Position numbers and translations under genes: made by a program. A stretch of 64,000 bases of DNA, taken from contig NZ_JABXYK010000001.1 of NCBI RefSeq assembly GCF_013378445.1, positions 310,001 to 374,000 on the forward strand, written 5' to 3'. Below are positions 1 through 64,000 of this stretch, one piece after another. A model generated the notes under the pieces. The model worked only from the letters and a program-made list of their open reading frames with translations. It was not told the DNA's origin and searched no databases. Position 1 is the first letter of the stretch. Every line of letters begins with the position of its first letter. Source of the DNA: Mycoplana rhizolycopersici (GTDB taxonomy: Bacteria; Pseudomonadota; Alphaproteobacteria; Rhizobiales; Rhizobiaceae).

Positions 1-1289
1 TATCCATCGTGCTGCTGGTTCTGGGCATCGCCTATGTCATCATCGGCAAGGTGGTCATGAACAAGACCCGCGATGGCCAGGCATCGGTGGAGGGGCATTA
101 CCACACCGTCTTTTCCCATGTCTCCGACTCGATCAGCAATGTCTCGGTCGTGCACAGCTACAACCGCATCGAGGCCGAGACCCGTCAGTTGAAGCAGTTC
201 GCCCAGCAGTTGATCAACGCGCAGTATCCCGTCCTCGACTGGTGGGCGCTGGCCAGCGCACTGAACCGCATCGCTTCGACGATCTCGATGATGACCATCC
301 TGGTGATCGGCACCGTTCTCGTCCAGCGCGGCGAACTGCGGGTCGGTGAAGTCATCGCCTTCATCGGTTTTGCCGGGCTGCTGATCGGCCGCCTCGACCA
401 GATGAAGGCGTTCGCCACGCAGATCTTCGAAGCGCGCGCAAAGCTTGAGGATTTCTTCACGCTCGAGGACGCCGTCAAGGACCGCGAGGAGCCGAGCGAT
501 GCCGCCGAACTCACCGACGTGCGCGGCAAGGTCGAATTCCGCGACGTCAGCTTCGATTTCGCCAATGCCACGCAAGGCGTTCGTGACGTCTCGTTCACGG
601 CGGAGGCCGGCGAGACCGTCGCGATCGTCGGCCCCACGGGCGCCGGCAAGACCACGCTGGTGAACCTGCTGCAGCGCGTGTACGAGCCGCGCCAGGGCCA
701 GATCCTGATCGACGGCGTCGACATCTCCACCGTGACGCGCAAATCGCTGCGTCGCTCCATCGCCACCGTTTTCCAGGATGCCGGCCTGCTGAACCGCTCG
801 ATCGGCGACAACATCCGCCTCGGCCGCGACGGCGCGACGCTGGACGAGATCATGGGCGCGGCGGAGGCTGCGGCTGCCGATGACTTCATCCGCTCGCGCC
901 AGAACGGCTACGACACCCATGTCGGCGAGCGCGGCAACCGGCTGTCGGGCGGCGAGCGCCAGCGTATCGCCATCGCCCGCGCGATCCTGAAGGATGCGCC
1001 GATCCTCGTCCTCGACGAGGCGACCAGCGCGCTGGACGTCGAGACCGAGGCACGCGTGAAGGCCGCGATCGACAATCTGCGCAAGAACCGCACGACCTTC
1101 ATCATCGCCCACCGCCTTTCGACGGTGCGCGAGGCGGACAAGGTGCTCTTCCTCGACCACGGCCGTATCGCCGAGATGGGCACGTTCCACGAACTCAGCC
1201 AGAGCAACGGCCGCTTTGCCGCCCTGCTCCGTGCAAGCGGCATCCTCACCGACGAGGACGTACGCAAGAGCCATACGACCGCCGCCTGA
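1..1289 (+). CDS. ndvA: Cyclic beta-1,2-glucan ABC exporter NdvA (5' end missing)
   Basis: This is the C-terminal about 429 residues of a half-size ABC exporter with the membrane domain fused to the ATPase. The reading frame is open to the window edge, so the true start lies upstream; NdvA/ChvA proteins are close to 590 residues. Counting from the GTG at position 9, the Walker A GPTGAGKT is at residues 208-215, the signature LSGGERQ at 312-318, Walker B with the D-loop (ILVLDEATSALD) at 332-343 and the switch His at 368. The remaining membrane segments lie around residues 85-130. NdvA carries cyclic beta-1,2-glucan across the inner membrane. The glucan synthase and a glucan-modifying enzyme are the next genes on the opposite strand, which makes this call much more likely than a generic lipid or toxin exporter. 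A hairpin terminator follows the stop codon. Confidence 0.9.
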   Translation, partial: SIVLLVLGIAYVIIGKVVMNKTRDGQASVEGHYHTVFSHVSDSISNVSVVHSYNRIEAETRQLKQFAQQLINAQYPVLDWWALASALNRIASTISMMTILVIGTVLVQRGELRVGEVIAFIGFAGLLIGRLDQMKAFATQIFEARAKLEDFFTLEDAVKDREEPSDAAELTDVRGKVEFRDVSFDFANATQGVRDVSFTAEAGETVAIVGPTGAGKTTLVNLLQRVYEPRQGQILIDGVDISTVTRKSLRRSIATVFQDAGLLNRSIGDNIRLGRDGATLDEIMGAAEAAAADDFIRSRQNGYDTHVGERGNRLSGGERQRIAIARAILKDAPILVLDEATSALDVETEARVKAAIDNLRKNRTTFIIAHRLSTVREADKVLFLDHGRIAEMGTFHELSQSNGRFAALLRASGILTDEDVRKSHTTAA

Positions 1290-1313
1290 TACGGGCCGAG
1301 CATCAGACGAAAG

Positions 1314-1346
1314 CGCCGCGCGGGAGCATTTCCAGCGCGGCGTTTT
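1314..1346 (+). terminator. Rho-independent terminator after ndvA
   Basis: An 8-bp GC stem (CGCCGCGC at 1314-1321, GCGCGGCG at 1335-1342) with a 13-nt loop is followed directly by TTTT. It lies about 25 bp past the ndvA stop and ends the plus-strand transcript before the convergent opgC gene. Confidence 0.7.
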
Positions 1347-1481
1347 CCGTTAGGGGCATGCTTGGCCGGACGCCCGTTATCGATGGCCTCGCGCCACCGG
1401 TCAGGCCCGGTCATTCGAACGTCGACCGCCATAAAGCCAGCCCGGTCTCAACCTCATGCGCCAATGGATCGGACGCGCTCT

Positions 1482-2642
1482 TCAGGCCGCCTGTTTTTCC
1501 GCCTTCGGCGCTCCCGCCCGGCCGAGCCCCACAAGCCAGTCGAGGTAGCGCGCATAGGCAAACAGCAGCCCGACGCCGCAGGCCACGTAGAGTGTGCCGA
1601 ACCAGGGGGCTTTGCCGGTCACGAACATCAGCACCTGGCCGATCATGGCAAGGATGGTGCCGAAGATGAAGATCGCCAGGCCATGGCGGCCGACCGCCGT
1701 CAGCGGATGAGCGGCCGGCAGGGCGAACAGGCGGGAAATCCGCGGAATGGTCGCGACCAGATAGGCGAGCGCCAGCACGTGCAGCAGCCGCGGCGCCGAC
1801 AGGAAGGTCTTGTCGAAACCCGTCAATACCGCAGGCAGCCCCAGCGAGGTATCGATGGACCAGAGGGAAAAGATCACCCAGACCAGCGATATGGCGAGAT
1901 AGACCCAGCAAATGCCCGTCAGAACGGCGTTCTTCGATGGCCAGGCGGTCGTTGCTGCTTTGGACGAGGCGACGATGCCGATCGCAAACAGGAACTGCCA
2001 GGAGAACGGATTGAGGAACCAGTAGCCATCGTCGAGGAAGTTCGAGGGCGCAATGTTCCATACCCCCACCGCCAGCCACAGCAGCCCTGAAGCAACCAGC
2101 AGCGCGACAGGGTTGCGTGCATGCATCCAGAGCATGCCCGGCAGCATCAGCATCAGCACCGCATACATCGACAGGATGTTGTTGTAGCCGAACTGGTGCC
2201 CGAGCAGCACCATGCTCGGAAGGCCCTGCTCCGTGCGATCGACGACGGCGCGCAGGTTGATCTCCGAAAGGAGGTCGGGGCGGGCGAACCACAAGGCGCC
2301 GCCGGCGAAGATCGCGAAGGTGACGACGCTCGTCATGACATGCGCCACATAGAGCGTGAATGCGCGTCGCAGGATTTTTGCGCTCGCGACAATTCGCTGG
2401 CCGACCGCGAAGCGGGTCTTGTAGGCGAGCCCTACGGAAATCCCGGAAATGAGCACGAAGGCTTCGGCCGAATCGGAAAAGCCGAAGTTCTTGAGCGTCA
2501 GATGTTCGAGATAATTGCCGGGAACGTGATTGATGAAGATCGTGATCAGCGCAAGGGCGCGCAGAACATCAATTCGCGTGTCGCGCTGGCTCTTTGCTGC
2601 CGGGACAATCGCAGTCAGTGCCGTTTCAGTCTTCCAAGTCAA
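1482..2642 (-). CDS. opgC: OpgC-type glucan succinyltransferase (acyltransferase 3 superfamily)
   Basis: This is a polytopic inner-membrane protein of about 386 residues. It opens with an arginine/aspartate-rich segment (RDTRIDVLRALALITIFINH) typical of OpgC, followed by roughly ten hydrophobic helices. OpgC proteins transfer succinyl groups onto osmoregulated periplasmic glucans, making them anionic. It lies about 90 bp downstream of ndvB on the same strand, so the natural substrate is the cyclic beta-1,2-glucan made by NdvB and exported by NdvA. I chose a TTG start at 2642 because GGGAAGG sits six bases upstream. An in-frame ATG at 2696 has no visible ribosome binding site. The family is clear; the succinyl donor specificity is inferred. 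Confidence 0.82.
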   Translation of the reverse strand: MTWKTETALTAIVPAAKSQRDTRIDVLRALALITIFINHVPGNYLEHLTLKNFGFSDSAEAFVLISGISVGLAYKTRFAVGQRIVASAKILRRAFTLYVAHVMTSVVTFAIFAGGALWFARPDLLSEINLRAVVDRTEQGLPSMVLLGHQFGYNNILSMYAVLMLMLPGMLWMHARNPVALLVASGLLWLAVGVWNIAPSNFLDDGYWFLNPFSWQFLFAIGIVASSKAATTAWPSKNAVLTGICWVYLAISLVWVIFSLWSIDTSLGLPAVLTGFDKTFLSAPRLLHVLALAYLVATIPRISRLFALPAAHPLTAVGRHGLAIFIFGTILAMIGQVLMFVTGKAPWFGTLYVACGVGLLFAYARYLDWLVGLGRAGAPKAEKQAA

Positions 2643-2733
2643 TGCGTGCCTTCCCGAACGCTGGACATGAAACGGGGCATCACGGCCCCGCCTCATGTGC
2701 CGGAACCGAAATGCCCCAATGTCCGAATCCGAG

Positions 2734-5700
2734 TTAGAGCGAATACTCTTCTTGCGGAGTCTTTATGACAGTTTCATCAATGTTCACGACAATTTCCCCG
2801 TTGCCGGAACGATTTGCGCGGATCGCGTGCGCAACCCCATCCAGGGTCACAACCGCCGAGAAGCCTTCCCAGCTGCTCGGCATCACCGGATCGACCTTCA
2901 GGCGGCCTGCCTCCTTGCGGATGCCGAGGATACCCTCGACCGCAGCGCGGTAGAGCCAGCCGGCCGAGCCCGTGTACCAGGTCCAGCCGCCTCTCCCCTT
3001 GCGATTGCCCTCGCCGTAGACGTCGGCCGCGACGACATAGGGCTCCACGCGATAGGTCTCGATCGCCTCGCGCGTTGCGCCGTGGTTGATAGGATTGAGC
3101 AGACCGAGGCACTTCCAGGCTTCATCGGCCCTGCCCTGCATGGCAAGCGCCATGACGACCCAGGTTGCTGCATGCGTATACTGCCCGCCGTTCTCGCGCA
3201 CACCCGGCGGGTAGGCCTTGATGTAACCGGGATCCTGGGCGCCGTCGATGAAGGGCGGCGTGAACAGCTTGATGATGCCGTCCTTCTCGTCGGTGAGTTC
3301 AGCGAGAACCGCGTCCATGGCGAGCCGCGCCCGCTCCTTGTCTCCCTCGCCGGACATCACGCTCCACGACTGCGCGATCGAATCGATCCGGCATTCGCTG
3401 GCGCCGTTTGCGCCGAGCGGGCTGCCGTCGTCGAAGTATCCGCGGCGATAATAGGCGCCATCCCAGCCCGCGCTCTCCAGCGCCGCCTTGAGCCGTTCCA
3501 GATGGGCAAGCCAGGCATCGGCACGGTGCTTGTCGCCTCGTTTGCGCGCAATCGGCGCAAACGCCCGCAGGGTCCCGGCCAGGAACCAGCCGAGCCAGAC
3601 GCTCGTTCCCCGCCCGGCTTCGCCGACGCGGTTCATGCCGTCGTTCCAGTCGCCGCCGAGCATCAGCGGCAACCCGTTCTCGCCGGTGCGCTGAATCGCC
3701 AGGTCGAGTGCCCGGGCGCAGTGTTCGTAGAGAGCTATGGCCTCCACCGATCGGCCGGGCTTGAAGAACGCATCGTGCTGGCCATCTGCAAGTGGCGGAC
3801 CTTCGATGAAGGTCAGCTTCTCATCGAGGATCCCGTGCTCTCCCGTCGACCCGCAATATTCCGTCACCGCATAGGCGAGCCAGACGACGTCGTCGGAGAT
3901 CATCGTCCGCACGCCCGCGCCCGAATCCGGCAGCCACCAATGCTGCACGTCGCCTTCGTGGAACTGGCGCGACGCCGCATTCAGGATCTGCTTGCGCGCA
4001 AGTTCCGGGCGATGCGTCAGGAAGGCCAGCGTGTCCTGCAACTGGTCGCGGAAACCGAATGCACCGCTTGCCTGGTAGAACGCCGACCGCGCCATGACAC
4101 GGCAGCCGAGGCTCTGATAGGGCAGCCAGGTGTTGATCATCAGGTTGAGGGCCGGATCCGGAGTCTCCACCTGCAGCGTGCCGGTGAAATCGCTCCAGAA
4201 ATTGCGCACCTTCGCAAGCTCTTCGTCGAACACGACGGACTGGACCGCCTTTGCGAGCGCCCTCGCCGCATCCGCATCGTCACCGTCGCCAAGCACGAAC
4301 AGGAACTCCCGTTCCTCGCCGGCAGAAAGCGTGAAGTCCGATACGAGTGCTGCGCAGGGAGCGCCATTGCTCTCCATCGTCCCGGATAGCTTCGCGCCGC
4401 TGGCGAGGATCGCGGGCAAGACGATGTCGCCTTCCCGGCCGATGAACTCGCGCCGGTTCGTCGTCACGCCATCCACTGTGCCATTAACCGCGAAGAAGGC
4501 GGTACGGCCGGAGAAGTCGAGGCTGTAGGGGTTGGTCGCAAGGATCGCACCCGTCTCCTCGTCCTGGCTGCAGAGCACGAAGGGGGCGGTCTTCGCCGGT
4601 GCATTGCCCAGCACCCACTCGACATAGCCGTATGCCGACAGGTTGCGTTCGGCAGATCCGGTATTGCGCACGATCAGGCGCGAGTACTTGACCGGCCGCT
4701 CGGAATCGACGGTCTGCACAAGATCGAGTTCCAGGCCGCCGGAGGCCGTGCGAAACGCCGAGTAGCCGAGGCCATGCCAGGCCTCGAACAGCACCGAAGG
4801 ATCGCGCGACAGCCCTGCGAACGGTGCGAACACCGCACCGCTCTCGCGATCCTTCACATAGAAGGCTTCGCCGGGGCGGTTGATCACCGGGTCGTTCGTC
4901 CAATGGGTGATCTGGTAGTCGCGCGAGTTCCGGCTCCAGGTATAGGCGCCGCCCTCGGCGGCCACATGGAAGCCGAAACGCTCGTTGGAAATCACGTTGA
5001 TCCACGGATGCGGCGTTCCCTCGCCGCCCCGGAGCTTGATGACATATTCACGGCGCTCGACGTTGAAGCCGCCATAGCCGTTCCAGAAGGCGAGTTCGCC
5101 GCCGTCGAGCGCCACCGGCTCGCTCTTGCGTGCGGCAGTCGGCATCGGCGCCGCGTGGCGCGCCTCCGGCTGCTCCGATGTCGACGGCATCGCGAAGATC
5201 GAGACGGCGCGCTCGATCTGGTCGGCAAGCCGGCCGTTGCGGGCGTGGAACACGGCGCGCGCGGTGGCCAGCAGCGTCTGCCAGGTCGAAACCTCCATCA
5301 GGTCGCGCCGCACGGCGAAGATGTGCTGGCGCATGCCGTCCGACTGGCCGCGCATGCGCAGGTTCTCGCACATCTGCTCGAGCGTGTGCTGCATGTCCTG
5401 CGCATAGGAAGAGGCCTTCTCGTTGAGAATGACGAGATCGGCCAGCACCCCGCGATGGCGCAGGTATTCCTGCGCACGCAGGGCCTCGCGGGCGATCTCG
5501 AGATCCACCTCGTCATTGATGCGAAGGACGTAGATCGGGAAGTCGCCGGAGATCGCGAGCGGCCACAGCGCCGACTGCGAGGCAAGGCCCGACTGCACGG
5601 TCGCCGCATCCGCGCGCAGATGCATGTCGGGATAGACGAGATAGCGGCCGAGCGCCTGGAAGCTTGCGGCCTCCTGCGAGCTGACGCCGATGTGACGCAG

Positions 5701-8700
5701 GTGCACCTGCGAGCGCGTCCAGGCGTGAATGAGCTCGTGGTTGAACGCATCCGGGTGCCTGTAGCGATCGATCGCGCGATCGAGCTCCTCGCGGTTCGGC
5801 GCAGCAACGGTCCAGAAGATCACCTTGACCTTCTTGCCGGCAGGCACGCGCACTACACGGCGCAGCGCCACGATCGGATCGAGCGTAAAGCCGTCGGTGC
5901 CGGACAGCTGCACGCCCGGGTCGAAGGCAGCGGCCGTCGGAAGGCTGCGGCCCCGGCCGATGAAGTTGCGTCGGTCAGTCTCGATCTCCGTCCGGCGCGA
6001 ACCGGCATTGTCGACGATCAGATGCGCGACGCACATGTCCGGCTCGCTCGGCGTGCGCTTGTTGCGCTCGACGCGGACCACGTCGCCACGGCGACCGATT
6101 TCCGTCTTGACGAACATGCGCGCAAAGAGCGGATGCGCGTTGTCGACGTCATCGGTCGCAACGACGGGCTCCATGTAGGAGGTGACTTCGATGAAGCGGT
6201 CCTCAGGACCTGTGTTCAACAGCGTCAGCCGGCGCCCCTCGGCGTCGTGCTCGGTCGCGACGATGCACTCGACCTCGCTCGAAAGCGTGCCGACCGTCTT
6301 GAAGTATTCCGCCTTGTCGTCGCTGAACTGCGTCTTGGTCTCTTCGCCCTCCGCCCGTTTCGGCTCTGCGGTGACCGACCACCAGTCGTTGGTGGCAGTG
6401 TCGCGCAGGAAGATGAAGGTACCCCAGCGGTCCTCCACCGGGTCCGGCTTGAAGCGCGTCACCGACTGGCCGTTCCAGTGCGAGTAGCCCGAACCCGTTG
6501 CAGTCAGCATGACCGAGTAGTGGCCGTTGGTGAGGAAGACCGCCTCGCGATCTTCGCTCATCGGATCTTCGATGACCCGCACTTCCGGGCGCAGCAGATC
6601 GGCCTGCGTGCTGCCGACCGTCTCCGGTTCCCGCTTGGTGTTGATGATCGGGATGTCGCGTGGCGCCTTCTCCTGCAAAAGGAGTTCGGCGGCTTCGATC
6701 ACCGGATCCGAATGGAACCGGGCCCTCAGCGCGCCGTTGAACGCCACGTTGGCAACGGCCGCGATCGACATGCCGTGGTGATGGGCCATGTAGTTGCGCA
6801 CCACCGCGCAGCGCTTGCCCTCCGGCACGCGGGTCGGTGTGAAGTCGACTGCATCGTGGAAGCCGTAGATGCCGAGCGCGCCCAGCGCGCGGAGCTCGTT
6901 GAGGTTTTCCAGCGACGCCTTCGGATCGTATTGCGTGGCCAGCAACGAGGCGTAGGGCGCGATCACCGCGTTCTGGCCGAGGCCGCGCTTCAGCCCCAGC
7001 GTCGGCACGCCAAAGTTGGTGTACTGGTAGTTCATCTCATGGTCGCGGGCATTGAACGCCGCCTCGGAGATGCCCCAGGGCGTGCCGAGCCGCTTGCCGT
7101 GGTTCTGCTGCTCCCGCACAATGAGATTGTTGGTCTGGTTCAGGATGCCGCCTTGCGGCTCCTGCATGACGAGCGGCGGCATCAGGTACTCGAACATCGA
7201 GCCCGACCAGGAGACCAGCGCGCCGCGCGCGCCGATCGGCACGACCGGCCGGCCGAGCTTGTACCAGTGCTCCGTCGGCAGGTCACCCTTGGCGATGGCG
7301 AAAAGGCTGGTCAGGCGCGCTTCCGAGGCCAGCAGGTCGTAACACGCCTCGTCGAGTTCGTTCGTCTCGACGCGGTAGCCGATCGACAGCAGCCGGCGCT
7401 CGGGACGGAACAGGAAGCCGAAATCCATCGAGAACGCGATGTCGCGGGTACGGTCGCGCAGGACGATGAGTCTCTGGCGCAGGGCCTCGATGCTGCCGAG
7501 ATCGAACACGCTGTCGGCAATATGCGCCTCGCAGTTGGCGACCAGCGCATTGGCCCATTTGACCACTTCGCCGCTCTGCGAGCTCTTGATCTCGTGGTCG
7601 AGATTGGCGATCAGCTTGTTGACGTCACGCGCAAGCACCGCAAGGTTGATCACGCGGATCGAGGCGAACTCGTGCTCGCGCTTCACGGCGGCCAGCGCAT
7701 TGTGGAAGCCGGAGATCCGCTCCTCGATCAGCCGGCGCAGCGGCCGCACAGTCTTTCGGTCGTCCGGCAGTTCGGCCAGCGTCTCGGAAAGGATCGAGGC
7801 CGCATCGCCAATACCGTCGAGGCTGCCATGCAGGTGCGCCGAGGGCGCTTCGGCCCATTCGCGGCACATCGAGGACACGGCGATCAGATGGCCGGCAAGA
7901 TTGCCGCTGTCGACCGCCGACACGTATCGCGGTCCCAGCGTTTCGAGCGTGTTCGTGCGGTACCAGTTGTAGAGGTGCCCACGGAACTTCGGCATGCTGT
8001 CGATCGTGGAAACGGTTTCCTCGAGCCGGCGCACGGTTTCCTCGAAGCCGATCCAGCCGAAATCGCGTGCCGAAATCACCGACAGCAGATAGACGCCGAT
8101 ATTCGTCGGCGAGGTTCGCTCGGCCAGCACCGGATGCGGCGTTTCCTGGAAATTGTCCGGCGGCAGGAAGTGCTGCTCGGCCGTGACGAAGTCCTCGAAG
8201 TAGCGCCAGGTGCGGCGGGCGAACTTGCGAAGCTCGACCACGACGTCATCCGGAACCATCAGCCGGTCCTCGGTTTCGGCCGACTGGCTCACATACCAGG
8301 CGATCGCCGGCGACAGGATCCAGATGGCGACGAAGGGGAGCGCGATGAAAGGCACGCCCGTCTTGGAGAACAGGGCCAGCGCGACCGCGGCGACGGCAAG
8401 AGCGGGCGCCTGCCACATGTCGATGTAGTAGGAGCCGATACCGCCGCCGGCAGAACTGTGAACCTGCGCTGCCGTCCGCCATTCCAGCATGTGCTTGCGG
8501 CTGAAGAACATGCGGTAGAGCGAACGCACCGTCGCGTCCGCCATGAGCGCGGCCTGGTGCGCGATGAAGACGATGCGCAGCGCGACCTGGGCGTTCGCGG
8601 CACGGATGTCGGAAAGGATCGTCTGCAGATGTGCCCGCGCGACGATGTCGCTGCGGCGCGGGATCGCCCCGGTGAAGAGCGACAGCGTGGGTGCGACAAA

Positions 8701-11223
8701 CAAGAGGAAGATCAGCACCAGCTGCCAGATCAACGCCTGGCGCGGCTCCATGTAGTACCAGCCCATGACCGAGGCCACGAGCCAGCAGATGGGGATCAGG
8801 CAGCGGCGAAGATTATCGTACATCTTCCAGCGGCCGAGCATGGAAACGCCGCTGGACGGCTTGAAGATATAGGGCAGGAGCTGCCAGTCGCCGCGCGCCC
8901 AGCGATGCTGGCGCGACGTCTCGACCTCGTAGCGGATCGGGAAATCCTCGATGAACTCGACGTCTGTGACCAGAGCACAGCGGGCATAGGAACCTTCGAG
9001 AAGGTCGTGCGAGAGGATCGTGTTTTCCTCGATGCGCCCCTTCAGGGCCGCTTCGAAGGCATCGACGTGGTAGAGGCCCTTGCCGGTGAACGTGCCCTCG
9101 TCGGCGAGGTCCTGATAGACGTCCGAAACCGTGAAGACATACGGATCGACGCCGCGGTTGGCCGAAAAGATGCGCTGGAAGGTCGAAGCGTCGTCGCCGG
9201 TCGTCAGCGACGGAGTGACGCGCGGCTGCAGGATGCTGTAGCCGGCTACGACCCGCTGGGTCTCGGGGTCGATCTGCGGCCGGTTGATCGGGTGGAACAG
9301 CTTGCCGACGAGCTTGGTCGCCGCATCGCGCATCAGCCTGGTGTCGGAATCCAGCGTCAGCACATACTGGACATTCTCGGGCACCGTATTTGCGCCCGGC
9401 AGGAAGCTCGTGTCGCCGTCACCGCGCAGGAGAAGGTTCAGTTCGTGAAGCTTGCCGCGCTTGCGCTCCCAGCCCATCCACACGCCTTCCTGCGGATTGA
9501 ACAGCCGACGGCGATGCAGGAGATAGAAGCGGGTCCGGCCGTCATAGGCATAGCGGGCCGACAGCAGCGCGATCTCGCGCTTGGCGTATTCCAGCACCTC
9601 GAGATCTTCCGGCGTCTCCTCGACCTTGCTGTCGATCCAGTCGCTGACGAGGGCGAAATAGATCTCGCCGCGCGGGTTGGCGAGATAGTGGACCTCGAGG
9701 TTGCGCACCAGTTCGTCAACGTGGTCGCGCTTGGAGATCAGGCAGGGGACGGCGACGAGTGTACGGGCTTCCTCCGGAATGCCTTCGCGGAACTCGTAGC
9801 CGACCAGCCGCGTCGGCTTCACGCAGAGCGTGACGAGCGTGTTGTAGAGCCCGAGCGCGCCTTCCGAAGCCGGCAGCGCGAACAGGATCAGCATGATCAG
9901 CCAGGCACCGTCCGGAATGTCCATCTGATCGAGGAAGTAGTAGACCCCGACCATCGCCAACAGCGTCAGGAGGATTGCAGGCCCGGCGATCGCAAACCAG
10001 TCGAGCGAACGGCCGAGGCGGACGATGCGCTGCAGGATCGAGGGGCGGTAGCTTATTCGCTCTTCGAGAAGCTTGCGCTTCTTGCCGACGAGATAGCTGC
10101 CCACATTGGCCTCGTGCGCGCCCGCGACGTTGCCGGCTGCCACGTCCTCGGCAGTCATGGCGAGCGCGATCTGCGTGACCTCCAGTTCCGTCTTGCCGGA
10201 ACGGCGGGCCATCTTCTCGATCGTGTCGCGATAGGCGTTGCGCGAGCCGAAATCGAGGTCGGTATAGTCCGACCCCTCGCGCAGCGCCGCGTCCAGCCGG
10301 CTGACGCTTTCGACCCAGACCGGCCATTCGGTATCGTCGATCGACCGCAGCCCCTTGATCAGGTTGCTCATCGTGACGTTGCCGGACGAGAGCCGGTTCT
10401 GTTCGGCCACGAGTACCTCTTCCAGATCGGTGCCGCGCGCCTCGATCTGACGCTCCAGCCACTGGATCGCGGCACCGGACGCCTGAAGGCCGTCACGCAG
10501 GCGGTAGAGCAGCTGGGCGACGAACGTGTTGTCGGCGACGAGGTCTTCGACCTCCCGCAGAATGACAACACTCTTTTCCGGGTCGTTCTGCCGAATAAGT
10601 TCGTCTGCGATCTCGTTGGCCTTGCGGCGCATCGAGCGCGACCGCTCGACGCGGCTGGAAATGCGGCGCAGGTTCTCGATCAGGATGAAGCGGATGATGG
10701 ACGGCATCGCCCACAGTTCGCCGATCTTGAAGGCCTCCACTTTCTGGAAGCCTTCCACGATCGCCGTGAGACTCTCGCGCGACACGCTGCTCTGGGTGTG
10801 GGCGACGTAGAGCCAGCCGAGCGCCAGCGTCCTGGGAATCTCGGTATCGCCGATCTTCATCGTCGGCAGCTGCCGGTAGAAGCGGCGTGGAAAATCGCGG
10901 CGCACTTCCTGGACGGCTTCCTCGACCACGTAATAATTGTCGAGCAGCCATTCGGCCGCCGGCGTGATCGTCATGCCGGCCTCGACGTCGCGCGCCGTCG
11001 TCTGGTAGACGCGGAAGATCTCCTTCTCGTTTTCCCGGTGGCGCGCGCGGAAGTCGAACGGAGCATAGCCCGGCAGCGTATTCGCGCCGTTGCGCGCCAG
11101 TTCCTCACCGCAAGCGCTCAGCTCCTCGAGTGTGAAATAGGTATCCCGGATCGAATCGTTGTAGTCGATCTGCTTGGATTCAGCCTCGCGCGACGAAGTC
11201 TGTGGTCGGTTGTGAAGAGACAT
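2734..11223 (-). CDS. ndvB: Cyclic beta-1,2-glucan synthase NdvB
   Basis: This giant membrane enzyme of 2829 residues matches NdvB/ChvB/Cgs in length (about 2800-2870). It uses UDP-glucose to build, elongate, phosphorolyse and cyclise beta-1,2-glucan. An N-terminal cytoplasmic region is followed by membrane helices near residues 425-480, then a family GT84 glycosyltransferase domain with the DSD nucleotide-sugar motif at 625-627 and a QxxRW motif (Q772, R774, W775). Further helices lead into a glycoamylase-like region. The C-terminal GH94 phosphorylase-like domain carries GDWNDGMN with acidic residues D2525 and D2528, the part known in Brucella Cgs to control chain length. I prefer the ATG at 11223 (MSLHNRPQ) to one 18 codons upstream because it gives the family's usual length. 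opgC follows in the same transcriptional direction. Confidence 0.97.
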   Translation of the reverse strand: MSLHNRPQTSSREAESKQIDYNDSIRDTYFTLEELSACGEELARNGANTLPGYAPFDFRARHRENEKEIFRVYQTTARDVEAGMTITPAAEWLLDNYYVVEEAVQEVRRDFPRRFYRQLPTMKIGDTEIPRTLALGWLYVAHTQSSVSRESLTAIVEGFQKVEAFKIGELWAMPSIIRFILIENLRRISSRVERSRSMRRKANEIADELIRQNDPEKSVVILREVEDLVADNTFVAQLLYRLRDGLQASGAAIQWLERQIEARGTDLEEVLVAEQNRLSSGNVTMSNLIKGLRSIDDTEWPVWVESVSRLDAALREGSDYTDLDFGSRNAYRDTIEKMARRSGKTELEVTQIALAMTAEDVAAGNVAGAHEANVGSYLVGKKRKLLEERISYRPSILQRIVRLGRSLDWFAIAGPAILLTLLAMVGVYYFLDQMDIPDGAWLIMLILFALPASEGALGLYNTLVTLCVKPTRLVGYEFREGIPEEARTLVAVPCLISKRDHVDELVRNLEVHYLANPRGEIYFALVSDWIDSKVEETPEDLEVLEYAKREIALLSARYAYDGRTRFYLLHRRRLFNPQEGVWMGWERKRGKLHELNLLLRGDGDTSFLPGANTVPENVQYVLTLDSDTRLMRDAATKLVGKLFHPINRPQIDPETQRVVAGYSILQPRVTPSLTTGDDASTFQRIFSANRGVDPYVFTVSDVYQDLADEGTFTGKGLYHVDAFEAALKGRIEENTILSHDLLEGSYARCALVTDVEFIEDFPIRYEVETSRQHRWARGDWQLLPYIFKPSSGVSMLGRWKMYDNLRRCLIPICWLVASVMGWYYMEPRQALIWQLVLIFLLFVAPTLSLFTGAIPRRSDIVARAHLQTILSDIRAANAQVALRIVFIAHQAALMADATVRSLYRMFFSRKHMLEWRTAAQVHSSAGGGIGSYYIDMWQAPALAVAAVALALFSKTGVPFIALPFVAIWILSPAIAWYVSQSAETEDRLMVPDDVVVELRKFARRTWRYFEDFVTAEQHFLPPDNFQETPHPVLAERTSPTNIGVYLLSVISARDFGWIGFEETVRRLEETVSTIDSMPKFRGHLYNWYRTNTLETLGPRYVSAVDSGNLAGHLIAVSSMCREWAEAPSAHLHGSLDGIGDAASILSETLAELPDDRKTVRPLRRLIEERISGFHNALAAVKREHEFASIRVINLAVLARDVNKLIANLDHEIKSSQSGEVVKWANALVANCEAHIADSVFDLGSIEALRQRLIVLRDRTRDIAFSMDFGFLFRPERRLLSIGYRVETNELDEACYDLLASEARLTSLFAIAKGDLPTEHWYKLGRPVVPIGARGALVSWSGSMFEYLMPPLVMQEPQGGILNQTNNLIVREQQNHGKRLGTPWGISEAAFNARDHEMNYQYTNFGVPTLGLKRGLGQNAVIAPYASLLATQYDPKASLENLNELRALGALGIYGFHDAVDFTPTRVPEGKRCAVVRNYMAHHHGMSIAAVANVAFNGALRARFHSDPVIEAAELLLQEKAPRDIPIINTKREPETVGSTQADLLRPEVRVIEDPMSEDREAVFLTNGHYSVMLTATGSGYSHWNGQSVTRFKPDPVEDRWGTFIFLRDTATNDWWSVTAEPKRAEGEETKTQFSDDKAEYFKTVGTLSSEVECIVATEHDAEGRRLTLLNTGPEDRFIEVTSYMEPVVATDDVDNAHPLFARMFVKTEIGRRGDVVRVERNKRTPSEPDMCVAHLIVDNAGSRRTEIETDRRNFIGRGRSLPTAAAFDPGVQLSGTDGFTLDPIVALRRVVRVPAGKKVKVIFWTVAAPNREELDRAIDRYRHPDAFNHELIHAWTRSQVHLRHIGVSSQEAASFQALGRYLVYPDMHLRADAATVQSGLASQSALWPLAISGDFPIYVLRINDEVDLEIAREALRAQEYLRHRGVLADLVILNEKASSYAQDMQHTLEQMCENLRMRGQSDGMRQHIFAVRRDLMEVSTWQTLLATARAVFHARNGRLADQIERAVSIFAMPSTSEQPEARHAAPMPTAARKSEPVALDGGELAFWNGYGGFNVERREYVIKLRGGEGTPHPWINVISNERFGFHVAAEGGAYTWSRNSRDYQITHWTNDPVINRPGEAFYVKDRESGAVFAPFAGLSRDPSVLFEAWHGLGYSAFRTASGGLELDLVQTVDSERPVKYSRLIVRNTGSAERNLSAYGYVEWVLGNAPAKTAPFVLCSQDEETGAILATNPYSLDFSGRTAFFAVNGTVDGVTTNRREFIGREGDIVLPAILASGAKLSGTMESNGAPCAALVSDFTLSAGEEREFLFVLGDGDDADAARALAKAVQSVVFDEELAKVRNFWSDFTGTLQVETPDPALNLMINTWLPYQSLGCRVMARSAFYQASGAFGFRDQLQDTLAFLTHRPELARKQILNAASRQFHEGDVQHWWLPDSGAGVRTMISDDVVWLAYAVTEYCGSTGEHGILDEKLTFIEGPPLADGQHDAFFKPGRSVEAIALYEHCARALDLAIQRTGENGLPLMLGGDWNDGMNRVGEAGRGTSVWLGWFLAGTLRAFAPIARKRGDKHRADAWLAHLERLKAALESAGWDGAYYRRGYFDDGSPLGANGASECRIDSIAQSWSVMSGEGDKERARLAMDAVLAELTDEKDGIIKLFTPPFIDGAQDPGYIKAYPPGVRENGGQYTHAATWVVMALAMQGRADEAWKCLGLLNPINHGATREAIETYRVEPYVVAADVYGEGNRKGRGGWTWYTGSAGWLYRAAVEGILGIRKEAGRLKVDPVMPSSWEGFSAVVTLDGVAHAIRANRSGNGEIVVNIDETVIKTPQEEYSL

Positions 11224-11673
11224 CAGCTTTTTCTGTGTTCGAGCAAGAATTAGGGATCCGGCGCGGGCCGGCTGCATTAGGCGGACGAGTTCATCGGTGC
11301 GCCGCCATGTGCCAAGACGACTTCATGCGTCTTCCCTCGCGTCATCGGCCCCTCCTCCGGGCGGATATGCGAAAGGCTGCACTTTCGAAAAGGCGCTCGA
11401 TGGCTCAGGCGACACGCTCATGTGCATCGCTACCGCGTGGTGCATGAAGACGGCATTTTTTAGCCGCATTGACAGGCAGTTGCAACAAGACTGGAAGACA
11501 AGGGCAGCTCTGCTCCGTGAATTGGTAAACTGTGAAAATCGGCCCTTGCCCTACGCGAACGGGGGTGAACCGGGCCTGAACGCACGTGCAGCATCCCCGG
11601 TTCCCGCGACCCGACTTTTTGGTCGATATCCCCTTATGCCGCGTTGACACGGCGGCCTGCTCCGAGGCAGTTT
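11224..11673. other. Divergent non-coding region between ndvB and the cobalamin riboswitch
   Basis: About 450 bp lie between the ndvB start and the riboswitch. Open frames here have no coding character. The middle part (11440-11540) is poorer in G and C than its surroundings and probably holds the ndvB promoter on the minus strand. A TTGACA at 11644-11649 is a possible -35 element for the plus-strand riboswitch transcript, but no convincing -10 hexamer stands at the right spacing. No RNA gene was recognised. Confidence 0.4.
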
Positions 11674-11880
11674 CGGTTATCAGGGTTCTTTCGGATCGAT
11701 TGCGGTCCGGGAGCTAAGAGGGAAGCCGGTGCGATGCCGTCACACGCATCCATGCCGGCGCTGCCCCCGCAACTGTAAGCGACGAGCTGCTGTCGCCCAA
11801 GCCACTGGCACATCGACCGTGCCGGGAAGGCCAGACAGCCGCAACGACTCGCAAGCCAGGAGACCTGCCCTGATGAACTC
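11674..11880 (+). promoter_or_regulatory. Cobalamin (adenosylcobalamin-type) riboswitch
   Basis: The conserved cobalamin aptamer elements appear in order. They are GGGAAGCCGGTG, the core CTGCCCCCGCAACTGTAAGC near 11761-11780, CCACTGGC, GGGAAGG near 11824, and the B12 box AGCCAGGAGACCTGCC at 11854-11869. The outer stem can form between GGTTATCAGGG (about 11676) and CCCTGATGAAC (about 11868). The element reads on the plus strand toward a 71-aa ORF and metH. Known elements of this class turn genes off when adenosylcobalamin binds. Confidence 0.93.
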
Positions 11881-11959
11881 GTAACGTCCATGGGCGGGGT
11901 GTCCCAAGGGTGCGCGGCTTCGCATGATGCGAAAATCAGCCTGCGTGCGTCCGGTCATC

Positions 11960-11979
11960 CCCCAATTCGAAGATTGGGG
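11960..11979 (+). promoter_or_regulatory. Hairpin overlapping the ribosome binding site of the 71-aa ORF
   Basis: A 7-bp stem (CCCCAAT 11960-11966, ATTGGGG 11973-11979) with a 6-nt loop covers the GGGGA that serves as ribosome binding site for the ATG at 11986. This fits a translational expression platform for the cobalamin riboswitch about 90 nt upstream. No run of T follows, so it is not a classical terminator. Confidence 0.55.
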
Positions 11980-11985
11980 ACATCA

Positions 11986-12201
11986 ATGCTTGCCACCGTC
12001 GAACCAAATCCGTCCGGGTCCAGCAGGCCTGAATCCGTCTTCATTTCGTGGCTGCTGTGGCAGCCGCGCGGTGCCGATCTCGCAGTCGAAGCCATGAAGG
12101 AACTGACAAAGCTTGCGCCTTACAAGGATCGGGACCCGGACATCGTCCGGCTGCGCTCCTTTTTCGAGCAGCTGGCGGGACGGAAGGGCAGACCGCACTA
12201 G
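11986..12201 (+). CDS. Hypothetical 71-aa protein downstream of the cobalamin riboswitch
   Basis: I do not recognise this protein. It has 71 residues, no signal peptide or membrane helix, an aromatic patch (FISWLLWQPRG) near residues 20-30 and a charged helix-prone C-terminal half (AVEAMKELTKLAPYKDRD). The ATG at 11986 has GGGGA seven bases upstream, and that site is folded into the hairpin at 11960-11979, so translation is probably under riboswitch control. metH begins 83 bp further on with its own regulatory signals. The position suggests a role in B12 or methionine metabolism, but nothing in the sequence shows an activity. It could instead be a conserved leader-type ORF. Confidence 0.6.
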   Translation: MLATVEPNPSGSSRPESVFISWLLWQPRGADLAVEAMKELTKLAPYKDRDPDIVRLRSFFEQLAGRKGRPH

Positions 12202-12225
12202 CGACAATCGCATAAACGCATATTG

Positions 12226-12245
12226 ACATAAACATATCTTTATGT
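12226..12245. promoter_or_regulatory. SahR-like palindromic operator before metH
   Basis: The 20-bp sequence acataaacatatctttatgt is a near-perfect palindrome with one mismatched pair. Its centre resembles the ATAAAGATATCTTTAT-type site of the ArsR-family regulator SahR, which in alphaproteobacteria controls metH and other S-adenosylhomocysteine-cycle genes. It lies 40 bp before the metH start. Assignment to SahR is from memory of the motif; the regulator gene is not in this window. Confidence 0.6.
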
Positions 12246-12248
12246 GAT

Positions 12249-12275
12249 CTCCGATGCAGACATGCTGCATCGGAG
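12249..12275 (+). promoter_or_regulatory. Perfect 11-bp stem-loop at the metH translation start
   Basis: CTCCGATGCAG (12249-12259) pairs exactly with CTGCATCGGAG (12265-12275) around a 5-nt loop. The right arm runs into the metH ribosome binding site (GGAGGG at 12272-12277), so folding would partly hide it. It does not match any riboswitch consensus that I can place. Confidence 0.55.
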
Positions 12276-12284
12276 GGCTTTGCC

Positions 12285-16076
<3,792 letters not shown>

Positions 16077-16083
16077 GTGGCGC

Positions 16084-17127
16084 TCATGACGTCGCGAGCG
16101 CTCTAAGCAGCAAGATCATCGCGTAGCTTAAGGCGAACAGGGCCAACAGCGACAGCACCACCGTGGCGCTGACGCGCGCTCCCGCCTGCATCACCTTGCG
16201 CAAGTCGACACCGAGCCCGAGCGCTGCCATCGCCACCACCGTCATCACGCCGGATGCATGGCCCATGGCGGCCGCAGCGGGTTCACTGATAAATCCGAGC
16301 GAGCGCGCCGCCAGCATCAGCAGAAAGCCGATGATGAACCACGGCACGAGTCGATAAAGCGGCGGGCGGCGACCCGTGGCACCGGCGCGTGCGGCCATCA
16401 GCGAGAGCGCAAACACGACCGGGCCGAGCATCAGGACCCGGACGAGCTTGACCAGCATCCCCACCTGGGCGCTTGCGACCGAGACCGGCGCCGTGGCGGC
16501 AAGCACCTGCGGAACGGCATAGACGGTCATTCCGGCCAGAACGCCGTAGTCGGTTGAGGAGAGGCCGAGCAGCGGAACGAGCAGCGGCAGAAGCAGCACC
16601 GTGAGCACGCCGAGCACCGCCGTGAACGCGATCGAAGAGGCGACGTCGTCGGATTTCGCGTGGATCACCGGTGCGGTCGCCGCAATCGCCGAATTGCCGC
16701 AGATCGCATTGCCGCAGGCGACCAGTACCGCCATGCGCTTCGGCAGACCGAACAGGCGGCCGATGCCATAGCTTGCGGCAAGCGCGCAAAAGACGACAAG
16801 CGCGATCGCACCGAGCATTGCGGGACCGATTGCGGCCAGGGCGGACGCACTGACGCCGGCGCCAAGCAGCACGATCGCGATCTCGAGAAAATATTTCGCA
16901 CTGAATTCGATCCCCGGCCCGAACAGGGCCGGGCGAGGCAGTGCCAGCCGAACGGCGGCCCCCAGCAGGATGGCAAGCACCAGCGCCTCGACCCAGGCCG
17001 TACCACCGAGCGCCCGTTCGAGCACATCCCCAAGTGTTGCAAGTACGGCGATCGCCACGGACAACGCGACACCGGGGACGCGGCCAGGAGCGACCTCGGA
17101 GGGAGAGAACGGAAAAAACTTGCTCAT
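16084..17127 (-). CDS. yeiH: YeiH/UPF0324-family putative anion exporter
   Basis: This 347-residue integral membrane protein belongs to the YeiH family (conserved hypothetical 698, putative sulfate/sulfite exporter). About ten hydrophobic segments are visible. The family hallmark is the AVLVACGNAICGNSAIAATAPVI-type stretch near residues 130-155, written here in part as CGNAICGNSAIAATAP. It is divergent from a LysR regulator, the same arrangement as yeiH and yeiE in E. coli, where YeiE responds to sulfite. The transported substrate is inferred; the family itself is clear. It converges on metH with only seven bases between the stop codons and no visible terminator. Confidence 0.85.
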   Translation of the reverse strand: MSKFFPFSPSEVAPGRVPGVALSVAIAVLATLGDVLERALGGTAWVEALVLAILLGAAVRLALPRPALFGPGIEFSAKYFLEIAIVLLGAGVSASALAAIGPAMLGAIALVVFCALAASYGIGRLFGLPKRMAVLVACGNAICGNSAIAATAPVIHAKSDDVASSIAFTAVLGVLTVLLLPLLVPLLGLSSTDYGVLAGMTVYAVPQVLAATAPVSVASAQVGMLVKLVRVLMLGPVVFALSLMAARAGATGRRPPLYRLVPWFIIGFLLMLAARSLGFISEPAAAAMGHASGVMTVVAMAALGLGVDLRKVMQAGARVSATVVLSLLALFALSYAMILLLRALATS

Positions 17128-17139
17128 TCACAATGTTTG

Positions 17140-17151
17140 ATGGAATTCCAT
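17140..17151. promoter_or_regulatory. Palindrome in the yeiH/LysR divergent promoter
   Basis: A perfect 12-bp palindrome ATGGAATTCCAT lies inside a longer imperfect inverted repeat (TTGATGG about 17136, CCATCGA about 17161). It sits in the AT-rich gap between the transporter and the divergent LysR gene, a likely site for autoregulation and control of the transporter. Confidence 0.4.
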
Positions 17152-17208
17152 TATGCAATCCATCGACTAATGAAGTACGTTTCGTTCGAATTCATCGAAC
17201 GATTGAGA

Positions 17209-18084
17209 ATGACGCTCGAACAGCTTCGCATCTTCATCGCGGTCGCGGAACGGGAGCACCTGACGCAGGCGGCGCACGCGCTGCACCTGACGCCCTCAGC
17301 CGTCAGCTCCGCCATCCGCGTGCTCGAGGAACGCTACATGGTTGCGCTCTTCGATCGCACCGGGCGCAGGATCGAGTTGACGGACGCCGGTCGCGCCTTC
17401 CTCGTTGAGGCGAAGGCCACGGTGGCGCGTTCGCAGCAGGCGGAACTCTTCCTTGCCGAAATCGGCAGCCTCGTACGCGGATCCCTGACGATCCAGGCCA
17501 GTCAAACGATAGCCAGCTACTGGCTGCCGCCTGTGCTCATGCAGCTCCATGCCCAGCACCCCGGCCTCGACCTGCGCGTGGCCGCGGCAAATACCGAGCG
17601 GGTGGCCGGAGCCGTCATTGAGGGAGCCGCGGAGATCGGACTGGTCGAGGGCGAGGTCGAAAGCGTACTGCTGTCACAGCAGGTGGTCGCCCGCGACCGG
17701 CTCGTGATCGTCGCCCGCCCGGACCATCCACTCGCCGGCCGCCCAAACGTCGCGCGCGACGAGCTGCTGGCCGCCCGATGGGTGCTGCGCGAGCCCGGGT
17801 CCGGCACGCGGTCGGTCCTGACTTCGGCGTTGAATGCCGCGCCGGGGGAGTTCGCGCTGGAGCTCACGCTGCCCTCCAACGAGGCCGTACGGGCTGCGGT
17901 TCGGGCGGGACCATTCCTAGGGGCGCTGTCGGAACTGATCGTGCAACCCGATATCGAGTCCGGCCGGCTCGTACCGCTGGCCTTCGAGCTGCCGGAACGG
18001 AACTTCGTCATGCTGCGGCATCGCGAGCGCCATCGCTCGAAGGCATCGCTCGCTTTCGAGGCCCTTGCAAAGGGCCAGATGTGA
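17209..18084 (+). CDS. LysR-family regulator, YeiE/CysB-like
   Basis: A 291-residue LysR-type activator. The winged helix-turn-helix occupies residues 1-60 (MTLEQLRIFIAVAEREHLTQ, then the AAHALHLTPSAVSSAI recognition region), and a two-lobe substrate domain follows. The ATG at 17209 begins the canonical MTLEQL; an ATG 13 codons upstream would add a leader atypical of the family. It is divergent from the YeiH-type transporter and probably controls it through the palindrome between them. The effector is not evident; sulfite or sulfate is a guess from the E. coli YeiE pairing. It ends 15 bp from the convergent cobM. Confidence 0.87.
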   Translation: MTLEQLRIFIAVAEREHLTQAAHALHLTPSAVSSAIRVLEERYMVALFDRTGRRIELTDAGRAFLVEAKATVARSQQAELFLAEIGSLVRGSLTIQASQTIASYWLPPVLMQLHAQHPGLDLRVAAANTERVAGAVIEGAAEIGLVEGEVESVLLSQQVVARDRLVIVARPDHPLAGRPNVARDELLAARWVLREPGSGTRSVLTSALNAAPGEFALELTLPSNEAVRAAVRAGPFLGALSELIVQPDIESGRLVPLAFELPERNFVMLRHRERHRSKASLAFEALAKGQM

Positions 18085-18099
18085 CGACCGCGATTGTGC

Positions 18100-18861
18100 C
18101 TATTCTCCGCGGCCGCGGAACCGCCGCTGGTAGGCCGGGTCGTAGAGCGAGCTCTCGCGGAAATCCTCTGCCGCAAGCGTAGGCCCGACGAAGATCAGCG
18201 CCGTCCGTTCGATCGGCTCCTCGGCAACCTTCGCGGCGATGTCTGCAAGCGTGCCGCGCACGACGCGCTCGTCCGGCCAGGATGCCTTGACGACGATCGC
18301 GACGGGGCACTCTGCACCATAGAGCGGCACGAGCTCGGCAACGACCTGCTCCAGCGCATGGATCGCAAGATGGATCGCAAGCGTCGCGCCCGTTGCGCCG
18401 AAGCCCTGCAGCGTCTCGCGGTTCGGCATCGGCGAGGCCCGGCCCGAGACGCGGGTAAGCACGAGGCTCTGCGCCACGGCCGGGATCGTCAGCTCGCGCT
18501 TCAGCGCCGCCGCGGCCGCCGCGAAAGACGGCACCCCCGGCGTCAGCGTGTAGGCGATGCCGTGCTTTTCCAGCCGGCGGATCTGTTCGGCAACCGCACT
18601 CCAGACCGAAAGATCGCCGGAATGCAGACGCGCCACGTCCTCGCCCGCCTCCGTGGCGCGGACATATTCCGCCTCGATCTCGTCCAGCGACATAGGCGCC
18701 GTATCGATGATGCGCGCGCCCGGCGGGCAATATTGCAGAAGCTCCGGCGAGACGATCGACCCCGCATACAGGCAGACCGCGCAGCGGCCGATCAGGTCGC
18801 GCCCGCGGACGGTGATCAGGTCGGCAGCCCCAGGGCCGGCGCCAATGAAGTGTACGGTCAT
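18100..18861 (-). CDS. cobM: Precorrin-4 C11-methyltransferase CobM
   Basis: This 253-residue SAM-dependent tetrapyrrole methylase starts with the family signature [18 protein letters not shown] (residues 3-20) and has the CobM/CbiF-type motif [11 protein letters not shown]. It methylates precorrin-4 at C11 to give precorrin-5 in the aerobic cobalamin pathway. It is the last gene of the minus-strand cob operon, 82 bp after cobL, the largest gap in the cluster. The ATG at 18861 has a purine-rich GAGGAAAGAGA upstream. Confidence 0.95.
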
Positions 18862-18943
18862 TCTGTCTCTTTCCTCAACATTCCCGCATCGCGGGCCGAA
18901 CCGAAACGCATCGGCGATTTCGCCGTATCGCTTTCAGGCCCTG

Positions 18944-20200
18944 TCATTTCGGCTTCACCCAGCTCCACTGGGTCACCGGCATGGCCGGTCGCCAGCCTGT
19001 CATCTGCCCCACCGGAGCTGCCCGCGCGATGTCGATCCGGATCAGCGAACCGCCGCGTCGCGCATGGGCGGCCAGCAGCACCGCTTCCATCTCCGTCGTC
19101 ACGGCATTTGCGACAAGCCGCCCGCCCGGCTTCAACGCCGTGGCCGCAGCGTCGAACACCCCGTCCTCGCTGCCGCCACCGCCGATAAAGATCGCGTCGG
19201 GAGCCGGAGAACCAGTCATCGCCGCCGGTGCCGTGCCCTCTGTAACCGACAGGCCCGGGACGCCGAAACGGGCAGCATTGCTGCGGATGCGCGCCGCCCG
19301 TGCCGGCACAGCCTCGATCGCGATCGCGCGCAACGAGGGATCGGCGAGCATCCATTCGATGCCGATCGACCCGGAACCCGCACCGATATCCCACAAAAGC
19401 TCGCCGTGCCGCGGCGCCAGCGCCGACAGCGTCAGCGCACGCACCTCGCGCTTGGTGATCTGCCCGTCGTGCTCGAAAAGCGCGTCATCGAGGCCGGCCG
19501 CGTAAGGCAGGACGCGCGCGCCCGCCTCGGCTTCCACCTCGACGGCGCAGACGTTCAGCATGTCGATTTCGCCGAACTCGGGACGTTCCGCGAGGTGCGA
19601 ACTGACCCGCTCGCGCGGGCCGCCGATCGCTTCCAGAACCGTCAGCCGCGATCCGCCGAAGCCGCCTTCGGAAAGCAGCGCAGCCAGCGCGCGCGGGCCG
19701 TCGCCGTCGGACGTCAGCGCCAGGATCCGCATGCCCGGATGCAGGTGTGGACGGACAAGGTCGACCGGCCGGCCATGCAGCGATATGCAGGCGGTATCCT
19801 GCAGCGCCCAGCCCATGCGGGACGCCGCAAGGCTGAAGGCCGAGGGAGCAGGCAGCACAGTCATTTCGGCACGCGCGATTTTCCGTGAAAGCGTCACGCC
19901 GACACCGAAGAAGAACGGATCGCCCGAGGCGAGCACCGCGACCGGCCGCCCTCGGGCGGCAAGGACCGCCTCGACGGAGCGCTCGAACGGACTGAGCCAC
20001 GCCCTGCCTTCGCCAGCAATCGCATCCGCCGCAAGCTCCAGATGCCGTGCCCCGCCGAAGACGATCTCGGCCCGCGTAATTGCCGCCTTGGCCGCGTCGG
20101 AAAGACCGGCTAGACCATCCTCGCCGATCCCGACGATGGTGAGCCAGGGCGCGGAGACGGCGAACGAGACGGACGAATCAGGCGTGGACAAGATGCGCAT
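18944..20200 (-). CDS. cobL: Precorrin-6Y C5,C15-methyltransferase (decarboxylating) CobL
   Basis: A fused bifunctional enzyme of about 418 residues. The N-terminal CbiE-like half (WLTIVGIGEDGLAGL, ASGDPFFFGVG) methylates C5. The C-terminal CbiT-like half (LLWDIGAGSGSIGIEW, FIGGGGSEDGV) methylates C15 and decarboxylates the acetate side chain, giving precorrin-8. The start is uncertain. The ATG at 20200 overlaps the first codons of cobK on the other strand, while a TTG at 20191 has GAGG nine bases upstream and gives 415 residues. Much longer in-frame extensions run antisense to cobK and are rejected. It belongs to the cob operon but is separated from cobJ by the inverted cobK. Confidence 0.94.
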   Translation of the reverse strand: MRILSTPDSSVSFAVSAPWLTIVGIGEDGLAGLSDAAKAAITRAEIVFGGARHLELAADAIAGEGRAWLSPFERSVEAVLAARGRPVAVLASGDPFFFGVGVTLSRKIARAEMTVLPAPSAFSLAASRMGWALQDTACISLHGRPVDLVRPHLHPGMRILALTSDGDGPRALAALLSEGGFGGSRLTVLEAIGGPRERVSSHLAERPEFGEIDMLNVCAVEVEAEAGARVLPYAAGLDDALFEHDGQITKREVRALTLSALAPRHGELLWDIGAGSGSIGIEWMLADPSLRAIAIEAVPARAARIRSNAARFGVPGLSVTEGTAPAAMTGSPAPDAIFIGGGGSEDGVFDAAATALKPGGRLVANAVTTEMEAVLLAAHARRGGSLIRIDIARAAPVGQMTGWRPAMPVTQWSWVKPK

Positions 20201-20954
20201 CCTCATTCTGGGCGGCACGGCGGAAGCCCGCGAGCTGGCGGAGCGACTGGCGCGGCGCGACACCCTCCAAGTGACGCTGTCGCTCGCCGGCCGCACGCTC
20301 GATCCCGCGCCGCAGCCGGTTCCGACCCGCACCGGCGGATTCGGCGGTGTTCAGGGCCTTCACGATTATCTCCGCCTCAACCGCATCGATCTCCTGGTCG
20401 ACGCGACCCACCCCTTCGCCCGCCAGATTTCCGCCAATGCCGAGCGCGCGGCAGTGATGTCGGACACGCCCGTCATCCGCCTGCAGCGTGCCGGCTGGCA
20501 ACAGGTCGAGGGCGACCGCTGGATGGGCGTACGCAAGCTCACCGAAGCCGTCACAGCACTCGGCACCGAACCGCGCCGCGTGTTTCTGGCGATCGGCCGT
20601 CAGGAGGCCCATCATTTCAACGCAGCCGCCCATCACAGCTACCTCGTTCGCAGCGTCGATCCCGTCGACCCGCCGCTGACGGTGCCGGACGCGACCTACA
20701 TCCTCGCCCGAGGCCCCTTTGCCGTCGAGGAGGAAATCGACCTCCTGCGCCATCACCGCATCGACGTGATCGTCTCCAAGAACAGCGGCGGCGAGGCCAC
20801 CTACGCCAAGATCGCCGCAGCCCGCACGCTCGGCCTGCCGGTGATCATGGTCGAACGCACCGGAAGCGATAATGTCCCGACGGCGGAAACGGTGGATGCG
20901 GCGTTGGCGCTGATCGATCATGTCGCCTCCGCCTGCAGGAAGCGCGGCGTATAG
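20193..20954 (+). CDS. cobK: Precorrin-6A reductase CobK
   Basis: A 253-residue NADPH-dependent reductase that converts precorrin-6A to precorrin-6B. The N-terminal nucleotide fold MRILILGGTAEARELAE and the motifs DATHPFA and IVSKNSGG are characteristic of CobK/CbiJ. It lies on the plus strand between the minus-strand cobJ and cobL. Its start abuts or overlaps the cobL start, and its last 37 bases overlap the end of cobJ. Its promoter must therefore lie inside cobL, and the cobJ-to-cobL transcript crosses it in antisense. The ribosome binding site before the ATG is weak. Confidence 0.94.
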   Translation: MRILILGGTAEARELAERLARRDTLQVTLSLAGRTLDPAPQPVPTRTGGFGGVQGLHDYLRLNRIDLLVDATHPFARQISANAERAAVMSDTPVIRLQRAGWQQVEGDRWMGVRKLTEAVTALGTEPRRVFLAIGRQEAHHFNAAAHHSYLVRSVDPVDPPLTVPDATYILARGPFAVEEEIDLLRHHRIDVIVSKNSGGEATYAKIAAARTLGLPVIMVERTGSDNVPTAETVDAALALIDHVASACRKRGV

Positions 20955-21682
20955 ACGAGGTCCTGCCGCCCCTCGCGGGCGATTACCCGCGTCTGCGGCG
21001 AGCCGATGATGACGCATGTCGCCATGTCGGCCCTTTCTGCGTCCGCCTCGCCAAGCGGCATGACCAGCATGCGCTCGTCCGGCCGGCCGGCGGCGCGACC
21101 GAAGACGACCGGGGTGTGCGCCGGCAGGACCTCGCGCAGGATCTCGAACGCCTTGCCGAGCTGCCAGGGCCTAGCCTTGCTGATCGGGTTGTAGAACGCC
21201 ATGACCAGCCCGGCTTCGGCCACCAGCCGCAGCCGCTTCTCGATGACCGCCCAGGGCTTGAGGTTGTCGGACAGCGAGATCGCGCAGAAGTCATGGCCGA
21301 GCGGCGCGCCGATCCGGGCGGCGACGGCCAGCATCGCAGTCACGCCAGGCACGACCACGAGGTCGATCCCGCGCCATTCGGCCGGGCCTGCATCGATCGC
21401 CTCGCAGACCGCGGCCGCCATGGCAAAGACGCCCGGATCGCCACCGGAAACCACGCACACGTTCACGCCCTCGGCCGCGCGCTTCAGCGCCGCCTGCGCC
21501 CGATCGAGCTCCTCGCGATTGTCGGAGGCGACCTTCTTCTGGTCCGGCCGCAGCGACAGGCGGTCGATATAGGGAAAGTAGCCGAAAAACTCGGCCGAAT
21601 CCGCAACAGCGCGCGCCGCCTCCGGTGTCATCTGATCCGGATTGCCGGGGCCGGTGCCGACCACATAAAGCCTGCCGGTCAT
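20918..21682 (-). CDS. cobJ: Precorrin-3B C17-methyltransferase CobJ
   Basis: A 254-residue SAM-dependent methylase with the signature LYVVGTGPGNPDQMTPEA at the N-terminus and VVSGGDPGVFAMA near residue 75. It methylates C17 and contracts the ring, giving precorrin-4. The ATG at 21682 overlaps the cobI stop codon as ATGA, indicating translational coupling. The 3' end overlaps the convergent cobK by 37 bp. Confidence 0.96.
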   Translation of the reverse strand: MTGRLYVVGTGPGNPDQMTPEAARAVADSAEFFGYFPYIDRLSLRPDQKKVASDNREELDRAQAALKRAAEGVNVCVVSGGDPGVFAMAAAVCEAIDAGPAEWRGIDLVVVPGVTAMLAVAARIGAPLGHDFCAISLSDNLKPWAVIEKRLRLVAEAGLVMAFYNPISKARPWQLGKAFEILREVLPAHTPVVFGRAAGRPDERMLVMPLGEADAERADMATCVIIGSPQTRVIAREGRQDLVYTPRFLQAEAT

Positions 21683-22416
21683 TGCCTGCCACTCCAGCCG
21701 GGAACGAGCACCAGCGAGAAATAGGGCGCCGTGTCGTCGAGCTTTTCGGAGAGACGGACGGCCCGGCTTTCCGGCATGGTGCCGCGCTCGACATATATGG
21801 CCTCGACGAGCCGGCCCGCGGCCGACAGCGCCCGGCGGATCTTTGGCAGGTTGCGCCCGACTTTCATGATGACTGCGGCCTGCGTGTCGGCCAGCCGGCG
21901 CGACATCTCCTCCTCGACCATCGTTCCGGGAAGCACCGACAGCACGTCGTCTCCCTGCACGATCGGCAGCCCGGAGAGTGACCAGCAACCGGACATCGCC
22001 GTGATGCCGGGGATCACCTCCGTCGGGAAGCGGTCCGCAAGCCGGACATGAAGGTGCATGTAGGAGCCGTAGAACATCGGGTCGCCCTCGGAGAGGACGG
22101 CAACGGTGCGGCCTGCTTGCAGATGTTCCGCGACGGCGGCCGCCGAGGCGTCGTAGAAGGACGTGATCTGGCTCTTGTAGTCGTCGTGATCCTTGTCGAT
22201 CTCTGTCGTCACCGGATAGTACAGCGGCAGCTCGACCATGCTCGGCTTCAAAAGGCCTTCCACGATCGCCCGGCCATTACCCGTGCGGCCCGCCTTGGCG
22301 AAGAAGGCGAGCACGTCGGCCTCGCCGATCGCGCGCACCGCCTTCAGCGTCAAAAGCTCCGGATCGCCAGGTCCCGTCCCGACGCCGAATAGCCGCCCCT
22401 CACGAACCGTGCTCAT
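21679..22416 (-). CDS. cobI: Precorrin-2 C20-methyltransferase CobI
   Basis: A 245-residue tetrapyrrole methylase with the opening signature LFGVGTGPGDPELLTLKAVR, then LSEGDPMFYGSYMH and VIPGITAMSG, all typical of CobI/CbiL. It makes precorrin-3A from precorrin-2. Its start overlaps the cobH stop by four bases and its stop overlaps the cobJ start, so it sits in a tightly coupled polycistron. Confidence 0.96.
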   Translation of the reverse strand: MSTVREGRLFGVGTGPGDPELLTLKAVRAIGEADVLAFFAKAGRTGNGRAIVEGLLKPSMVELPLYYPVTTEIDKDHDDYKSQITSFYDASAAAVAEHLQAGRTVAVLSEGDPMFYGSYMHLHVRLADRFPTEVIPGITAMSGCWSLSGLPIVQGDDVLSVLPGTMVEEEMSRRLADTQAAVIMKVGRNLPKIRRALSAAGRLVEAIYVERGTMPESRAVRLSEKLDDTAPYFSLVLVPGWSGRQ

Positions 22417-23045
22417 AGGCCCGCCCTCGCCAGAGAATTGAGTGCGGCGGCCGTCATGGCGCTGCCGCCCATGCGGCCGCGAACGATCGCAAACGGGACG
22501 CCGTAGGCGTTTTCCGCCAGCGCGTCCTTGGATTCTGCCGCACCGACGAAGCCGACCGGCATGCCGAGGATGACAGCCGGTTTCGGCGCGCCGTCGCGCA
22601 GAAGCTCCAGCAGGTAGAACAGGGCGGTTGGCGCGTTGCCGATGGCCACGACCGAACCGGCCATGCGCTCGAGCCAGAGCCGGATGGCCGCCGCCGAGCG
22701 CGAATTGCCGATCTCGCTTGCAAGCTGCGGCGTGCGCGGATCGCGCAGCGTGCAGATCACCTCGTTTTCCGCCGGCAGCCGTGCGGCCGTCACCCCGCGC
22801 GCCACCATCTCGGCGTCGCAGAAGATCGGCGCGCCCGACCGTAGCGCCGCCCGCCCCGCCGATACGAAACCGGGCGAAAACTCGATATGCGCCGCCGCCT
22901 CCACCAGCCCGCAGGCATGGATCATGCGCACGGCGACATCCGCCTCGTCGTCCGAGAAGCGGGCCAGATCCGCCTCGGCGCGAATGATCGCGAAGGATCT
23001 TTCATAGATGGCGTTGCCATCCTTGATGTAGTCGTAACCTGTCAT
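22413..23045 (-). CDS. cobH: Precorrin-8X methylmutase CobH
   Basis: A 210-residue enzyme that moves the C11 methyl group to C12, giving hydrogenobyrinic acid. The family shows in YDYIKDGNAIYERSFAII at the N-terminus, MIHACG with the catalytic-type histidine, the FCDAEMVARGV segment and the glycine-rich C-terminus. The ATG at 23045 overlaps the cobG stop codon as ATGA. Longer in-frame extensions run back through cobG in another frame and are not real. Confidence 0.96.
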   Translation of the reverse strand: MTGYDYIKDGNAIYERSFAIIRAEADLARFSDDEADVAVRMIHACGLVEAAAHIEFSPGFVSAGRAALRSGAPIFCDAEMVARGVTAARLPAENEVICTLRDPRTPQLASEIGNSRSAAAIRLWLERMAGSVVAIGNAPTALFYLLELLRDGAPKPAVILGMPVGFVGAAESKDALAENAYGVPFAIVRGRMGGSAMTAAALNSLARAGL

Positions 23046-24430
23046 TGCCTGCCTTGCTGGACGGCTTCGAGAATCGTTCCGGCTCCCAGCCGCTCGATCG
23101 TTCGATGCGCCGTCTCCCCCTTCAAACTCCGTTCGCGGATCTTTGCCGCGAGATTTTCGATGACCTTGCCAACGGCCTGTTGCGAAAGCGTCGCCAGCGC
23201 CGCGTCCCCGGCAAGCCCGCCGAGAACGAGACCGATGCCCTCCGACCGGCCGCAGAGCGCCAGGCCGGCAGCACGAGGATGCGCGCAACCCTTTGGACAA
23301 CCGGAAATGTGGATGGTCATCGACCCGTCCAGCAGGTCTGTCGCGGACGCGGTCAGCAGGTCTGCGACGGCCCTGGTGTCGAAGCTTCCCGACGCGCAGC
23401 CGGCAGAACCGGCACAGACGGCGATCGCATTGCCGGGCGTATCGGCCCGTGTCCAGAACCCCAATTCCTCTGCCAGTACGGCCGCTGCCTCCACGTTGTC
23501 TGCGGAAAGGCCGAGCGCCAGCAGCGCCCGATGCGGCGACAGCCGGATCTCCGTCGCCCCGAGGCCGGAAAGCCCGCGCATGAGGGCTTGAAGCGAGGCG
23601 GTGTCGGCTGCGCCATAGGGAAGGCCGATGCCAAGCACGCCGCGCATGCCGACTTCATGTCGGCCGATCGGCGACGGAGAAGGTGCAGGCGGCGTTCCCG
23701 GACTCCCCTCGGTTGCCATCGAGGCAAGCGCGTCCTTCAACCCGTCGACGTGAATACTGCGCCCGCGTGCAGCAGGACCGGCTCCATCAAGTGCCTTTAG
23801 AACGATCGTGAGTGCAGCAAGCGCATCTGCATCCGCGACGGTCGCAACGGCGCGCGCGGCTTTGGCATCACCGCCGACGGAAATCCGCCAGAACAGGCTC
23901 TCTCCGCCACGCAGCGCATCCAGCCGGATATCCGCCACCATGTCGGCAAGGTTCAACCGCCCGCCGCCGTCGACGACGATCGAGAGCTTCGGCGCCAGCC
24001 GAAGCATGGAGAGCGGCCCGCCGAGCGCATCGCGTATACTAGCTGCGAGCGGCGTCGCATCCGCGATCTCTTGCGGGTCGAGGCCGGATAGCGCCGGGGT
24101 CTCGACCGCGACGCCGCGATGGAAATCGATCCCCGCTTCGGCAAGTGCTGCGGCAAGGCGCGGCACAGTCTCGCCTCGCAGTCCGCGGATCTGAAGGTTG
24201 CCGCGCGCGGTAACTTCCAAAAGGCCGTTTCCATGCTCTGCGGCAAGTTGTGCGAGCAGGACGTAGTCCGACGGCGGCAGGCCGGGGCGCGTGGGCCGCA
24301 GCCGCACCAGCAGTCCGTCGCCCGTCTGCATGGGGGCTGCGAGTGAGGGGCAGGCGCCGCGCCGCAGGGACGCCGCAGCGACCTGAGGTACCGCCGGCGC
24401 ATTGCCGGTCCGTTGCAGGCCGGGGCTCAC
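23042..24430 (-). CDS. cobG: Precorrin-3B synthase CobG
   Basis: A 462-residue iron-sulfur monooxygenase of the nitrite/sulfite reductase fold, with two ferredoxin-like half-domains. It hydroxylates precorrin-3A to form precorrin-3B with a gamma-lactone, using O2, so the pathway here is the aerobic one. The [4Fe-4S]/siroheme-type cysteines are C339, C345, C378 and C382 (VCAGSAGC and GCPKGC). The start overlaps the cobF stop by four bases. An alanine/proline-rich linker lies near residues 240-255. Confidence 0.95.
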   Translation of the reverse strand: MSPGLQRTGNAPAVPQVAAASLRRGACPSLAAPMQTGDGLLVRLRPTRPGLPPSDYVLLAQLAAEHGNGLLEVTARGNLQIRGLRGETVPRLAAALAEAGIDFHRGVAVETPALSGLDPQEIADATPLAASIRDALGGPLSMLRLAPKLSIVVDGGGRLNLADMVADIRLDALRGGESLFWRISVGGDAKAARAVATVADADALAALTIVLKALDGAGPAARGRSIHVDGLKDALASMATEGSPGTPPAPSPSPIGRHEVGMRGVLGIGLPYGAADTASLQALMRGLSGLGATEIRLSPHRALLALGLSADNVEAAAVLAEELGFWTRADTPGNAIAVCAGSAGCASGSFDTRAVADLLTASATDLLDGSMTIHISGCPKGCAHPRAAGLALCGRSEGIGLVLGGLAGDAALATLSQQAVGKVIENLAAKIRERSLKGETAHRTIERLGAGTILEAVQQGRQ

Positions 24431-25209
24431 GTCTCGCCCTCCGCCTCTTGCCCGTTGCGCTGGCGGATCAGGTAGGTGTCCATGATCCAGCCGTTTTCCT
24501 GGCGTGCACGACTGCGGGTTTCAGAAATCGTCTCGGCAACATCGCCGAGCCGGCCGGCAATCGTTATCTCCAGCGGCGTGCCGAGATAGGCACCCCAATG
24601 GATTTCCGCATCGCGATCCTGCACCGTACGGAATGCCTCGACACCGTCGAGCATGACGACGACATCACCCGTCCCCTCCGGCCAGCCTTCGGACAGCCGC
24701 CGCCCCGTCGTGACCTGCACCGGCAGGCCGATGCGGTTGAGCGCGATCTTGCGGCTGGCGCAGAGTGCCTGGATGCTGGTGATGCCCGGAATGACCTCCA
24801 GCTCGAAAGCGACGCGCCCGGCGGCGCGGACGTGCTCGACGATGCGGATCGTGCTGTCGTAGAGCATCGGATCACCCCAGACGAGCAGTCCGATTGTATC
24901 GTCCGGCCCGGATCGCTCAAGGAGCGTTTCCTCGTAAATCGAAGCGATTGCATGATGCCAGTCGTTGACGCCGCCATCGTAGCTGCCGTCGGTCCGGCGC
25001 TTCGGTACCGCGTATTCGTGGATGCGGGTGGCTTCGTTCGTCAGGTAGCGTTCGCAGATATCGCGGCGCATGTCGGCAAGGAAGGCCTTCTCCTCTCCCT
25101 TGGTCGGAATGAGCAGCACGTCGGCGCGGTTCAGCGCATTGATCGCCTGAACGGTCATGTGTTCGGGATTGCCTGCGCCTATCCCGATGATCAGAATTGT
25201 TCTCGACAC
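24427..25209 (-). CDS. cobF: Precorrin-6A synthase (deacetylating) CobF
   Basis: A 260-residue methylase that methylates C1 of precorrin-5 and removes the acetyl group. Visible family motifs are ILIIGIGAGNPEHMTVQA, LLVWGDPMLYDS and VIPGITSIQAL. I chose the GTG at 25209 because GGGGAG sits five bases upstream; the open frame extends further but without family sequence. It is the first gene of the cobFGHIJ(K)LM cluster, the same order as in the classical Pseudomonas denitrificans cluster. No cobalamin riboswitch is visible in the roughly 130 bp upstream. Confidence 0.94.
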   Translation of the reverse strand: MSRTILIIGIGAGNPEHMTVQAINALNRADVLLIPTKGEEKAFLADMRRDICERYLTNEATRIHEYAVPKRRTDGSYDGGVNDWHHAIASIYEETLLERSGPDDTIGLLVWGDPMLYDSTIRIVEHVRAAGRVAFELEVIPGITSIQALCASRKIALNRIGLPVQVTTGRRLSEGWPEGTGDVVVMLDGVEAFRTVQDRDAEIHWGAYLGTPLEITIAGRLGDVAETISETRSRARQENGWIMDTYLIRQRNGQEAEGET

Positions 25210-25342
25210 GCTCACTCCCCGTGCGGCCAGCGCTCCCGGTTGCGGCCCGGCTTGGGTCCCGCAGCTTCTTCCTAATCTCAAAGGTCGGCCAAGAACAGTG
25301 CCCTGTGGGCGTCGTCGGCCTGTCTTTTTGAGACGAAGGGTC

Positions 25343-26167
25343 TCAGACCGTTGCCTGGCGGGCGGTAAAATAGGTTCGCGGGGATGCGCCGAGCATCCGC
25401 TTGAACATGGTGATGAAGGCTGGAACGCTCTCATAGCCGGCGTCGATCGCCACCGTCGTCACCGCTTCGCCGTTCGCCAGGCGCGGCATGCAGGCGAAGA
25501 TGCAGGCCTGCTGTCGCCAGGTGGCGAAGCTGACGCCGGTCTCCTCCCGGAAGAACCGGGTAAACGAGCGCCGGCTCATGTTGAGCCGTCTGGCCCAGTC
25601 ATCGATCTTCGCCCCCGGCACCGGGCGCTCGATGAAATCCCGGCAAAGCGCCGCGAGCCGCCCGCTGGCGGGAAAGGGCAGGCCCAGCGGCTGCTCGGTG
25701 AGCCTTTCGATCTCGTCGAGAAGCAGCGCCATCACCAGATCCTCGCGGCGGCCATCCCCCTCCTCGTCCTTCAGCCTGATGGCATCGGCCAGAAGATGAT
25801 GCGCAAGCGCACTGACCTCCAGCACGACGGGAGCCGACGCCTCGGCCCGGCCGTGCGGCGAGAGGATGTAGACCGAGCGCATGCTGACGTCGCTGTACAT
25901 TTCCACCGAATGCTCCAGACCGCGCGGGATGAGCAGCGCGTGTCCGGGCGGGATCATCCAGCGGCCACGTGCAGTGGCGACGAGCACGACGCCGGCAAAG
26001 ACGCACAGCAGCTGCGTGCGCCGGTGGCTGTGCACCGGCACCACGTAGCCGTGCGGAATCTCGTTGCTGTGAACCAGCACGTCGGCATTGGACTGCTCCA
26101 TCCACGACAGATTGCGCAAATGGTCGTCATTCAGGGTCGACAGCAATTTCGGGTTGAGCTTCTGCAT
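25343..26167 (-). CDS. AraC-family transcriptional regulator with cupin sensor domain
   Basis: A 274-residue regulator with an N-terminal cupin (HGYVVPVHSHRRTQLL, residues about 39-54) and a C-terminal pair of AraC helix-turn-helix motifs (about 175-270, including WARRLNMSRRSFTRFFREET and AIDAGYESVPAFITMFKR). The ATG at 26167 fits the family; the frame stays open upstream across the divergent gene only by chance. It is divergent from an Fsr-like efflux pump, which it probably controls. It is also just upstream of cobF on the same strand, so read-through into the cob operon is possible. Confidence 0.88.
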   Translation of the reverse strand: MQKLNPKLLSTLNDDHLRNLSWMEQSNADVLVHSNEIPHGYVVPVHSHRRTQLLCVFAGVVLVATARGRWMIPPGHALLIPRGLEHSVEMYSDVSMRSVYILSPHGRAEASAPVVLEVSALAHHLLADAIRLKDEEGDGRREDLVMALLLDEIERLTEQPLGLPFPASGRLAALCRDFIERPVPGAKIDDWARRLNMSRRSFTRFFREETGVSFATWRQQACIFACMPRLANGEAVTTVAIDAGYESVPAFITMFKRMLGASPRTYFTARQATV

Positions 26168-26284
26168 CTTTTGGCCCACTCTCGAAGGAATTGGACCAGA
26201 GCACAAAAGCAGGCCGTGCGCAATCGCGCTATGGGAGGCATGAGGAAACACAAGAACCAATTCTGAATAAGGACCGAGGATTCC

Positions 26285-27481
26285 ATGTCGACGGCCGTTC
26301 CCGTCGCGCACGCTCATGTCGCGCGAACCAGTTTCTCCATCATCGTCGCCGTCAGCATCTGCCACATGCTGAACGACATCATGCAGTCCCTGCTGACGTC
26401 GCTCTACCCGCTTCTGAAGGACAACTATTCGCTCGACTTCGTCCAGATCGGCTTGCTCACCATGGCGTTCCAGGTGACGGCCTCGCTGCTGCAGCCGGTT
26501 GTGGGCATGGTGACGGATCGCTGGCCGATACCCTTCTCGCTTCCGCTCGGCATGGGCAGCACCTTCTTCGGGCTGTTCTTCCTCGCCTATGCGCATTCCT
26601 TCCCCGTGCTCGTGCTCGGCGCCTGCCTGATCGGCTTCGGCTCGGCGGTGTTCCACCCGGAATCCTCGCGCATCGCCCGCGCCGCCTCCGGCGGCCGCCA
26701 CGGGCTGGCGCAATCCATGTTCCAGGTGGGCGGCAACGCCGGAACGGCGCTCGGCCCGCTGCTTGCGGCCTTCATCGTGCTGCCCTTCGGCCAGACGAGC
26801 GTTGCCTGGTTCTCCGTCGCAGCCATGCTCGGCATGGTCATCCTGACCTGGGTCGGCCGCTGGTACGCCGAGGAGCGCCTGCGCATGGCAAGCCGTCCCC
26901 CCGTCAGCCGTGAACTGCCGCTGCCAAGGGGCCGCGTCGCCTGGGCGCTTGCCGTGCTGGTCCTGCTGACGACGACGAAGAACGTCTACCTGTCCTCGAT
27001 CGGAAGCTATTTCACCTTCTACACGATCGGGCGATTCGGCCTGACGGTGCAGGAAGCCCAGCTGATGCTCTTCCTCTTCCTCGGCGCATCCGCAGCCGGC
27101 GTCTTCCTCGGCGGACCGATCGGTGACCGCTTCGGCGCGCGCTTCGTCATCTGGTTCTCCATTCTCGGCGTCATTCCCTTCGCGCTCATCATGCCCTATG
27201 CCAACCTCTTCTGGACGGGCGTGCTGACGGTGTTGATCGGCCTGATCTTCTCCTCCGCCTTTTCGGCTATCGTCGTCTTCGCGCAGGAACTGGTGCCGGG
27301 CCGGGTCGGGCTGATCGCCGGCGTCTTCTTCGGCTTCGCCTTCGGCGCGGGCGGCCTTGGCGCGGCAGCGCTTGGCGTCTTCGCCGACACCCATGGCATC
27401 GACTTCGTCTACCGCGTCTGCTCCTACATGCCGCTGCTCGGCATCCTGACAATCTTCCTGCCGCGCCTGCCGGTGCGCTGA
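26285..27481 (+). CDS. fsr: MFS efflux transporter, fosmidomycin-resistance (Fsr) family
   Basis: A 398-residue major facilitator with about 12 membrane helices. The Fsr family shows in SICHMLNDIMQSLLTSLYP (residues 24-42), FGSAVFHPESSRIAR and SMFQVGGNAGTALGPLLAA. These proteins expel fosmidomycin and related small compounds from the cytoplasm. The ATG at 26285 has GAGG six bases upstream. It is divergent from the AraC regulator. The intergenic region holds a spaced inverted repeat (GAATTGG 26188-26194, CCAATTC 26257-26263) that could be an operator. The real substrate is unknown. Confidence 0.88.
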   Translation: MSTAVPVAHAHVARTSFSIIVAVSICHMLNDIMQSLLTSLYPLLKDNYSLDFVQIGLLTMAFQVTASLLQPVVGMVTDRWPIPFSLPLGMGSTFFGLFFLAYAHSFPVLVLGACLIGFGSAVFHPESSRIARAASGGRHGLAQSMFQVGGNAGTALGPLLAAFIVLPFGQTSVAWFSVAAMLGMVILTWVGRWYAEERLRMASRPPVSRELPLPRGRVAWALAVLVLLTTTKNVYLSSIGSYFTFYTIGRFGLTVQEAQLMLFLFLGASAAGVFLGGPIGDRFGARFVIWFSILGVIPFALIMPYANLFWTGVLTVLIGLIFSSAFSAIVVFAQELVPGRVGLIAGVFFGFAFGAGGLGAAALGVFADTHGIDFVYRVCSYMPLLGILTIFLPRLPVR

Positions 27482-27504
27482 GCAAGCGCACCGTACAGCA
27501 AAAA

Positions 27505-27532
27505 GGCCCGCGCTTCCCCGGAAGCGCGGGCC
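27505..27532. terminator. Bidirectional terminator between fsr and the FAD oxidase gene
   Basis: A 13-bp perfect stem (GGCCCGCGCTTCC 27505-27517 with GGAAGCGCGGGCC 27520-27532). On the minus strand it is followed by TTTTTGC, so it is strongest for the minus-strand oxidase gene. On the plus strand the tail is weak (TGTCATTT). Confidence 0.8.
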
Positions 27533-27560
27533 TGTCATTTCGGACGTTCCTAGCGCCCGC

Positions 27561-28844
27561 TCAGACGCGCGCCTGAACCAGATGCGCCAGTTGCGCGCCG
27601 ACCTCGTAGTAACCTTCACGGATCGGGCGGAAGGATTGCGCAATCGGCTCGGTGACCGGCAATGGCAGGTCGCCCTCCACGATCTCGCCGGCAATGTGGC
27701 GGGCCAGCACCTTGCCGAACACCGTCCCCGGCGCGATGCCGCGGCCGTTATAGCCGGAAAACCCGATCACATTCTCGGCAAGGCGATGGAAGCGCGGCAG
27801 GTTGTCGACGGTCATGCCGATCTTGCCGTACCATTCGGCCTCGAACTCGACCTCGCCGATCTCGGGAAACAGCTTCTTCAGCGAGCGGCGCGCCCAGGCC
27901 TGGTGGATCGCGATGCCGGTGCCGCGCAGCGCGCCGACGCTGCCGAAAACGAGCCGGCCGAGCTTGTCATAGCGATAGGAGGAGAGGATTTCCGCCGTAT
28001 CCCAGGCACCCTCCCGCCCCGGCAGGATCTTCGTCTGCAGCTCCGGCGTCAGCGGCTTCGTGGCGAAATTGAAGTAAGGCAGATGGACGAGCTCGGCACG
28101 CACCTCGGCCCAGGGCGCGACCGTATAGGCGTTGGTCGCGACAATCACCCAGTCCGCGTTGACCGAACCCCTGTCGGTCTTGACCGTCCAGCGCCTGCCG
28201 GAACGCTCGGCTCCCGTCACCGGGCTTGATGTATGCACGCGGGCACCGGCCGCGATCGCAGCCTTCGCCAGCCCGCGGACATAGGCGAGCGGTTGGATCG
28301 TACCGGCGCGCATGTCCAGCAAGGCTCCGGCATAGGCCTCGGTCCCGACGCGCCTGGCCGTCTCCGCCGCGTCCAGCAGCGTCACCGGCGCGCCGCGGCG
28401 CGACCACTGCTCCGCCCGCGCCTGCAACTCCTCCAGGCCGGATTTGCCGATCGCACAATGCAGCGTTCCGACGGGATTGATCTCGCATTCGATCGCATGC
28501 TTCTGCACCAGCTCGAACACGAGCTTCGGCGCATTGCCGAGGACATCGAGCAGGCGATCGCCGTAGAGCTGCCCGAGGACGCCGGGAAGATCGTCGGGCA
28601 TCGTCCACATGCCGGCATTGACGAGCCCCACATTGCGGCCCGAGCCGCCGAAGCCGATTTCCTTGCCCTCCAGCAGAACCACCTTCGTCCCACGCTCGGC
28701 CAGATGGAGCGCCGCGGAAAAGCCGGTGAACCCGCCCCCGACGATCACGACATCCGCCTCCGCCGGACCGGAGAGGGCCTGCGTTGGCGGCGCAGGCGGT
28801 GCGGTCAGTTCCCAAAGGCCGTGGGAGCGGGGATCGTTCTGCAT
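27561..28844 (-). CDS. FAD-dependent amine/imino-acid oxidase, candidate L-pipecolate oxidase
   Basis: A 427-residue DAO-superfamily flavoprotein. The FAD-binding VVIVGGGFTGFSAALHLAERG is at about residues 32-52, with GFGGSGRNVGLVNAG next and GYNGRGIAPGT near the C-terminus. The relatives I recall include AmaA (L-pipecolate oxidase, about 428 residues), gamma-glutamylputrescine oxidase and DadA. The setting, next to HglS, AmaB-like and lysine-dehydrogenase-like genes, favours oxidation of pipecolate toward 2-aminoadipate semialdehyde. That assignment is an inference; the substrate could be another secondary amine or D-amino acid. A LysR gene lies 128 bp upstream on the same strand. Confidence 0.72.
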   Translation of the reverse strand: MQNDPRSHGLWELTAPPAPPTQALSGPAEADVVIVGGGFTGFSAALHLAERGTKVVLLEGKEIGFGGSGRNVGLVNAGMWTMPDDLPGVLGQLYGDRLLDVLGNAPKLVFELVQKHAIECEINPVGTLHCAIGKSGLEELQARAEQWSRRGAPVTLLDAAETARRVGTEAYAGALLDMRAGTIQPLAYVRGLAKAAIAAGARVHTSSPVTGAERSGRRWTVKTDRGSVNADWVIVATNAYTVAPWAEVRAELVHLPYFNFATKPLTPELQTKILPGREGAWDTAEILSSYRYDKLGRLVFGSVGALRGTGIAIHQAWARRSLKKLFPEIGEVEFEAEWYGKIGMTVDNLPRFHRLAENVIGFSGYNGRGIAPGTVFGKVLARHIAGEIVEGDLPLPVTEPIAQSFRPIREGYYEVGAQLAHLVQARV

Positions 28845-28972
28845 GGGTTGTCTTCTTCAATGGACGAGTTCTGGATGAACGCCACATTCCCCCATTGCCG
28901 GCAAGGTGGAAAGTGCTGTTTCGGCACCGGGTCATTCAGCCTGCGAATGAGCCCGAGCGCTGTCGGCACCGC

Positions 28973-29866
28973 TCAATTGACCTCGGACGCGATCCAGGCG
29001 CGGAAGGCCTGGCTCAGCGAGTTCTCGAGCTTGCCTTCCGGCACGACGAGATAATAGCTGTTGTCCGTCTGCATCGGCCGGTCGAAGACGACGGCGAGCC
29101 GGCCGTTCGCCAGTTCCTGCTCGATCAGGTAGCGCGGCAGGAGCGCAAAGCCCAGGCCTGCCACCGCCGCCTCGATCACCATGGAGAACTGGTCGAAGCG
29201 GTGGCCCCGGTAGGCCGTCTCGGTCGCCCCGCCGTTGATCTCGAACCACTGCGCCCACAGCTTCGGCCGCGTGGCCAGATGCATCAGCGGCGCAGTCTCC
29301 AGATCCTTCGGCTCGTTCAGCCGCCAGTGCCGCAGAAGCTCCGGGCTCGCCGCAGGCAGGATCACCTCGCTGCAGAGATAGGAGCAGGTGGCCCGCGCCC
29401 AGACCGGCTGGCCATAGTGGATGGCGAGATCGAAACTTTCCTCGTCGAAATCGAACGGCGCCGAGCGCGAGGCGACATTGAGCACCGTTCCCGGATATCT
29501 TTTGAGGAATGCCGGGATGCGCGGCGTTAGCCAGCGGCTGCCGAAGGTCGGGAGCGTGGCGATGGTGAGGCTGTGGTCCGAGCGCGCCGCCGACATGGCG
29601 CGCAACATCGTCTCTTCCGTCTGGTGCAGCAGCTTGCGCACTTCGGGCAGGAACCGGCGCCCGTCTTCCGACAGCACGACGCGCTGGCGTACGCGCTCGA
29701 ACAGCAGCACGCCGAGCTGTTCTTCCAGGTCCTTGATCTGCCGGCTGACCGCGCTCTGGGTAAGGTTCAGCTCATTGGCCGCCTGCGTGAAGCTGCCATG
29801 GCGTGCAGCACACTCGAACGCCTGCAGCGTCGTCACGTCGGGGATCAGCCTGCGGCTCAACTTCAT
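28973..29866 (-). CDS. LysR-family regulator, GcvA-like
   Basis: A 297-residue LysR protein. The helix-turn-helix is at residues about 12-60 (LQAFECAARHGSFTQAANEL, LNLTQSAVSRQIKDLEE), followed by an effector domain. Its N-terminal pattern (RLIPDVTTLQAFECAARHGS) is that of the GcvA/AmpR group. It is divergent from hglS with about 170 bp between the starts, and upstream of the FAD oxidase on the same strand, so it could control both arms of the lysine region. ATGATC occurs twice in the shared promoter (about 29926 and 29941), but no clear inverted repeat stands out. Confidence 0.85.
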   Translation of the reverse strand: MKLSRRLIPDVTTLQAFECAARHGSFTQAANELNLTQSAVSRQIKDLEEQLGVLLFERVRQRVVLSEDGRRFLPEVRKLLHQTEETMLRAMSAARSDHSLTIATLPTFGSRWLTPRIPAFLKRYPGTVLNVASRSAPFDFDEESFDLAIHYGQPVWARATCSYLCSEVILPAASPELLRHWRLNEPKDLETAPLMHLATRPKLWAQWFEINGGATETAYRGHRFDQFSMVIEAAVAGLGFALLPRYLIEQELANGRLAVVFDRPMQTDNSYYLVVPEGKLENSLSQAFRAWIASEVN

Positions 29867-30037
29867 TCGGCTCTCGCATCAACCCAGTCAAAACATGCGC
29901 GATCAATCAGCGTTCCGATCCGGTATGATCCATTTTCAGAATGATCGGGGCCTTCGCCCCTTGTAGAGCAATTCCAGGAAAAGTGTGAAGCTGTTTTGCA
30001 TCCGGACTTGCGTAATATTGAGACGGGACGGGCCGCC

Positions 30038-31435
30038 ATGAAAGAAAAAACGCATGTCTCCGCCGACGACATCCGCTCGGCATTCTCCGCCGCCATGTCG
30101 GCCATGTACCGCGACGAAGTGCCTGCCTACGGCACGCTGATGGCGTTGGTCGCACGCGTCAACGAGGAAACGCTGGCAGCCGATCCGCACCTGCAATCCC
30201 GCCTTGACGCGACCGATTCGCTTGAGCGCATCTCCGAGGAACGTCATGGGGCGATCCGCCTCGGCACACCGGCGGAGCTTTCGATGATGCGCCGCGTCTT
30301 TGCCGTGATGGGCATGTATCCGGTCGGCTACTACGACCTCTCGACCGCCGGCGTTCCGGTTCACTCCACCGCGTTTCGCCCGGTCGGCGACGCGGCACTG
30401 AAGCGCAATCCCTTCCGGGTCTTCACATCTCTGCTGCGGCTTGACCTGATCGCGGACGAGGCCCTGCGCGCGCAAGCCTCTGAAGTCCTGGCGGGGCGCA
30501 GGATCTTTACCGACCGGGCCGTCGAACTGGTCGAAAAAGCCGAGAAGGACGGTGGCCTGGACACTGTTGATGCGGAGGCCTTCGTCCGCGAGGTGCTTGA
30601 GACTTTCCGCTGGCATGACCGGGCGATCGTCAGCGCCGACATGTACAAGCGTCTGCACGACGCTCACCGCCTGATCGCCGATGTCGTCTCCTTCAAGGGG
30701 CCGCACATCAACCACCTGACCCCGCGCACCCTGGATATCGACAAGGTGCAGGCGCGGATGCCGGGCGACGGGATTGCGCCCAAGGCGGTCGTCGAAGGCC
30801 CTCCGACCCGCAAATGTCCGATCCTGCTGCGCCAGACATCGTTCAAGGCGCTGGAAGAGCCCGTGTCGTTCATCGGCGAGGGCGGCGAATGGAAAGCCGG
30901 CTCGCACACCGCGCGCTTCGGCGAGATCGAGCAGCGCGGCATCGCGCTCACCCCGAAGGGCCGCGCGCTCTACGACAAGCTGCTGAACGATACGCGCGCC
31001 ATCGCCCGTCCCGCAGCCGACGGCTCCAATGCCGCCGAGTACGAAGCGGCGCTGGCGAAGGTCTTCGAGGCCTTCCCCGACGATTGGAACGAGATCCGCA
31101 AGGCCGGCCTTGGCTATTTCGCCTATTCGCTCACCGAGAAGGGCCGCGCCGGCAAGGTCACCGGAGACGACATTGAAGCGCTGATCGCAGCCGGCGACGT
31201 GCAGTTCGACCCGATCGTCTACGAGGACTTCCTGCCCGTTTCCGCTGCCGGCATCTTCCAGTCCAACCTCGGCGACGAGGCGGCGCAGGAATTTGTCGCA
31301 AGCCCCAACCAGGTGATGTTCGAGCGCGACCTCGGCGCCAGCGTCCTTGACGAATTCGCCCACTATGCCGGCATCGAAAAGGCCTCTATTGAAGTGTGCC
31401 TTGGCGCTGCAGGCATGGCGGACGCTGCGGAGTAA
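30038..31435 (+). CDS. hglS: 2-oxoadipate dioxygenase/decarboxylase HglS (DUF1338)
   Basis: A 465-residue DUF1338 protein, the size of HglS (464 in Pseudomonas putida as I recall). It converts 2-oxoadipate to D-2-hydroxyglutarate with O2 and a bound metal. The metal and substrate residues known for HglS have counterparts: H70 and R74 in EERHGAIR, H226 in GPHINH, and a glutamate at 296 in FGEIEQRG. I place the start at the ATG at 30038; an alternative start 14 codons upstream adds sequence outside the family. It is followed after ten bases by a D-2-hydroxyglutarate dehydrogenase, then by AmaB- and aminotransferase-type genes, which fits terminal lysine catabolism. Confidence 0.88.
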   Translation: MKEKTHVSADDIRSAFSAAMSAMYRDEVPAYGTLMALVARVNEETLAADPHLQSRLDATDSLERISEERHGAIRLGTPAELSMMRRVFAVMGMYPVGYYDLSTAGVPVHSTAFRPVGDAALKRNPFRVFTSLLRLDLIADEALRAQASEVLAGRRIFTDRAVELVEKAEKDGGLDTVDAEAFVREVLETFRWHDRAIVSADMYKRLHDAHRLIADVVSFKGPHINHLTPRTLDIDKVQARMPGDGIAPKAVVEGPPTRKCPILLRQTSFKALEEPVSFIGEGGEWKAGSHTARFGEIEQRGIALTPKGRALYDKLLNDTRAIARPAADGSNAAEYEAALAKVFEAFPDDWNEIRKAGLGYFAYSLTEKGRAGKVTGDDIEALIAAGDVQFDPIVYEDFLPVSAAGIFQSNLGDEAAQEFVASPNQVMFERDLGASVLDEFAHYAGIEKASIEVCLGAAGMADAAE

Positions 31436-31445
31436 CGGTCGGCCG

Positions 31446-32864
31446 ATGATCGACGCAAAGCACATCGAGACGCTAAGGGCGCTGCTCGGCGAGAAGGGTC
31501 TCCTTACCGAGCCTGCCGACATGGCTGCCTACGAGACCGGCGCGCGCTACGACAAGGGTCGCGCCGCCTTCGTCGCGCGCCCCGCCTCGACGCAGGAGAC
31601 CTCTGCCGTCGTATCCTACTGCGTGAAAAACGGCATTGCGCTCGTGCCGCAGTCCGGCAATACTGGCCTGGTCTCCGGCTCCACCCCCGACAGTTCGGGC
31701 CAGGAAGGCATCCTCAGCCTCGACCGCCTGACCGCCCCGTTCGCACTGGACCGGGTGAACAGGACATTAGCCGCCGGCGCGGGCTTGCGCCTTTCGGACG
31801 TCAACCAGCGCCTGGAACAGGCCGGCCTGTTCTTTCCGATCGACCTCGGCGCGGACCCGCGTCTTGGCGGGATGATCGCCACCAACACCGGCGGCTCGCG
31901 CTTCCTGCGTTATGGCGACGTGCGACGCAACACGCTGGGGCTCACAGTCGTGCTCGCCGACGAGGCCGGCACGGTGCTTGAACTCGGCTCCGGGCTGCGC
32001 AAGAACAATACCGGCATCGACTGGAAACACGTGTTCATCGGCACCTCCGGCGCCTTCGGCATCGTCACCGAATGCGTGTTGAACCTAGAGCCGCTGCCGC
32101 GCCAGACCGCCACCGCCTTCCTCGTCCCGGCTGCGACCGATCGCGTTCCCGATTTGCTGCTCGCAATGGAAGACGCGCTCGGAAGCTACCTCTCCGCTTT
32201 CGAGGGCATGTCGAAAAATGCGGTCGCTGCAGCGCTCGCCCACGTCCCCTCGCTGCGCAATCCATTCCAGGGCGGCATCGTCCCGGACTTCGTCATCCTG
32301 GCGGAAATCTCCCGCACCTCGCCGCCGCGCGAGGGGGAGCAGCCGCTCGACGCGGTGCTGGAGGAAGTGCTGGCCGCGATCTGGGAGCATGAGGACGCCC
32401 CGCTCGCCGACGCGTTCGTCGGTCCTGCGCACGAGATGTGGGCGCTGCGTCATGCACTGTCGGAGGGCGTGAAGCATAGCGGGCGATTGATCGCCTTCGA
32501 TCTTTCCTTCCGTCGCGGCGACATCATGCGCTTCCTCGACCACATGAAGGCCGAGATGCCGGCGCATTTTGCCGACGTGACGATCTGCGACTTCGGCCAT
32601 ATCGGTGACGGCGGCGTTCACTTCAACCTCGTCGTCCCGGCCGACGATCCGCGCCTTGCCGATGCCGGTTTCGAAAGCTCGTTGCGGGAATGGGTCTTCA
32701 AGATGGCGGTGGAGGACTTCGGCGGCAGCTATAGCGCAGAGCATGCGATCGGCCGCAAGAACCAGGTCTTTTACGACCGCTACACGCCCGACGAGATCCG
32801 GCGGCTCGCCAGGGGCCTGAAGGCGATCACATCGCCGGCTCCCCTCGGCTGCGTCACCTTCTAG
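31446..32864 (+). CDS. FAD-linked D-2-hydroxyglutarate dehydrogenase
   Basis: A 472-residue flavoprotein of the vanillyl-alcohol-oxidase/PCMH fold. The FAD-binding half holds VPQSGNTGLVSGS (residues about 73-85) and the DLGADPRLGGMIATNTGG segment. The C-terminal half has the conserved HIGDGGVHFN and SAEHAIGRKN histidines. It should oxidise D-2-hydroxyglutarate, the product of HglS, to 2-oxoglutarate and pass electrons to an electron-transfer flavoprotein or quinone. D-lactate or glycolate dehydrogenases share this fold, but the ten-base gap after hglS makes hydroxyglutarate the best substrate. The ATG at 31446 is nearest to the family start. Confidence 0.87.
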   Translation: MIDAKHIETLRALLGEKGLLTEPADMAAYETGARYDKGRAAFVARPASTQETSAVVSYCVKNGIALVPQSGNTGLVSGSTPDSSGQEGILSLDRLTAPFALDRVNRTLAAGAGLRLSDVNQRLEQAGLFFPIDLGADPRLGGMIATNTGGSRFLRYGDVRRNTLGLTVVLADEAGTVLELGSGLRKNNTGIDWKHVFIGTSGAFGIVTECVLNLEPLPRQTATAFLVPAATDRVPDLLLAMEDALGSYLSAFEGMSKNAVAAALAHVPSLRNPFQGGIVPDFVILAEISRTSPPREGEQPLDAVLEEVLAAIWEHEDAPLADAFVGPAHEMWALRHALSEGVKHSGRLIAFDLSFRRGDIMRFLDHMKAEMPAHFADVTICDFGHIGDGGVHFNLVVPADDPRLADAGFESSLREWVFKMAVEDFGGSYSAEHAIGRKNQVFYDRYTPDEIRRLARGLKAITSPAPLGCVTF

Positions 32865-32921
32865 AACTACGGGCGGCCTGCGGACCGCCTGCAAACTACA
32901 CGTACAATGGAGAACAGGACG

Positions 32922-35719
<2,798 letters not shown>

Positions 35720-35750
35720 CGCTTCCTGCCGTCTCAAGGCACACGGGGAT

Positions 35751-35799
35751 GCCCTTCACCCGGCTACCGCCCCTTTCTCACCGTCATTGGGAGAGGGCG
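35751..35799. repeat. Possible degenerate rhizobial intergenic repeat
   Basis: The segment begins GCCCTTCACCCGGCTACC and ends with GGGAGAGGGC, giving inverted GCCCT/AGGGC ends and the pyrimidine-then-purine look of the short intergenic mosaic repeats common in rhizobia. Only one copy is seen in this window, so the call is weak. Confidence 0.3.
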
Positions 35800-35869
35800 C
35801 GGGGCGCCGCGCCAGATCCCGATCTCCGCGCCTGAAGAGAGGCCGCTTGCGGCAATCTCGCGCCGTGGT

Positions 35870-36268
35870 CTAGCCAGCGTTCCGGCAGGCGTCCTGAGCG
35901 CTCCACCATTCCGGCAACGCGTCCTCAAACGAGTGGTATTCGGGAGCGAGCGCCCTGTCGTTGATCTCGTCCATACCGCCCACGAGCAGCGCGACGGTCG
36001 GCTCGTCGTCGATCGCGCCGATCGAGCTGCCGCATCGGCTGCAGAACGCGCGGCTGGAATAGTCCGAGGAACGAAAGGTGGAAGGTGGTCCGCCCGGACC
36101 CACCCAGCGGACGCGGTCACGCGGGTATTCCACCCAGGCAGCCGTAGGCGCTCCGGTGTGCCGGCGGCACATGCCGCATGAGCAGGTGTGAGGCTTTTCG
36201 GGGTTTCCCTCGGCCTCGAAGCGGATCCAGCCGCACAGGCAACCGCCGCCGTGAACCTTCAATTGCAT
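35870..36268 (-). CDS. GFA-family (glutathione-dependent formaldehyde-activating-like) zinc protein
   Basis: A 132-residue protein of the GFA/CENP-V fold. The zinc-binding cysteines are in GGCLCGWIRF, CSCGMCRRHTGAP and FCSRCGSS. Most members have no proven enzyme activity, and the formaldehyde role applies only to a subset. The ATG at 36268 follows GGGCGAGGGG directly; an ATG nine codons upstream is possible. It converges with the aminotransferase gene and has no clear functional link to the lysine genes on either side. Confidence 0.82.
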   Translation of the reverse strand: MQLKVHGGGCLCGWIRFEAEGNPEKPHTCSCGMCRRHTGAPTAAWVEYPRDRVRWVGPGGPPSTFRSSDYSSRAFCSRCGSSIGAIDDEPTVALLVGGMDEINDRALAPEYHSFEDALPEWWSAQDACRNAG

Positions 36269-36357
36269 CCCCTCGCCCCTCCGCGAATACCGCACGCGAT
36301 GGCAACTGCTAAGGGGCGCGACACCTGCGCGTCAACAACCCGGCCATTAAAACGAAA

Positions 36358-36378
36358 CGCCCCGGACAAGCCGGGGCG
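36358..36378 (-). terminator. Terminator after the lysine-dehydrogenase-like gene
   Basis: An 8-bp perfect stem (CGCCCCGG 36358-36365, CCGGGGCG 36371-36378) with a 5-nt loop. On the minus strand it is followed by TTTCGTTTTAA, 28 bp after the stop codon of the dehydrogenase-like gene. Confidence 0.75.
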
Positions 36379-36405
36379 CCAATGGGTATGCCTTGGCAGG
36401 TGCGA

Positions 36406-37509
36406 TCAGCCTGCTGCGCGGTGGCTGCCGTGTTCCTGTGCGTAATAGTGCCCGAAGCGATTGGCGAGGAAGCTGTCCAGCGCGATTTCCTCCTGCCGGA
36501 CGAAGCCCTTCGCCCGCAGCGTGCCGTCGGCCAGCATGTCGAGCACGGCGCATATCGAACCGGCCGTGGTGATCTGGATGGCCGAATGCATGCGCCCGGC
36601 AATGACCGCGCTGTAGACCTTGTTGGCGTAGGTCTCCTGGATCAGGCGACCGTCCTTACGGCCGGAGACGGTGACGAAGACGATGACGACATCCTGCGTC
36701 GTGGTCGGCAGCGCGTTCTCGAAGATGTCCTTCAACACCTCGCGGCGATGACGAAGGCCGAGATCGTTGAGCAGCGCCTTCATGATCGCGGCGTGCCCCG
36801 GGTAGCGGATCGTCTTGTAGTTCAGCGTCCGCACCTTCCCCTTGAGGCTTTCGCAGAGCGTGCCGAGGCCGCCCGACGTATTGAAGGCCTCGTAGGTGAC
36901 GCCGTCGAGCGAGAATTCCTCGCGCTCCTCCAGCGCCGGAACCTCGATCAGGGCGCCTTCGACGATCGCCTCGCAGGGCTCGATATACTCGTTGATGACG
37001 CCGTCCGTGCTCCAGGTCAGGTTGTAGTTCAGCGCGTTCGAGGGGTATTGCGGCAGCGCGCCGACACGCATGCGCACGCTGTCGAGCGTGTCAAAGCGGC
37101 TGGCAAGGTCGTTGGCCACGATCGAGATGAAGCCTGGTGCGAGGCCGCATTGCGGGATGAAGGCCGTTTCCGCCTTCTCCGCAATCCGCTTCACCTGCCG
37201 GGTCGATTCCACGTCCTCGGTGAGGTCGAGATAATGGATGCCGGCCGAGGCGGCCGCCTCGGCGATTGCGACCGTGAGGTGATAGGGCGCAGCACTCAGG
37301 ACCGCGAACTTGCCCTTCAGCAGCGCGACGAGTGCTGCCGCGTCGGCGATATCGACGACGGCAGTGGCGACGTCCTTGTGCGCCTCGAAGGCAGCAAGCT
37401 GATCTGCGGCACGGTCGGCGACCGTCACCCGGTAGTCGCCGCTGTGTGCCAGAAGGCGTGCAATGGTGGAGCCGATTTTCCCAGCGCCGATGACGACGAT
37501 ATCTTTCAT
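36406..37509 (-). CDS. L-lysine 6-dehydrogenase / saccharopine-dehydrogenase-like enzyme
   Basis: A 367-residue NAD(P)-dependent enzyme of the saccharopine dehydrogenase superfamily. The Rossmann motif GAGKIGST is at residues 8-15, with YLDLTEDVESTRQVKRIAEK and CGLAPGFISI following. The length and single-domain form resemble L-lysine 6-dehydrogenase (EC 1.4.1.18, described from Agrobacterium), which makes 2-aminoadipate semialdehyde directly from lysine. A stand-alone saccharopine dehydrogenase is the alternative, but no lysine-ketoglutarate reductase is present in the window. It is divergent from an Lrp-type regulator, the usual partner of amino acid catabolic genes, and a terminator follows it. 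Confidence 0.75.
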   Translation of the reverse strand: MKDIVVIGAGKIGSTIARLLAHSGDYRVTVADRAADQLAAFEAHKDVATAVVDIADAAALVALLKGKFAVLSAAPYHLTVAIAEAAASAGIHYLDLTEDVESTRQVKRIAEKAETAFIPQCGLAPGFISIVANDLASRFDTLDSVRMRVGALPQYPSNALNYNLTWSTDGVINEYIEPCEAIVEGALIEVPALEEREEFSLDGVTYEAFNTSGGLGTLCESLKGKVRTLNYKTIRYPGHAAIMKALLNDLGLRHRREVLKDIFENALPTTTQDVVIVFVTVSGRKDGRLIQETYANKVYSAVIAGRMHSAIQITTAGSICAVLDMLADGTLRAKGFVRQEEIALDSFLANRFGHYYAQEHGSHRAAG

Positions 37510-37610
37510 TTTGTTTTTCCCCGCAGGCTGAAATTCATCGTGATTCTGCCGTTGGAAAGTGTCGATTCACAGCTGCAGATCTGGCATATTGAGAAGCAGA
37601 AATCGGCGGA

Positions 37611-38063
37611 ATGACGATGGCAATGAGCAATATGACACTAAACGCGAAAGACCGCGAGCTTCTGGCGATCCTCAGCGAGAACGCCCGCGAGCAGACGGCC
37701 ACCATCGCCCGCAAGCTCGGCCTGTCGCGCACCACCGTGCAGGCCAAGATCGAACGGCTCGAGCGTGAAGGCGTCATCACCGGCTATGGCGTGCGACTGT
37801 CCGACGCTTTTGAAAGCGGCATGGTGAAGGCGCATGTGCTGATCACGATCGCGCCGAAGACGCTTTCGCGCATTACCACCGAACTTCACGCGATCGCCGA
37901 GGTGAAAGCGCTGCATTCCGTTTCCGGCTCGTTCGACCTGATTGCCATCGTCGCGGCCGCTTCGATCGCCGAACTGGACCATCTGATCGACAGGATCGGC
38001 GAGATCGACGGGGTAGAGCGAACTTTGTCGTCGATCATCCTGTCGACTCGGATTCTTCGTTAG
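37611..38063 (+). CDS. Lrp/AsnC-family transcriptional regulator
   Basis: A 150-residue Lrp-type regulator. The helix-turn-helix is at about residues 10-60 (LNAKDRELLAILSENAREQT, LGLSRTTVQAKIERLEREGVI), then an RAM (amino-acid-sensing) domain with a SGSFDLIAIV segment. Several in-frame ATGs (37611, 37617, 37623, 37632) make the exact start uncertain. It is divergent from the lysine-dehydrogenase-like gene with about 100 bp between, so lysine-responsive control of that gene is the simplest inference. Confidence 0.88.
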   Translation: MTMAMSNMTLNAKDRELLAILSENAREQTATIARKLGLSRTTVQAKIERLEREGVITGYGVRLSDAFESGMVKAHVLITIAPKTLSRITTELHAIAEVKALHSVSGSFDLIAIVAAASIAELDHLIDRIGEIDGVERTLSSIILSTRILR

Positions 38064-38122
38064 CCGACTAAGAAAACCACCTGGGCAGACCTATTTGAGC
38101 GTCAGCAGCACGCCCGCCGATG

Positions 38123-39376
38123 CTATGCCAGGAACCGATCCGGGCGATAGGGCGCAAGATCCACGATCGTCTTCTCGCCGAGCATGGCTTCTGCCAGCGC
38201 CCTCCCGGTCACCGGCCCGAGCGTCATGCCGTGATGGGCGTGGCCGAAGGCGAACCACAGACCCGCGTGCCGCGGCGCCTTGCCGATGACCGGCATCATG
38301 TCCGGCGTGCAGGGCCTAGCACCCATCCACGGCTCTTCGTCGCGCCGTTCGGCGAGCGGGAAGAATTCCCGCGCCACCCGCTCCGCCCGGCGAAGCTGTA
38401 CCGGCGTCTTGCGGGCGTCTCGCTTGGCGAATTCCGCCCCCGTCGTCAGCCGGATGCCGCGGCTCATCGGCGCGAGGAAATAGCCGCGCTCGGAATCGAG
38501 CACCCAGTTGTTGAGCTTCGCCCCCTCGGCCGCGCCATAGTGCATGTGGTAGCCGCGCTTGACCGCCAGGGGAAAATGATAGCCGAACTTGCGTGTCACC
38601 GTGTCGGCCCAGGGACCGAGCGCAACGACGACGTCGGTGGCCTCCAGCGGTCCTTCGGGCGTCGCCACACGCCAGCCCTCGCCTTCGAGCACGTGCTCGA
38701 TGGTCGCGGCATCACCCGCCATGAGAACGCCGCCAAGAGACTGGAAATAGGCCACATAGGCCTTCATCAGCCCGCCGGGATCGAGGATCGACCAGGGATC
38801 GGTCCAGCGCAGGCCGCCCGTCAGCTCGGCGCGGATGTGCGGCTCGATTTGCCGCATTTCCGCGCCGGTGAATTTCTGGTGGTTGACGCCGAACTTGGCC
38901 GAAAGCTGCTCGGCCTCCGCATAGGCTGCGTCACGCGCCTTTTCGGTACGGAAAACCTTCATCCATCCGTCCTTGCGGATCAGCGCTTCCGCGCCGGATG
39001 CCTTGATGAGGTCCGCGTGTTCGCTTACCGAGTTTTCAATCAGCGGCGCATAAAGATGGGCGATCCGCTGGTGCTGCGTGAAACCGGAATGCCACCAGTA
39101 GCGCAGCAGGAAGGGCACCAGGCCCGGCAGCGCCGACAAATGGTAGTGGGCGTCGATCGTATTGTTCAGCGCGTAGCGGAACAAGGCACCGAAGTCGTGC
39201 GGGAAGCCATAGGGGAAGACGCCCTCGCGCTGGATGAGCCCGGCATTGCCGTAGGAGGTCTCCTCCGCCGGTCCCCGCCGGTCGACGAGAACGACCGATT
39301 TGCCGCGCCGCGCCAGATGGATTGCCGTCGAAATCCCGACCACCCCTGCGCCAAGTACGATGACATCCGTTTTCAT
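38123..39376 (-). CDS. DadA-like FAD-dependent D-amino acid dehydrogenase
   Basis: A 417-residue DAO-family flavoprotein with the N-terminal FAD motif VIVLGAGVVGISTAIHLARRG (residues 5-25), ETSYGNAGLIQREGVFPY as in DadA, and GHAHHGMTLGPVTGRALAE near the C-terminus. It should oxidise a D-amino acid or D-hydroxyproline and pass electrons to the respiratory chain. It ends 59 bp from the convergent Lrp gene. Its closeness to lysine genes makes a D-lysine or related D-amino acid substrate worth testing, but nothing visible fixes the substrate. It does not carry the GASGRN motif of the other two oxidases in the window. Confidence 0.82.
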   Translation of the reverse strand: MKTDVIVLGAGVVGISTAIHLARRGKSVVLVDRRGPAEETSYGNAGLIQREGVFPYGFPHDFGALFRYALNNTIDAHYHLSALPGLVPFLLRYWWHSGFTQHQRIAHLYAPLIENSVSEHADLIKASGAEALIRKDGWMKVFRTEKARDAAYAEAEQLSAKFGVNHQKFTGAEMRQIEPHIRAELTGGLRWTDPWSILDPGGLMKAYVAYFQSLGGVLMAGDAATIEHVLEGEGWRVATPEGPLEATDVVVALGPWADTVTRKFGYHFPLAVKRGYHMHYGAAEGAKLNNWVLDSERGYFLAPMSRGIRLTTGAEFAKRDARKTPVQLRRAERVAREFFPLAERRDEEPWMGARPCTPDMMPVIGKAPRHAGLWFAFGHAHHGMTLGPVTGRALAEAMLGEKTIVDLAPYRPDRFLA

Positions 39377-39484
39377 GAGCAGTGCCCCGAATTTCCGCTT
39401 TCGTTGCCGCGATCATGCACAGCAGACGCTGGGAGGCAAGGCACGCCGGCAAGAGGGAAGACAGGATGCGAACGACGCCGGTGG

Positions 39485-40372
39485 CTAGACATGCCGCCGC
39501 ATGAACGCACCCGCGGCGACCAGCGCCTCACGCCCCGCCTTAAGGCGGGCGTTCCATAACGGCCAGGCGTGAATCATGCGCGGCCAGATCTCCAGCGTGA
39601 CTGCGACATCCGCCGCACCGGCGGCCTCCGCAAGCCGCGTCGCGTCGGCCAGAAGCGTCTCTGCCGACCCCACCTGGATCAAAAGCGGTGGCAACCCTTT
39701 GAGATCGGCATGAAGTGGCGAAACGCGTGGATCGCGGCGGTCGAAACCGGGGCCGAGATAAGCATCGGCAAGTTCCGCCAGATAGCCTGCGTGGATGATC
39801 GGATCGACGGAATCCTTGGTCGCAAGCGTCGCGCCCGATAGCGTCATGTCCGTCCAGGGCGAGATAAGCCAGCCGCAGGCCGGCCGCGCGGAGCCCTGGT
39901 CGCGCAGGATTGTCAGCAGGGCCAGGGTCATGCCGCCGCCGGCACTGTCGCCCCCGATGACGATGCGACCGGGGGAAAATCCGGCACGTTGCAGGAACCG
40001 CCATGCCTTCATGGCGTCGTCGAGGGCCGCCGGAAACCGGGCCTCCGGCGCAAGGCGATAGGCGAGCGCAAGCGTACGCATACCTGCCGCACGTCCGGCC
40101 TCTGTCACGAGACGCCGGTGGCTTCGGATCGAACCCGAGCAGTAGCCGCCGCCGTGAAAGAAGAGAAGGATCCGCGAGGCGTCGCTTCCCGGTGCGATGG
40201 ACCACTCCGCGGCGATGCCGTCGATATCGACCGCTTCCAGCGTGATATCATCCGCCACAGGCCAGACGGAGCCGATTTCGTCAAGGCGTTGCCGTCGCGC
40301 GGCCCAGCCGACGGGTCGCTCCTTGGAGGCGAGCAGTTCGCGAATGGCTTCGATTTCGCTTTGATCATCCAT
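39485..40372 (-). CDS. Alpha/beta hydrolase, hormone-sensitive-lipase-type esterase
   Basis: A 295-residue esterase of the HSL (family IV) group. The oxyanion motif HGGGYCSGS is at 73-81, the nucleophile S143 is in GDSAGG, and the catalytic histidine is probably in MIHAWPL near residue 270. These enzymes cleave short acyl esters; the natural substrate is unknown. The ATG at 40372 has GGAGGG seven bases upstream. A much longer open frame runs antisense or out of frame through the GntR gene and is not real. It lies 89 bp downstream of the GntR regulator on the same strand. Confidence 0.87.
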   Translation of the reverse strand: MDDQSEIEAIRELLASKERPVGWAARRQRLDEIGSVWPVADDITLEAVDIDGIAAEWSIAPGSDASRILLFFHGGGYCSGSIRSHRRLVTEAGRAAGMRTLALAYRLAPEARFPAALDDAMKAWRFLQRAGFSPGRIVIGGDSAGGGMTLALLTILRDQGSARPACGWLISPWTDMTLSGATLATKDSVDPIIHAGYLAELADAYLGPGFDRRDPRVSPLHADLKGLPPLLIQVGSAETLLADATRLAEAAGAADVAVTLEIWPRMIHAWPLWNARLKAGREALVAAGAFMRRHV

Positions 40373-40461
40373 GTCGGCACCCTCCGGAAACGGTATCCTG
40401 CAGGACGCAGAGCGCAACTTTCCCACCGAAAGGCGACACGGGCAACCGCAGCCGAATTCTG

Positions 40462-41211
40462 CTATTGCCGGGCCAGTCGCAGCAGGTTCTCGATCGCGGC
40501 CCGCTCGAACCCCCCGATCCCCTCGCAAATATCGGCATTGATCGCCTCGGCGACCGCATCCGCGTCGCGCTTGCGCAAAGCGGCAATCGCCTCCTGATGG
40601 CGATCGACAAAATAGAGCAGCGCGACGTGCTCCATCGCGATCCCCAGGAAAGGACCGAGTTGCAGCCAGACGCTTTCCACCATCGGCATGATGATCTGGT
40701 CGGGATTGGCGGTATAGAGCGTGCGGTGGAATTCCTGGTTCAGCAGCAGCGCGGTCGCATTGTCCTTGCGAGCGATCGCCTCGTCCTGCGCCGTATCGAT
40801 CTCCACGAGCCGGTCGATCTGCCGCTCGGTGATATGGGCGACCGCGCGTCGGGCGGCATGCTTCTCCAGCACGGCGCGCAGCGCGATCAGTTCGCCGAAG
40901 CGCTCGGCCGTCATCTTCGGCACCATGATGCGGCGGTTGTCCAGCACCTTCAGCGCCCCTTCGGAGGACAGTCTCCGCAGCGCTTCGCGCACCGGCGTGG
41001 GACTGCTTTCCATCGCCTCCGCGATGCCGCGGATGGTCAGCGATTCGCCCGGACGGATCGAACCGACCATGATCGCCTGACGCAGGCGCCGATGGGCGTA
41101 TTCGTGGGTCGTCATCCCGTCCGGCCGCGCCAGCGGCTCCAGTATTAGTGCTCCCAAGGTCCCCTCCTGAGCAGCCCGAGGCGTATCCGGCGCAAGGACA
41201 GCGCCCGTCAT
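40462..41211 (-). CDS. GntR/FadR-type (FCD) transcriptional regulator
   Basis: A 249-residue regulator with a winged helix-turn-helix at about residues 35-105 (YAHRRLRQAIMVGSIRPGES, SPTPVREALRRLSSEGAL) and an all-helical FCD ligand domain with metal-type histidines (EFHRTLY, ITERQIDRL). It is divergent from puuA-puuB with about 125 bp between, and that gap contains GTGATC-type palindromes. Control of the putrescine genes is therefore likely, with putrescine or a gamma-glutamyl derivative as a possible effector. Confidence 0.87.
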   Translation of the reverse strand: MTGAVLAPDTPRAAQEGTLGALILEPLARPDGMTTHEYAHRRLRQAIMVGSIRPGESLTIRGIAEAMESSPTPVREALRRLSSEGALKVLDNRRIMVPKMTAERFGELIALRAVLEKHAARRAVAHITERQIDRLVEIDTAQDEAIARKDNATALLLNQEFHRTLYTANPDQIIMPMVESVWLQLGPFLGIAMEHVALLYFVDRHQEAIAALRKRDADAVAEAINADICEGIGGFERAAIENLLRLARQ

Positions 41212-41264
41212 GTCCCGGTCTTACCAGCTTGACCGAAAACAAGTAAGTGTGCATATTTTGGAAA

Positions 41265-41294
41265 TGTGATCACAAAAATCAATATGTGATATCG
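41265..41294. promoter_or_regulatory. Candidate GntR operators in the puuA promoter
   Basis: A perfect palindrome TGTGATCACA (41265-41274) is followed about 10 bp later by the half-site-like ATGTGATATC (41284-41293). Both lie in AT-rich DNA 40-70 bp before the puuA start. GntR/FCD proteins bind short palindromes of this size. Confidence 0.5.
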
Positions 41295-41335
41295 GAAAAA
41301 TACAGTCGCTTTCAGCAAGAAGATTTGGGGGGTTC

Positions 41336-42685
41336 ATGTCCGAAACCGAAGACAACGCCTGGCTTGTAAACGCGGAATCGGTGGAGAGCATCCAGGCGGT
41401 CGTCTGCGACCTGAATGGCATCCTTCGCGGCAAGCGCGTTCCGGTCGGACAGGCGAAAAAGATCCTCGAGGGCGGCATCCGCATGCCGCTCTCGATCGTC
41501 GGCGTCGACATCTGGGGAGAGGACATCGTCGGCTCCTCGCATGTCTTTGCCAGCGGCGACATGGACGGCATCTGCAGCCCCACAGGCCGCGGCGCGCTGC
41601 CGGTCAACTGGACGCTGAAGCCGAGCGCGGTGGTGCCGTTGTGGCTGTTCAAGGAGACGGGTGAGCCCTTTCTGGCCGACCCGCGCCAGGCGCTTGCCCA
41701 TATCGTGCGGCAATACCACGAGCTGGGACTTCGCCCGGTCGTCGCCTCGGAGATGGAATTCTACCTGATCGATTCCGAGCCGGACCACGCCGAGCCGCCG
41801 ATCTCGCCCTACACCGGCAAGCGCCTCGATTCCGATGCGATCCTTTCGATCGACGAACTCGACGATTTCGGCCAGTTCTTCTCCGACGTCTATGCCGAAT
41901 GCGAACGCCAGAACGTGCCGGCCGATTCGGCGGTGGCGGAAAACGGCATCGGCCAGTTCGAGATCAACCTCATGCACACCGACGATCCGCTGAAGGCGGC
42001 GGACGATGCCCTGTTCTTCAAGCGCATCATCAAGGGGGTTGCACGCAAGCACGGCTTTGCCGCCACCTTCATGGCCAAGCCTTACGGCATGCGCTCCGGC
42101 AGCGGCATGCACGTGCATTTCAGCCTGGTCGACGAGGCCGGCAACAACGTCTTCGACGACGGAACGGCGGAAGGCTCCGATATCATGCGCCACGCCGTGG
42201 CGGGCCTGACACGCGGCATGGCCGAATCCACGCTCCTGTTCGCCCCGCACTTCAACTCCTATCGCAGGCTTCGGCCCGACACCCACGCGCCGACCTCGGT
42301 CACCTGGGGCTACGAAAACCGCACGGCCGCGATCCGCATCCCCGGCGGCAAGCCGTCGTCCCGCCGCATCGAACACCGCGTGGCCGGCGCCGATGCCAAC
42401 CCCTATCTGGTCATGGCCGGCATTCTCGGCGCCGCCCTGGTCGGCATCCGCAACAAATGGGAACCGCCAACGCCGGTCGCCGGCCGCGCCTACCAGACCA
42501 AGGCACCGCGCATCCCGAGCGAATGGGGCTCCGCGGTCACTGCCTTCGAGAACGGGGCGATCGTTTCCGAGATCTTCGACCAGGAACTGCGCTCTATGCT
42601 GATCGCCTGCAAGCGGCAGGAGATCGCCGGCTTCTCCGAGCAGGTGACCGACTTCGAATTCAGCGCCTATCTGGAAATCGTCTGA
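41336..42685 (+). CDS. puuA: Gamma-glutamylputrescine synthetase PuuA (glutamine-synthetase family)
   Basis: A 449-residue glutamine-synthetase-like ligase. The metal and ATP motifs are VASEMEFYLID, AENGIGQFEINL, GSGMHVHFSL and PGGKPSSRRIEHR. It lacks the regulatory C-terminal adenylylation region of GlnA and begins with an N-terminal domain typical of PuuA/GlnA3-type enzymes. It joins glutamate to putrescine (or another amine) with ATP. The next gene, overlapping by one base, encodes the matching oxidase PuuB. A GGGGGG tract lies just before the ATG. Other amine substrates such as ethanolamine or aminoalcohols cannot be excluded. Confidence 0.85.
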   Translation: MSETEDNAWLVNAESVESIQAVVCDLNGILRGKRVPVGQAKKILEGGIRMPLSIVGVDIWGEDIVGSSHVFASGDMDGICSPTGRGALPVNWTLKPSAVVPLWLFKETGEPFLADPRQALAHIVRQYHELGLRPVVASEMEFYLIDSEPDHAEPPISPYTGKRLDSDAILSIDELDDFGQFFSDVYAECERQNVPADSAVAENGIGQFEINLMHTDDPLKAADDALFFKRIIKGVARKHGFAATFMAKPYGMRSGSGMHVHFSLVDEAGNNVFDDGTAEGSDIMRHAVAGLTRGMAESTLLFAPHFNSYRRLRPDTHAPTSVTWGYENRTAAIRIPGGKPSSRRIEHRVAGADANPYLVMAGILGAALVGIRNKWEPPTPVAGRAYQTKAPRIPSEWGSAVTAFENGAIVSEIFDQELRSMLIACKRQEIAGFSEQVTDFEFSAYLEIV

Positions 42686-43995
42686 TGACCAAGAACGACC
42701 GATCCTATGCCGGCGACGGCAGCTATCCCGGCAGCTACTATGCCGCTTCCCGAAACATCGACCGCCCGCCCCGTATTCTGGAGGGAGACGTGCGGGCGGA
42801 CGTCGCCGTTCTCGGCGCCGGCTATTCCGGCATGTCGACGGCGATCCATCTCGCCGAACTCGGCTACAAGGTCGTCGTCGTCGAGGGCGCAGGCGTCGGC
42901 TGGGGCGCTTCGGGACGGAACGGCGGCCAGGTCGTGAACGGCCTGAACGCCAGCCTCGACACGATCAGGCGCCGCTACGGCGAGGCGGCCGGCGCCTTTG
43001 TCGGCAGCCTCGTTCAGGAAGGCGGCAAGATCATCCGCCGCATCGTCAGCCAGTACGGCATCGAATGCGATCTGAAGCCGGGCAACATCTATGCCGCCTA
43101 CACGGCAGCGCATATGAAGGAGCTAGAGTACAAGAAAGCGCTCTGGAAGAGCTACGGCATGGATGACCACGAGCTTCTCGACAAGGAAGCCATCCGCAAG
43201 CTCGTCAACACCGACGCCTATGTCGGCGGCATGCTCGATACGACCGGCGGCCACATGCACCCGCTCAATCTCGTCCTTGGCGAGGCCGCCGCGCTCGAAA
43301 CGCTCGGAGGCATTGTCTACGAACAATCGCCAGTGACCAAGGTCGAGCACGGGGCGGAAAAGCCAGTGCTGCACACGGCTAGGGGACGGGTGACGGCCAA
43401 TGTCGCCGTCCTCTGCGGCAATGCCTATCTCGGCGACGTGGTGCCCAAGCTCGTCTCACGCGTCATGCCGGTCTCCACCCAGATGATCGCGACCGAGCCG
43501 CTCGGTGCCGAGCGGGCCGACGCGCTGATTCCGAGCGACATGTGCGTGGAAGATGTGCGCTACATCCTCGACTACTTCCGCCTTTCGGCCGACAAGCGGA
43601 TGATTTTCGGCGGCGGCACGGTCTATGGCGGCACCGATCCGGCCGATGTGCGCGCCAAGCTGAAGCCCAACCTCGAGAAGGTCTTCCCCTCCTTGAAGGA
43701 CGTGAACATCGACTATGCGTGGAGCGGAAACTTTGCGCTTTCCTTCTCGCGCGTGCCGCAGATGGGCAAGATCGGCAGGAACACTTACTTCGCCCACGGC
43801 TATAGTGGCCACGGCGTCACCGGCTCCCATCTCTTCGGCAAGATCCTGAGTGAAGCCATTCATGGCGACGTCAGCCGGTTCAGCCAGTTCGAAAAGCTGC
43901 CCTGGATCCCGTTCCCCGGCGGACGCATGTTCCGCGCCCAGTATTCGACGGTCGGCTCGTGGTGGTACCAGTTCAAGGACGCCTTCGGTCTCTGA
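42685..43995 (+). CDS. puuB: Gamma-glutamylputrescine oxidase PuuB
   Basis: A 436-residue DAO-family flavoprotein. The N-terminal SYPGSYYAASRN segment is characteristic of PuuB, the FAD motif is VAVLGAGYSGMSTAIHLAELG, and GWGASGRNGGQVVNG follows. The C-terminal GYSGHGVTGSHLFGK closes the FAD site. It oxidises gamma-glutamylputrescine to the aminobutyraldehyde, releasing ammonia and H2O2. Its ATG overlaps the puuA stop codon (TGATG), so the pair is translationally coupled. puuC and puuD are not next to it. Confidence 0.88.
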   Translation: MTKNDRSYAGDGSYPGSYYAASRNIDRPPRILEGDVRADVAVLGAGYSGMSTAIHLAELGYKVVVVEGAGVGWGASGRNGGQVVNGLNASLDTIRRRYGEAAGAFVGSLVQEGGKIIRRIVSQYGIECDLKPGNIYAAYTAAHMKELEYKKALWKSYGMDDHELLDKEAIRKLVNTDAYVGGMLDTTGGHMHPLNLVLGEAAALETLGGIVYEQSPVTKVEHGAEKPVLHTARGRVTANVAVLCGNAYLGDVVPKLVSRVMPVSTQMIATEPLGAERADALIPSDMCVEDVRYILDYFRLSADKRMIFGGGTVYGGTDPADVRAKLKPNLEKVFPSLKDVNIDYAWSGNFALSFSRVPQMGKIGRNTYFAHGYSGHGVTGSHLFGKILSEAIHGDVSRFSQFEKLPWIPFPGGRMFRAQYSTVGSWWYQFKDAFGL

Positions 43996-44031
43996 GCACG
44001 TCGCCGCCCGAAACGGTACGGCTGGAAAACG

Positions 44032-44069
44032 GGAGAGGCCGGCGGATCGCTCCGCCGGCCTCTCCTTTT
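44032..44069. terminator. Strong terminator after puuB (bidirectional with purU)
   Basis: A 15-bp perfect stem (44032-44046 with 44051-44065) around a TCGC loop is followed by TTTTGTC on the plus strand. On the minus strand the tail is CGTTTTCC, so it may also end the convergent purU transcript. Confidence 0.9.
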
Positions 44070-44088
44070 GTCTTCGCAGGATGGGCAA

Positions 44089-44973
44089 TCAGCCCATGCG
44101 TTCGGACTTGTAGGATCCCGGGCTTGCCGGGAAGACGATGGTCTTGTTGCCGTTCATGAACACGCGGTGGTGGATATGGGCATGCACGGCGCGGGCGAGA
44201 ACCTGGCTCTCCACGTCGCGGCCGATCGACACATAGTCCTCCGCGCTCTGAGCATGGGTGATGCGGGCCACGTCCTGCTCGATGATCGGACCCTCGTCGA
44301 GATCCTCGGTGACGTAATGGGCCGTCGCCCCGATCAGCTTCACGCCGCGCTCGAAGGCCTGCTTGTAGGGGTTGGCGCCCTTGAACGACGGCAGGAACGA
44401 GTGGTGGATGTTGATGATCCGGCCCGACATCTTCTTGCAGACCGCGTCGGAAAGCACCTGCATGTAGCGGGCGAGCACGATCAGCTCGGCGCCCGACTGC
44501 TCGACCACTTCCATCAGCCGCGCCTCGGCCTGCGGCTTGTTCTCCTTCGTCACCTTGATGTGGTGGAAGGGGATGTCATGGTTGACGATGACCTTCTGGT
44601 AGTCGAAATGGTTGGAGACGACGCCGACGATGTCGATCGGCAGCGCGCCGATCTTCCAGCGGTAAAGCAGGTCGTTGAGGCAATGGCCGAAACGCGACAC
44701 CATGAGCATCACCTTCATGCGCTCCTCGCTGTCGTGGAATTGCCAGGTCATGGCAAACTTCTTGGCGACCGGCACGAAGCCTTCGATGAGGTCGGCCTCG
44801 GTGGCCCCCTCCTGGCTGATGAAGGTCAGCCGCATGAAGAACAGCCCTGTTTCGAGGTCGTCGAATTGCGAGCTGTCGACGATGTTGCACCCCTTGTCGG
44901 CAAGATAGGTCGTGATCGCGGCGACGATGCCGCGGGTCGATACGCAAGATACGGTCAGTACATAGCTCTTCAT
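44089..44973 (-). CDS. purU: Formyltetrahydrofolate deformylase PurU
   Basis: A 294-residue enzyme that hydrolyses 10-formyltetrahydrofolate to tetrahydrofolate and formate. An N-terminal ACT domain (about 1-80, VLTVSCVSTRGIVAAITTYL) precedes the formyltransferase-fold domain. The catalytic residues N188, H190 and D226 lie in GRIINIHHSFLPSFKGANPY and EDLDEGPI. The ATG at 44973 has GAGAGTGG upstream; the longer open frame has no family sequence. It converges with puuB and is divergent from the YigZ-type gene. Confidence 0.95.
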   Translation of the reverse strand: MKSYVLTVSCVSTRGIVAAITTYLADKGCNIVDSSQFDDLETGLFFMRLTFISQEGATEADLIEGFVPVAKKFAMTWQFHDSEERMKVMLMVSRFGHCLNDLLYRWKIGALPIDIVGVVSNHFDYQKVIVNHDIPFHHIKVTKENKPQAEARLMEVVEQSGAELIVLARYMQVLSDAVCKKMSGRIINIHHSFLPSFKGANPYKQAFERGVKLIGATAHYVTEDLDEGPIIEQDVARITHAQSAEDYVSIGRDVESQVLARAVHAHIHHRVFMNGNKTIVFPASPGSYKSERMG

Positions 44974-45266
44974 CGGTTCCACTCTCGCTGTCGATATGCC
45001 CGCAGCTCCCCGCTGCGGCCGGATCGGGTGCCTGGCTCCCATTCGCGCGGCCGGCGTCGATATCTCAACCGCCAGCCTCTTTTGCAAGGCCCGTGTGTCA
45101 GCGAAGCTATGTCGAGCCAAAAAAGCGGGCGCACCGGTTCGCGACATCGAATGAAAGGAAAGAGGCAAGCACTGGCAAGACGGCCCGCGTTCTGCGACAA
45201 GACCCTCGTTTCCGGCGGCATACGAGCCCCCGGCAGTGACTTTTGCATCGAAGGAGGCGCCTCGCC

Positions 45267-45854
45267 GTGTTCACGCTCAAAGCCGTCTCGACTTTTGAAC
45301 AGGACATCAAGAAGAGCCGCTTCCTCGCCGCGGCCGGCCCGATCGATAGCGAACAGGCGGCAAGGGACTTCATCGCAGCGCACGCGCACGCCGATGCCAA
45401 CCACAACTGCTTCGCCTGGCGGCTGGGACAGGTCTATCGCTTCAGCGACGACGGCGAGCCGAGCGGCACCGGCGGCAAGCCGATCCTGCAGGCCATCGAC
45501 GGGCAGGCGCTCGATGGCGTCGCAGTCGTGGTCACCCGCTGGTTCGGCGGCATCCTTCTTGGCAGCGGCGGCTTGATCCGCGCCTATGGCGGCACGGCAG
45601 CGCTTTGCCTGCGGGCGATGGAGAAAGTGGAACTCGTCGCGCGCATCGAAGCCAGAATCACCTGCGTCTTCGCCGATCTCGCGCTGGTAAAGGCGCGCCT
45701 TGCGGCACTCGGCGACGTGCGCGTCGACAGCGAGACCTTCCTCGCCACCGGCGCCGAACTCGTCGTGGCACTGCCTGAAGCGCAAGTCGACGACATTGTG
45801 CGGATGCTGATTGACATCACCGCCGGAAGGACCACCGTGGCATTGCAGGCTTGA
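45267..45854 (+). CDS. YigZ/IMPACT-family (UPF0029) protein
   Basis: A 195-residue protein with the UPF0029/IMPACT N-terminal domain: KKSRFLA, the SDDGEPSGTGGKPIL motif and VVVTRWFGGILLGSGGLIRAYGG. A smaller C-terminal domain is of the DUF1949 type. E. coli YigZ is of this family and eukaryotic IMPACT proteins affect translation stress signalling, but the bacterial role is not settled. I chose the GTG at 45267, which has GGAGG nine bases upstream. It lies 178 bp upstream of kdpD in the same direction, with no evident link. Confidence 0.88.
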   Translation: MFTLKAVSTFEQDIKKSRFLAAAGPIDSEQAARDFIAAHAHADANHNCFAWRLGQVYRFSDDGEPSGTGGKPILQAIDGQALDGVAVVVTRWFGGILLGSGGLIRAYGGTAALCLRAMEKVELVARIEARITCVFADLALVKARLAALGDVRVDSETFLATGAELVVALPEAQVDDIVRMLIDITAGRTTVALQA

Positions 45855-46032
45855 TCGTTGAGGCCAGGAGAAATATGAAGCCCGGCCCGCGCCATCGGCT
45901 TTTCTGACTGCGGGCGACACGCAATGCATCGAAGTTTGCGCTGATGCATATGGCCGTTTGCGCGCAAAAGAGCGTTAATGTCACAACGTCGGCGTTCCGG
46001 CGGCACAGGCATTGAAGGAATTGAGGCCAGTC

Positions 46033-48720
46033 ATGGCGGATACCGACCGAGAGACGAAACGCCCCGATCCCGACGCGCTCCTGGCACTGGCCGACAGCGA
46101 ACGACGCGGCAAGCTGACGATCTTTCTCGGTGCCGCCCCCGGCGTCGGCAAGACCTTCGCCATGCTCGCCAGGGCCCAGCAGGCCAGGGCAGAGGGCGCG
46201 GAAGTGCTCGTCGGCCTGGTCGAGACCCATGGCCGCATGGAAACGCAAAACCTTTTGTCCGGCCTTCAGGTGCTGCCGCGCCGCCAGGTCGAGTATAAGG
46301 GCTACGTCCTCGAAGAATTCGACCTCGATGCGGCGCTCGCTCTGAAGCCGCAAACGATCATCGTCGACGAGCTGGCCCACAGCAACCCGGAAGACAGCCG
46401 CCATCCCAAGCGCTATCAGGATATAGAGGAGCTTATCGACGCCGGCATCGACGTCTGGACGGCGATGAACATCCAGCACCTCGAAAGTCTTTCGGACGTG
46501 GTGGCACAGATCACCGGCACGCCCGTTCGCGAGCGGGTTCCCGACGGCGTCCTCAACCGTGCAGACGAGGTGATCCTCGTCGATCTCCCCCCTGCGGATC
46601 TGATCAAGCGGCTGAACGAAGGCAAGGTCTACGTTCCCGAAAGTGCCGCGCGCGCGATCGAGAACTTCTTCCGGGTCGGAAACCTGACTGCGCTGCGCGA
46701 GTTGGCGCTACGCCGCACCGCCGAGCGCATCGACGACCAGGTGGTCAACTATCTCAAGCAGAACGCGATCGAAGGCGCCTGGGCCGCATCCGAACGCCTG
46801 CTGGTCTGCATCGGCCCGGACCAGCTATCCGAGAAGGTGGTTCGCACCGCGAGCCGGCTGGCGACGGGCCTCAACGCCTCCTGGACCGTCGTCTGCATAG
46901 AACGCGCCGACAGGGACACCGGAGACAGCGAAGCCGTCCGGCGCCTGGACGCAAACTTCAGGCTCGCCGAACAGCTCGGCGCCGACACCCGTCGCATCAT
47001 CGGCACGGACTTCGTCGCCGAAATCCTCAAATTCGCACGCCGCGAACACGTGACCCAGATCGTCATCGGCGCGCATGACCAGCCGCTCTGGAAGCTGTTC
47101 GTACGCCGGTCGCTGGCGGATTCGCTCGTAAAGGAGGCGGGCGGGGTCGCCGTGCATCTCGTCACGGCTGATCAGGATGAAACGCCGAGGAAGAGCAACA
47201 AGGCCCCTGCGACCTTCAGCCCCCGCTCGCTGGCCCGTCCCTTCGGCATCGCCTTCGCCACGGTCGGCGCGGCCACCCTCGTCGGTCGTGCCATCACCGC
47301 AATGATCGAACTGCCCAACCTCGGTCTGTTGTTTCTGATGGCGGTCCTGGTGGCCGCCGCGCTGGAAGGCTATGCCGCTGCCTTCGCCGCCGCGTTCCTG
47401 TCGCTGTTTGCCTACAACTATTTCTTCATCGACCCGCTGCATACGCTGGCCGTCGCCAAGCCGCATGCCATCTTCGCGCTCGTCGTCTTTCTCGCAGCAG
47501 CCGTGCTGGCCGGCAGCCTCGCTGCGCGCATCCGCGACCAGGCCAAGGCTGCCTATGGGCGGGCGGCTGCGATGCAGGCGCTCTATGATTTTTCGCGCAA
47601 GCTTTCCGGCACGCTCAAGACCGACGACGTGCTTTGGGCATCGGTGTCGCAACTGCAGGCAAGCCTGAAGCGCAACGCCGTATTGCTGCTGCCCGAAGGC
47701 GCGGAACTGAACCTGTCGGCCGCGTGGCCGCCGGACACCGAGCTTGGGGTTTCCGACATGGCGGCGGCCCGCTGGGCGCTCGACAAGCAGGAGATGGCAG
47801 GCCACGGCACAGCCACGCTGCCCAACAGCACCTTCCAGTTCCGCCCGCTCACAAGCCCGCAGGGGCCGGTCGGCGTTTGCGGCATCGGCATGACCGAAGG
47901 TGACCTCGACATCAACGAGGAGCGCACGCTGGCTGCGATCCTCGACCAGACGACCGTCGCGATCGACCGCTCGTGCCTGTCGCGCAAGAGCCTCGAGCAG
48001 GCGGCGCGGCTGGAGGGCGAGCGCTTCCGCACGGCAATGCTGTCCTCCATCACCCACGACCTCAGGACGCCCGTCGCGGCAATTGCCAGCGCGGTCAGGA
48101 TCCTGAAGGACCGCGGCGGCGAGATTGCCCCGGACGAGCGCCGGGCGGTGGTCGAGACGCTGGAGACAGAAAGCGACCGGCTTGGCCGTTTCGCCGGCAA
48201 CCTTGCCGACATGACCCGCATCGAGACCGGAACGCTGAGCCCGAGGCGCGACCCGGTAGACGTCGACGAGGTGGTGCGCACGGCGGTCGAACGCGCGCGC
48301 AAGCTTTTCCCCGGCCAGGCATTCGAGGCCAGTATCGCGCCAGGCCTGCCAAGGATGACCGGCGACGCGGGGCTGCTGTCGCAGACGCTCGCCAACCTGC
48401 TGGACAACGCCAGGCGCTACGGGGCCGACGAACCGATCAGCGTCTATGCGCGCAAGGAAGGCAACGAGATCGTGATCTCGGTCACGGACCAGGGCAAGGG
48501 TATCAAGCCTGTCGATCTCGATCGCGTGTTCGAGAAGTTCTATCGCCGCGGCCATGTCGACGGTCGGCCGGTGGGTTCCGGCCTCGGCCTGCCGATCTCA
48601 AAGGGTTTCACCGAGGCGATGGGCGGACACATAAAGGCGGAAAGTCCGGCAATGAAGCGCCGCGGCACGCGGATCACGCTGCGCTTTCCGGCCCTCGTTC
48701 CCGAAAGTGAATCTTCATAA
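46033..48720 (+). CDS. kdpD: Osmosensitive K+ sensor histidine kinase KdpD
   Basis: A complete 895-residue KdpD. It has the N-terminal KdpD domain with Walker A GAAPGVGKT (33-41) and the DELAHSN Walker-B-like segment, a universal-stress-like domain (about 250-370), a four-helix DUF4118 membrane block (about 400-500), a GAF-type domain, HisKA with the phosphorylated H675 (SSITHDLRTP), and the HATPase with N, G1 and G2 boxes. KdpD senses K+ limitation and normally phosphorylates KdpE to induce kdpFABC. Neither kdpE nor kdpFABC flanks it here; the neighbours are a YigZ-type gene and a convergent AraC gene. The ATG at 46033 is preceded by AAGGAATTGAGG. Confidence 0.93.
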   Translation: MADTDRETKRPDPDALLALADSERRGKLTIFLGAAPGVGKTFAMLARAQQARAEGAEVLVGLVETHGRMETQNLLSGLQVLPRRQVEYKGYVLEEFDLDAALALKPQTIIVDELAHSNPEDSRHPKRYQDIEELIDAGIDVWTAMNIQHLESLSDVVAQITGTPVRERVPDGVLNRADEVILVDLPPADLIKRLNEGKVYVPESAARAIENFFRVGNLTALRELALRRTAERIDDQVVNYLKQNAIEGAWAASERLLVCIGPDQLSEKVVRTASRLATGLNASWTVVCIERADRDTGDSEAVRRLDANFRLAEQLGADTRRIIGTDFVAEILKFARREHVTQIVIGAHDQPLWKLFVRRSLADSLVKEAGGVAVHLVTADQDETPRKSNKAPATFSPRSLARPFGIAFATVGAATLVGRAITAMIELPNLGLLFLMAVLVAAALEGYAAAFAAAFLSLFAYNYFFIDPLHTLAVAKPHAIFALVVFLAAAVLAGSLAARIRDQAKAAYGRAAAMQALYDFSRKLSGTLKTDDVLWASVSQLQASLKRNAVLLLPEGAELNLSAAWPPDTELGVSDMAAARWALDKQEMAGHGTATLPNSTFQFRPLTSPQGPVGVCGIGMTEGDLDINEERTLAAILDQTTVAIDRSCLSRKSLEQAARLEGERFRTAMLSSITHDLRTPVAAIASAVRILKDRGGEIAPDERRAVVETLETESDRLGRFAGNLADMTRIETGTLSPRRDPVDVDEVVRTAVERARKLFPGQAFEASIAPGLPRMTGDAGLLSQTLANLLDNARRYGADEPISVYARKEGNEIVISVTDQGKGIKPVDLDRVFEKFYRRGHVDGRPVGSGLGLPISKGFTEAMGGHIKAESPAMKRRGTRITLRFPALVPESESS

Positions 48721-48774
48721 GCCGGCTAATAACTTCGATGTGACGACTGGATTCACGTGAAGCAAATGCGGTCG

Positions 48775-49857
48775 TCACGTATCCTCCGGCACATCATTTC
48801 CGGCCTCGCGGTCGTTGCTGCGGTCAACGTCCTTTCCGGCTATGACCGCCGTCTCGCGACGAAACGCGGCAGGGCTTTTGGATGTCCACTTGCGAAACGC
48901 CCGGTGAAAGGCGCTAGGCTCGGAAAATCCGAGTTGCGTCGCGATCTCGCCGACCCCGAGCGAGCCGGTCTGCAGCATTTCGATCGCCAGGTCGCGACGG
49001 ATCTCGTCCTTGATGCCCGCATAGGACTGCCCCTCCGCCTGCAGGCGGTGCCGCAAGGTCGAGGGCGACATGCGCATCTGCGAAGCGAGATCGTCGAACC
49101 CTTTCCAGGCGGCGGGGGCCACCTGCCGCAGCCGCCGGCGCACGCTGGCGGACAATCCGGCGTCATAGCGGTAGCGCACGAGAATGTTTGCAGGCGCGCC
49201 GCGCAGAAATTGCTTCAGGGCCTGCTCGTTGCGTGCAATCGGCAACTTCAGCACGCTGGCATCGAAGGCGAGGCGGCTTACGGGCTGCGAAAATCGTACA
49301 GGAGCGCCGAAAAAGAGCCGATAGTCGGTGGCCTGCCGAGGCTCGGCACAGCGAAAGTCGACTGAGCGAATAGGGACGCGCCGCCCGACGAGCCAGCAGG
49401 CGATGCCGTGCAGCAGGATCCAGTAGGTGCGATAGGCGAAGGCGGAGCGCGGGCCCTCGCGATCCGAAAGCGTGACCTGCGCGAGCCCCTCGGCGACGTC
49501 CAGCCGACCCGCCGGATCCTCCAGCACCAAGTCGAGGAAGCGCAATGCGCGCCGCAGCGCCTTCTCCAGCGTTCCGGCGTGCAGGACGCAATGGCAGAGC
49601 AGGGTGAAGCTGCCGCGCCGCATCGGCCGGCCACCCATGCCGAAGAATTCGTCGTCCACCTCGGCCGCGATCGCAAGCCACAGCCGCCCGTAGCTTTCCG
49701 CCGAAACCGCCGTGTCGATCCGCGCCGGCAGCCCCGCGGCGGCGAGCACCGGCTCCACCGCCCGGCCATGCCTCCGCAGACAGTCGAGCGCTTCCTCCAC
49801 GAAGGAAGGCGATATCATCCGCCGGCCGGTTTCCGTCATCGTCATGACGGCAAGCAT
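48775..49857 (-). CDS. AraC-family regulator with arabinose-binding-like (PF12625-type) sensor
   Basis: A regulator of about 360 residues. The N-terminal sensor of the type found in OruR-like proteins ([38 protein letters not shown]) precedes a C-terminal AraC DNA-binding domain ([40 protein letters not shown]). Several possible starts lie between 49817 and 49905; I chose the ATG at 49857. It is divergent from the branched-chain amino acid degradation operon, which starts about 180 bp away, and is the obvious candidate for its regulator. The effector is unknown. Confidence 0.85.
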
Positions 49858-49981
49858 ATGGTAAAATCGGCCGAAAAATCGAGATACTTCGGTCATCGCT
49901 TGCAATATCGTGCCGGAATAGGATTCGGCCGGACCGTCGGATCAGATCTTTCGACGGCGTGTGCAGGGCTGGGAGGACTGC

Positions 49982-50034
49982 ATGGCACAAGGCGACCCTT
50001 TCGCGGATCTCGTCGGCATCGTGGGAGCGGTGCT

Positions 50035-50041
<7 letters not shown>
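49982..50041 (+). CDS. Possible 19-residue leader peptide before the branched-chain operon
   Basis: A short frame encodes [19 protein letters not shown]. It has a strong ribosome binding site, GGGAGGA, five bases before its ATG, better than that of the following gene. Its TGA stop overlaps the ATG of the SDR gene at 50035, so ribosomes finishing it could re-initiate there. Six of 19 residues are Leu, Val or Ile, which may be chance in a GC-rich frame. No function is claimed. Confidence 0.4.
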
Positions 50042-50802
<761 letters not shown>

Positions 50803-50847
50803 CGCCGGCCGGCACGTCGTCCAAACCAGGTTTCGGGAGGAAATGGC

Positions 50848-52035
50848 ATGGCAATGGAAGACCCGGTCGTCATCGTCGGCATGGCCCGCACCCCGATGGG
50901 CGGCTTTCAGGGGGACCTGAAGGACGCGACCGCGCCGCAGCTGGGCGCCAGTGCGATCCGTGCGGCCCTCGACCGCAGCGGCGTGGGGCCCGAGACGATC
51001 GACGAGGTCGTCTTCGGCTGCGTGCTTGCGGCCGGCCAGGGCCAGGCGCCGGCAAGGCAGGCGGCGATCGCCGCCGGCCTGCCCTATGCGACGGGCGCAA
51101 CCACGGTCAACAAGATGTGCGGCTCCGGCATGAAGGCGGTGATGCTGGCGCATGACCTCATCGCCGCCGGCAGCGCCTCGGTCGCCGTCGCCGGCGGCAT
51201 GGAAAGCATGACCAACGCGCCCTATCTGCTCGAGCGAGCCCGCAGCGGCTATCGCCTCGGGCATGGCCGGATCGTCGACCACATGTTCCTCGACGGGCTG
51301 GAGGATGCCTATGACAGGGGCCGCCTGATGGGAACGTTCGCAGAAGACTGCGCCGAGGCCTACCAGTTCACCCGTCCCGCGCAGGACGACTATGCCGTGA
51401 CCTCGCTGACGCGCGCGCAGGCCGCGATCGAGAAAGGCGCCTTCGACGCCGAGATCGTGCCGGTGACGGTGAAGAACGGCCGGGGCGAACAGGTCGTCGG
51501 CCGCGACGAGCAGCCGGGCAAGGCCCGCCTCGACAAGATCCCGACGCTGAAGCCCGCCTTCCGCGAGAACGGAACGGTGACGGCGGCCAATTCCTCCTCG
51601 ATCTCCGATGGCGCCGCGGCACTCGTCCTGATGCGCCGCTCGCAGGCCGAGCGCGAGGGCATCGACCCGCTCGCCACCATCATCGGCCACGCCACCCATG
51701 CGCAGGCACCAAACCTCTTCGCCACTGCGCCGATCGGAGCGCTTCGCAAGTTGAGCGAGCGCACCGGCTGGAACCTGAAGGACGTCGACCTGTTCGAGGT
51801 CAACGAGGCCTTCGCCGTCGTCGCCATGGCGGCGATGCGCGACCTCGACCTGCCGCACGACAAGGTCAACGTCCATGGCGGCGCCTGCGCGCTCGGCCAC
51901 CCGATCGGTGCGTCGGGCGCCCGCGTCCTCGTCACCCTGCTCTCGGCGCTGGAGCGCTACGGCATGACGCGCGGCATGGCGACGCTCTGTATCGGCGGCG
52001 GCGAAGCGACGGCACTCGCCGTCGAACTGCACTGA
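50848..52035 (+). CDS. Acetyl-CoA C-acyltransferase (thiolase)
   Basis: A 395-residue thiolase with the acyl-accepting C91 (NKMCGSGMK), H351 (GGACALGHPIGASGAR) and the general-base C381 (CIGGGEA). In this operon the likely reaction is cleavage of 2-methylacetoacetyl-CoA to acetyl-CoA and propionyl-CoA, the last isoleucine step. An acetoacetyl-CoA thiolase role is possible on sequence alone. GGGAGG lies seven bases before the ATG at 50848. It follows the SDR after 45 bp. Confidence 0.92.
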   Translation: MAMEDPVVIVGMARTPMGGFQGDLKDATAPQLGASAIRAALDRSGVGPETIDEVVFGCVLAAGQGQAPARQAAIAAGLPYATGATTVNKMCGSGMKAVMLAHDLIAAGSASVAVAGGMESMTNAPYLLERARSGYRLGHGRIVDHMFLDGLEDAYDRGRLMGTFAEDCAEAYQFTRPAQDDYAVTSLTRAQAAIEKGAFDAEIVPVTVKNGRGEQVVGRDEQPGKARLDKIPTLKPAFRENGTVTAANSSSISDGAAALVLMRRSQAEREGIDPLATIIGHATHAQAPNLFATAPIGALRKLSERTGWNLKDVDLFEVNEAFAVVAMAAMRDLDLPHDKVNVHGGACALGHPIGASGARVLVTLLSALERYGMTRGMATLCIGGGEATALAVELH

Positions 52036-52072
52036 AGGCTGAACCGAACGGTTTCGGGGAGGAGACCGCCAG

Positions 52073-53200
52073 ATGATCCTGAACGAAGAGCAGATCCAGA
52101 TCCGCGACATGGCGCGCGACTTCGCGCGCGAGCGGCTTATGCCGGGCGCGGCCGAGCGCGACGCGACGAGCCGCTTTCCCCGCGAGGAACTGCGCGAGAT
52201 GGGCGAACTCGGCTTCCTCGGCATGCTGGTGCCGGACACCTATGGCGGCTCGGAGACGGGAACGGTGGCCTATGCCGTGGCACTGGAGGAGATCGCCGCC
52301 GGCGACGGCCCCTGCTCCACCATCATGAGCGTGCACAGTTCGGTCGGCTGCGTTCCGATCCTGAAATACGGGACGGAGGCGCAGAAGCAGCGCTTCCTGC
52401 CGAAGCTTGCCAGCGGCGAATGGATCGGCGGATTCGCGCTGACCGAGCCGCAGGCCGGCTCCGACGCCTCCAACCTGAAGACCCGTGCCCGCCGCGACGG
52501 CGATCACTACGTCATCGACGGCGCCAAGCAGTTCATCACCTCCGGCAAGAACGGCAACGTCGTCATCGTATTTGCGGTCACCGATCCCGACGCCGGCAAG
52601 AAGGGCATCTCCGCCTTCATCGTGCCGACCGACACACAGGGCTACGAGGTGGTGCGCGTCGAGCACAAGCTCGGGCTTCATTCCTCCGATACATGCCAGA
52701 TCGCCTTCAGCGGCATGCACATCCCCGCCGGCCTCAGGCTCGGCGAAGAGGGCGAGGGCTACAGGATCGCGCTTTCCAATCTGGAGGGCGGCCGCATCGG
52801 CATCGCCGCACAATCCGTCGGCATGGCACGGTCGGCCTTCGAGGCGGCACGGGACTATGCCCGTGAGCGCACCGCGTTCGGCTCGCCGATCGTCGACCAC
52901 CAGGCTGTCGCCTTCCGCCTTGCCGACATGGCGACGCAGATCGAAGTGGCCCGCCAGATGGTTCTGCACGCGGCCCAACTGAAGGAAGAGGGCCGTCCCT
53001 GCCTGACGGAAGCTTCGATGGCAAAGCTCTTTGCCTCCGAGATGGCCGAGAAGGTCTGCTCCGACGCCATCCAGATTCACGGCGGCTATGGCTACATGGC
53101 CGACTACCCGGTCGAGCGCATCTATCGCGACGTCCGCATCTGCCAGATCTACGAGGGCACCAGCGACGTCCAGCGCATCGTCATCGCCCGCAATCTATAG
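52073..53200 (+). CDS. Acyl-CoA dehydrogenase, isobutyryl/2-methylbutyryl-CoA type
   Basis: A 375-residue flavoprotein with the usual three-domain fold: [19 protein letters not shown] in the middle beta domain and the catalytic glutamate E361 in [17 protein letters not shown]. The glutamate position near the C-terminus is that of short/branched-chain enzymes rather than isovaleryl-CoA dehydrogenase. With BCKDH downstream it should desaturate isobutyryl-CoA and/or 2-methylbutyryl-CoA, donating electrons to ETF. It lies 37 bp after the thiolase. Confidence 0.92.
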
Positions 53201-54502
<1,302 letters not shown>

Positions 54503-54503
54503 C

Positions 54504-55517
54504 ATGGCAAGAATGACCATGATCGAGGCGGTGCGCAGCGCGATGGACGTCTCGATGGGCCGCGACGACCATGTCGTCGTCTTCGGCGAGGACGTCGGCT
54601 ATTTCGGCGGCGTCTTCCGCTGCACCCAGGGCCTCCAGGCGAAATACGGCAAGACCCGCTGCTTCGACACCCCGATCAACGAATCTGGCATCCTCGGGAC
54701 TGCCATCGGCATGGCGGCCTACGGGCTGAAACCCTGCATCGAGATCCAGTTCGCCGACTACATGTATCCGGCCTACGATCAGATCACCCAGGAGGCGGCC
54801 CGCATCCGCTACCGCTCCAACGGCGACTTCACCTGCCCGATCGTGGTGCGCATGCCGACCGGGGGCGGCATCTTCGGCGGCCAGACCCACAGCCAGAGCC
54901 CGGAGGCACTCTTCACCCATGTCTGCGGCCTGAAGGTGATCGTCCCCTCCAACCCCTATGACGCCAAGGGTCTCCTGATCGCCGCGATCGAGGACCCCGA
55001 TCCGGTGATGTTCCTGGAGCCGAAGCGGCTCTACAACGGCCCCTTCGACGGCCATCACGAAAAGCCCGTCACCCCCTGGTCGAAGCACGATCTCGGCGAG
55101 GTGCCGGACGGCCACTACACGATCCCGATCGGCAAGGCCGAGGTGCGAAGGCAGGGCGAGGCCGTTACCGTGGTCGCCTACGGCACCATGGTGCACGTCG
55201 CGCTCGCCGCCGCCGAGGAAACCGGCATCGATGCCGAGGTGATCGACCTGCGCAGCCTGCTGCCGCTCGACCTCGACACAATCGTCCAGTCGGTGAAGAA
55301 GACCGGCCGCTGCGTCGTCGTGCACGAGGCGACGCTGACCTCCGGCTTCGGCGGCGAAGTGGTCTCGCTGGTGCAGGAGCACTGCTTCTACAATCTCGAG
55401 GCGCCGATCGTGCGCGTCACCGGCTGGGACACGCCTTACCCGCATGCGCAGGAGTGGGACTATTTCCCGGGTCCCGCCCGCGTCGGCCGGGCCTTGAAAG
55501 AAGTGATGGAGGGCTGA
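54504..55517 (+). CDS. bkdAb: Branched-chain 2-oxoacid dehydrogenase E1 beta subunit
   Basis: A 337-residue transketolase-like E1 beta subunit with FGEDVGYFGGVFRCTQGL, DTPINESGILGTAIGMA and VVVHEATLTSGFGGEV, typical of BkdA2. It forms the alpha2-beta2 E1 core with the preceding product. One base separates it from bkdAa and three bases separate it from bkdB, indicating a single polycistronic mRNA. Confidence 0.96.
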   Translation: MARMTMIEAVRSAMDVSMGRDDHVVVFGEDVGYFGGVFRCTQGLQAKYGKTRCFDTPINESGILGTAIGMAAYGLKPCIEIQFADYMYPAYDQITQEAARIRYRSNGDFTCPIVVRMPTGGGIFGGQTHSQSPEALFTHVCGLKVIVPSNPYDAKGLLIAAIEDPDPVMFLEPKRLYNGPFDGHHEKPVTPWSKHDLGEVPDGHYTIPIGKAEVRRQGEAVTVVAYGTMVHVALAAAEETGIDAEVIDLRSLLPLDLDTIVQSVKKTGRCVVVHEATLTSGFGGEVVSLVQEHCFYNLEAPIVRVTGWDTPYPHAQEWDYFPGPARVGRALKEVMEG

Positions 55518-55520
55518 GCG

Positions 55521-56858
55521 ATGGGCGAGTTCATCATCAAGATGCCCGACGTGGGCGAGGGCGTGGCCGAGGCCGAACTGGTCGAATGGCACGTCAAGCC
55601 GGGCGACCCGGTGCGCGAGGACATGGTGCTCGCCGCGGTCATGACCGACAAGGCGACGGTCGAGATCCCCTCGCCCGTCGAGGGCACCGTGCTCTGGCTC
55701 GGCGCAGAGGTCGGCGACACGGTCGCCGTCAAGGCGCCGCTGCTGCGGATCGAGATTGCCGGCGAAGGGTCCACCCAGGCGGATGTGGCCGCAGCCGGGG
55801 ACGCGGCGGACAAAGCGGCGCCGGCCACCGAAGGGACGGGCGAGAATCCGTCCGCGGAGGTGCCACCCGCGGCGGTATCGCAGTCTCGCTCTGCCGCTGC
55901 CGACGCAAAGACGGTAGAAAGGCCGCCGCCACCGGAGCGGGCCGCTGCCGCGCCCGTGCAGCGCAGCGCGCCACGCGAGCCGGCAGACAAGCCGCTCGCC
56001 TCGCCCGCCGTCCGCCTGCGGGCGCAGGAGGCGGGCATCGACCTGCGCCAGGTCGCGGGCACCGGGCCTGCGGGCCGCATCACCCATGACGACATCGACC
56101 AGTTTCTCGCGCGCGGTGCCCAGTTGGAGGCGGTCCCCACGGGTCTCGCCCGCAAGACGGCCACGGAAGAAATCAAGGTCACCGGCCTTCGCCGGCGTAT
56201 TGCCGAGAAGATGCGCCTTGCCACCGCGCGCATCCCCCACATCACCTACGTCGAGGAGATGGACGTCACCGACCTGGAGGATCTGCGCGCGACGATGAAC
56301 GCCAGCCGCAAGCCCGACCAGCCGAAGCTGACGATGCTGCCCTTTCTGATGCGGGCGATGGTGAAGACGCTGGGCGAGCAGCCGGGCATCAACGCCACCT
56401 TCGACGACGATGCCGGCATCATCACCCGCAGCGCCGCCATCCATATCGGCATCGCCACCCAGACGCCGGCAGGCCTCACCGTCCCCGTCGTCCGCCACGC
56501 CGAGGCGCGGACCGTCTGGGACTGCGCCGCCGAACTCACCCGCCTCGCCGACGCCGCCCGCAACGGCACCGCCGCGCGCGAGGAACTGTCCGGCTCGACG
56601 ATCACGATCACCTCGCTCGGCGCGCTCGGCGGTATCGTGACCACGCCGATCATCAACCATCCGGAGGTGGCGATCGTCGGCGTCAACAAGATCGCGGTTC
56701 GGCCCGTCTGGGACGGCACGCAGTTCGTTCCGCGCAAGATCATGAACCTCTCGTCCAGCTTCGATCACCGGATCGTCGACGGATGGAACGCAGCGACCTT
56801 CGTCCAGCGGATCAAGGCCCTGCTCGAAACCCCCGCTTTGATCTTCATCGAAGGCTGA
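55521..56858 (+). CDS. bkdB: Branched-chain 2-oxoacid dehydrogenase E2 (dihydrolipoyl transacylase)
   Basis: A 445-residue E2. An N-terminal lipoyl domain carries the lipoylated K44 (MTDKATVEI). A flexible Ala/Pro-rich linker (about 80-155) leads to a peripheral-subunit-binding domain ([20 protein letters not shown], about 158-195). The C-terminal catalytic domain has H416 and D420 in [11 protein letters not shown]. It transfers branched acyl groups to CoA and forms the core of the complex. There is one lipoyl domain, as in other BkdB proteins. Confidence 0.95.
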
Positions 56859-56862
56859 TGGC

Positions 56863-58257
56863 ATGAAAGAGATCGTCTGCAAGCTTCTCGTCATCGGCGC
56901 CGGTCCCGGCGGTTACATCTGCGCCATCCGCGCCGGCCAGCTCGGTGTGGACACCGTTATCGTCGAGGCCGTCAAGGCCGGCGGCACCTGCCTCAACATC
57001 GGCTGCATTCCCTCCAAGGCGCTGATCCACGCCGCCGAGGAATTCGACAAGGTTCGTCACATGGCGTCCGCCAACGCGCTCGGCATATCGGTCGGGCCGG
57101 CAAAGCTGGACCTCGCCCAGACCGTGCGCTGGAAGGACGGCATCGTCGGCCGGCTGAACAGCGGCGTGCTCGGGCTGCTGCGCAAGGCCAAGGTCAAGAT
57201 CGTCCATGGCCCCGCCCGCTTCCGCGACGGCAAGACGGTCGAGGTGGAAACGGAGACCGGCACGCAGGTCATCCGCGCCGAGACCGTCGTCATCGCCACC
57301 GGATCCGAACCGGTCGAGCTGCCCTTCCTGCCCTTCGGCGGCCCGGTGATCTCGTCCACCGAAGCGCTGTCCCTTGCCAGCGTACCGTACCGGCTCGTGG
57401 TCGTCGGCGGTGGCTACATCGGTCTCGAGCTCGGCACCGCCTTCGCCAAGATGTGTGCCGAGGTGACGGTCGTGGAGGCCACGTCGCAGATCCTTCCGCA
57501 GTACGATGCCGAACTGGTGAAGCCGGTGGCGAAGAGGCTCGCCGATCTCGGCGTGCGCGTGCTTACGGATACGAAGGCAAAAGGCCTGTCCGAGGGGAAG
57601 GACGCACTCCTGGTCGAGACGCCAGCCGGCGGTAGCCAGTCGCTGCCCGCCGACAGAATCCTCGTCACCGTCGGCCGCAGGCCGCGCACCGAAGGCTGGG
57701 GGCTGGAGGAACTCGATCTCGACCGCGCCGGCCGCTTCATCCGCATCGACGAGCGCTGCCGCACCTCGATGCGCGGCGTCTACGCGATCGGTGATGTCAC
57801 CGGCGAGCCGATGCTCGCCCACCGGGCGATGGCACAGGGCGAGATGGTCGCCGAGATCGTCGCCGGCCGCAAGCGTTCGTGGGACAAGCGCGCCATCCCC
57901 GCCGTCTGCTTCACCGATCCGGAGATCGTCACGGCCGGCCTCTCTCCGGACGAAGCCCGCGCCCAGGGCTACGAGGTCAGGATCGGCCAGTTCCCCTTCA
58001 ACGCCAACGGCCGGGCGATGACCACCGAGGACGAGGACGGCTTCGTCCGGGTGGTGGCGCGCGCCGACACCAACCTGGTACTCGGTCTGCAGGCCGTCGG
58101 CGCCGGCGTCTCGGAGCTTTCCAGCGCGTTCTCTCTCGCCCTGGAGATGGGCGCGCGCCTCGAAGACATTGCCGGCACCATCCACGCCCACCCGACCCGA
58201 AGCGAAGGCCTGCAGGAGGCTGCATTGAAAGCGCTTGGCCATGCCCTCCACATCTGA
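56863..58257 (+). CDS. lpdV: Dihydrolipoyl dehydrogenase E3 of the BCKDH complex
   Basis: A 464-residue FAD disulfide oxidoreductase. The FAD motif IGAGPGG is at 11-17, the redox pair C43/C48 lies in [10 protein letters not shown], an NAD motif ([13 protein letters not shown]) is near residue 180, and the C-terminal H443/E448 lies in HAHPTRSEG. It reoxidises the E2 lipoyl group. It starts four bases after bkdB, and the next gene begins inside its last 17 bases, so coupling is tight. Confidence 0.95.
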
Positions 58258-59317
58258 AGCGCCGGCCGCCGCCGAAAGCCAGACAATCGTCGAACGGACG
58301 GGCTCGCTCGGCCGGATCCGGCTCGACCGGCCAAAAGCGCTGAACAGCCTGACCCTGGCCATGGTGCGCGACATCGAACACGCTCTCGATGCGTTCGAGG
58401 CAGATCCGCGCGTCGCAGCCATACTGATCACTGGCGAGGGTGAGCGCGGCCTCTGCGCCGGTGGCGACATCCGCATGATCTACGAGGGCGGCAGGGCCGG
58501 CACCGACGCGCCGGCCACCTTCTGGCGCGAGGAATACCGCCTGAACGCCCGCATCGCCCGCCTTGGCAAGCCCTACGTCGCCGTCATGGATGGCATCGTC
58601 ATGGGCGGCGGGGTCGGGGTCTCGGTCTACGGCAGCCACCGGATCGTCACCGAGCGCACCCGGCTCGCCATGCCCGAAACCGGAATCGGTTTCTTCCCCG
58701 ATGTCGGCGCCTCCTGGTTCCTGACCCGGCAGGAAGGCGAGCTCGGCACTTATGCGGCCCTGACCGGCGCGCAGCTTTCGGCCGGCGACGCCATCGCCTT
58801 CGGCCTGGCGGACGCCTTTGTGGCTTCCGGTGAACTTGCCGCCCTGATCGAGGCGCTGGCGGCCTTGCCTGCCGGCGCGACGGGTCGCGACGTCTCCCAA
58901 GCCATCGCCGCCCACGACGCGCCCGCGCCGGCCACCGTGGCTGCGCGCCGGCCCGACATCGACCGCCTCTTTGCTTTCGACACCGTCGAGGAGATCCTTC
59001 AGGCCCTGCGGCAGGACGGCTCCCCCTTCGCGACAGAGACGCTCGCCGTGCTGCAGACGAAGTCGCCGCTGAGCCTGAAGGTCACGCTGCGGCTGCTGCG
59101 CCTCGGGCGCGCGGCCCCCTCGCTGGAGACCTGCCTCGAAAACGAATTCGCCGCTACCGAAGCCGTGCTCCGCAGCCACGACTTCTACGAGGGCGTACGC
59201 GCCGCCGTGATCGACAAGGATCGCAATCCGCAGTGGCGACCCGCCCGGCTGGCAGAGGTGACGGACGAGGACGTCGCAGCCTTCTTCCGGCCGTCGTCCA
59301 AACCTCTCTTTCCGTGA
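58241..59317 (+). CDS. 3-hydroxyisobutyryl-CoA hydrolase
   Basis: A 358-residue crotonase-fold protein of the HIBCH type. The oxyanion segment [18 protein letters not shown] is near residues 67-84, the catalytic E146 and D154 lie in [12 protein letters not shown], and the extra C-terminal about 100 residues set HIBCH apart from 260-residue enoyl-CoA hydratases. It releases 3-hydroxyisobutyrate in valine breakdown. The ATG at 58241 lies within the end of lpdV. The next gene encodes the enzyme that uses its product. Confidence 0.92.
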
Positions 59318-59342
59318 CGCCACGGAGACAAGGAGAACGCAG

Positions 59343-60239
59343 ATGACCTCGATCGCATTCATCGGCCTCGGCCACATGGGCGGCCCGATGGCCGCGAACC
59401 TTGTGAAGGCGGGGCACGACGTCCGCGGCTTCGATCTGGCGGCTCCGTCGCTGGAGCTTGCCCGGCACAACGGCGTAACCACATACACCTCCCTTGCCGA
59501 AGCGGTTTCGGGTGCAGATACGGTCATCACCATGCTTCCAGCCGGAACGCATGTCATCTCGGTGTGGCAGGAGCTCGTGGACGTCCTATCCGCCGGCACG
59601 CTCCTCATCGATTGTTCGACGATCGACATCGACAGCGCCCGCAAGGCCCACGAGCTTGCCGAAGGAAAGGGCTGCCCCGCACTCGACGCCCCCGTCTCCG
59701 GGGGAACCGGCGGAGCTGCGGCCGGCACGCTCACCTTTATGGTCGGCGGCGCGGCCGACGTCTTTGCCCTCGCCCGTCCGATCTTCGAGGCCATGGGCAA
59801 GAAGATCATCCATTGCGGCGCCGCCTCGGCCGGTCAGGCGGCGAAGATCTGCAACAACATGATCCTCGGCATCAGCATGATCGCCGTCGGAGAGGCCTTC
59901 GTGCTGGGCGAGAAGCTCGGTCTCTCGCATCAGGCGCTCTACGACGTCGCCTCGGTCTCCTCCGGCCAGTGCTGGTCGTTGACGACCTACTGCCCGGTGC
60001 CCGGCCCGGTGCCGGCCTCGCCCGCCAACCGCGGCTACGAGCCCGGTTTCGCCGCCGCCCTGATGCTGAAGGACGTGAAATTGTCGCAGACGGCAGCGGA
60101 GACCGCAGGCGCTGCCACACCGCTTGGCGCAATGGCGGCGCAACTCTACCAGAGATTTGCCGACGAGGGCTTCGGGGAAAAGGATTTCTCTGCCATCATC
60201 AATATGTTGCGGGACAAGTCAGGCACAGGCGCCGCGTAG
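59343..60239 (+). CDS. mmsB: 3-hydroxyisobutyrate dehydrogenase MmsB
   Basis: A 298-residue beta-hydroxyacid dehydrogenase. The NAD motif IGLGHMGGPMAANL is at 7-20, DAPVSGGTGGA is the substrate loop, and the catalytic K168 lies in SAGQAAKICNN. It oxidises 3-hydroxyisobutyrate to methylmalonate semialdehyde. The C-terminal helix GEKDFSAIINMLR is typical. It follows the hydrolase after 25 bp with AAGGAGAACGC before the ATG. The semialdehyde dehydrogenase mmsA is not in the window. Confidence 0.95.
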   Translation: MTSIAFIGLGHMGGPMAANLVKAGHDVRGFDLAAPSLELARHNGVTTYTSLAEAVSGADTVITMLPAGTHVISVWQELVDVLSAGTLLIDCSTIDIDSARKAHELAEGKGCPALDAPVSGGTGGAAAGTLTFMVGGAADVFALARPIFEAMGKKIIHCGAASAGQAAKICNNMILGISMIAVGEAFVLGEKLGLSHQALYDVASVSSGQCWSLTTYCPVPGPVPASPANRGYEPGFAAALMLKDVKLSQTAAETAGAATPLGAMAAQLYQRFADEGFGEKDFSAIINMLRDKSGTGAA

Positions 60240-60266
60240 AGGCAACCGGAAGGCAGGAGAAAACCG

Positions 60267-61037
60267 ATGGAAAAACCGATCATCGTCGAACGCCAAGGCC
60301 GCGTCGTCGTCGTCACGCTGAACCGGCCGGCGGCGCGCAACGCGCTCAACTCAGAGATCATGCAGGCGATGGTCGACGAACTCGCCCCGCTCGACCGCGA
60401 TCCCGGCGTCGGTTGCTTTGTGCTGCGCGGCTCCGACAAGGCATTCGCCGCGGGTGCGGACATCAAGGAGATGGCCGAAAAGTCGTTTTCGGAAATGTAC
60501 AACGACGACTTCTTTGCTGCCTGGGATCGATTCGCAGCCTTTCGCACGCCGAAGATTGCCGCCGTCTCCGGCTATGCGCTCGGCGGCGGTTGCGAACTGG
60601 CGATGATGTGCGACATGATCTTTGCCGCCGACACCGCCATGTTCGGCCAGCCGGAGATCAAGCTTGGCGTCATTCCGGGCATGGGGGGATCGCAGCGGCT
60701 GACCAAGCTGGTCGGCAAGGCCAAGGCGATGGACATGATCCTGACCGGACGGATGATGGATGCGGCGGAGGCGGAACGCTGCGGCCTCGTCGCCCGTGTC
60801 ATTCCGGCCGACAAGCTGATGGAAGAAGCGCTGAAGGCAGCAGAAACCATAGCCGGCTATGGAAAATTGGCGACCACGGCGGCGCGCGAGGCTGTAGACA
60901 GGGCGCTGGAAGTGGGCCTGCGCGAAGGCATCCTGTTCGAGCGCCGCCTGTTCCATTCTCTTTTCGCCACCGCCGACCAGAAGGAAGGCATGGCGGCCTT
61001 CGTCGAAAAACGCGCCCCGCAGTTCACGGGCGAATAG
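60267..61037 (+). CDS. Enoyl-CoA hydratase (branched-chain operon)
   Basis: A 256-residue crotonase with the oxyanion motif AAGADIKEM (61-69) and both catalytic glutamates, E110 ([11 protein letters not shown]) and E130 ([13 protein letters not shown]), so it is a true hydratase. It should hydrate methacrylyl-CoA and tiglyl-CoA in valine and isoleucine degradation. It has GGCAGGAG before the ATG and is the last gene of the operon. The end converges with a small minus-strand gene after about 80 bp, and no terminator is obvious. Confidence 0.93.
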
Positions 61038-61118
61038 CACTTCCGGCAACCGCTGGCGGCGGGCGAAGGCATTTTCCACGCGCAGCGCGGTCGCCAGCGC
61101 CGACCCGCCGGTTGCCAC

Positions 61119-61283
61119 TCAATGATAGGCGTCCATGGGCATTTCGTCGACGAGAACGCGAAAGGCGTCCTGCAATGCGCTGACGAGCAGGTCGGTCAGA
61201 ACGTCGCCGCTGCCGCCCTCGATCAGCAGTGCCAGGGTCTCGTTGCACATTTCGCCGTCATGGCGCACGTCTTCCGACATCAT
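61119..61283 (-). CDS. Hypothetical 54-aa acidic protein
   Basis: A short frame encodes 54 residues starting MMSEDVRHDGEMCNETLALL and ending DEMPMDAYH. It is acidic, with a helix-prone middle (LTDLLVSALQDAFRVLVDEM) and one cysteine, and has no signal peptide. AAAGGACGAC stands just before the first ATG, a good ribosome binding site. I do not recognise the family. It sits alone between the branched-chain operon (convergent) and the RTX gene (same strand, upstream). Confidence 0.6.
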   Translation of the reverse strand: MMSEDVRHDGEMCNETLALLIEGGSGDVLTDLLVSALQDAFRVLVDEMPMDAYH

Positions 61284-61429
61284 GTCGTCCTTTCGTCTTC
61301 CGGCCGCCCGATCGCTAAAGGAATCGGCGCAGATTCGGTGCTTGTCGCAACTTTACGGCGACAGGTCCATTGCCCGGAGATAGGGCGTCAATCTTGCTTT
61401 AACCTTGCCCCGCGGTCGAAACCGGGCGC

Positions 61430-61468
61430 CAAAACGAAAATGCCACCCCGCTTTTGGCGGGATGGCAT
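61430..61468 (-). terminator. Terminator after the RTX protein gene
   Basis: A 12-bp stem with one wobble (61440-61451 with 61457-61468) on the minus strand is followed by TTTTCGTTTTGG. It lies 35 bp beyond the RTX stop codon. Confidence 0.85.
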
Positions 61469-61502
61469 GGGATGGAACATACACCTCTTGCGCGTCGAAC
61501 GG

Positions 61503-62594
61503 TCAGGTGAACAGGAAGTCGCCGGCCTTCAGCTCGCTCAGCTTCGTATCCTCGAGGGTGAGCCTTGCGCCGCCGAAATCGAAGCGCAGGTCATCACCGC
61601 CGTCGACCGCCGTTGCCAGTTCCACGAGGTCGTCGAAATTCGAGACGCCGAGTGACTTGGCGATGATGACGGTGTCGGTGCCCGCACGATAATCCTCGAT
61701 CTCCGTGATTCCGGTCTTGAAGACGAAGGTGTCTGCGCCGCTGCCGCCTTTCAGCTCGTTGCGGCCGTTGCCACCGTCCAGCCAGTCGTTGCCGGCGCCG
61801 CCTTCGAGGTCGTCATTGCCATTGCCGCCATAGAGCTTGTCGTTGCCCTTGCCGCCCTCAAGTTCGTCATTGCCATTTCCGCCGTAAAGCAGATCGTTGC
61901 CGGAGCCGCCCTCGATCTCGTCGTTGCCGTTGCCGCCATAAAGCTTGTCGCCACCGTCGCCGCCGTAGATGTCATCATGGCCGTTCCCGCCCTTGAGGAC
62001 GTCATTGCCGGAGTATCCCCAGATCTTGTCGTTGCCGGCACCGCCGGTGAAAGTGTCGGCTTTGCTCGTGCCCTTGAACTGACCGCTGGACGCGGAAGCG
62101 TCCACGGACGCACCGGACGAGAAACCGAAATGGGAGGCCTTGAGGCTGGAGAGCTTCACATCTTCCAGAAGCAGCGTGTTGCCGCTGCCGAAATTGAACA
62201 GTACGTCCTCACCCTCGTCCACCTGGCGGGCCTTGCTCATCAACTGGCTGAAGGATGTGATGCCGAGCGAGGCATCCAGGCTGATGGTGTCGTCCCGCGT
62301 GCTGAAGTCATCGATCTCGTCACGACCGGAGGAATAGACGAACAGGTCCCTGCCCGCTCCGCCTTCCATCTCGTCATTGCCGCCGCCGCCGATCAGCGTG
62401 TCGTTGCCGCTGCCGCCTTCGAGCTCGTCGTTGCCCGCGCCCCCGTCCAGCCGGTCGTTGCCGGCACCGCCTTCGAGATCGTCATTGCCGGCATAGCCAT
62501 ACAGCTTGTCGTTGCCGTTGCCGCCGTAGATGTCGTCGACCCGCGCCGTTCCCTTGAGAACATCGGCTCTCGTCGTGCCCTTCAGTCTGGCCAT
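61503..62594 (-). CDS. RTX-type calcium-binding protein with two duplicated modules
   Basis: A 363-residue acidic protein rich in GGxGxD-type nonapeptides (GGNGNDxLYG, GGAGNDxLEG). There are two arrays, about residues 20-85 and 190-290. Each is followed by a related capping segment of about 70 residues (DTISLDASLGITSFSQLM and DTVIIAKSLGVSNFDDLV; later LLLEDVKLSSLKASHFGF and LTLEDTKLSELKAGDFLF). It lacks an N-terminal signal peptide and ends in hydrophobic residues (GDFLFT), as in type I secretion substrates. No enzyme domain is visible and no secretion genes are adjacent. The ATG at 62594 has AAAGG nine bases upstream. Confidence 0.85.
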   Translation of the reverse strand: MARLKGTTRADVLKGTARVDDIYGGNGNDKLYGYAGNDDLEGGAGNDRLDGGAGNDELEGGSGNDTLIGGGGNDEMEGGAGRDLFVYSSGRDEIDDFSTRDDTISLDASLGITSFSQLMSKARQVDEGEDVLFNFGSGNTLLLEDVKLSSLKASHFGFSSGASVDASASSGQFKGTSKADTFTGGAGNDKIWGYSGNDVLKGGNGHDDIYGGDGGDKLYGGNGNDEIEGGSGNDLLYGGNGNDELEGGKGNDKLYGGNGNDDLEGGAGNDWLDGGNGRNELKGGSGADTFVFKTGITEIEDYRAGTDTVIIAKSLGVSNFDDLVELATAVDGGDDLRFDFGGARLTLEDTKLSELKAGDFLFT

Positions 62595-62689
62595 ATGCAG
62601 CATCCTTTCGTTTTGCCGAGGCGCCACCGGTGGGACCGGCCCGGCGCCGTTGAATGGGCGGACCTTGGCCGATTCTGCCTTTTGGCAAG

Positions 62690-62717
62690 CTGACAGCGCC
62701 TGTCAGCAAATTGTCAG
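62690..62717. promoter_or_regulatory. TGTCAG repeats in the RTX / PepSY divergent promoter
   Basis: CTGACAG (62690-62696) and CTGTCAG (62700-62706) form a perfect inverted repeat. A second TGTCAG (62712-62717) repeats directly at 11-bp spacing, about one helical turn. This spacing suits an OmpR/PhoP-type response regulator, and such a regulator is encoded just downstream. Confidence 0.5.
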
Positions 62718-62740
62718 CTTCTCCCCGCTATGCAGGAGGC

Positions 62741-63097
62741 ATGACCCAGAAATCACATGTGAAACGCCTCGGGCTGCGGCTCCTGGCCGCCTGCGCGGTG
62801 CTTTATCCTGCGATAGCACTCAGCGAGGCATCGCCGCCGGACGTCGACGATGTCGACGACGCCCGCGAGCATTACGAGGCACGCGAGGCCCTGCGGAAAG
62901 GCGAGGTCCTGCCGCTGGAAAAAATCATCGAGGTCGTGCGCAAACAGTTCCAGGGCGATATCATCGAAATCGAGTTCGAACGGAACGACGGGAAATATGT
63001 CTACGAGATCGAGATCATCGATCCGTCGGGCCGCGTCGTCGAGATCGAGGTCGATGCGAAGACCGCGGAAATCCTGGACAGTGAGGATGGCGATTGA
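62741..63097 (+). CDS. Secreted PepSY-domain protein
   Basis: A 118-residue protein with a signal peptide (basic KRLGLRL, hydrophobic core LLAACAVLYPAIALSEA) and a C-terminal PepSY domain (EKIIEVVRKQFQGDIIEIEF, YEIEIIDPSGRVVEIEVDA). Such periplasmic proteins often precede two-component genes and may modulate a protease or the sensor, but the exact role here is unknown. The ATG at 62741 directly follows AGGAGG with one base between, a very short spacing. The stop overlaps the response regulator start. Confidence 0.85.
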   Translation: MTQKSHVKRLGLRLLAACAVLYPAIALSEASPPDVDDVDDAREHYEAREALRKGEVLPLEKIIEVVRKQFQGDIIEIEFERNDGKYVYEIEIIDPSGRVVEIEVDAKTAEILDSEDGD

Positions 63098-63756
63098 GAC
63101 TGCTCGTTGCGGAAGACGACAAGCGTATTGCCGAGGACGTCAGAACCGTTCTGACGGCGGCGGGCTACGCCGTCGACCTAACGCATAGTGGCCAGGACGC
63201 CTGGTTCCGTGGCGATACCGAGGACTATGGCCTCGTCGTGCTCGACCTCGGCCTTCCGGGCATGGACGGCATCAGCATCCTCAAGCAATGGCGCATGAGC
63301 GGCCGGCACATGCCCGTCCTTGTGCTGACGGCGCGCGGAAGCTGGGCCGAGCGCGTCGAGGGCATCGATGCCGGTGCCGACGACTACCTGCCGAAACCGT
63401 TCCAGTTCGAGGAACTGCTGGCCCGTATCCGGGCGCTTATCCGGCGTTCGGTCGGCCACGGTGCTGCCACCATCGAGGTCGCCAGCCTGGTCGTCGATAC
63501 CCGCACGATGCGCGTCGTCGTCGATGGCATGCCGTTGAACCTGACCCCATTCGAGTATCGTCTCGTCAGTTATCTCGCCCATCATCGCGGCCGGGTCGTG
63601 CCGGCCTCGGAATTGCAGGATCACGTCTACGGCGACGACTTCTCGAGAGACGGAAACGCACTGGAGGCGATGATTGCAAGGCTGCGCAAGAAGATCGGCA
63701 GCGACGTGATTTCGACGCGGCGCGGGTTCGGCTACGTCATGGGTGACAGCGTGTGA
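63094..63756 (+). CDS. OmpR/PhoP-family response regulator
   Basis: A 220-residue two-domain regulator. The receiver has acidic residues E7, D8 and D9, the phospho-acceptor D51 (VVLDLGLPGMDG) and K101 (YLPKPF). The C-terminal winged helix (about 125-218) contains LNLTPFEYRLVSYLAHHRG and RKKIGSDVISTRRGFGYVMG. It begins at a TTG overlapping the PepSY stop (GATTGA), with GAGGATGG upstream. It overlaps the sensor kinase start, forming a PepSY-RR-HK operon. The TGTCAG repeats upstream of the PepSY gene may be its site. Confidence 0.93.
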   Translation: MRLLVAEDDKRIAEDVRTVLTAAGYAVDLTHSGQDAWFRGDTEDYGLVVLDLGLPGMDGISILKQWRMSGRHMPVLVLTARGSWAERVEGIDAGADDYLPKPFQFEELLARIRALIRRSVGHGAATIEVASLVVDTRTMRVVVDGMPLNLTPFEYRLVSYLAHHRGRVVPASELQDHVYGDDFSRDGNALEAMIARLRKKIGSDVISTRRGFGYVMGDSV

Positions 63757-64000
63757 TCTCGCGCCATTCCTTGCGGCTTCGTCTGGCTCTTGCAGGCGCC
63801 GCCTCGATTGGCGTCGCGCTCGTCATCGCCTTTTTCGGCCTGTCCTTTCTCTTCGAAAAGCATGTCGAACGCCGCGTGGTGGACGAACTGCGCCTTCATC
63901 TCGACCAGACCATCGCGGGCCTCGGGCCGGACCGGAACGGCATAGTCGAAATGATCCGTCCGCCGATCGACCCGCGTTTTCAGACACCGCTCTCCGGCCT
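63753..64000 (+). CDS. Sensor histidine kinase, N-terminal fragment (3' end beyond window)
   Basis: A frame opens at a GTG overlapping the response regulator stop (GTGTGA) and stays open to the window edge. The first 82 residues show a basic start (ISRHSLRLRLALAGAAS), one membrane helix (IGVALVIAFFGLSFLF) and the beginning of a periplasmic domain (EKHVERRVVDELRLHLDQTI). The kinase core lies outside the window. The position after an OmpR-type regulator makes it the cognate sensor. Confidence 0.85.
   Translation, partial: MISRHSLRLRLALAGAASIGVALVIAFFGLSFLFEKHVERRVVDELRLHLDQTIAGLGPDRNGIVEMIRPPIDPRFQTPLSG

Follow-up and report, generated by a model that had tools for sequence, protein, structure and literature searches.

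The question raised by this locus is whether the genes clustered between positions 27561 and 38063 of the window, which is the whole 64,000-nucleotide stretch of Mycoplana rhizolycopersici DNA analysed here, form a single route from lysine to 2-oxoglutarate by way of D-2-hydroxyglutarate. A sequence-only reading had proposed such a route, naming hglS, a D-2-hydroxyglutarate dehydrogenase (D2HGDH), an ALDH7 enzyme, an aminotransferase, a lysine-dehydrogenase-like gene and an Lrp regulator, and coordinates and family models place each of these where it was claimed to be. Two further genes of the same interval, an amaA-like gene (27561-28844) and a lysR gene (28973-29866), were absent from its list. 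The features are as follows.

27561..28844, minus strand: amaA-like gene, FAD-dependent L-pipecolate oxidase type, 427 aa
28973..29866, minus strand: LysR-family (GcvA-like) regulator, divergent from hglS
29867..30037, no strand: lysR-hglS divergent intergenic region, with blocks conserved in part
30038..31435, plus strand: hglS, 2-oxoadipate dioxygenase/decarboxylase type, predicted to form D-2-hydroxyglutarate
31446..32864, plus strand: GlcD/D2HGDH-type FAD enzyme
32922..34445, plus strand: amaB, L-piperideine-6-carboxylate/aminoadipate-semialdehyde dehydrogenase (ALDH7) type
34487..35719, plus strand: aatB-type class I aminotransferase
35870..36295, minus strand: GFA-family protein (PF04828), between the operon and lysDH
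36406..37509, minus strand: lysDH-like gene, putative lysine 6-dehydrogenase (NAD(P)-dependent; saccharopine dehydrogenase superfamily)
37611..38063, plus strand: Lrp/AsnC regulator (PF01037), divergent from lysDH
38123-39376: DadA-like gene

This is very probably a catabolic locus that takes lysine, and probably also pipecolate, to 2-oxoglutarate via D-2-hydroxyglutarate, and we infer its reactions in this organism, including the substrates of the aminotransferase and the lysine dehydrogenase, as well as its regulation, as follows. Acting on L-lysine, lysine dehydrogenase would take off the epsilon-amino group and leave aminoadipate semialdehyde, which would be in equilibrium with piperideine-6-carboxylate, the same compound that AmaA would form from L-pipecolate. 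AmaB would oxidise the semialdehyde or piperideine-6-carboxylate to 2-aminoadipate, AatB would transaminate this to 2-oxoadipate, HglS would convert 2-oxoadipate with O2 and Fe(II) to D-2-hydroxyglutarate and CO2, and the flavoenzyme encoded directly downstream of hglS would oxidise D-2-hydroxyglutarate to 2-oxoglutarate. Control of the operon probably lies with LysR, and that of lysine dehydrogenase probably with Lrp. The chain from lysine to 2-oxoglutarate, much as it was first drawn, finds good support in family models, in active-site residues and in comparison among genomes, with the AmaA entry, the LysR regulator and a glutaryl-CoA dehydrogenase encoded by the genome having been missed.

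The four genes hglS, D2HGDH, amaB and aatB run together on the plus strand with gaps of 10, 57 and 41 nt, and likely form a single transcript; a terminator scan finds no terminator-like sites in these gaps. Strong terminator-like stems lie 3' of amaA and of lysDH on the minus strand, with seven sites in total against a mean of 7.3 in shuffled sequence. Across the fetched loci the hglS-D2HGDH spacing has a median of 7 nt (100 nt or less in 54/54), that between D2HGDH and amaB a median of 49 nt (100 nt or less in 42/51) and that between amaB and aatB a median of 14 nt (100 nt or less in 73/73). Gene order, for which a survey had been suggested, is conserved among 80 hglS loci, with lysR present in 76, amaB in 77 and aatB in 76. 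The GFA-family gene at 35870-36295 was considered as a pathway member and rejected, being found in just one of the 80 loci at the limits used, and its product probably lies outside the pathway.

The central enzyme is clearly identified by sequence. HglS (PF07063) scores 759 bits to NF049974 against a cut-off of 550 and matches the Pseudomonas putida hydroxyglutarate synthase structure 6w1g (E 2e-168). The active-site residues described in PMC7286885 are an HHE metal triad, Arg74, Val402 and Ser403, and alignment to 6w1g shows all six (H70, R74, H226, E294, V402 and S403) to be kept in the window protein; five of them are present in 80/80 relatives and Arg74 in 79/80, the remaining protein having Trp in its place. 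AmaB is similarly secure, scoring 836 bits to the curated equivalog NF050084 against a cut-off of 730, with best matches that include the semialdehyde dehydrogenase Pcd (6rtr) and alpha-aminoadipic semialdehyde dehydrogenase structures. AatB matches aspartate aminotransferase B (PDB 6f35, E 7e-224), and the aminotransferase of the Sinorhizobium meliloti 4H41 hglS operon is 97.6% identical to 6f35. The operon context of the window gene suggests a role in converting 2-aminoadipate to 2-oxoadipate. AatB carries the name aspartate aminotransferase in the PDB, a point against that assignment.

A more complex picture is seen at the entry to the pathway. The lysDH product matches PDB 3ic5 (E 2e-22) and 3abi, Pyrococcus horikoshii PH1688 (E 7e-22), and has the Sacchrp_dh_NADP domain PF03435 (82 bits) followed by the C-terminal domain PF16653 (84 bits), resembling PH1688 in this and in its length of about 370 aa. 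Its structure model (pLDDT 53, from a 15-row alignment) is too weak for use. Six other proteins of the genome match PF03435 (L082, L083 and L085-L088), two of which, L082 and L085, have no NCBIfam match at 1e-40. The amaA-like product finds its best family by far in NF050086, pipecolate_AmaA (464 bits, the next family scoring 135), and is named AmaA-type rather than AmaA since it falls below the cut-off of 600 of this 'exception' model; a Phaeobacter plasmid homologue scores 430. L-pipecolate is thus probably a second entry, joining at amaB through this oxidase, and D-lysine is possibly another, through a DpkA-like reductase encoded elsewhere in the genome (best match the 2cwf group at 239 bits, with 125 for the next).

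These entries raise the strongest alternative, that the locus is used for L-pipecolate and D-lysine, with entry through AmaA as in P. putida, and that lysDH and lrp are neighbours with another role, for example in making aminoadipate under salt stress. The DpkA-like reductase would fit, as would the linkage of AmaA-type genes to hglS in 21/80 loci, in varied orientations and once (L043) as an AatB-AmaA fusion, and the pipecolate build-up described in Phaeobacter inhibens on loss of a plasmid with a putative pipecolate oxidase gene (PMC5653290). The lysDH-lrp pair can also stand apart, about 250 kb from hglS in S. meliloti Ak57, where the hglS operon, this pair and an amaA-type gene occupy separate places on pSymB; in an Azospirillum and a Nitratireductor plasmid the annotation within 8 kb of the pair shows no hglS-type gene. 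Against this, lysDH and lrp occur near hglS in the same 33 of the 80 loci, 17 with a GlcD-type and 14 with a YdiJ-type D2HGDH, with four changes on the tree. The association extends to whole genomes, lysDH (at least 64% identity) being present in 11/17 hglS genomes and missing from the other six, compared with 4/44 genomes lacking hglS (p 2.5e-5). On the other side, the limited linkage (33/80 loci) and the six hglS genomes without lysDH speak against the preferred reading. We regard this alternative as rather unlikely, and prefer lysine dehydrogenase as an entry to the pathway, with pipecolate probably a second.

Lrp, the regulator named in the first reading, pairs with lysDH (33/80 loci), whereas the tightest link to the operon is that of the divergent LysR (76/80). 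The best NCBIfam match of the Lrp/AsnC protein is LysM, at 86.5 bits under a cut-off of 180, and LysR scores 281 bits to NF008352, just under the cut-off of 288. A search for an operator between lysR and hglS gave weak blocks only, the best block of a k-mer footprint over 72 of the 80 loci (at least 13 of 15 positions) being kept in 53%, and a sigma-70-like promoter scan that included this region was without any match.

At the last step the related loci differ. The window flavoenzyme matches PDB 3pm9 (E 6e-60) and human D2HGDH, 6lpn (E 2e-56), and alignment to the latter shows that Arg386, His434, His441, Glu475 and His476, to which PMC7801405 ascribes roles in metal and C1/C2 binding, are kept. 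The human Lys401, described in the same source as forming a salt bridge to the C5 carboxylate and as essential, its mutation having abolished activity, is replaced by Ala in the window protein and in 54/54 orthologues (all 55 sequences compared); the equivalent position is reported there to be small also in GlcD and D-lactate dehydrogenases. Elsewhere in the same genome a canonical-looking D2HGDH paralogue (L091) keeps this lysine, which would fit a reading in which L091 handles D-2-hydroxyglutarate and the window enzyme acts on some other D-2-hydroxy acid.

However, YdiJ-type D2HGDH replaces the window type in other species. The 80 hglS loci comprise 54 with the GlcD-type, 19 with the larger YdiJ-type, seven with neither and none with both, the YdiJ-type calls resting on a model score for one locus (L068, 1468 bits, cut-off 1350) and on similarity to it for the others. 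On the HglS tree, a quick tree with many weak forks from which the seven loci with neither type are left out, at least two exchanges between the types are required, the second of them at a single locus (L058) whose ydiJ is 48% identical and in opposite orientation. Among 61 genomes of the family, its own included, the GlcD-type gene (E 1e-100) occurs only in hglS genomes and is always adjacent to hglS (7/7; Fisher p 4e-5, uncorrected for kinship). Strict exclusion of the two types across a genome was rejected, as both occur, in separate places, in two of the 61 (G011 and G057), and exclusion applies at the locus only; seven of the 17 hglS genomes have neither type at the limits used. Because of the exchange with the YdiJ-type at the locus and the confinement of the GlcD-type gene to positions beside hglS, the assignment of the window flavoenzyme to the D-2-hydroxyglutarate to 2-oxoglutarate step is supported indirectly, despite the missing lysine. 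With Arg386, His434, His441, Asn443, Glu475 and His476 also present in 54/54 orthologues, a different substrate for this enzyme seems quite improbable. A tentative combined scenario, which we would sooner expect to fail than to hold in all its parts, is that the flavoenzyme represents a separate D2HGDH class dedicated to HglS and possibly coupled to it, in which the distal-carboxylate lysine has been given up and other basic residues bind the substrate, and that Sinorhizobium "aspartate aminotransferase B" would then have, as its cellular role, the transamination of 2-aminoadipate in this operon.

The absence of a glutaryl-CoA branch, claimed at the outset, holds for the locus and is rejected as a trait of the organism, which encodes a clear glutaryl-CoA dehydrogenase (L094, 650 bits to 3gnc, with glutaryl-CoA dehydrogenases making up the top three and 9/17 of the structures listed). 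That the main exit of lysine carbon is through glutaryl-CoA, HglS being a minor overflow that keeps 2-oxoadipate low, would agree with this gene and with the report that lysine, 2-oxoadipate and glutarate feed biotin synthesis in resting cells of Agrobacterium tumefaciens with glutaryl-CoA as precursor (PMC7645780), but is highly improbable given that hglS lies in the same run as amaB and aatB, that strain C58 reportedly lacks recognisable hydroxyglutarate-route genes (PMC7645780), unlike this genome, and that just one 2-oxoglutarate-dehydrogenase-type E1 (PF16870) is found in the genome, so that a second E1 dedicated to 2-oxoadipate is unlikely.

The preferred reading, a lysine and pipecolate route through HglS, would provide a complete and testable gene set from L-lysine and pipecolate to 2-oxoglutarate in root-associated bacteria, with 2-oxoadipate as the likely branch point between an oxygen-dependent HglS path and glutaryl-CoA, a source of biotin in Agrobacterium. 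Comparative support for an HglS route outside Pseudomonas is good, since two D2HGDH types take each other's place at a single locus; this also points to a function for one subfamily of GlcD-like enzymes. Each type of step is known elsewhere, and the informative part is the grouping and swapping of parts among species; the pathway is already known and the arrangement appears to be new. Among the matches listed (including the best 15 of 36 and the best 20 of 177), no publication describes the rhizobial locus in its title or the start of its abstract, most subscription journals being outside the coverage.

In P. putida we take the pathway genes to be spread over the genome and the D2HGDH to be of the YdiJ-type, whereas here all the genes are in one locus and the enzyme is GlcD-type. 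The D-lysine and pipecolate pathway described there, like that proposed here, uses AmaA-, AmaB- and HglS-type enzymes and converts 2-oxoadipate to D-2-hydroxyglutarate (PMC7286885); a lysine dehydrogenase is added here, which would admit L-lysine without racemisation. The plant HglS homologue (rice FLO7) is likewise described as converting 2-oxoadipate to 2-hydroxyglutarate (PMC7286885), although entry in plants is reported to be via saccharopine and LKR/SDH (PMC7253579) rather than lysine dehydrogenase. Ruegeria pomeroyi shares the pairing of LysDH with an ALDH7-type dehydrogenase, lysdh SPO0234 and aasadh SPO0235 having consecutive locus tags and being re-annotated by function, with several genes of its lysine pathways described as verified (PMC4334477). 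In Ruegeria sp. AD91A, the gene for a protein sharing 55% identity with the window LysDH stands immediately before an AmaB-type gene (818 bits); the gene table of this plasmid locus (L110), which is incomplete, lists no HglS-type gene within 5 kb, unlike the window. A further related form is the Rhizobium tropici and R. leguminosarum version (L068 and L107), which has lysR, hglS, amaB, aatB, lysDH and lrp, with amaA not found in the stretches covered. The gene set in its YdiJ-type version is found on at least one plasmid typed as conjugative, that of an R. leguminosarum in which lysR, hglS, amaB, aatB, ydiJ (1462 bits), lrp and lysDH lie together. In L068 and L107 the YdiJ-type D2HGDH follows aatB, whereas in the window the GlcD-type enzyme follows hglS.

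Lysine and pipecolate would be converted to 2-oxoglutarate by the overall route that, we hold with good confidence, is encoded at this locus. A plus-strand run of hglS, a D2HGDH-type flavoenzyme gene, amaB and aatB is flanked by LysR and AmaA-type oxidase genes on one side and by lysDH and Lrp genes on the other:

27561-28844, minus strand: AmaA-type oxidase (464 bits, under the curated cut-off of 600 yet far above the next family at 135 bits)
28973-29866, minus strand: LysR gene, divergent from hglS
30038-31435, plus strand: hglS (759 bits; curated cut-off of 550 passed)
31446-32864, plus strand: D2HGDH-type flavoenzyme (named by no curated NCBIfam model)
32922-34445, plus strand: amaB (836 bits; curated cut-off of 730 passed)
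34487-35719, plus strand: aatB
36406-37509, minus strand: lysDH (saccharopine dehydrogenase domains)
37611-38063, plus strand: Lrp gene, divergent from lysDH

The sequence-only reading had proposed a single-locus route from lysine through D-2-hydroxyglutarate, and coordinates and family models place every gene it named in the window, although two locus members were missing from its list. Among the matches listed, the closest named relative by HglS is Rhizobium subbaraonis JC85 (96% identical). In the lysR-hglS gap (29867-30037), several relatives share short blocks, close to where lysR starts and surrounding an AGAATGAT element, that may contain the LysR operator.

The substrate of HglS is very likely 2-oxoadipate, because alignment to 6w1g shows that all six published active-site residues are kept, the metal ligands His70, His226 and Glu294 and the substrate contacts Arg74, Val402 and Ser403 (PMC7286885). 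Five of these are present in all 80 relatives and Arg74 in 79, with Trp in the remaining one.

The gene that follows hglS encodes the GlcD-type flavoenzyme. Loci were compared in named genomes, using the best 80 of 192 found and thus close relatives, with genes called from open reading frames of at least 100 aa at 60% coverage and identity limits set per gene; contig ends shorten five loci (L034, L035, L040, L044 and L050). The GlcD-type gene is present in 54 of the 80 and a YdiJ-type gene takes its place in 19, seven have neither (two of them shortened by contig ends), and none has both. At about 1010 aa, the YdiJ-type proteins exceed the GlcD-type in size; their annotation is for FAD and Fe-S binding, and the FAD domain is common to both types. 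One, at locus L068, scores 1468 bits on the YdiJ model (cut-off 1350), the other 18 being called by similarity to it; a Rhizobium leguminosarum plasmid protein outside the 80 loci scores 1462 bits. With the seven loci lacking both types left out, a quick HglS tree requires at least two exchanges, one of them represented by a single locus (L058) whose ydiJ is 48% identical and oppositely placed; counting all three states gives eight changes. Among 61 family genomes, the window's own included, 17 have hglS; seven encode the GlcD-type enzyme, all of them genomes with hglS, and the two genes are adjacent each time. Locus-level replacement, the tree exchanges and this hglS-only occurrence form the pattern expected if both proteins do one job, oxidation of D-2-hydroxyglutarate. 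Exclusion does not extend genome-wide, as two genomes (G011 and G057) hold both types, and at the limits applied some of the hglS genomes lack both. YdiJ is absent from the window's own genome, where the best match is 35% over part of YdiJ.

Counting against a D-2-hydroxyglutarate role is the predicted carboxylate site. Human D2HGDH requires Lys401 for the C5 carboxylate (PMC7801405), and this position is Ala in the window flavoenzyme and all 54 orthologues. Arg386, His434, His441, Asn443, Glu475 and His476 are present in all 54, with Phe at the Tyr432 position in every one and Ser at the Thr390 position in 53. A second D2HGDH-like protein, encoded elsewhere in the window's genome (L091:613-2139), likewise has Ser and Phe at these two positions and keeps the Lys401 equivalent that the locus enzyme has lost.

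Entry from lysine is assigned to lysDH, which matches 3ic5 and Pyrococcus horikoshii PH1688 (3abi), named a lysine 6-dehydrogenase (PMC10413350). It shows 55% identity to a protein from Ruegeria sp. AD91A encoded directly 5' of an AmaB-type gene (product 68% identical to the window AmaB, 818 bits); in R. pomeroyi, lysdh and aasadh (SPO0234 and SPO0235) were given updated functions, and several genes of its two lysine pathways are reported as experimentally verified (PMC4334477). In AD91A (NZ_CP031947.1 514623-525681), cyanophycinase and cyanophycin synthetase genes follow lysDH-amaB. Both lysDH and lrp lie inside the fetched stretch at the same 33 of 80 hglS loci; the GlcD-type gene accompanies them at 17 (amaA being present at every one of these), ydiJ at 14 and neither at two. 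At 64% identity or more, and leaving out four weaker matches (42-43%), lysDH occurs in 15 of the 61 family genomes, 11 of which have hglS, and is missing from six of the 17 hglS genomes (Fisher p 2.5e-5, uncorrected for kinship). In Sinorhizobium meliloti Ak57, lysDH-lrp and hglS are both on pSymB but about 250 kb apart; incomplete gene tables annotate no hglS-type gene within 8 kb of lysDH-lrp on Azospirillum and Nitratireductor plasmids, and no lrp alongside lysDH on an R. phaseoli plasmid. The R. leguminosarum plasmid whose YdiJ-type protein scores 1462 bits is typed as conjugative (NZ_CP016288.1 24143-45219) and carries lysR, hglS, amaB, aatB, ydiJ, lrp and lysDH adjoining transposase and recombinase genes.

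Of the 80 hglS loci, 21 have a linked AmaA-type gene, 20 by gene calls and one (L043:14393-16972, complete Hyphomicrobiales chromosome CP131056.1) as an 859-aa open frame with AatB and AmaA-type domains (548 and 400 bits), a natural aminotransferase-pipecolate oxidase fusion. A homologue on a Phaeobacter inhibens plasmid reaches 430 bits on the AmaA model. Curing P. inhibens DSM 17395 of a 262-kb plasmid with a putative pipecolate oxidase gene reportedly led to pipecolate build-up (PMC5653290). D-lysine could also enter, through a DpkA-like reductase of the genome that scores 239 bits against the 2cwf group and 125 against the next match. A DadA-like FAD oxidoreductase gene adjoining the Lrp gene (38123-39376) is found in 13 of the 80 loci, all with lysDH, 12 just after lrp and one upstream (L012); a D-amino acid, for example D-lysine, may be the substrate of its product.

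The window AatB is closest to aspartate aminotransferase B (6f35), and we infer that it uses 2-aminoadipate. Since the S. meliloti 4H41 hglS-operon aminotransferase gene (L030) is 97.6% identical to 6f35, the solved enzyme is nearly identical with that transaminase.

The proposed absence of a glutaryl-CoA branch holds for the locus but not for the genome, which encodes a glutaryl-CoA dehydrogenase (L094; 650 bits to 3gnc, with its three best and nine of 17 listed structure matches so named) and one 2-oxoglutarate-dehydrogenase-type E1. Because of this dehydrogenase, and because Agrobacterium tumefaciens directs lysine and 2-oxoadipate through glutaryl-CoA to biotin synthesis (PMC7645780), 2-oxoadipate is likely a branch point here; strain C58 reportedly has no recognisable hydroxyglutarate-route genes (PMC7645780).

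Among other genes in the window, we note genes resembling glutamine synthetase and the FAD oxidoreductase PuuB (41336-43995, by eye), which follow a GntR-like gene and suggest a polyamine catabolic unit, and an acyl-CoA dehydrogenase gene (52073-53200; PF02771, 142 bits) preceded by a thiolase-looking gene (by eye).

Among the publications listed, with partial literature coverage, none describes the rhizobial locus in its title or abstract start; an earlier description may exist. Every reaction type of the route is already known, and the locus is a variant in that it combines a lysine dehydrogenase with the HglS end, has a D2HGDH that can be exchanged and shows a changed carboxylate site.
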